Program-made: the position numbers and the translations under genes | IMG/VR virus record: IMGVR_UViG_3300017598_000622 | Location: 1 to 22,146 of that record | Source of the DNA: a virus | Direction: 5' to 3' (one strand) | DNA: 22,146 bases | In this document: positions 1 to 22,146 of the stretch, piece by piece | Layout: each line of letters opens with the position of its first letter | Position numbering within the stretch: the first letter of the stretch is position 1 | The notes under the pieces: model-generated | Databases searched by the model: none | The model's input: the letters and a program-made list of their open reading frames with translations, nothing else | What the model was told of the DNA's origin: nothing

Positions 1-273
1 CAAGATGTTAAAATAACGGCGTTAATTCCATTAGTCGAAGAGACCTATTTAAACATAAGAAATGTTCCTTTTGCTCTTGATGGTGAAACAACCGTTTACC
101 CTACAGGCTCAGACGTAACGAGCGCCGAAATGATCGGTTTTAAGTTGGCAAAAAGAGCCGATGGGAGGCTATTAAAGACAGAACATATTGACGGGTATTC
201 GATGGCTTTAGAGGGTTATTTAGGCTCTAAACACGGCTATCCTGATGATGTTATATCAGCCATTAAACGATAG
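1..273 (+). CDS. Head-tail connector protein, C-terminal part (partial)
   Basis: The reading frame is open from base 1 to a TAG at 271-273, giving the last 90 residues; the start lies outside the window. The visible part resembles the gp6/gp15 family of phage head-tail connectors (HK97 gp6, SPP1 gp15), which form a ring beneath the portal. The resemblance rests on an acidic helix near IPLVEETYLN, a central YPTG turn, a helix with KLAKRADG, then the HIDGYSMAL strand and a closing YPDDVISAIK segment, close to the GRYSVxY...YP pattern of that family. Its position directly before head-closure and tail-completion genes supports the role. The assignment is by pattern and context and could not be checked by alignment. 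Confidence 0.6.
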   Translation, partial: QDVKITALIPLVEETYLNIRNVPFALDGETTVYPTGSDVTSAEMIGFKLAKRADGRLLKTEHIDGYSMALEGYLGSKHGYPDDVISAIKR

Positions 274-290
274 ATTGACGGGCGGTAAGC

Positions 291-614
291 ATGGCTATAT
301 CGGATCATTATAAAACAGACTTCACTTACAGTGTAAAAAGTGAATCTAAAGTAAACGGGCAATTAGTCAGGGGGTACACTCCAGAGGGTAACACTTACAA
401 ATGTGCAATCTTTAGTAAGTCCAGTGTTGAAACGGTTGTTTATGCCTCAGCTGAATTTGTTATTTCCAAAGTGCTTTATTGCCCTGTATCAATTGGTTTT
501 GATCTTGGCGATATAATCATTATTAACGGGGTTGAATATGATGTAGTAAGGATATTAGACACCAACAACATCGGGCACCATTTGCAAGTTGGTCTTTCGA
601 CAAGGAACGCATAA
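291..614 (+). CDS. Head closure / head-tail adaptor protein
   Basis: The 107-residue product is rich in beta strands (VVYASAEFVISK, DIIIINGVEYDVVRI), as expected of the SPP1 gp16 / HK97 gp7-like head-closure (stopper) proteins that seal the portal and dock the tail. The GDIIIINGVEYDVVRI stretch matches the common 'gD.i...g..y.V..v' core of phage head-tail adaptors. The ATG at 291 follows a weak GGCGG site, and the gene ends four bases into the leader of the next one. Function is inferred mostly from order: connector before it, gp10-like protein after it. Confidence 0.5.
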   Translation: MAISDHYKTDFTYSVKSESKVNGQLVRGYTPEGNTYKCAIFSKSSVETVVYASAEFVISKVLYCPVSIGFDLGDIIIINGVEYDVVRILDTNNIGHHLQVGLSTRNA

Positions 615-615
615 A

Positions 616-945
616 ATGGCTTTATCCGTGGAATATGAGAACAATATCGGGAAGTTTTTTCTTGCTCTTGGGCTTGTAAGTAAAAAGGCTCTTGATGAAA
701 TAGGAAGTACAGGCGTTACTATTATTGAAAACGAAACCCCTGTAGACTCTGGAAAACTGAAAAAATCAACTAGATACCAAGTAAAAAGGCGGACGGTTTA
801 CTTTTTGAATGATGCCGAATATGCGAAATATGTAGAACTCGGCACAATGTACACGAAGCCAAACCCATTTATGAGGCGTGGAATCTATAAGGGGCGTGGG
901 CGATTTAGTAGTATTTTAATAAACAATTTAGGGGTTGGAAAATGA
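616..945 (+). CDS. HK97 gp10-like tail completion protein
   Basis: This 109-residue protein has the diagnostic pattern of the HK97 gp10 family: an N-terminal helix, then TPVDSGKLKKSTRYQV ('tPvdTGrLr.S'), a YAKYVELGT strand and a closing NPFMRRGI ('.PFlrpa'). Members sit at the head-tail joint. The reading frame is open further upstream to an ATG at 589, but the ATG at 616 is preferred. It has an AAGGA site nine bases upstream, avoids overlap with the previous gene, and gives the usual family N-terminus. The stop overlaps the next start by four bases (ATGA), suggesting translational coupling. Confidence 0.75.
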   Translation: MALSVEYENNIGKFFLALGLVSKKALDEIGSTGVTIIENETPVDSGKLKKSTRYQVKRRTVYFLNDAEYAKYVELGTMYTKPNPFMRRGIYKGRGRFSSILINNLGVGK

Positions 946-1331
946 CAGTGACACAAGTACTATATGAAATCTTCGCAGAGGCTCAAATAGATGGTGACTT
1001 GTCCGTTCCTGAAATATGGGCGGGTTTAGCTGGTGAAGGTGTAGATACTTCAAACGGTGTTTTGTCTTTTTTCCCTTTACCTAGTGACGGGGTTAATTTT
1101 ACTGATGGGTTGACGGTTGACGAATATCAAGTTGATGTTTGGAATAAAAACATGTATGAAGCCGAGGCAATAAAAGAACAGGCGATTGATATATTATGGA
1201 GCAGGGCCGAAATAATTAATGGGATAGGGTTTATTTTCAAAGTAACGTCGGATCTAGGCGGCTTTTTTGAGGAAGGCGGGTCTATGTGGCATTATTCTTT
1301 TATAGTGTCAGTAAGATATAACAAGAGATAA
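942..1331 (+). CDS. Tail terminator-like protein
   Basis: The 129-residue product fits the tail terminator slot (lambda gpU / SPP1 gp17 type). These proteins cap the growing tail tube and bind the neck. It has an N-terminal helix (VTQVLYEIFAEA), a strand followed by a loop and the polar segment TVDEYQVDVWNK, a helix with EAIKEQAIDILW, and a final strand SFIVSVRYNKR. That order, helix then 'yqvdvw' strand then helix then strand pair, is usual for the family. It sits between the gp10-like protein and the major tail protein, as in most siphoviruses. There is no single diagnostic motif, so the call depends on synteny. Confidence 0.55.
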   Translation: MTVTQVLYEIFAEAQIDGDLSVPEIWAGLAGEGVDTSNGVLSFFPLPSDGVNFTDGLTVDEYQVDVWNKNMYEAEAIKEQAIDILWSRAEIINGIGFIFKVTSDLGGFFEEGGSMWHYSFIVSVRYNKR

Positions 1332-1350
1332 AACATAAAAGGGGTTTTTT

Positions 1351-2169
1351 ATGGCAGATAAATTTACGAGTGCAGACACGGACACGCTACTTTCGCAGCC
1401 GGGCTATTTTTTTTATAGAACATACGGTTCAAGTGGTGCGTGGACGAAGGCAGTTTTTGCAAATGGAGCAAGTTATACTCCAGCGGTTGAAAGTGTGGAA
1501 ATCGCTTTTGATGATGTAGGGACTGTGAGAGATGAGGTATCAAATGAAACTGTAGAAATTTCTATTTCTAGTGGTCGAGTTTTAGATTTTGATTTTGTAA
1601 ATGATTTGACTGGTGGGCTGTACACTAAAGAAGTTGTGGCGGGTACTCCTGTTGCTGGTGCTTCTGATGTTGTTGATTCTGGCGATTGGGTTTTTGACCA
1701 GCCTCTCGTTATGATTGGCCAAAATGGTAGCGGTTTGAAACCTACTGTAAACAGTGTGAGTGGATCGGTAGACGGTGTTTTAGTAGAACAAGATGATTAT
1801 TCAATTGTAAGCACTCCAAGCGGCTGGGCGGTGGCTATTGCTGATACTGCAACAGTTACAACCGAAGTGCAAGATATTACAATTGATTATGACTACACTC
1901 CAAACGCTGAGACAATTCTAAAGCGTGGTGGAATCAAGATTATTACGCCTATTGAGCTGGCATTTCAAACGGTTGCCGAGACTGGCGACTTTGCACAGTA
2001 CTTTTTCTATAAGGCATTCACAAACGGTGCAGATGGCCATGGTTTTAGCCCTGAAAACAGCGCTGAACCTATTACAATGGATTTTGTATTTACTGCAAAG
2101 AAAGACGCAAATAGAGATAGTGGCGACACTCTCATGAGAAAAGTTCTCGGCGGTACTACACTAGGATAA
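1351..2169 (+). CDS. Major tail (tube) protein
   Basis: A 272-residue beta-rich protein with a strong AGGGG site before the ATG, in the position of the major tail protein. This is the subunit that polymerises as hexamer rings into the tube. The sequence alternates short strands and glycine/threonine-rich loops (SVEIAFDDVGTVRDEVSNE, EVQDITIDYDYTPN, ITMDFVFTAKKDANRDSGD), typical of tube proteins. The middle part (about residues 110-195), with repeated SVSGSVDGV-like strands, could be an inserted surface domain. The gene is followed by its own hairpin terminator, common for this highly expressed gene. The tail chaperone with frameshift lies next, which strengthens the call. Confidence 0.65.
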   Translation: MADKFTSADTDTLLSQPGYFFYRTYGSSGAWTKAVFANGASYTPAVESVEIAFDDVGTVRDEVSNETVEISISSGRVLDFDFVNDLTGGLYTKEVVAGTPVAGASDVVDSGDWVFDQPLVMIGQNGSGLKPTVNSVSGSVDGVLVEQDDYSIVSTPSGWAVAIADTATVTTEVQDITIDYDYTPNAETILKRGGIKIITPIELAFQTVAETGDFAQYFFYKAFTNGADGHGFSPENSAEPITMDFVFTAKKDANRDSGDTLMRKVLGGTTLG

Positions 2170-2173
2170 TAAT

Positions 2174-2205
2174 ATAGCCCCTGAGAGATTGGGGGCTATT
2201 CTTAA
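2174..2205 (+). terminator. Intrinsic terminator after the major tail protein gene
   Basis: The 8-bp stem ATAGCCCC (2174-2181) pairs with GGGGCTAT (2192-2199) around a 10-base loop and is followed by TCTT and then an A-rich stretch. The U-tract is weak, so this is probably a partial terminator. It would let the tube protein message accumulate over the downstream tail genes. Confidence 0.55.
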
Positions 2206-2223
2206 AAAAAAGGAAGGTAAAGC

Positions 2224-2679
2224 ATGAGTAAAAAGATTTATGATCTGAGTATTCAAAATCAGATGACAGAAGACAGAAGGATTTTGAAGGCTGAAAGCGG
2301 CCAAGAATATGACGTTTCATTTCGGCCCGCTATTTTAAACAGAAAATACTATAAAAGATGGCAAGGGTTGCAGGCTGAAATTATGAAAGGCATAAAAAGC
2401 TTTGTCATGATCAAGCAAAAACTTGAAGAGACTCAAGAAATTAGTAAAGAAGATGAGGATAATGTCAAAGCATTTCAAGCTTTAGCAGAAGAGGCCGCCG
2501 GTGTTGGTGCTGACCTCGTTATTTATGCCATTCAAAATAATGGCTATCCTGATTTCAATGAGGATACGCTATATAGTAATTTTTCTGAAGCTGGCATCAG
2601 TCTTGCAATTAATTTCATTATGGGGATTGATCAAAAAGAAGAGATTAAAAAAAAAGCGCCTCACAAAAGAAGACGCTGA
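2224..2679 (+). CDS. Tail assembly chaperone, short form (gpG-like)
   Basis: The zero-frame product is 151 residues: an N-terminal part with short strands, then helices including GLQAEIMKGIKSFVMIKQKL and AFQALAEEAAGVGADLVIYAI. It ends in the very basic HKRRR tail. Size, position between major tail protein and tape measure, and the frameshift signal near the 3' end all match the lambda gpG / gpGT system. In that system the short form coats the tape measure during tail assembly and is absent from the virion. A good AGGAAGG site precedes the ATG. Confidence 0.8.
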   Translation: MSKKIYDLSIQNQMTEDRRILKAESGQEYDVSFRPAILNRKYYKRWQGLQAEIMKGIKSFVMIKQKLEETQEISKEDEDNVKAFQALAEEAAGVGADLVIYAIQNNGYPDFNEDTLYSNFSEAGISLAINFIMGIDQKEEIKKKAPHKRRR

Positions 2680-3038
2680 AAAACTGGAAATTTAACGAAA
2701 CCAAAGCGCTTGGAATTTTAAAAAGAGAGTATGGGATAAGCACTAAAGAAGCTTTGACTGAGCACTCTGAAGATGAACTTCAGGCGCTATTATCACAAAT
2801 ACCGATTGAAAGGATTGTAAAAATTGAAGGAAAAATGAGCAAGGTAGAGGCTCAAAACAAGTATTTAGAATGTTTTATGGATCGAAACAAAGAAGCGGTT
2901 TTTGATGCTGAAAAGAACATGATTTTGATAGAGAGGAGAGCAAATATCAAGGTGATGTTAAGAACCGAAAAAGATAAGGAAAAAAGAAAGTCGCTTGAAA
3001 ATGAAATGAACGAAATAACGGAAAAAATGAGGTTATAA
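2224..3038 (+). CDS. Tail assembly chaperone, frameshifted long form (gpGT-like)
   Basis: Reading 144 codons in the zero frame to base 2655, slipping back one base and continuing in the -1 frame to the TAA at 3036-3038 gives a 271-residue fusion. The -1 frame is closed by a TAA at 2646-2648 and open from 2649 onward. It has no plausible independent start near its beginning; the first candidate is a TTG at 2754 without a clear binding site. The added 127 residues are highly charged and helical (KVEAQNKYLECFMDRN, KRKSLENEMNEITEKM), as expected for the gpT part that recruits the tail tube protein. The gene ends one base before the tape measure ATG. The frameshift is inferred from frame structure and the slippery run. 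Confidence 0.8.
2649..2655 (+). promoter_or_regulatory. -1 programmed ribosomal frameshift site
   Basis: Nine A residues (2647-2655) precede GCG. In zero-frame phase the heptamer is A AAA AAA (2649-2655), a canonical X XXY YYZ slippery site. The TAA of the -1 frame at 2646-2648 lies immediately before it and the zero-frame stop is at 2677-2679, so slippage must happen in these 30 bases. A weak hairpin AGCG (2655-2658) / CGCT downstream could act as a stimulator. Confidence 0.8.
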
Positions 3039-3039
3039 A

Positions 3040-5589
3040 ATGGCTTTTGATCTTGGCGCATTAATATATAAATTATCGTTAGACTCTAAAAAATTCACTG
3101 AAGACCTTAAAAAAGCCTCTTCAGGGATTGAATCCTTTGGTAAAAAATCGACAGAAATAGGAAAAAAACTCACGACAAGTTTAACCTTGCCGATTGTTGG
3201 ACTAGGCGCGGCGGCCGTGAAGCTTGCCGCTGATGCTGAAATCGCTGGAAAGAAGTTTTCTGCGGCCTTCAGGGGGTCGCTTGGTGATGCCAATGAAGCT
3301 GTTGAAGAGCTAAACGAGTCTTATAGCATATCTATTTCAGAGTCTACAAAATTACTAGCAAATACCGGAGACTTATTAAAGGGTTTTGGCGCAACGGCTG
3401 GCGGTGCATTAGATACCTCTTTGGCGGTACAACAGTTGTCAGCTCAATTGGCGGCGGCTTCAACATCAGGCTTGTCAGTTGCTCAAGCCTCTGAGAATGT
3501 GACAAAAGCCCTATTTGGTGAAACCGAAGGACTCAAACAGCTTGGTGTAGTTATCAGGCAGGCAGATATTGATAATCAACTTTTAGAAGATGGGACATCT
3601 GATTTAACTGGTCAACAGTTATTACTTGCTAGGGCTCAAGCTACACTCAAATTAGCTATTGGCCAGAGTGGTGACGCCATAGCAAACTTTGCAGAAAATC
3701 AAGATACTGTGGCAAATCAAAGCAAGGCCCTATTGGGTGAATTAAAAGATCTTGGTGTTCAATTCGGCACGATTCTACTACCTGTAGTTAAAGATATTGT
3801 GAAAGGGTTGCGAGATGCGGTTGAATGGTTCAGTAGTTTAGACGAAGAAACAAAAAAATTAATTATCCAAACCGCTTTATTTGCGGCGGCGGCTGGGCCG
3901 GTCGTTGGTATAGTTGGAAAGCTCGCAAGTGGTTTTGGTGAATTGGCCAAGAATGCGCCTAAGATCGGCGGGACATTGGCTAAATTGGGTGCGGTTGGTG
4001 GCCCGTTGGCTCTTGTGGCGGCTGGTGCAGTTGCGGCGGCAGTTGGATGGGTGGCGCTCAAGAATGCCTCAGTAGAGTATGTAAACGAATTAAGAGATAA
4101 AAGAATAAATGAAGAGCTCGGTGAAGTTGCTGACAATATGGACAGGATTGGTGACGGGCAAGCGGCACAAAGAAGAGCTAACGCTTTAAGAGCCATGGAA
4201 GACGGTTTTGATAGAATCAATTTTGGTGTTCAGAGAGACCATCTTGAAGAAGTTACAGAACAGCTTTATATACAATCAGAGCAATACGGAATCAGTGCTG
4301 AAGCTTTAGTAGAGGCGGCGCTTGCAACTAGTGCCTATAGGGATGAGTTAGCAGGACAAGCCGAAGAGCTCAGAGCTATTGCAAAGCAAATTGATGAGGA
4401 TGAAGCGGCGGCTGTTGCTTATGACTTAGCCGAAACAAAAAGAAAAGCTGAAGAAGCGGCGGCAACTCAAAGACAAATTCAATTAGAACTTGATAGAAAA
4501 AACGGGGTTGATGAATTAACTCTTGCATATAAAGCTCAGAGAGAAGTTATACTTGGCATTCTTGGAGAAGAGAAAACCGAGGTTGAACTACTTCAAGAGC
4601 AAATTGATGAGTTAAATCTTGCGTGGGCTGATGGCTCAGGCTTAGAGAATGACCGTTTAAAAGCTATTGAAGTTCTACAGGGTAGAATTGATGGAATTCG
4701 ACAAGAAGAGCATGATGAGGAAGCACGGCTCCAAGAGGAAAAACTTGATAGGGTAAACGAATATTTAAAGGCTAAATCCGAGGCAGAACAGAAGGCGCGA
4801 GATGATAAAAAAGCGGCTGATGATCAAGCCGCTGAAGAAGAAGCCGTAAGACTGCAACAAAATCTTGAGGCAATAACAAGCACAGCACAAACAATCGCCG
4901 GATTAATTCAGGGTATTCAATCTCAAGCGGCAACAAATGCCAAAGCCTTGACCGATGAATTTATGGCAACAAATGGCGAAGAGATAAAAGCACTTGAAGA
5001 AAAAGAGGAAACATCTGCAGGATTAACAGAAGCTGAAAGCAAGCGACTTGATGAATTAAATAAACAAAAAAACGAACTAGCCCAAGAGCAGTACGATAGA
5101 GAGTTAGCCGCTTTTAATACAAATAAGTCTATCAGTTTAGCGCGGACGGCTATGGCTGGTTATGAGGCAGGGATACAAGCCTTCAAAGCGTTAGCTGGTA
5201 TTCCAGTAGTAGGCCCAGGACTTGGGGCGGCAGCGGCGACAACGATTGCAGGATTAACACTCGAATTACTTGGGAAAATACATTCTCAGCAACCACCACC
5301 ACCGCCACAGCTAGCGGAAGGGGGCTTAATTAATCCATCTATTGGAGGTACCCATGCCGTTATCGGTGAAGCGGGCTCTCAAGAAGCTGTGATTCCTTTG
5401 AATGATGCTTTTTTTGAGAGGTTAGCAAGCGCCGCCCAAGGGTCAACCGCTGGAAGTGCTGGCAATTCTGCAAGGGGTGGAAATTCTACACAAATCAATA
5501 TAATATTAGATAGTCAGGTTATTGGGTCGGCTACTGTTGATTTGATCAATAACAAGCAATTATTTATTAGTGCGGGGAGTGTTGTATAA
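3040..5589 (+). CDS. Tape measure protein
   Basis: This 849-residue protein sets tail length and spans the tube lumen; at about 1.5 angstrom per residue the tail would be near 125 nm. The N-terminus (KLSLDSKKFTEDLKKASSGI) has the usual tape-measure start. Hydrophobic Ala/Gly-rich segments lie near residues 275-295 and 318-342, and long charged coiled coils follow to about residue 715. The C-terminal part holds a five-proline run followed by LAEGGLINPSIGG and GEAGSQEAVIPL, the conserved 'GG.......vGEaG.EavIPl' element of tape measures. It directly follows the chaperone pair, as is standard. The stop overlaps the next start (TAATG). Confidence 0.92.
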   Translation: MAFDLGALIYKLSLDSKKFTEDLKKASSGIESFGKKSTEIGKKLTTSLTLPIVGLGAAAVKLAADAEIAGKKFSAAFRGSLGDANEAVEELNESYSISISESTKLLANTGDLLKGFGATAGGALDTSLAVQQLSAQLAAASTSGLSVAQASENVTKALFGETEGLKQLGVVIRQADIDNQLLEDGTSDLTGQQLLLARAQATLKLAIGQSGDAIANFAENQDTVANQSKALLGELKDLGVQFGTILLPVVKDIVKGLRDAVEWFSSLDEETKKLIIQTALFAAAAGPVVGIVGKLASGFGELAKNAPKIGGTLAKLGAVGGPLALVAAGAVAAAVGWVALKNASVEYVNELRDKRINEELGEVADNMDRIGDGQAAQRRANALRAMEDGFDRINFGVQRDHLEEVTEQLYIQSEQYGISAEALVEAALATSAYRDELAGQAEELRAIAKQIDEDEAAAVAYDLAETKRKAEEAAATQRQIQLELDRKNGVDELTLAYKAQREVILGILGEEKTEVELLQEQIDELNLAWADGSGLENDRLKAIEVLQGRIDGIRQEEHDEEARLQEEKLDRVNEYLKAKSEAEQKARDDKKAADDQAAEEEAVRLQQNLEAITSTAQTIAGLIQGIQSQAATNAKALTDEFMATNGEEIKALEEKEETSAGLTEAESKRLDELNKQKNELAQEQYDRELAAFNTNKSISLARTAMAGYEAGIQAFKALAGIPVVGPGLGAAAATTIAGLTLELLGKIHSQQPPPPPQLAEGGLINPSIGGTHAVIGEAGSQEAVIPLNDAFFERLASAAQGSTAGSAGNSARGGNSTQINIILDSQVIGSATVDLINNKQLFISAGSVV

Positions 5590-6359
5590 TGCAGATTTTA
5601 TGGGCTAATCAAATAGGGGAAACAACTTTAACAGCATCCAGCGTCAAAGATGGGTATAGTGTAGAGAATTTAAAAAGCTATCACCTGTCAAAAGCTTTTG
5701 TTTTTGATGGTAACTCTGGAAATATTATTATTGATTTATTGACGGCGGTTAGTATTAAGGATTTTTCTATACTTGGAACTAACTTGACCGACTCGGCAAC
5801 TATCACGCTAGAGGCCAATGCTAGTGATGTGTGGACTTCTCCAAGCTTCACTACTAGTTTGACGTTATATAGTAACGGGGTAGCTGAAAAGCAAGATATT
5901 GATGAGTCATACAGGTTTTGGCGGCTGGTTGTGTCTGATTCAACACTAACAGATTTGAAACTTGGCTATATTTATATAGGTAACGACCGGTTACAGATGG
6001 CAGGAATGGAGCCAGACATCGATTTGAACTACAACAATACAACAGCCGCGTCATTTTCAGCAACTCAGCAAACTTATGCAGATACAGGGATTGAATATTT
6101 CTCTTCAAAATTTAAGTTTCCAATTATTACAGATTATGAAACTATTATTGATTCGAAAACCTTGGCAACCAGAGAGGATATTCTTGAGTTTTGGGGATTT
6201 AATAAAGGCGCTACCCCTATAATTTTAAGAATCTTTGAAAACTCACTTAATAAAGTGCCGCCTTTAATCGGTATGATTTCACAAAACACACTAAGGTTTA
6301 AATTTGATAGAACTATGGGTTTTTATAGTTTGGATTTTTCATTTTTAGAAACAAGATAA
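5589..6359 (+). CDS. Distal tail-like protein with discoidin-like N-terminal domain
   Basis: The 256-residue protein follows the tape measure, the slot of the distal tail protein that joins tube to tip. The first half looks like an F5/8C (discoidin/galactose-binding) sandwich: a NLKSYHLSKAFVFDG opening, the IIIDLLTAVSIKDFSILGTNL core and the closing RFWRLVVSDSTLTDLKLGYIYIGN strands. The second half (EDILEFWGFNKGATPIILRI ... RTMGFYSLDFSFLETR) resembles the C-terminal sheet of distal tail proteins. The ATG shares a base with the tape measure stop. Whether the discoidin-like part binds host sugars is inference. Confidence 0.5.
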   Translation: MQILWANQIGETTLTASSVKDGYSVENLKSYHLSKAFVFDGNSGNIIIDLLTAVSIKDFSILGTNLTDSATITLEANASDVWTSPSFTTSLTLYSNGVAEKQDIDESYRFWRLVVSDSTLTDLKLGYIYIGNDRLQMAGMEPDIDLNYNNTTAASFSATQQTYADTGIEYFSSKFKFPIITDYETIIDSKTLATREDILEFWGFNKGATPIILRIFENSLNKVPPLIGMISQNTLRFKFDRTMGFYSLDFSFLETR

Positions 6360-6371
6360 GAGGAGCTTAAA

Positions 6372-7673
6372 ATGGCAGGGCGGAAAATACTTAATGCAAA
6401 TTATTTAGATAGCGATTGGCAAGATGAAATTGAAAGCAAAAACCTTGTAAAAAAAGGATTCTTTAATTTAGAGTTTGATTTAGATTTAAGTATAAAAGCG
6501 GGGAGCGGTGTTGATATTAGCGGCGTTCTTTATGTTTTTGATTCCCTAGAAGCTCCAACGGGAACCGCGTCAACTTCAGGATTCGGCTATATTAAGCTAA
6601 TTGGAGGGGCAACTTCAACAGCGGTTTTTTCTACTGAAGAACCAATATTCGATTATAATAAAAAAGGTTGGTACAATTCCACCGGCGAAAGGTTTGTGTT
6701 AAGGTTTAAAGATGAGTTCACAAGTCAAATTTATTTAAAAGATGAGAACTCGATAGATCAACACGAGCAAAAAATCATATCGGGATCTTTATTGATTTCT
6801 GATTGGACAATACGGACAACGCCTAACCTTGCTTTTAAATCTGTAACTTATGGAAACGGGTTGTTTGTAGCCGTTAATCAAGACGGTACTCTTTCTGGAG
6901 TCATGACCTCACCAGATGGAATCACTTGGACATCTAGACAAGCCGCCTCTATTAACGCATGGAAAGCGGTAACTTATGGAAACGGTTTATTTGTTGCGGT
7001 TCATGCTGATAATACTTCAACTGGAGTCATGACCTCACCCGATGGAACCACTTGGACATCTAGGACGACTTCTGCTTATGATTGGAATTCGGTAACCTAT
7101 GGAAACGGTTTATTTGTTGCAGTTGGTGGTTCTGGATCAGACAGGGTTATGAGCTCACCAGATGGGATCACTTGGACAGATCGCTCAGCTTCTGTTGATC
7201 TTCCTTGGAACGATGTAACCTATGGAAACGGTTTATTTGTTGCGGTTGCTTCTTATTCTGGTACTGACAGGGTTATGACGTCACCAGATGGAATAACTTG
7301 GACATCCAGAACTTCTCCAGTTTTAAATAATTGGTCTTCTGTAACCTATGGAAACGGTTTATTTATTGCTGTTAGTAGTTCGGGAACGGGTGATAGAATC
7401 ATGAGCTCTTCTGATGGAATCACTTGGACTACTCGAGTGAATCCTGTTGATAATGACTGGTGGGCTGTAACCTATGGAAACGGTTTATTTGTTGCGGTTG
7501 CATCAACTGGAACGGGCGATAGAATCATGAGCTCTTCTGATGGGGTTAATTGGATTACAAGGGTAAACCCTGTTGATAATTCATGGGCTGGCATTGCTTT
7601 TGGTGAAAATGTTTTTATTGCTGTTTCTACAACCGGATCAAGCAATCAAGCCATGACTTCAACAATTATATAA
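6372..7673 (+). CDS. Tail-associated seven-bladed beta-propeller protein A
   Basis: Residues 1-140 form an N-terminal domain, opening with SDWQDEIESKNLVKKG, that is shared with the next gene's product and is probably the attachment part. Residues 155-433 are seven repeats of 41-42 residues with the pattern W..VTYGNGLFVAV...G....MTSPDGITWTSR. The SPDGITW core resembles the Asp-box of BNR/sialidase propellers. The seventh repeat stops after MTSTII and lacks its last strand. The missing W-T-R strand is present just before repeat 1 (DWTIRTTP, residues 144-151), so a closed seven-bladed propeller with 'velcro' closure is expected. No catalytic residues of a sialidase can be identified. Position between distal tail and tip genes suggests a receptor-binding or tail-decorating protein. 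Confidence 0.7.
   Translation: MAGRKILNANYLDSDWQDEIESKNLVKKGFFNLEFDLDLSIKAGSGVDISGVLYVFDSLEAPTGTASTSGFGYIKLIGGATSTAVFSTEEPIFDYNKKGWYNSTGERFVLRFKDEFTSQIYLKDENSIDQHEQKIISGSLLISDWTIRTTPNLAFKSVTYGNGLFVAVNQDGTLSGVMTSPDGITWTSRQAASINAWKAVTYGNGLFVAVHADNTSTGVMTSPDGTTWTSRTTSAYDWNSVTYGNGLFVAVGGSGSDRVMSSPDGITWTDRSASVDLPWNDVTYGNGLFVAVASYSGTDRVMTSPDGITWTSRTSPVLNNWSSVTYGNGLFIAVSSSGTGDRIMSSSDGITWTTRVNPVDNDWWAVTYGNGLFVAVASTGTGDRIMSSSDGVNWITRVNPVDNSWAGIAFGENVFIAVSTTGSSNQAMTSTII
6834..7670 (+). repeat. Seven tandem propeller-blade repeats, 123-126 nt period
   Basis: The codon for the Tyr/Phe of the YGNG-like core recurs at 6849, 6975, 7098, 7221, 7347, 7473 and 7599, that is every 123 or 126 bases. A 24-base block starting GTAACCTATGGAAACGG is identical at 7092, 7215, 7341 and 7467. 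Conservation at DNA level including third positions indicates recent duplication or gene conversion between blades. Confidence 0.9.
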
Positions 7674-7683
7674 GGATAAAAAG

Positions 7684-9051
7684 ATGGCACGAAGATTAGA
7701 AAATAAAATAGTTGGTGCTACAAATTGGCAAGATGAAATTGAGTCAAAGAACCTTTTAAAGCTTGGGTATTGTAATTTGAGTTTTACCAATAAAGAAAAT
7801 ACTCTTGAGCCAGTAATCAAAGCTTTGGGGAGTGTTGAAGTAGATGGAAGCATATTCAAGTTTGACGCTGACACTGTAATTACAGGAACTTATCCAGAAG
7901 AAGGGTGGGTTGTTGTTGATAATTTAGGCGTTCCAAGTTTTGTAGATGGTGGAAGTATTCCAGACTTTGATAACGATAAACAAGGCTTTTATTTTAGCAC
8001 TGGTGAAAGAATCGTTTTGAGGCTTCGATATAATTACAAGGTTCCAATTTCTGATAAGCTTTCTTGGTCTCTATATAATCAAGATAAGAAGTTAAAAAGT
8101 TTGACTACTAAAGACTGGATAAGAACAGCGGCTCCATTATCTAGGTCATGGGGGGGCATTACTTATGAACAAGGTTTATTTGTGGCAGTGGGGCGAACTG
8201 GAGGAACAACGACTTCGGTTATGACTTCACCAGATGGAGACACTTGGACAACCAGAACAACTCCTTCAGATTCAGAACTATATGATATTACTTTTGCTAA
8301 TGGCTTATTTGTGGCCGTTGGTGGAAACTCAAACATATTGCACTCAAGAATATTAACCTCTCCAGATGCCACAACTTGGACAACAAGATACACCTCCACA
8401 AGTAACGGTTTTCTTGGGTGTGTTGCTTATGGTAACGGGGTATTTGTTGCTATAGGAGGACAAGTAGAAACCATTATTACATCATATGATGGAATCACTT
8501 GGACAAAACAAGATGACACGCCTTCAGGCTTTGGCTTTAGAGATATTGCTTTTGGTAACGGTATATTTGTAGCCTCTAGATCTTCCACCCTTATTGGTGG
8601 AACTTTAGAAAGTGGAGTCATGACGTCACCTGATGGAATCACTTGGACTGATAGAGAGACGCCAGATGATAATTGGGCCACAGTTGCTTATGGAAACGGT
8701 CTATTTGTGTCTATCTCTTCTATGACCACAAACTATATAACGTCCATAGATGGAATAACTTGGACTGAAAGAGACCATGGGTTTCTCCGCTCTTGGTGGG
8801 ACATTATATATAAAAATAATATGTTTGTTGTATGCGGTGGATTACAGATTTCTTTTCCAAGTGGTGACCCTGTAGCAGGACAAACAGTGAATAATATATT
8901 AACCTCTTTTGATGGGATTAATTGGATAGAAAGAGAAGCCCCGCTTAATGATACGGATTGGTATCGAGTAGCCTATGGCAATAATAAATTTGTAGGTATC
9001 GGCTTCGAGAGTTCAGCCGAAAAAATATTGACCAGTAAACTCAAAGTTTAA
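7684..9051 (+). CDS. Tail-associated seven-bladed beta-propeller protein B
   Basis: A 455-residue paralogue of the preceding gene. The N-terminal domains share NWQDEIESKNLLKLG and a GFYFSTGERIVLRL segment (WYNSTGERFVLRF in A). The same seven-repeat region begins at about residue 155, after an isolated KDWIRTAAP strand that can complete the last blade. Blades vary more than in protein A (41 to about 55 residues), with loop insertions in blades 4 and 6, and the Asp-box-like motif degenerates (SPDATTW, SYDGITW, SFDGINW). It is separated from A by ten bases with a weak AAGGA-type site, so both should be made from one message. Tandem paralogues of this kind could form a heteromeric receptor-binding structure or give dual host range. 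Confidence 0.7.
   Translation: MARRLENKIVGATNWQDEIESKNLLKLGYCNLSFTNKENTLEPVIKALGSVEVDGSIFKFDADTVITGTYPEEGWVVVDNLGVPSFVDGGSIPDFDNDKQGFYFSTGERIVLRLRYNYKVPISDKLSWSLYNQDKKLKSLTTKDWIRTAAPLSRSWGGITYEQGLFVAVGRTGGTTTSVMTSPDGDTWTTRTTPSDSELYDITFANGLFVAVGGNSNILHSRILTSPDATTWTTRYTSTSNGFLGCVAYGNGVFVAIGGQVETIITSYDGITWTKQDDTPSGFGFRDIAFGNGIFVASRSSTLIGGTLESGVMTSPDGITWTDRETPDDNWATVAYGNGLFVSISSMTTNYITSIDGITWTERDHGFLRSWWDIIYKNNMFVVCGGLQISFPSGDPVAGQTVNNILTSFDGINWIEREAPLNDTDWYRVAYGNNKFVGIGFESSAEKILTSKLKV
8149..9048 (+). repeat. Seven diverged propeller-blade repeats
   Basis: Seven units of the pattern W..I.YGNGLFVAV...........SPDGITWT.R can be followed from residue 156 to the C-terminus. Spacing is less regular than in the neighbouring paralogue, and DNA identity between units is low. 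This indicates an older, un-homogenised copy of the same architecture. Confidence 0.75.
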
Positions 9052-9063
9052 AAGGAAGCTGAT

Positions 9064-12000
9064 ATGACATATCAAGATTTTATTAAAAAGAATGACTCAC
9101 AAAAAAGGGTTTTATTTGAAATTGATTTAGGAGTTAAATTAACAAATTCAAAATGGATTGAATTTGAAACAGGAATCTGGATGTTGCGATATGCTTGGGA
9201 TGATACCGAAACTAGAGATTTTAGCTATGGTATTGGAGCTATGGGCTGGGGATCATATGGAAGCTCTGAGACAGAATTTAGTTTACCAGCAAGCACAACG
9301 GATCAAGTATTTAAATTGTCGAGTGTGACTGTAGATGTTACAAATAAACTTATACGAGTTGAAAATATCGAAGCTTTAAGGGCTTTGACTGATGCTTTTT
9401 TCTTTGATGATTTAACCCAAGTTTTATATTTAAAAACTACATCGGTGGATTTGCCTCCAAGCGTAGTTTATTCTAGCATTGTTTTAGGTGTAACAAAAGG
9501 TTATTCAAATAACAGTGGATACTATGGTAGCCTTTATTATGATGGGAGAGTGAAGTCTATCCCTCAAATAAACACGGATAGAGATAGTTTATATTATGGA
9601 AAAATCAGCTTTGAGGGTGGTTCTACCTCTTTAATAAATACCGATGGTTTTTTCGACAAGTTTGGGTCTGAAGATTATTACGGTTCAGAAGTTCGGATTC
9701 TATTCGGTGGTGATGATATAGATGTTTCTGAGTATGAAACGGTTTACACTGGATACGTTGAAGACTATAAATTTTCATCAGATAAAATTATCATCAACTA
9801 TAAAGACAGTAGAAAACAACTCTCAACTAGTGTTCCAGTAAACCGTTTTAATCTTATAGATTATCCTGATTTGGATGATGGTAATAATGGTGAAGCACTT
9901 CCTATTGGTTATGGGTCAATAAAAAAAGCGGTTGCAATTTGTACAAATGAAGCTCTTGAAGAACAAACAACCTATGATTTTAAATTTATTGATACATCTT
10001 TGAGAAGTATTAAATCAATCTCTAAAGTTTATGTTAATAATAAATCGGTTGCTTTCACAAATCCAGACATTGAAAACGGGTCTTTTTCTTTAGCCGGCTG
10101 GGATGGTGTAGATGAGTATACAGTTTTTGAATCGGGTGATACTGTAACAGTTTCTTTTGAAGGTTATGTAGAAGATGATGGTACAACTTTAATGGATAAC
10201 CCAATAGATATTATTCAGGACTTACTTGTAAATTATTCAGCGATTTCATTTAATAGCGCATTTTTTAACCTTGTGGAATGGGAAGAGGCCAGAGCGGGAT
10301 TAGATCAAAAAATAGGGCTTTCTATCGCAGAACCAAAAGAGATTATTGATGCAATCGGTGAGATATCAAGCTCTGTACTAGGGTTGTTTATTGTTCAAGG
10401 GGATGGGAAATTCTCTTTTAAAATGCGTGATACATCAGCCGAATCAGTCACCACTATAAATATAGATTCTCTTGTTAAACCTTCAGCCGTTGATCTACCA
10501 TCTAAAGAATATTTAAACTCTGTGCGGGTAAAATATAACCGCTCTTGGGAATCAGAAAAAGGAAGTTTTTATCTTGACGATTCAAAAAAAGAAGAGTTAT
10601 TTAATATCTATAGGAGCAACGTAGAAAAAGAATTTGAAACGGTTCTATCAGAAAAAGCTGACGCTGTCATTTTTGCGACTGATGCCCTTGAGACATTTGG
10701 TGGTATAAAGCCAACCTACACAATTTTCACGAAAACGCAAAACATGCCTTTCAACGTGGGGCAAAATATAAATCTAGAAGTTGGTAAATTTAGCGATTCA
10801 CTAGAGACAGGAAAATATATAAAATGTGAAATACTTTCCAAAAGTGTAGACCTTAATTCTTTTGTGATTACTTTTAAGGTTCGATATATTGAAGATATTA
10901 ATGCCGGTCTTGATATAGTCGAACTGATTAGATACGATTCTACAACAACGTATCAGAAAGGCGCTGTGACTTCCTCAGGTGGTCAATTGTGGCGCGCTAT
11001 TGATATAACAGTAAGTAACCCCCCTCAGCCATCAAGTGATTTTTGGGATGAATTCGGTAAATTATATTGGATGGATTTCGTTCAATATTATACTGGTGAT
11101 ATAGTCGTTCATAACGGTGTAGAATACCAAGCAACAACCGACAACCTTAATAAAGAGCCTACAACAGGGACCGAATGGATAGAGCTTGGAAAATCATACT
11201 GGCGCTCATTTGTTGTTTATGCGGTTGGTGATATTGTTATTCATGACGGCATCCAATACCAGTCAAAAACCATCAATACAAATAAAGAACCATCAGTTGA
11301 GACCGACTGGATAGAAATCGGAAAATTAAACTGGCGCAATTTTTCCGATTATGTCATTGGGGATTTAGTTGTTTATGAAAATATTGTCTGGCAATCAATC
11401 CAAGACGGCACAAATCAAGAGCCTTCAACAACCTCTTTATATTGGACTCAATACGGTAAAGGAACATGGAATAACAAACTGAAATACGTTGTTGGTGATC
11501 TAGTTTCGCATGATGGTTTTACTTGGCAGTCAAAGCAAGACGGCACAAATCAAGAGCCGTCTCTTGTGTCAGCTTATTGGAATCAATTTATTACGTCTTC
11601 AGGATTGCCCCCTGATCAACTCGTAACAAAGATTTTAACCGATAGCGGGTACTCTGTTTTAATGTGGCAAAATGGTAATGGTGAGATTTTTTCACAACAG
11701 GGTAGCAATAGAACTTCCAACTCCTCTGGAGGCCTTGGCTTTGCTAATCCTTCTGGTGCCTCCAAGGTAAGCTTTCCAGCAAATGAGGACGGGGTCTTAA
11801 TAGATGCGGCACATATGAACTCTTTTTCTTTTGCTCTTTTTGATAATGGTAATTTATATACTTGGGGAAAAAATGATTCTGGACAACTAGGTCTTGGAGA
11901 CTTAATAACACGATATAGTCCAGTATTAGCAAGTGGGAGCGTTCAGAGGGTCTTTAGTAATGTTGGTGTCGGATATCACCATACAAACACTAGGCTATTT

Positions 12001-13017
12001 ATTGAGAAGACTGACAATAAAATATATGCGGCAGGGGATAATGGCTATGGACAACTTGGAAATGGAAACACATCAAGTCAAACTTACTTTGTTGAAATCA
12101 CAGCTCTTGGAACATCTCAAGTTAGGGAGTTGTGGAACATTGGGGCAACGCTTGGAGTTACTTTTTGCCAAAAAAACGATGGAACTATCCTTGTCATAGG
12201 TGCTGGTCACAGCGGTAGTAGAGGTGATGGGTCTACTGCTACAAAAACAACTTGGACAGATGTTACCACGGCATGGGGTGGAACCGGACAAGTAACAAAG
12301 TTTTCGGGTGGTTATCGAGGATGGAATGGTACAACAGCCTACAATTACAATTCTTCATATTGTCTTAGGGATGATGGAACTCTATATTCTTGTGGAAGAA
12401 ACTCTGTTGGCCAACTTGGAGATGGAACAACGGTTGACAAGTCTACTCCTGTACAGGTTGCTGGAATTGGTACTGTTCGAGAGTTTAAGATCGTTGGGTC
12501 TGGGCCTTGGGTTTCTGCGTTTGCTGTCAACGACGACGATGAACTGTGGCGTTGGGGGTATAACGGGACCAGAGGCATCCTTGGGCTGGGCAATACAACA
12601 AACCAACCAAGCCCTCAAAATAATAATAACGCAAGTGATACGAATATTGATACTATATTGAATCGAGATATGACAACCTCCCACACTGATCAATTCGCTA
12701 TGAACTCATGGGTAAAAACAAAGGATGGGGTTATTTATGTCGCTGGCGATGGTAATTCGGGATGCGCTGCAACTGTTGCAAAAACAGAGGCAGGAGGAAG
12801 TTATCTTGGAGATGTCTCAACATATTCAGTCTCAATTTTACCACAAAACTTTGTTGAAATTGTTCAATCAGGACATGATGATGGTGGATTTTATTGTTTG
12901 GCAAAAGACTCAGATGGTAAGATTTATTTCTGGGGTTATCAAAACAGGGCGAACGGTTTTCCTGATGCTGGAACGGATGAACAAAAAAGATATGTACCAA
13001 GACGAATAATTTTTTAG
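9064..13017 (+). CDS. Tail tip / host-specificity protein with CBM-like modules and RCC1-like propeller
   Basis: At 1317 residues this is the largest gene. Residues 1 to about 610 form the conserved-looking base of a central tail tip protein: a beta-rich N-terminus with Y/G-rich loops, then a tip-like domain with GLSIAEPKEIIDAIGEISSSVLG. Residues about 622-845 are five 45-47-residue modules with the pattern Y..GDIV.HDG..YQS...TN.EPS....W...G, resembling CBM5/12 chitin-binding modules. Residues about 858-1317 contain repeated units such as LYTWGKNDSGQLGLG, IYAAGDNGYGQLGNG and LYSCGRNSVGQLGDG, the signature of RCC1 propellers. The base probably caps the tail tube and the C-terminal half probably contacts the host surface. 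The receptor is unknown. Confidence 0.75.
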   Translation: MTYQDFIKKNDSQKRVLFEIDLGVKLTNSKWIEFETGIWMLRYAWDDTETRDFSYGIGAMGWGSYGSSETEFSLPASTTDQVFKLSSVTVDVTNKLIRVENIEALRALTDAFFFDDLTQVLYLKTTSVDLPPSVVYSSIVLGVTKGYSNNSGYYGSLYYDGRVKSIPQINTDRDSLYYGKISFEGGSTSLINTDGFFDKFGSEDYYGSEVRILFGGDDIDVSEYETVYTGYVEDYKFSSDKIIINYKDSRKQLSTSVPVNRFNLIDYPDLDDGNNGEALPIGYGSIKKAVAICTNEALEEQTTYDFKFIDTSLRSIKSISKVYVNNKSVAFTNPDIENGSFSLAGWDGVDEYTVFESGDTVTVSFEGYVEDDGTTLMDNPIDIIQDLLVNYSAISFNSAFFNLVEWEEARAGLDQKIGLSIAEPKEIIDAIGEISSSVLGLFIVQGDGKFSFKMRDTSAESVTTINIDSLVKPSAVDLPSKEYLNSVRVKYNRSWESEKGSFYLDDSKKEELFNIYRSNVEKEFETVLSEKADAVIFATDALETFGGIKPTYTIFTKTQNMPFNVGQNINLEVGKFSDSLETGKYIKCEILSKSVDLNSFVITFKVRYIEDINAGLDIVELIRYDSTTTYQKGAVTSSGGQLWRAIDITVSNPPQPSSDFWDEFGKLYWMDFVQYYTGDIVVHNGVEYQATTDNLNKEPTTGTEWIELGKSYWRSFVVYAVGDIVIHDGIQYQSKTINTNKEPSVETDWIEIGKLNWRNFSDYVIGDLVVYENIVWQSIQDGTNQEPSTTSLYWTQYGKGTWNNKLKYVVGDLVSHDGFTWQSKQDGTNQEPSLVSAYWNQFITSSGLPPDQLVTKILTDSGYSVLMWQNGNGEIFSQQGSNRTSNSSGGLGFANPSGASKVSFPANEDGVLIDAAHMNSFSFALFDNGNLYTWGKNDSGQLGLGDLITRYSPVLASGSVQRVFSNVGVGYHHTNTRLFIEKTDNKIYAAGDNGYGQLGNGNTSSQTYFVEITALGTSQVRELWNIGATLGVTFCQKNDGTILVIGAGHSGSRGDGSTATKTTWTDVTTAWGGTGQVTKFSGGYRGWNGTTAYNYNSSYCLRDDGTLYSCGRNSVGQLGDGTTVDKSTPVQVAGIGTVREFKIVGSGPWVSAFAVNDDDELWRWGYNGTRGILGLGNTTNQPSPQNNNNASDTNIDTILNRDMTTSHTDQFAMNSWVKTKDGVIYVAGDGNSGCAATVAKTEAGGSYLGDVSTYSVSILPQNFVEIVQSGHDDGGFYCLAKDSDGKIYFWGYQNRANGFPDAGTDEQKRYVPRRIIF
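10921..11600 (+). repeat. Five CBM5/12-like modules in the tail tip protein
   Basis: Units of about 45-47 codons share a Tyr, a GD-[IL]-V strand, an HDG turn, an aromatic-Q-[SA] strand, an EPS turn and a Trp. The last two are nearly identical over CAAGACGGCACAAATCAAG and four further bases (11401-11423 and 11536-11558, 135 bases apart), indicating recent duplication. Surface tryptophans and tyrosines are consistent with polysaccharide binding, by analogy only. Confidence 0.75.
11640..13014 (+). repeat. RCC1-like propeller repeats, about seven to eight units
   Basis: Recognisable units centre on LYTWGKNDSGQLGLG, IYAAGDNGYGQLGNG, ILVIGAGHSGSRGDG, LYSCGRNSVGQLGDG, LWRWGYNGTRGILGLG, IYVAGDGNSG and IYFWGYQN. 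A degenerate first unit (GEIFSQQGSN) precedes them. Unit length is about 52-63 residues, as in RCC1 proteins. The last unit is short and the first is degenerate, compatible with N- and C-terminal strands sharing one blade. Confidence 0.8.
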
Positions 13018-13028
13018 GAGAAAAAACA

Positions 13029-13556
13029 ATGCCAACGACCGAACATGATAAGATTCTAGACGCTATTAAAGACATGAAAAAAGACTTGATAGAGCGTTTT
13101 GATTCATCGATTAACTCACTAAAAGAAATCACACATAAAGATATTTTACATCTTGAAAGGGATATAGCAACCCTCAAGAATCAATCTGATGAACATTATG
13201 GCGAAGAAAAAAGGCTTGTCGGCCTTATTGGTGAGGTCGTTGTTGAGCACGCTCAAACAGATGTGAGACACATTGAAGAGATTGACATAAAAACTGATAA
13301 AATAAGCGATAGATTTAATCAGTTTCAGCGAGATATGGCTGACAAAGTTGATAAACTCCTTGATAAAATACGATATATCGAGGATGAACTTTTAAAAAAG
13401 GTTAATATGATAGAAAATGCACAAATTGAGGGAGAAGGTATTAACAAAGGCAAGGATAAAAGTAAAACAAATAGAGATAAGGCTATAGGGCTTTTTTTTA
13501 CTGTCACCCTTGGTGTTATTGCAATAGGGTCTTTTATATTTGGGGTAACTAAATGA
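13029..13556 (+). CDS. Coiled-coil protein with C-terminal membrane anchor
   Basis: The 175-residue product is almost entirely predicted helix with heptad-like spacing (DKILDAIKDMKKDLIERF, DKVDKLLDKIRYIEDELL). A lysine-rich linker and a single C-terminal hydrophobic segment of about 20 residues (IGLFFTVTLGVIAIGSFIF) follow. This layout resembles XhlA-type lysis-associated proteins, but it is about twice as long. It has a strong AGGAG site and overlaps the endolysin start by four bases, which places it in the lysis operon. No catalytic motif is visible. It could also be a virion or membrane-docking protein. Confidence 0.5.
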   Translation: MPTTEHDKILDAIKDMKKDLIERFDSSINSLKEITHKDILHLERDIATLKNQSDEHYGEEKRLVGLIGEVVVEHAQTDVRHIEEIDIKTDKISDRFNQFQRDMADKVDKLLDKIRYIEDELLKKVNMIENAQIEGEGINKGKDKSKTNRDKAIGLFFTVTLGVIAIGSFIFGVTK

Positions 13557-14170
13557 TAAGTGATGAAAAAATAAAGTCTAAAGATTTTGATTTATATGAT
13601 ATTCTAGATATTAAAAAAAAGTGGATAACAAAAAACAAATACTCGCGGCCTAATATAAAACTAAACAAAATAAAAGCGGTGGTTCTTCATTGGGTTGCAA
13701 ACCCTAGAACAACACCAGAACAAAACATAAGGTTTTTTGAGGATAGGAAGAACGGAAAAACCGGTTATGGTTCGGCTCATTATTTTGTTGGAATAGATGG
13801 CGCAAAATTTATTTGTATTCCAGAAGATGAAATGGCCTATCATGTTGGAGCAAAAAAATACAAGGAAGATGCAAGAGACGCCTTGTCACACTATCCGAAT
13901 AATTGCACAATCGGTGTTGAATTATGCCATTTAGATTGGGAAGGGAATTTTTCAAACGATACTATTTTTAGCGCGTCTTTTCTTGTCGGGTGGTTGTGTT
14001 ACAAGTATGACCTTGATCCAATAACTGATGTTTGGCGGCATTATGATATAGTAGCCAATTCAAAGTTGTGCCCTAAATTATTTGTGGAGCAACCGCAAGA
14101 ATTTGAGGACTTTAAAAAAGTAGTAGTTCAGCGGGTTAAAGCAATAAAGCATTGTTATGATAAGGAGTAG
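13553..14170 (+). CDS. N-acetylmuramoyl-L-alanine amidase (endolysin)
   Basis: This 205-residue protein is a zinc amidase of the Amidase_2/PGRP family. It cuts the bond between N-acetylmuramic acid and L-alanine in peptidoglycan. Visible family features are VVLHW (His46), GSAHYFVGIDG (with His76), the MAYHVG segment, TIGVELC (Glu123) and the WRHYDI...KLCP end (His163, Cys173). By family knowledge His46, His163 and Cys173 are the zinc ligands. There is no signal peptide and no separate cell-wall-binding domain, so export should depend on a holin. About 40 residues precede the catalytic fold. Its start overlaps the coiled-coil gene. Confidence 0.92.
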   Translation: MISDEKIKSKDFDLYDILDIKKKWITKNKYSRPNIKLNKIKAVVLHWVANPRTTPEQNIRFFEDRKNGKTGYGSAHYFVGIDGAKFICIPEDEMAYHVGAKKYKEDARDALSHYPNNCTIGVELCHLDWEGNFSNDTIFSASFLVGWLCYKYDLDPITDVWRHYDIVANSKLCPKLFVEQPQEFEDFKKVVVQRVKAIKHCYDKE

Positions 14171-14173
14171 ATT

Positions 14174-14401
14174 ATGAAGTTACAAGGAAGGAAGTTTTTT
14201 GGTATGATTCTTGGGGTAGTGGTTAATACCATCATCATCATCAGCGGTTATTTATTGGCTCCTGAGTCAATTGACAACACAGTGTTGATCTTTTCCATGG
14301 GGATCACTGGAACGCTAATCATGGCCTTTATTGGTGGCAATGTGTGGAGCGCTTGGGTCAAGTCAAAATACTTTGTGAGTGAGTTAAAAGATGAAGAGTA
14401 A
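14174..14401 (+). CDS. Holin-like two-helix membrane protein
   Basis: The 75-residue product has two hydrophobic segments, FGMILGVVVNTIIIISGYLL (about residues 9-28) and VLIFSMGITGTLIMAFIGG (about 37-56). A short charged tail ends in ELKDEE. Size, topology and position immediately after the endolysin fit a class II holin, which would release the amidase through the inner membrane. An AAGGAG site precedes the ATG. The last 11 bases overlap the next gene. Sequence alone cannot separate a holin from other small phage membrane proteins. Confidence 0.55.
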   Translation: MKLQGRKFFGMILGVVVNTIIIISGYLLAPESIDNTVLIFSMGITGTLIMAFIGGNVWSAWVKSKYFVSELKDEE

Positions 14402-14729
14402 TTTTTATTCTTTTGGGTTCATTACTTTTTTAATTGGGATCGTGTTATCTAGCGCGGTGCATGTTGCTATTAATTGGGAAACACCATTTGATATGGAGGA
14501 GCGAAGAAATGAAATACTTGCTATGTCTGCTGGTGATGTTGTTGATACCTTTATCCCTGAGCTTCGGCCAAGACTTGAACAACTCAGTGAAGAAACCGCC
14601 GACGATCTTGTCAGGGCCATCCTCGGAGAGCTTAGAGGCACGTTTGAAGATATTAGCAAAGAAAGCTATCTTAGAGGCTACACAGACGGCAGTCAAGGAA
14701 TCGGTGGCAATATATCAGCCTCAGATTGA
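14391..14729 (+). CDS. i-spanin-like membrane protein (outer frame of overlapping pair)
   Basis: The 112-residue product starts with an N-terminal transmembrane segment (FGFITFLIGIVLSSAVHVAI). An acidic, largely helical domain follows (ERRNEILAMSAGDVVDTF, RPRLEQLSEETADDLVRAIL), ending in a glycine-rich tail. An inner-membrane anchor with a periplasmic helical domain is the topology of lambda Rz. A second gene in the +1 frame begins at 14509 inside it and shares 221 bases. The start has only a weak GAGTGAG site and overlaps the holin-like gene by 11 bases, so coupled translation is likely. Rz homology is inferred from topology and order, not sequence. Confidence 0.5.
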   Translation: MKSNFYSFGFITFLIGIVLSSAVHVAINWETPFDMEERRNEILAMSAGDVVDTFIPELRPRLEQLSEETADDLVRAILGELRGTFEDISKESYLRGYTDGSQGIGGNISASD

Positions 14730-14814
14730 GCACTTAGAACAAGAAAACCTAGCCTTGAAAATCGGGCTAGGTGTGGCGGTTGTTGTTTTTGGAGCTCTTT
14801 ACGCTACAAAATAA
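14509..14814 (+). CDS. Secreted/membrane protein embedded in the +1 frame (o-spanin position)
   Basis: The chosen ATG at 14509 has a strong GGAGG site ten bases upstream and begins with a clear signal sequence (MKYLLCLLVMLLIPLSLSFGQ). The frame is open upstream to 14434, but that start lacks these features. The 101-residue product continues with a helical stretch (LEARLKILAKKAILEATQTA, IEHLEQENLALK) and a C-terminal hydrophobic segment (IGLGVAVVVFGALY). Its location inside the i-spanin-like gene mimics Rz1 in Rz, but there is no lipobox cysteine near the signal-peptide end. It is therefore not a typical o-spanin. With two hydrophobic ends it may span the periplasm itself. Its last 16 bases overlap a leftward gene. 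Confidence 0.6.
   Translation: MKYLLCLLVMLLIPLSLSFGQDLNNSVKKPPTILSGPSSESLEARLKILAKKAILEATQTAVKESVAIYQPQIEHLEQENLALKIGLGVAVVVFGALYATK
14744..14771 (-). terminator. Intrinsic terminator of the leftward operon, inside a rightward gene
   Basis: Read on the minus strand, CCTAGCC (14771-14765) pairs with GGCTAGG (14754-14748) across a 10-base loop. It is followed directly by TTTTCTT (from 14747). It lies about 30 bases beyond the stop of the 48-residue membrane protein gene. It also lies within the coding sequence of the convergent spanin-like gene, where the same bases encode ENLALKIGLG. Confidence 0.7.
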
Positions 14815-14945
14815 TAAAGGATATTAGCAAGTCCAACTATTATCAATGCGCCAATGGCGGAGGTAAGTGACGCAATGAGGATAAGCAAGCATCCTTCTTG
14901 GGCTTTATCCCCCTTTCTTTTGTAATAAGGTTGTTGCTCTTCCAT
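14799..14945 (-). CDS. 48-residue single-pass membrane protein
   Basis: An ATG at 14945 (minus strand) preceded by a strong AAAGGAG site opens a 48-codon frame ending at TAA 14801-14799. The product starts polar and basic (MEEQQPYYKRKGDKAQEG). It then has one long hydrophobic segment (CLLILIASLTSAIGALIIVG) followed by NILYYFVA. It is the last gene of the leftward operon and overlaps the convergent spanin-like gene by 16 bases. No family is recognised. An early-expressed small membrane protein could be an exclusion factor, a membrane anchor for replication or a lysis modulator, but none of these can be shown. Confidence 0.7.
   Translation of the reverse strand: MEEQQPYYKRKGDKAQEGCLLILIASLTSAIGALIIVGLANILYYFVA
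14879..14921 (+). terminator. Possible terminator of the rightward lysis operon
   Basis: GGATAAGC (14879-14886) can pair with GCTTTATCC (14902-14910) with one bulged T. CCCTTTCTTTT follows. The tract is interrupted and the bulge weakens the stem, so the call is tentative. It falls inside the 48-residue leftward gene. Confidence 0.3.
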
Positions 14946-14987
14946 TCTTATCTCCTTTGGTGGTGGTTGGTTATACTATCAAGGCTA

Positions 14988-15524
14988 TTATAAAAAATCT
15001 TTTCTTCCTATGTGTATTTCAAAACCTCGCTTTAGAGCCGTCTTTTTTAAGGCGGACATAGTAGAGCGGCATCTATATTTATCGGCGATTGATTGGATGT
15101 TTGTATAAAAAGACCAGCTCCCGTGATCTAATACACTATATCCCTTTTTGTATACTATTTTTCTCATATCTTCATATCCTTCAGGTTCACCCCTCCAAAT
15201 GATAAAACCGTCATAAGGTGCGTTCATTTTTAAAGCGCTTCTAATGCGTCTTTTTTCTACGGCTAAACTAGGGGATTCATGTAAAAAAGAAATCATATCA
15301 GGAACGGTCTTAAATGTTTTAACTTCACCATCATAAAAAATATGAATTTCCGTTCTTTTTCCTGTATATGTGCAACGCTTAACAGGTGTTTTTTTTGTCT
15401 TTGTTAATCTTTTCTTAGCCCTTTCTTTTTTAATAATCCTTTCTTCTTTTATTCTTTTAATATCAGAAAAAGAAAGCTTTGTTAGACTTCCAGACGTTTC
15501 CCATTGAAAACCATTTTCAATCAT
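14988..15524 (-). CDS. Basic protein with two NUMOD-like modules
   Basis: The 178-residue product has a very basic N-terminal third (IIKKERAKKRLTKTKK) and two loosely similar segments. One runs FKTVPDMISFLHE...RRIRSALKMNAPYDGFIIW (about residues 69-109), the other FYTNIQSIADKYRCRSTMSALKKTALKRGFEI (about 137-172). Both follow the plan 'F.si...a......s.i..al.......g..i', seen in nuclease-associated modular DNA-binding domains (NUMOD) and related HTH repeats. No nuclease motif is present in the protein itself. Its start overlaps the stop of the VRR-NUC gene (ATGA). DNA binding is inferred from charge and pattern only. Confidence 0.5.
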   Translation of the reverse strand: MIENGFQWETSGSLTKLSFSDIKRIKEERIIKKERAKKRLTKTKKTPVKRCTYTGKRTEIHIFYDGEVKTFKTVPDMISFLHESPSLAVEKRRIRSALKMNAPYDGFIIWRGEPEGYEDMRKIVYKKGYSVLDHGSWSFYTNIQSIADKYRCRSTMSALKKTALKRGFEIHIGRKDFL

Positions 15525-15895
15525 ATTTTAATTATCCCCCATTTAGCCATTATTATCCTGACATCATCTAGCGATCTACATATCGCATATGTAGCACCAA
15601 CGACAGCACAATTGGATTCAAATTTTTTCTGACTGTCTTCCTGTCTTCCTGTTTTGCTTTTTAACTCAAGAAAATAAACCTTGCTTTTGTGTATAATCAC
15701 CAAGTCAGCAACGCCGGCAAGTAAGCCCATTTTTTTGAACTTTTTCATGCGCCTTATTCTGTCCAATTTGGTCGGGCCGGCTCCAGCGCCTTCATTAGGC
15801 ACACTAAAAACAATAAAATTATTTCTTTCGGCATACAACCGCAAAAAAGCAACAACATTTTTTTGCAATATCTCTTCAGGTTTTTCTTTCTTCAA
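15521..15895 (-). CDS. VRR-NUC domain nuclease
   Basis: The 124-residue protein matches the stand-alone phage VRR-NUC family of the PD-(D/E)XK superfamily. It has PNEGAG, then a basic helix (RRMKKFKKMG), LLAGVADLVII with the catalytic Asp, YFLELKSKTGRQ with the E-x-K pair, and a SQKKF helix ending with the Q/K motif. The closing VCRSLDDV-type segment appears as AICRSLDDVRIIMAKWG. Related domains act as structure-specific nucleases or resolvases, so a role in processing replication or recombination intermediates is likely. The start is TTG at 15895, seven bases after a GGAG site. It lies between the helicase loader and the NUMOD-like gene. Confidence 0.88.
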   Translation of the reverse strand: MKKEKPEEILQKNVVAFLRLYAERNNFIVFSVPNEGAGAGPTKLDRIRRMKKFKKMGLLAGVADLVIIHKSKVYFLELKSKTGRQEDSQKKFESNCAVVGATYAICRSLDDVRIIMAKWGIIKI

Positions 15896-15932
15896 ATTCT
15901 TCTCCTTGCTTGAGGATTGTTTTTAAAGGCCT

Positions 15933-16586
15933 CTAAGCTTTATTTTGTCTATAGTCATCCCAATCACAGAAAACAAGGCTTGACGTGTCTCCTGTTAGCC
16001 TAGAAATCAATCCAGAGCCTAATTCGTTATGTAAATCATCCCCTCTGAGGTTACTTGTGAGGATTGTTGGCTTCATTGCGCCATATCGTCGATCAATGAT
16101 TTCAAAAATATCTGACTTTTCGCTTTGGGTTCCTGTTGTTCTCCCTAGCTCTTCGATGGCTATCAAGTCAAGCTTTACAAGTTCTTCAATAGCTTTATCA
16201 GATTTCCATGATTCCCGTTCTCTGAGCCACCTCACAAGGCTTTTTTGTGTAAAATACATAACCTTTTTTTTATCCATAAAAGCCCTTCTAAGCATTCCAT
16301 AGGCTAGGTGTGTTTTACCGTTTCCATATGCACCGTATAGAATCACATTAGAGCCATTCTTGTTTTGAGCTTTGCAAATATCTAAAGCTTTTTCAGCGTT
16401 TTCTATGCCTTGCGTTTTGTAGGTTGCTAGGCTTGTTTTTTTGTATCTCATCGGAAGAGTGTCTTCAAAAGATTGCGCTAATCTATGTCTACCCTCTGAA
16501 ATAATTTTATCATTATAGGCTTTTTCTTCTTCGTCGGTCATAACGTTCAGCCCGTTTACAAATGTCTCAAAGTCTGGTTTATTCAT
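15933..16586 (-). CDS. DnaC-like helicase loader ATPase
   Basis: The 217-residue protein is an AAA+ ATPase of the DnaC/IstB type that loads the replicative helicase at the phage origin. It shows Walker A GAYGNGKT (residues 85-92), Walker B LIAIEE (141-146, with Glu-Glu in place of the commoner Asp-Asp/Glu), sensor 1 ILTSN (175-179) and an SRL arginine-finger-like box (195-197). The N-terminal 60 residues, with MTDEEEKAYNDKII, would contact the helicase. Its ATG overlaps the replisome organizer stop by four bases, so initiator and loader are translationally coupled. No helicase gene is in the window, which suggests use of the host DnaB or one encoded elsewhere. Confidence 0.88.
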   Translation of the reverse strand: MNKPDFETFVNGLNVMTDEEEKAYNDKIISEGRHRLAQSFEDTLPMRYKKTSLATYKTQGIENAEKALDICKAQNKNGSNVILYGAYGNGKTHLAYGMLRRAFMDKKKVMYFTQKSLVRWLRERESWKSDKAIEELVKLDLIAIEELGRTTGTQSEKSDIFEIIDRRYGAMKPTILTSNLRGDDLHNELGSGLISRLTGDTSSLVFCDWDDYRQNKA

Positions 16587-17359
16587 TTAAAAATTCCTTG
16601 GTTTGTTGTCTCACTTCCAAATATATTGGATGACCCCTTTTGTTGCAAATAACTTTCAAACTTTGGCCCGAAAAGCGTAGACGGCCTGATCCATGGTTTT
16701 GATTTATTATCGTTTTTCCATTCGGCATTTTTCACAGTTATTACGTGCTGAAAGTCTTCAATGGTGAAACCATCATTAAAACGAGCTTTAATATGTCGTT
16801 TACTATCAGCCGAGATTTTAACAGTTCTAAGGTTTTGACCAGTGATAGAGTTGAATAGCTCGATAATGTCACGGTATGGCACAGGGCATTCTTTTTCTTC
16901 TTTCTTGTTCTTATCTAATTCTAATCTATTCTTATCTTCTTCTGTTGCGTGACGTCCCGTGACTGTCACGGGACAAGGTAATGATTTAGCCCTTTGTTTT
17001 TGCTTTCTGAGCCTGTTTTGCTCACGTATCTTGTCTAATCCTTCAATATTCTGGTGTTTTTCCCAATTGATAATATTAATATGATCCTCAATTTCTACCA
17101 TATCGAAGTCTTGAAAAGTATTTAAAGCTAGTCTAATTGTATTTATAGGTCTATTAAATACTGTTGATAATATCTCGGCTGTTGTCGGTATTTTCTTTAA
17201 AATGTAAGCTTGACCATCATCATTAACTTTACCTGCAAGAGTGAGTAATTTAAACCATATGACCAAGATAGCATCTCTGTCAGGAAGGCTATCTATTAAC
17301 TTAATTTTATCATCGTCGAAAATATCAGTAGTGATCTTTATCCATTTTACATCAGCCAT
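16583..17359 (-). CDS. DnaD-like phage replisome organizer
   Basis: The N-terminal domain (MADVKWIKITTDIFDD..KI, then IWFKLLTLAGKVND.G and a final NWEKHQNIEGL) is the phage replisome-organizer winged-helix domain (Rep_Org_N). The C-terminal domain (RHIKARFNDGFTIEDFQHVI, then KPWIRPSTLFGPKFESYL) is the conserved phage replication C-terminal domain that binds ssDNA and partners. A polar linker of about 50 residues joins them. I chose ATG 17359 (258 residues) because family members start 'MAdvkWIKl'. A TTG at 17377 in the same frame would add six residues and has no clear binding site. The gene overlaps the antirepressor by eight bases. It probably binds the phage origin and recruits the loader next to it; no iterons were seen within it. 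Confidence 0.88.
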   Translation of the reverse strand: MADVKWIKITTDIFDDDKIKLIDSLPDRDAILVIWFKLLTLAGKVNDDGQAYILKKIPTTAEILSTVFNRPINTIRLALNTFQDFDMVEIEDHINIINWEKHQNIEGLDKIREQNRLRKQKQRAKSLPCPVTVTGRHATEEDKNRLELDKNKKEEKECPVPYRDIIELFNSITGQNLRTVKISADSKRHIKARFNDGFTIEDFQHVITVKNAEWKNDNKSKPWIRPSTLFGPKFESYLQQKGSSNIFGSETTNQGIFK

Positions 17360-18068
17360 TTGAACCAGCTTTTTCAATCATTTTTCTGATAAAATTCAGC
17401 CCTTTTTGACTAACCATAGTCTTTAAATTAATCTGAATATCACCGTTTTTCTCCCATCGAGATTCAATAATTTTGAAGTATCCACAATCAACATATTTTT
17501 GATATGGTTCATTCTTACCAAATAAGACTTTTTGATCTCTGAGCAATTGAAACAGGTTGTTTCTACCTAGACCTTTGATAGCTAACACCTTGGATACTTC
17601 TTGCATACTGATTAGATTCTTCGAGCCTGTCACAGCATCAAAGAACTCGGCTTTAGGCTTCATTTCTTCAATTTGTAAGGCTTGTTTTTTCATCTCTTTA
17701 TCAGCTAATAGAAGAGCTTCGGCGATTAGAACTCTAGGTGTTTTTTGTGTCTGTTTGTTTTCTTGCTCGAATCTAACAAGGTAGCGCCTGACTTCCTTAC
17801 CTTTTTCTGTGTGGGCTGATGCTGCAAAAACCTTAAATCCCTCCAAGGTCATTAAAATATTCGATACGTTTTGGGTTCTGAACCCTCCTTGGTGAGGCAC
17901 TTGCTTTACCGTTTGGGAAAGCAAGTAGTCTTGGCCCTCTTCAAGCTCTTTAATTATTCTGTCTTTTGCTTTTCGCTTGCTAGAATAACCCACCATTTCC
18001 CATACATGATCTAATGACACTTTATTAGTATCAATCCAAGTTTGAACTACTTCTTTCGTTAATTCCAT
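17352..18068 (-). CDS. Phage antirepressor (MSV199/AntA-like N-terminus, KilAC C-terminus)
   Basis: The 238-residue protein has an N-terminal domain with VSLDHVWEMVGY and ILMTLEGFKVFA....TEKGKEVRRYLVRFE, like the AntA/MSV199 class of DNA-binding antirepressor domains. A short coiled coil and a KilAC domain (PKAEFFDAVTGSKNLISMQE, then NNLFQLLRDQKVL, ending KGLNFIRKMI) follow. Such proteins neutralise or bypass a repressor during induction. ATG 18068 has GGAGGG five bases upstream. The frame continues upstream without a stop, and a TTG at 18134 with its own GGAGG would give a 260-residue form. The leader carries a terminator-like hairpin, described separately. Confidence 0.85.
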   Translation of the reverse strand: MELTKEVVQTWIDTNKVSLDHVWEMVGYSSKRKAKDRIIKELEEGQDYLLSQTVKQVPHQGGFRTQNVSNILMTLEGFKVFAASAHTEKGKEVRRYLVRFEQENKQTQKTPRVLIAEALLLADKEMKKQALQIEEMKPKAEFFDAVTGSKNLISMQEVSKVLAIKGLGRNNLFQLLRDQKVLFGKNEPYQKYVDCGYFKIIESRWEKNGDIQINLKTMVSQKGLNFIRKMIEKAGSNG

Positions 18069-18085
18069 AACGCCCTCCAAGGTAT

Positions 18086-18167
18086 AAAAAAACGCTTTGA
18101 CTTTGTGAGCTAGTAGGCAACTAGGGAAGGCCAAATTGAAAACCTCCACTCTCACAAAATCAAAGCG
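18086..18167 (-). promoter_or_regulatory. Leader hairpin / attenuator of the antirepressor gene
   Basis: On the minus strand CGCTTTGATTTTGTGAG (18167-18151) pairs with CTCACAAAGTCAAAGCG (18109-18093). That is 17 pairs, one of them U-G in the leftward RNA; the opposite strand would have a C-A mismatch there. Seven Ts follow (18092-18086), then the GGAGG of the gene (18078-18074). A nested CTAGT/ACTAG hairpin (18124-18120, 18114-18110) abuts the 3' arm. This is the form of an intrinsic terminator placed in a leader. Confidence 0.7.
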
Positions 18168-18191
18168 ATCTTGTTAAAATTAATTTTACAC

Positions 18192-18211
18192 TATCGGAGC
18201 CTAACCCGATA
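18192..18211 (-). promoter_or_regulatory. Dyad at the predicted start of the antirepressor message
   Basis: TATCGG (18192-18197) and CCGATA (18206-18211) form a perfect 6-base inverted repeat with an 8-base spacer. It lies where the transcript from the predicted promoter would begin. It may be an operator or the first hairpin of the leader RNA. Confidence 0.4.
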
Positions 18212-18216
18212 AAAAT

Positions 18217-18245
18217 AATATAAACCTAAAGCCCTGAAGAATCAA
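18217..18245 (-). promoter_or_regulatory. Predicted promoter for the antirepressor-replication genes
   Basis: On the minus strand TTGATT (18245-18240) and TATATT (18222-18217) are separated by 17 bases. Matches to the sigma70 consensus are four of six and five of six. Transcription would start near 18210 and make a leader of about 140 bases. It overlaps a hairpin beyond the lipoprotein gene. Confidence 0.45.
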
Positions 18246-18256
18246 GGCTTTTTTTT
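18228..18256. terminator. Hairpin with flanking T/A run after the lipoprotein gene
   Basis: AAAGCC (18228-18233) pairs with GGCTTT (18246-18251) and the plus strand continues into a run of eight Ts (18249-18256). It sits just past the stop of the leftward lipoprotein gene, where a leftward terminator is expected. The T-run faces rightward, so it would work better on the plus strand. The direction of action is unresolved. Confidence 0.4.
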
Positions 18257-18257
18257 A

Positions 18258-18614
18258 TTAATATGAAGCGGTGGCGATAACATATGCTCCTGATGAAGTA
18301 GCACTTTCAACCAATCTATCATCACTATAAATTGAAACCGTTACAGATCCGTTATCACGCTCATTTTGTGCAGAAATATAGTGGAAATCTCTATAATCAA
18401 ACTCATGATAAATAATACTGTAAGGAAGGTTTACAGTTCTTTGCTCTATCCCTCCCGTATTTGTCACATAAGTTAAAGACGCTCTATCTGTTGAGCCCGA
18501 AATCCTGTATTCAACAATAGTACTGTAATCTGTTTCATATGATGAATATACATAAGGGCTAGAACACCCCATAAAACCAGCAATTAAAATTAAACTAAAA
18601 AATATCTTTTTCAT
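18258..18614 (-). CDS. MmpS-like lipoprotein
   Basis: The 118-residue product has a signal peptide MKKIFFSLILIAGFMGC with a lipobox-like FMGC, so Cys17 should be lipidated. The mature part matches the small beta-sandwich pattern of MmpS-type proteins: YRISGSTDRASLTYVTNTGG, an EQRTVNLPYS strand, HYISAQN, SVTVSIYSDDRLVESAT, and the closing SSGAYVIATASY. It overlaps the upstream HTH gene by four bases and shares its promoter, so it is expressed with a regulator. In phages such surface lipoproteins are often lysogenic conversion or superinfection-exclusion factors. That role is inferred here from location alone. No transporter gene, the usual MmpS partner in mycobacteria, is nearby. Confidence 0.7.
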   Translation of the reverse strand: MKKIFFSLILIAGFMGCSSPYVYSSYETDYSTIVEYRISGSTDRASLTYVTNTGGIEQRTVNLPYSIIYHEFDYRDFHYISAQNERDNGSVTVSIYSDDRLVESATSSGAYVIATASY

Positions 18615-18943
18615 TGTTCACCTCTCTTTGTGTTTTTTGGCTTGTGGGCTTGGTTTGTGATATACCCCGCTTTTTTAAGCCGTCTATAAATCGTATTAGT
18701 CGAAATCCCTAGATATTTAACAAGGCTAAATATTTTGTATTTTCTATACAAATCGTTCAAAACGTTGTCGGATAACGGTGAAGGCGGTTTATTTGCCTCT
18801 TTATCTAGTGACACCCTTACAAGTGTATTAACGCTTAAAAGCGTTCTTTTCTTAAGCTCTACCGCATTGGAGCGGGGTAAGCCGCTCGCTATTGGTTTGC
18901 CATCTATCGTTACCATGTACAGCGGTTTCCAGTGTATCCTCAT
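18611..18943 (-). CDS. Helix-turn-helix regulator at the divergent switch
   Basis: The 110-residue basic protein carries a C-terminal helix-turn-helix (about residues 65-94: NDLYRKYKIFSLVKYLGIST, then NTIYRRLKKAGYI) of the Fis/resolvase-like type. The N-terminal part (WKPLYMVTIDGKPIASGLPR) looks like a small beta hairpin domain that I do not recognise. I chose ATG 18943 because an AGGAGG lies eight bases upstream; a GTG at 18952 falls inside that site. It is the first gene of the leftward transcript, only about 15 bases from the predicted start of transcription. Its position suggests a regulator of the divergent promoter pair, but repressor or activator cannot be told. Confidence 0.65.
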   Translation of the reverse strand: MRIHWKPLYMVTIDGKPIASGLPRSNAVELKKRTLLSVNTLVRVSLDKEANKPPSPLSDNVLNDLYRKYKIFSLVKYLGISTNTIYRRLKKAGYITNQAHKPKNTKRGEQ

Positions 18944-18963
18944 TTTTTGCACCTCCTAAAACT

Positions 18964-18992
18964 ATATTAAAAGAAAATATAAAGATTGTCAA
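18964..18992 (-). promoter_or_regulatory. Leftward early promoter
   Basis: On the minus strand TTGACA (18992-18987) and TAATAT (18969-18964) are spaced by 17 bases, close to ideal for sigma70. The predicted start near 18957 leaves a very short leader beginning at the AGGAGG of the HTH gene. Confidence 0.8.
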
Positions 18993-19007
18993 GAAATAGT
19001 TTGACAA
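18986..19007. promoter_or_regulatory. Operator-like dyad joining the two -35 boxes
   Basis: TTGTCAA (18986-18992) and TTGACAA (19001-19007) form a perfect inverted repeat with an 8-base spacer centred at 18996.5. Each arm contains one of the two divergent -35 hexamers, so a dimer bound here would cover both. Part of the symmetry is unavoidable when two consensus -35 boxes face away from each other; the seventh base on each arm is extra. Confidence 0.5.
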
Positions 19008-19029
19008 GGTTTAGTATTTGATATACAAT
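19001..19029 (+). promoter_or_regulatory. Rightward early promoter
   Basis: TTGACA (19001-19006), 17 bases, TACAAT (19024-19029): a perfect -35 and a five-of-six -10. Transcription would begin near 19036, about 24 bases before the first gene's ATG. Confidence 0.85.
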
Positions 19030-19059
19030 TTAAACATCAAAGGCTTTGGAGGTCAAAAG

Positions 19060-19269
19060 ATGAGAATAAAGAAAGATGAGATTGTCATGACTGTAACCCA
19101 TGAAGGGGTTTCATATTATGTCGAGGGCTGGCTTGTAACGGAATTACAATCGAGAGATTGTCCAGAGAGTCAAGAAATGTTTTTAAATGTTGTTGAGCCC
19201 GATTGCGATGATATGGATGGTCTAGAAAATGCGATTTCAAACGAGTTCCATAGAGGGTTAATCCTATGA
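19060..19269 (+). CDS. Small protein of unknown function, first gene of rightward operon
   Basis: The start is set at ATG 19060, seven bases after GGAGG. An in-frame ATG at 19018 lies upstream of the predicted transcription start and cannot be used from this promoter. The 69-residue product has an N-terminal strand pattern (EIVMTVTHEGVSYYVEGWLV) and an acidic C-terminal half (VVEPDCDDMDGLENAI). I do not recognise a family. As the first gene after the strong rightward promoter it is likely an immediate-early regulator or host-takeover protein. The stop overlaps the next start (ATGA). Confidence 0.65.
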   Translation: MRIKKDEIVMTVTHEGVSYYVEGWLVTELQSRDCPESQEMFLNVVEPDCDDMDGLENAISNEFHRGLIL

Positions 19270-19628
19270 TTGATATGAAAAAAGTCTGGCTAGGAAAAGC
19301 ACAAGAGCTAAAAAATAAGGCGAAAATCGATTTTGATAATGGGTGTTTAAATGCTGACACATTAGAAGATGCAAAGCGCTGTGAAGATAGCGCGTTGCTC
19401 TGTGCTCAAAATAACGGGCTTTCAATATGGGTTGAAGATAATGTTTTAACATCTGAAATGGCCGCTCATATCTTCGGAGTATCCACAAGGACTATAAAGC
19501 GCTGGTATTCAGGCGAAAAAAGAACACCTGAAACGGTCTTGAAAATGATTGATTTGATAGATAGGACAAATCATCTAGAAGTTCTTTTAGAAGGGTTTAT
19601 TCCAAGGGGATTGAAAAATGGACGATAA
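19266..19628 (+). CDS. HTH protein, Cro/excisionase-like
   Basis: The 120-residue product has a helical, charged N-terminal half (GKAQELKNKAKIDFDNG, then EDAKRCEDSALLCAQNNG). A helix-turn-helix follows near residues 61-95: LTSEMAAHIFGVSTRTIKRW, then YSGEKRTPETVLKMI. The 'a..fGVs..Ti.rW..G.r.p' pattern is typical of phage XRE/Cro-type and excisionase-type domains. It is the second gene of the rightward transcript and lies opposite the leftward HTH gene, as Cro lies opposite CI. It is the best candidate for the protein that binds the shared dyad. Its role is inferred from position. Confidence 0.65.
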   Translation: MIDMKKVWLGKAQELKNKAKIDFDNGCLNADTLEDAKRCEDSALLCAQNNGLSIWVEDNVLTSEMAAHIFGVSTRTIKRWYSGEKRTPETVLKMIDLIDRTNHLEVLLEGFIPRGLKNGR

Positions 19629-19926
19629 AGACTATTTAAACGCCCAATCTGATTATACAAGAGCAGTGCAAGAGATTAAGTTATGGAAAAAAGTCAAAGC
19701 TGATGCAACTAGCGACCTCTCGCAAGGGTGTAGAGTTGGAAAGCCATTAGAGATTGATGGAAAACTAATTGCCGGTTGGAAAAAATCAATTTATGGTGAA
19801 AGATTCCAGTCTATCCATTATATAAAAATTCGGTGGCCTGATGTTTATATGAAACTCAGAGAGCTGGGAATAATTTTTGATAGCCCTGATTATTTGGGCG
19901 TAGTAGTAAAGGAGTTAAGAGGATGA
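19618..19926 (+). CDS. Hypothetical early protein
   Basis: The 102-residue product starts with a helical, charged segment (NAQSDYTRAVQEIKLWKKVK). A strand-rich middle follows (KPLEIDGKLIAGWKKSIYGE) and a C-terminal helix-strand part (DVYMKLRELGIIFDSPDYLG). No known family is recognised. It overlaps the HTH gene by 11 bases and the following small gene by four, so it belongs firmly to the early operon. The coding quality (balanced charged residues, no low complexity) supports a real protein. Confidence 0.6.
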   Translation: MDDKDYLNAQSDYTRAVQEIKLWKKVKADATSDLSQGCRVGKPLEIDGKLIAGWKKSIYGERFQSIHYIKIRWPDVYMKLRELGIIFDSPDYLGVVVKELRG

Positions 19927-20078
19927 AAGACGAAAATACAGAAGTAGAGCGGTTGAATCGAATTATTGAAGGGTTAAAAGACAAGATTGAGGTTTTAGAA
20001 TTTGACCATAAAATTGAAGTAGTAGGTCTTGAAGCACAAATAAAATACTTGCTTGGAGCCCTAGGAGGTAAAAACTAA
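19923..20078 (+). CDS. 51-residue coiled-coil protein
   Basis: ATG 19923 overlaps the previous stop (ATGA) and the TAA overlaps the start of the ERF gene (TAATG). This fills the gap exactly. The product is one long charged helix with heptad-spaced Leu/Ile residues (VERLNRIIEGLKDKIEVLEF, then IEVVGLEAQIKYLLGALGG). It is probably a short dimeric coiled coil. Being translated between a hypothetical gene and the annealing protein, it may assist ERF, but no function can be named. Confidence 0.7.
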   Translation: MKDENTEVERLNRIIEGLKDKIEVLEFDHKIEVVGLEAQIKYLLGALGGKN

Positions 20079-20728
20079 TGGAAACGAAACAAGTTAAAAT
20101 ATATAAAGCGATGGCGGCTATTCTTCAGAAAACTGGAGCTATCGGAAAAGATCGAAACAACAGAGGTCAGGGCTATAAATTCAGGGGCGTTGATGATGTC
20201 TATAATTCTATTCATGAAATACTAGCCGAAAATTCCGTGTTTATGACAACAACCGTATTAGATGAACGATCAGAAGAACGCAAAACAAAAAGTGGCTCTA
20301 ATCTAATTTATAGAATCCTGACTATTAAATTCACGTTCTGGGCTGATGATGGGTCAAATGTGAGCTCTACAATTATCGGTGAAGGTATGGATTCAGGGGA
20401 CAAAGCAAGTAACAAAGCGCTGTCAGTTGCTCATAAATATGCAATACTTCAGGCGTTTTGTATTCCAACAAATGAACAAAAAGATCCAGAAAACGAAAGT
20501 CAGGAGTCAAGTGTAAAAACGGTGTTAGCTCCAAACGATCCAGATACAAAAACTCCAGAGTATGCTCAAAAACGTGTTCAAATAATGGCAAGGGGTAACA
20601 ATATTGTTATGCAGCTTGATAAAGACTCTCAACAACGATATAAGGAAAAAACTCACTCTATTTTAGATTTATCTATCTTGAAAGCGTACATTGATGTAAT
20701 TGAAAAAAATAAGGCGGTTCCAAAGTGA
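20078..20728 (+). CDS. erf: ERF family single-strand annealing recombinase
   Basis: The 216-residue protein carries the ERF core. It starts with AAILQKTGAIGKD and GYKFRGVDDVYNSIHEILAE, followed by RILTIKFTFWADDGS. Then come the signature GEGMDSGDKASNKALSVAHK and YAILQAFCIPT. ERF proteins anneal complementary single strands and circularise or recombine phage DNA, in P22 together with accessory genes. The C-terminal 70 residues are polar and less conserved. An AGGAGG site lies within the preceding small gene. The next gene starts with a GTGA overlap. No exonuclease partner is visible; the VRR-NUC nuclease is in the opposite operon. Confidence 0.9.
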   Translation: METKQVKIYKAMAAILQKTGAIGKDRNNRGQGYKFRGVDDVYNSIHEILAENSVFMTTTVLDERSEERKTKSGSNLIYRILTIKFTFWADDGSNVSSTIIGEGMDSGDKASNKALSVAHKYAILQAFCIPTNEQKDPENESQESSVKTVLAPNDPDTKTPEYAQKRVQIMARGNNIVMQLDKDSQQRYKEKTHSILDLSILKAYIDVIEKNKAVPK

Positions 20729-21129
20729 GTTATTCAATAATAACAAAGCCGGCGGTTATGAAAGCTTGGATTAGTAACATAGATTTAGATGAGCAGAAAT
20801 TCTATGAATTGGTAGTGTCTGAACCTAAAGGCGGGACGGGAGCACAAAATAAAACCTTTCACGGTCTTCTTCATGAGTTTGTGCCTTATATGTCTTATAT
20901 TGATTGGGATGAAGCAAGGGAGGCCGTATTGATGAAATATGGCAAAGCAAAAGAGGGGACTATCAACGGTATTACTTTTAGGGTTTGCCCGTCATGGGCT
21001 AAGGCCACAAAGGATTATAGAGCTAAAATAATCAACGGCCTAATTTCTGAGATGCTGGAAGCCGGCGTTAATGGTAAAATCTTTGATAGTTTAGTCTCTG
21101 AATGGAAAGCTCTAGTAGGTGAATTATGA
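20725..21129 (+). CDS. NinB-like recombination protein
   Basis: The 134-residue product begins at GTG 20725, overlapping the ERF stop. Its plan resembles NinB/Orf recombination mediators of lambdoid phages: an N-terminal strand and helix, YELVVSEPKGG, QNKTFHGLLHEF (NinB-type 'QN..yha.l'), DWDEAREAVLMKYG, a strand with FRVCPSW, and a C-terminal helix KIINGLISEMLEAG. NinB binds single strands and helps load recombination proteins, which would fit a position directly after ERF. The similarity is partial, and only a profile search would settle it. Confidence 0.5.
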   Translation: MSYSIITKPAVMKAWISNIDLDEQKFYELVVSEPKGGTGAQNKTFHGLLHEFVPYMSYIDWDEAREAVLMKYGKAKEGTINGITFRVCPSWAKATKDYRAKIINGLISEMLEAGVNGKIFDSLVSEWKALVGEL

Positions 21130-21659
21130 TCTTAAACAGAAAGCAAATCATTGAAAATATTAATAATGGTGATATTGTTGTAAATCCTCTTGATGAGAAA
21201 TACATAGGTGTGAACTCTATTGACTTGCGCCTATCCCCAAAAATGAAGATTTACACAAACAGTGTTTTAGATGCTCACTCTAAAAACCCTTTAAAGCCGA
21301 TTGAAATACCCGAAGAGGGTTTGATATTAGATCCGAATGAATTGTATATAGCTACAACAATGGAACACACGGAAACAAAAAACTTGGTTCCAATGCTGGT
21401 GGGGCGCTCTTCTATTGGGAGACTAGGGATTTTTATTCACATAACCGCCGGTTTTGGTGATATTGGTTTTAGAGGCCAGTGGACTCTCGAGATTACTTGT
21501 GTAAAGCCTGTGAAGATATATCCAAATATGAAAATTGGTCAAATATACTATCATACAACCGGAGAAAATCCAGAAAATTATCAAGGCCGTTATCAAGATC
21601 AGGTTGGCGCTCAAGGTTCAGGGTATCATAAAGGATTGCATCATGGGGTAAATGTATGA
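21126..21659 (+). CDS. dcd: dCTP deaminase
   Basis: This 177-residue protein deaminates dCTP to dUTP, feeding dUMP to thymidylate synthase. Diagnostic features are the N-terminal IGVNSIDLRL, the catalytic block GRSSIGRLG (residues 93-101), HITAGFGDIGFRGQWTLEI with Asp112 and the catalytic-position Glu122, and YPNMKIGQIYY with Gln139. The C-terminal PENYQGRYQDQ resembles the lid of the family. Length is slightly short of bacterial Dcd (about 190). No separate dUTPase follows, so either this enzyme is bifunctional (dUMP-forming) or the host supplies dUTPase. ThyX begins at the ATGA overlap. Confidence 0.92.
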   Translation: MILNRKQIIENINNGDIVVNPLDEKYIGVNSIDLRLSPKMKIYTNSVLDAHSKNPLKPIEIPEEGLILDPNELYIATTMEHTETKNLVPMLVGRSSIGRLGIFIHITAGFGDIGFRGQWTLEITCVKPVKIYPNMKIGQIYYHTTGENPENYQGRYQDQVGAQGSGYHKGLHHGVNV

Positions 21660-22146
21660 AGGTATTAAACAACGGTTTTGTAGAGCTAATTGACCACATG
21701 GGGGACCAGCGGAGAATCCTATCGTCTGCAAGGGTGTCAACAGGGGCGCAAGCAATCAAGGGAGAGTTGAAAGACCGTAAATTGATAAATTATTTATGGG
21801 AGCATGGACACAGTTCGCCATTTGAGCAGTGCCTTTTTACTTTCGTGATAAAATGCCCGATTGCTATAGCTAGACAATGGATGAGGCACAGAACAGGCCG
21901 ATACAATGAGGAATCAGGGCGATATAGAAAGCTAGAAGAATGTTTCTTTGAGCCCGCAAATTTTAGGTTTCAAGATACGAAAAACAAACAAGGGTCTTTT
22001 GGTGCGCTTAGTGGTGAGATGGATCAAAAAGCATATGACATTTATATTGCTTCAATTCTTCATTCTTATACAGCATATGAACAATTATTAAAAATTGGAG
22101 TAGCAAGGGAGCAAGCAAGAATGGTGCTACCATTAGCGCACATGAC
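21656..22146 (+). CDS. thyX: Flavin-dependent thymidylate synthase ThyX (partial, 3' end missing)
   Basis: The frame is open from ATG 21656 to the end of the window, giving 163 residues. ThyX makes dTMP from dUMP using FAD, NADPH and methylene-tetrahydrofolate. Family features are the early ARVSTGAQ, LWEHGHSSPFEQCLFTF, and the ThyX motif RHRTGRYNEESGRY (residues 77-90), followed by AREQARMVLPLAHM, the late flavin/folate region. In the usual motif RHRxxSxNExSxRY the sixth position is serine; here it is Arg82 (CGA, 21899-21901). The deaminase-synthase pair supplies dTMP independently of the host. The final part of the gene lies outside the window. Confidence 0.92.
   Translation, partial: MKVLNNGFVELIDHMGDQRRILSSARVSTGAQAIKGELKDRKLINYLWEHGHSSPFEQCLFTFVIKCPIAIARQWMRHRTGRYNEESGRYRKLEECFFEPANFRFQDTKNKQGSFGALSGEMDQKAYDIYIASILHSYTAYEQLLKIGVAREQARMVLPLAHM

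Follow-up and report, generated by a model that had tools for sequence, protein, structure and literature searches.

A probable C4-like leader RNA with a predicted intrinsic terminator ahead of a phage antirepressor-replication operon

The window analysed here is a stretch of 22,146 nt that constitutes a lone 22-kb virus record. Its leftward strand carries an antirepressor gene, whose product takes the virus out of dormancy, and directly behind it the replication genes:

17352-18068, minus strand: antirepressor with a KilAC C-terminus (PF03374, phrog_63; profile matches), start ATG at 18068
16583-17359, minus strand: replisome organiser (PF09681, PF09524; profile matches), overlapping the antirepressor stop
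16586-15933: DnaC/IstB-type loader, presumed to lie on the antirepressor transcript
15895-15521: nuclease-like gene, presumed to lie on the same transcript

Relatives of the antirepressor's C-terminal half (40-56% identity) occur in IMG/VR and in genomes that include Treponema MAGs. For the HTH gene upstream, the collections searched yielded no relatives, and the relatives of the replisome organiser (L003-L011) lack an adjacent antirepressor. At one of these loci a 16-17-bp stem with an inner hairpin (L003:3915-3970) lies directly before the replisome organiser, and no antirepressor is present there.

Directly before the antirepressor, the minus strand can form a 17-bp stem (18167-18151 with 18109-18093) that has one U-G pair and a 41-nt loop; its 5' arm is CGCTTTGATTTTGTGAG and its 3' arm CTCACAAAGTCAAAGCG. 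Seven Ts follow (18092-18086), and 7 nt separate them from the GGAGG (18078-18074) that serves the ATG at 18068. With its 17 bp and the T7 right behind it, the stable stem has the form expected of an intrinsic terminator. The stem, the T-run, a nested hairpin, a second GGAGG and an in-frame TTG all lie where a preliminary description of this DNA had placed them. The 190-nt leader has a predicted folding energy of -60.7 kcal/mol (z = -4.95), whereas its shuffles lie at -41.0 (sd 4.0) and none was equally stable. The predicted fold is a closing stem, P1, that encloses two small hairpins, P2 and P3. Reading the stem as rightward RNA was ruled out, since the U-G pair becomes an A-C mismatch and no T-run follows. 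No Rfam family reached its gathering score in the window; matches to mir-193, MicX and Phe leader at lax settings were far below gathering and were taken as chance. The features of the leader, in the direction of transcription, are:

18228-18251, no strand assigned: hairpin A, AAAGCCTTGA TTCT TCAGGGCTTT, which either ends the upstream lipoprotein gene or covers the -35 as a palindrome
18217-18245, minus strand: promoter-like site TTGATT-17-TATATT (9/12), predicted RNA start ~18210
18192-18211, minus strand: 5' target hairpin B, UAUCGG GUUAGGCU CCGAUA, loop UAGGC (18203-18199), a1-like target
18151-18167, minus strand: P1 closing stem, 5' arm (fold; comparison with L269)
18126-18147, minus strand: hairpin P2, GGAGGUU (18147-18141) with GGCCUUC (18132-18126), containing the loop GGAGG and TTG 18134 (fold)
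18125-18131, minus strand: b'-like segment GCCUUCC, the complement of GGAGGGC (18078-18072) at the antirepressor SD
18110-18124, minus strand: hairpin P3, CUAGU UGCCU ACUAG, containing the a'-like GCCUA (18118-18114)
18093-18109, minus strand: P1 closing stem, 3' arm (fold; comparison with L269)
18086-18092, minus strand: T7 run, predicted intrinsic termination with the RNA end at ~18086 (sequence)

The span from the promoter-like site (18245-18217) to T7 agrees with the terminated RNA of about 125 nt proposed earlier. A hairpin stands at the place of hairpin A in L269 as well. On the plus strand, the region of hairpin A (18228-18257) also reads as a rightward terminator-like hairpin followed by T8; together with a rightward promoter-like site at 18151-18180 (TGTTAAAAT), this hairpin could yield an RNA of ~70 nt antisense to the leader start.

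Of the homologous leaders, L269 and L344 are nearest, and both retain the promoter region, the long stem with its T-run and a 5' hairpin of the form CGG-N8-CCG. The 5' hairpin, a motif that L344 has in common with the window, lies just after the -10-like box in all three (window GUUAGGCU, L269 AUUCGACC, L344 CUUCGCAC), and its spacing from the promoter-like site is similar in L344 (TGgTATAAT) and L269 (TATTAT). The alignment of the L269 leader scores 33, whereas shuffles average 19.2 with a maximum of 30 (0/1000 as high), and both GAGGTTTTC and TTTTTTTATACC(T)TGGAGGG are kept. When 22 stem pairs are compared with L269, 11 have changed on both sides yet remain paired, 2 have changed on one side, 7 are identical and 2 are broken. 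L269 also forms a hairpin at the position of P2 (UAGAGG/CUUCUA). The preliminary description had suggested alignment with related phages as a check on its terminator-like leader. The leader withstands it, as both homologs keep the stem and T-run and the changes in the stem are compensatory.

The loops of these leaders change together with their targets. A loop segment is complementary to the loop of the 5' hairpin at 7/7 positions in L269 (target UUCGACC, antisense GGUCGAA), 7/7 in L344 (UUCGCAC/GUGCGAA) and 5/5 in the window (UAGGC/GCCUA). Three positions show concerted changes of the pair: in the order L269, L344, window, these are C-G, C-G, A-U at the first, A-U, C-G, G-C at the second and C-G, A-U, C-G at the third. 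At the level of sequence, this comparison demonstrates that the stem, the T-run and the 5' hairpin are conserved and that the loop complementarity varies in concert in the homologs. The long stem could instead be a site of the RNase III type that matures the antirepressor message, affecting its processing or stability. A near-perfect 17-bp stem just before an SD would suit such a site, but this explanation leaves both the retention of the T-run and the loop-target complementarity of the homologs unaccounted for, and we regard it as very unlikely.

The preliminary description had also proposed that ribosomes starting at TTG 18134, within the loop, melt the terminator and make a longer antirepressor. 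The 41-nt loop does contain a GGAGG (18147-18143) well spaced from this TTG, and the frame is open into the antirepressor, which would add 22 codons for a total of 260 aa; an in-frame GGAGG or AGGAG with a start is found in 0.26% of shuffled loops. However, none of 16 other elements has a start with an SD in its loop. The frame is closed in L344, L052, L130, L192, L198 and L218, and in L269 it is open with no start. The GGAGG in the loop is otherwise explained because it is the 5' strand of hairpin P2, which also forms in L269 and is conserved as a hairpin. Since the TTG and SD are absent elsewhere and the GGAGG is paired in P2, the translation-coupled 260-residue form is not supported, and we consider it extremely improbable.

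The same build, found by a scan of upstream regions, recurs in some twenty antirepressor leaders, among them L049, L052, L130, L159, L186, L190, L192, L198, L202, L214, L216, L218, L258, L261, L269, L321 and L344. Stems matching the quality of that in the window were present in 4/114 antirepressor upstream regions (the first non-redundant set), as against 0/1140 shuffles and 4/861 control regions. A DNA search in phages found no near relative of the window leader, a pattern search of IMG/VR found no copy of its stem, and a MAFFT alignment of the leaders misaligned the stems. The T-run is retained in nearly all related elements and is absent in the C4 of L186. Seven elements (L269, L344, L052, L190, L216, L159 and L186) have an unpaired linker of 7 nt before the 3' arm, and each of these linkers has an exact upstream complement of 6-7 nt, 7 in most; the window element is without this linker. 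Complementarity reaches 11 bp in L258 (UGCCUAGAACA/UGUUCUAGGCA), a leader with the promoter TTGACA-17-TATAAT, and extends over 9 bp in L261, 7 bp in L214 and, loop to loop, 6 bp in L192. Across 19 elements, a set picked partly for architecture and not for complementarity, the combined p for upstream complementarity was 4e-5; for 13 elements, a set also assembled partly by architecture, p was 0.003 upstream and 0.0007 downstream. In L242:2648-2730 the loop UUGACGGUUCUUC shows a perfect 13-nt complementarity to a hairpin between the stem and the antirepressor. Four antirepressor loci of one genome (G279), L198, L208, L209 and L210, are near-identical and carry the same element, and in L161 and L166 several matches to sRNA-Xcc1 (RF02221) lie around antirepressor genes.

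The architecture of these leaders recalls C4, the antisense RNA that controls ant in P1 and P7. The ribosome-binding site lies partly under the b' loop of C4, whose a' loop binds sequence further upstream and determines specificity; its 5' end is generated by RNase P (PMC5320573). Two of the related antirepressor leaders match the Rfam C4 model (RF01695), L159 with 57.0 bits and L186 with 60.3 bits. In L159 the C4 is followed by TTTTTGTT; in L186 isrK and c4-a1b1 (RF03163) lie upstream of C4, isrK being a separate unit before it. In the window the C4 model finds nothing, either at gathering (45 bits) or at E<=10, and L269 and L190 do not match it either; the isrK covariance model (RF01394) also has no match in the window.

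Complete C4-like systems are nevertheless present where the Rfam C4 model gives no score, in L190 (596-767) and L216 (reverse complement, 692-860), both prophage leaders in genomes of the phylum to which a Treponema MAG belongs. Between L190 and L216 the b' segment changes from GUUCUGU to GCUUAGU and both of its targets from ACAGAAC to ACUAAGC, while a' changes from GGGUUCA to GGUUUCG and both of its targets from UGAACCC to CGAAACC. Thus, the loops change together with duplicated targets, upstream and downstream. In P1 and P7, the a and b loops set the immunity type, and by analogy the changes between L190 and L216 resemble P1/P7 heteroimmunity. The preliminary description was right to name c4 as a relevant precedent and understated it, given the C4 architecture and the Rfam C4 at the same position in relatives.

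The window element is like C4 in several respects. Its closing stem has 17 pairs, the number in the Rfam model (which also has two hairpins and a linker of 7 nt), and encloses ~40 nt with small hairpins; it lies on the same strand as the antirepressor and directly before it. Candidate a'- and b'-like loop segments show short complementarity to a hairpin upstream and, weakly, to the SD of the gene. Unlike classical C4, which is cut out by RNase P (PMC5320573), it has a T-run terminator. Moreover, its target loop would lie at the extreme 5' end of the predicted RNA, it lacks the downstream a2/b2 target copy (a2 is present in L190, L216, L159 and L186), and it has no covariance-model match. By model score, therefore, the window element is not a member of RF01695; it is C4-like in anatomy, and its homologs show C4-type pairing.

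The pairings available within the window itself are short. GCCUA of P3 and UAGGC of hairpin B can form 5 bp, the best helix with the 75 nt upstream. For this match p is 0.011 when loop is compared with loop and 0.048 when the whole inner loop is taken; being so short, it depends on the homologs for support. GCCUUCC and GGAGGGC can form 7 bp over the antirepressor SD (p ~0.07), the window's own target being the best of 13. The duplex energy of the whole loop is not above that of shuffles (p 0.85). Complementarity of hairpin P3 to the RBS of a dCTP deaminase (11 nt, 21112-21122) was within chance for the window. Since RF01695 gives no score and the pairings are short, antisense action in the window itself is moderately supported.

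Our proposal is that the element is probably a C4-like leader RNA that ends at an intrinsic terminator and would control the leftward antirepressor-replication operon. The RNA would begin at ~18210 with hairpin B, followed by P1-P2-P3 and T7, and most transcripts would end at ~18086 to give a small RNA of ~125 nt. In this RNA, GCCUA and the UAGGC of hairpin B may pair through their loops, whether in cis or between two leader molecules, and GCCUUCC could pair with the antirepressor SD. With read-through also low, the small RNA would in this way hold antirepressor levels down, and it would restrain a superinfecting phage whose loops are of the same type. Read-through, or titration of the small RNA, would produce the message for the antirepressor, replisome organiser and loader. 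We infer the promoter, termination, the small RNA, its action in trans and the role in immunity.

The leader could also be a plain conditional terminator, that is, an early/delayed-early boundary passed by a phage antitermination factor, with the loop complementarity irrelevant. The strong stem and T-run, with only an SD between terminator and gene, are consistent with this simpler arrangement, as are the weakness of the complementarity in the window and the retention of T-runs in relatives whose loop sequences vary. However, it does not account for the co-variation of loops and targets in the homologs or for C4 at the same place, and we identified no antiterminator gene in the window. We therefore consider it a possible but rather unlikely explanation, and favor the C4-like leader.

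Other antirepressors are also under RNA control. In Gifsy-1, terminator read-through into the antirepressor message is proven for isrK-orf45-anrP (PMC4825925). As proposed for the window, there is a small RNA that ends at a terminator, read-through past it makes the antirepressor message, and the longer RNA is a target of the shorter; unlike the proposed small RNA, IsrK activates, through orf45, and the window has no isrK match. The preliminary description named no precedent for an attenuator with a coupled long isoform; read-through of a terminator into an antirepressor message was already known from Gifsy-1. In P22, the small RNA sar limits an antirepressor (PMC12197685). Sar is an antisense transcript that pairs with ant mRNA, whereas the window element is on the sense strand. 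We found no indication of a convergent transcript of the sar type over the antirepressor RBS, as the sole rightward promoter-like site listed nearby (18151-18180) points away from it.

Control of phage immunity by C4 has been described for proteobacterial phages, and the 2010 description of C4 covered only Proteobacteria and phages (PMC2864571). In the literature we consulted, an incomplete coverage that included the 2010 and 2021 RNA-motif papers, we found no such leaders outside Proteobacteria. The present comparisons extend C4 logic, including loops that co-change with their targets, to uncultured phages and to the phylum that a Treponema MAG belongs to. The forms seen there escape the C4 model, and the logic appears to be coupled to an intrinsic terminator. 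On the sequence evidence, we see an about even case for a terminator-coupled C4-like family, consisting of a 5' target hairpin, a long stem with a complementary loop and a U-run, that widely heads antirepressors of spirochaete and other phages, is missed by current RNA models and has fast-changing loops that set the immunity type. These leaders offer candidate immunity-specificity loops for phage groups without a known switch, and a mistaken second antirepressor start has been removed.

Elsewhere in the window, two overlapping frames at the end of the late genes (14391-14729 and 14434-14814, within 14391-14814) each have a hydrophobic stretch near the start and may be a nested spanin-like pair. 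Two tail-region proteins encoded at 6372-9051 contain many copies of a YGNGLFVAV...MTSPDG repeat.
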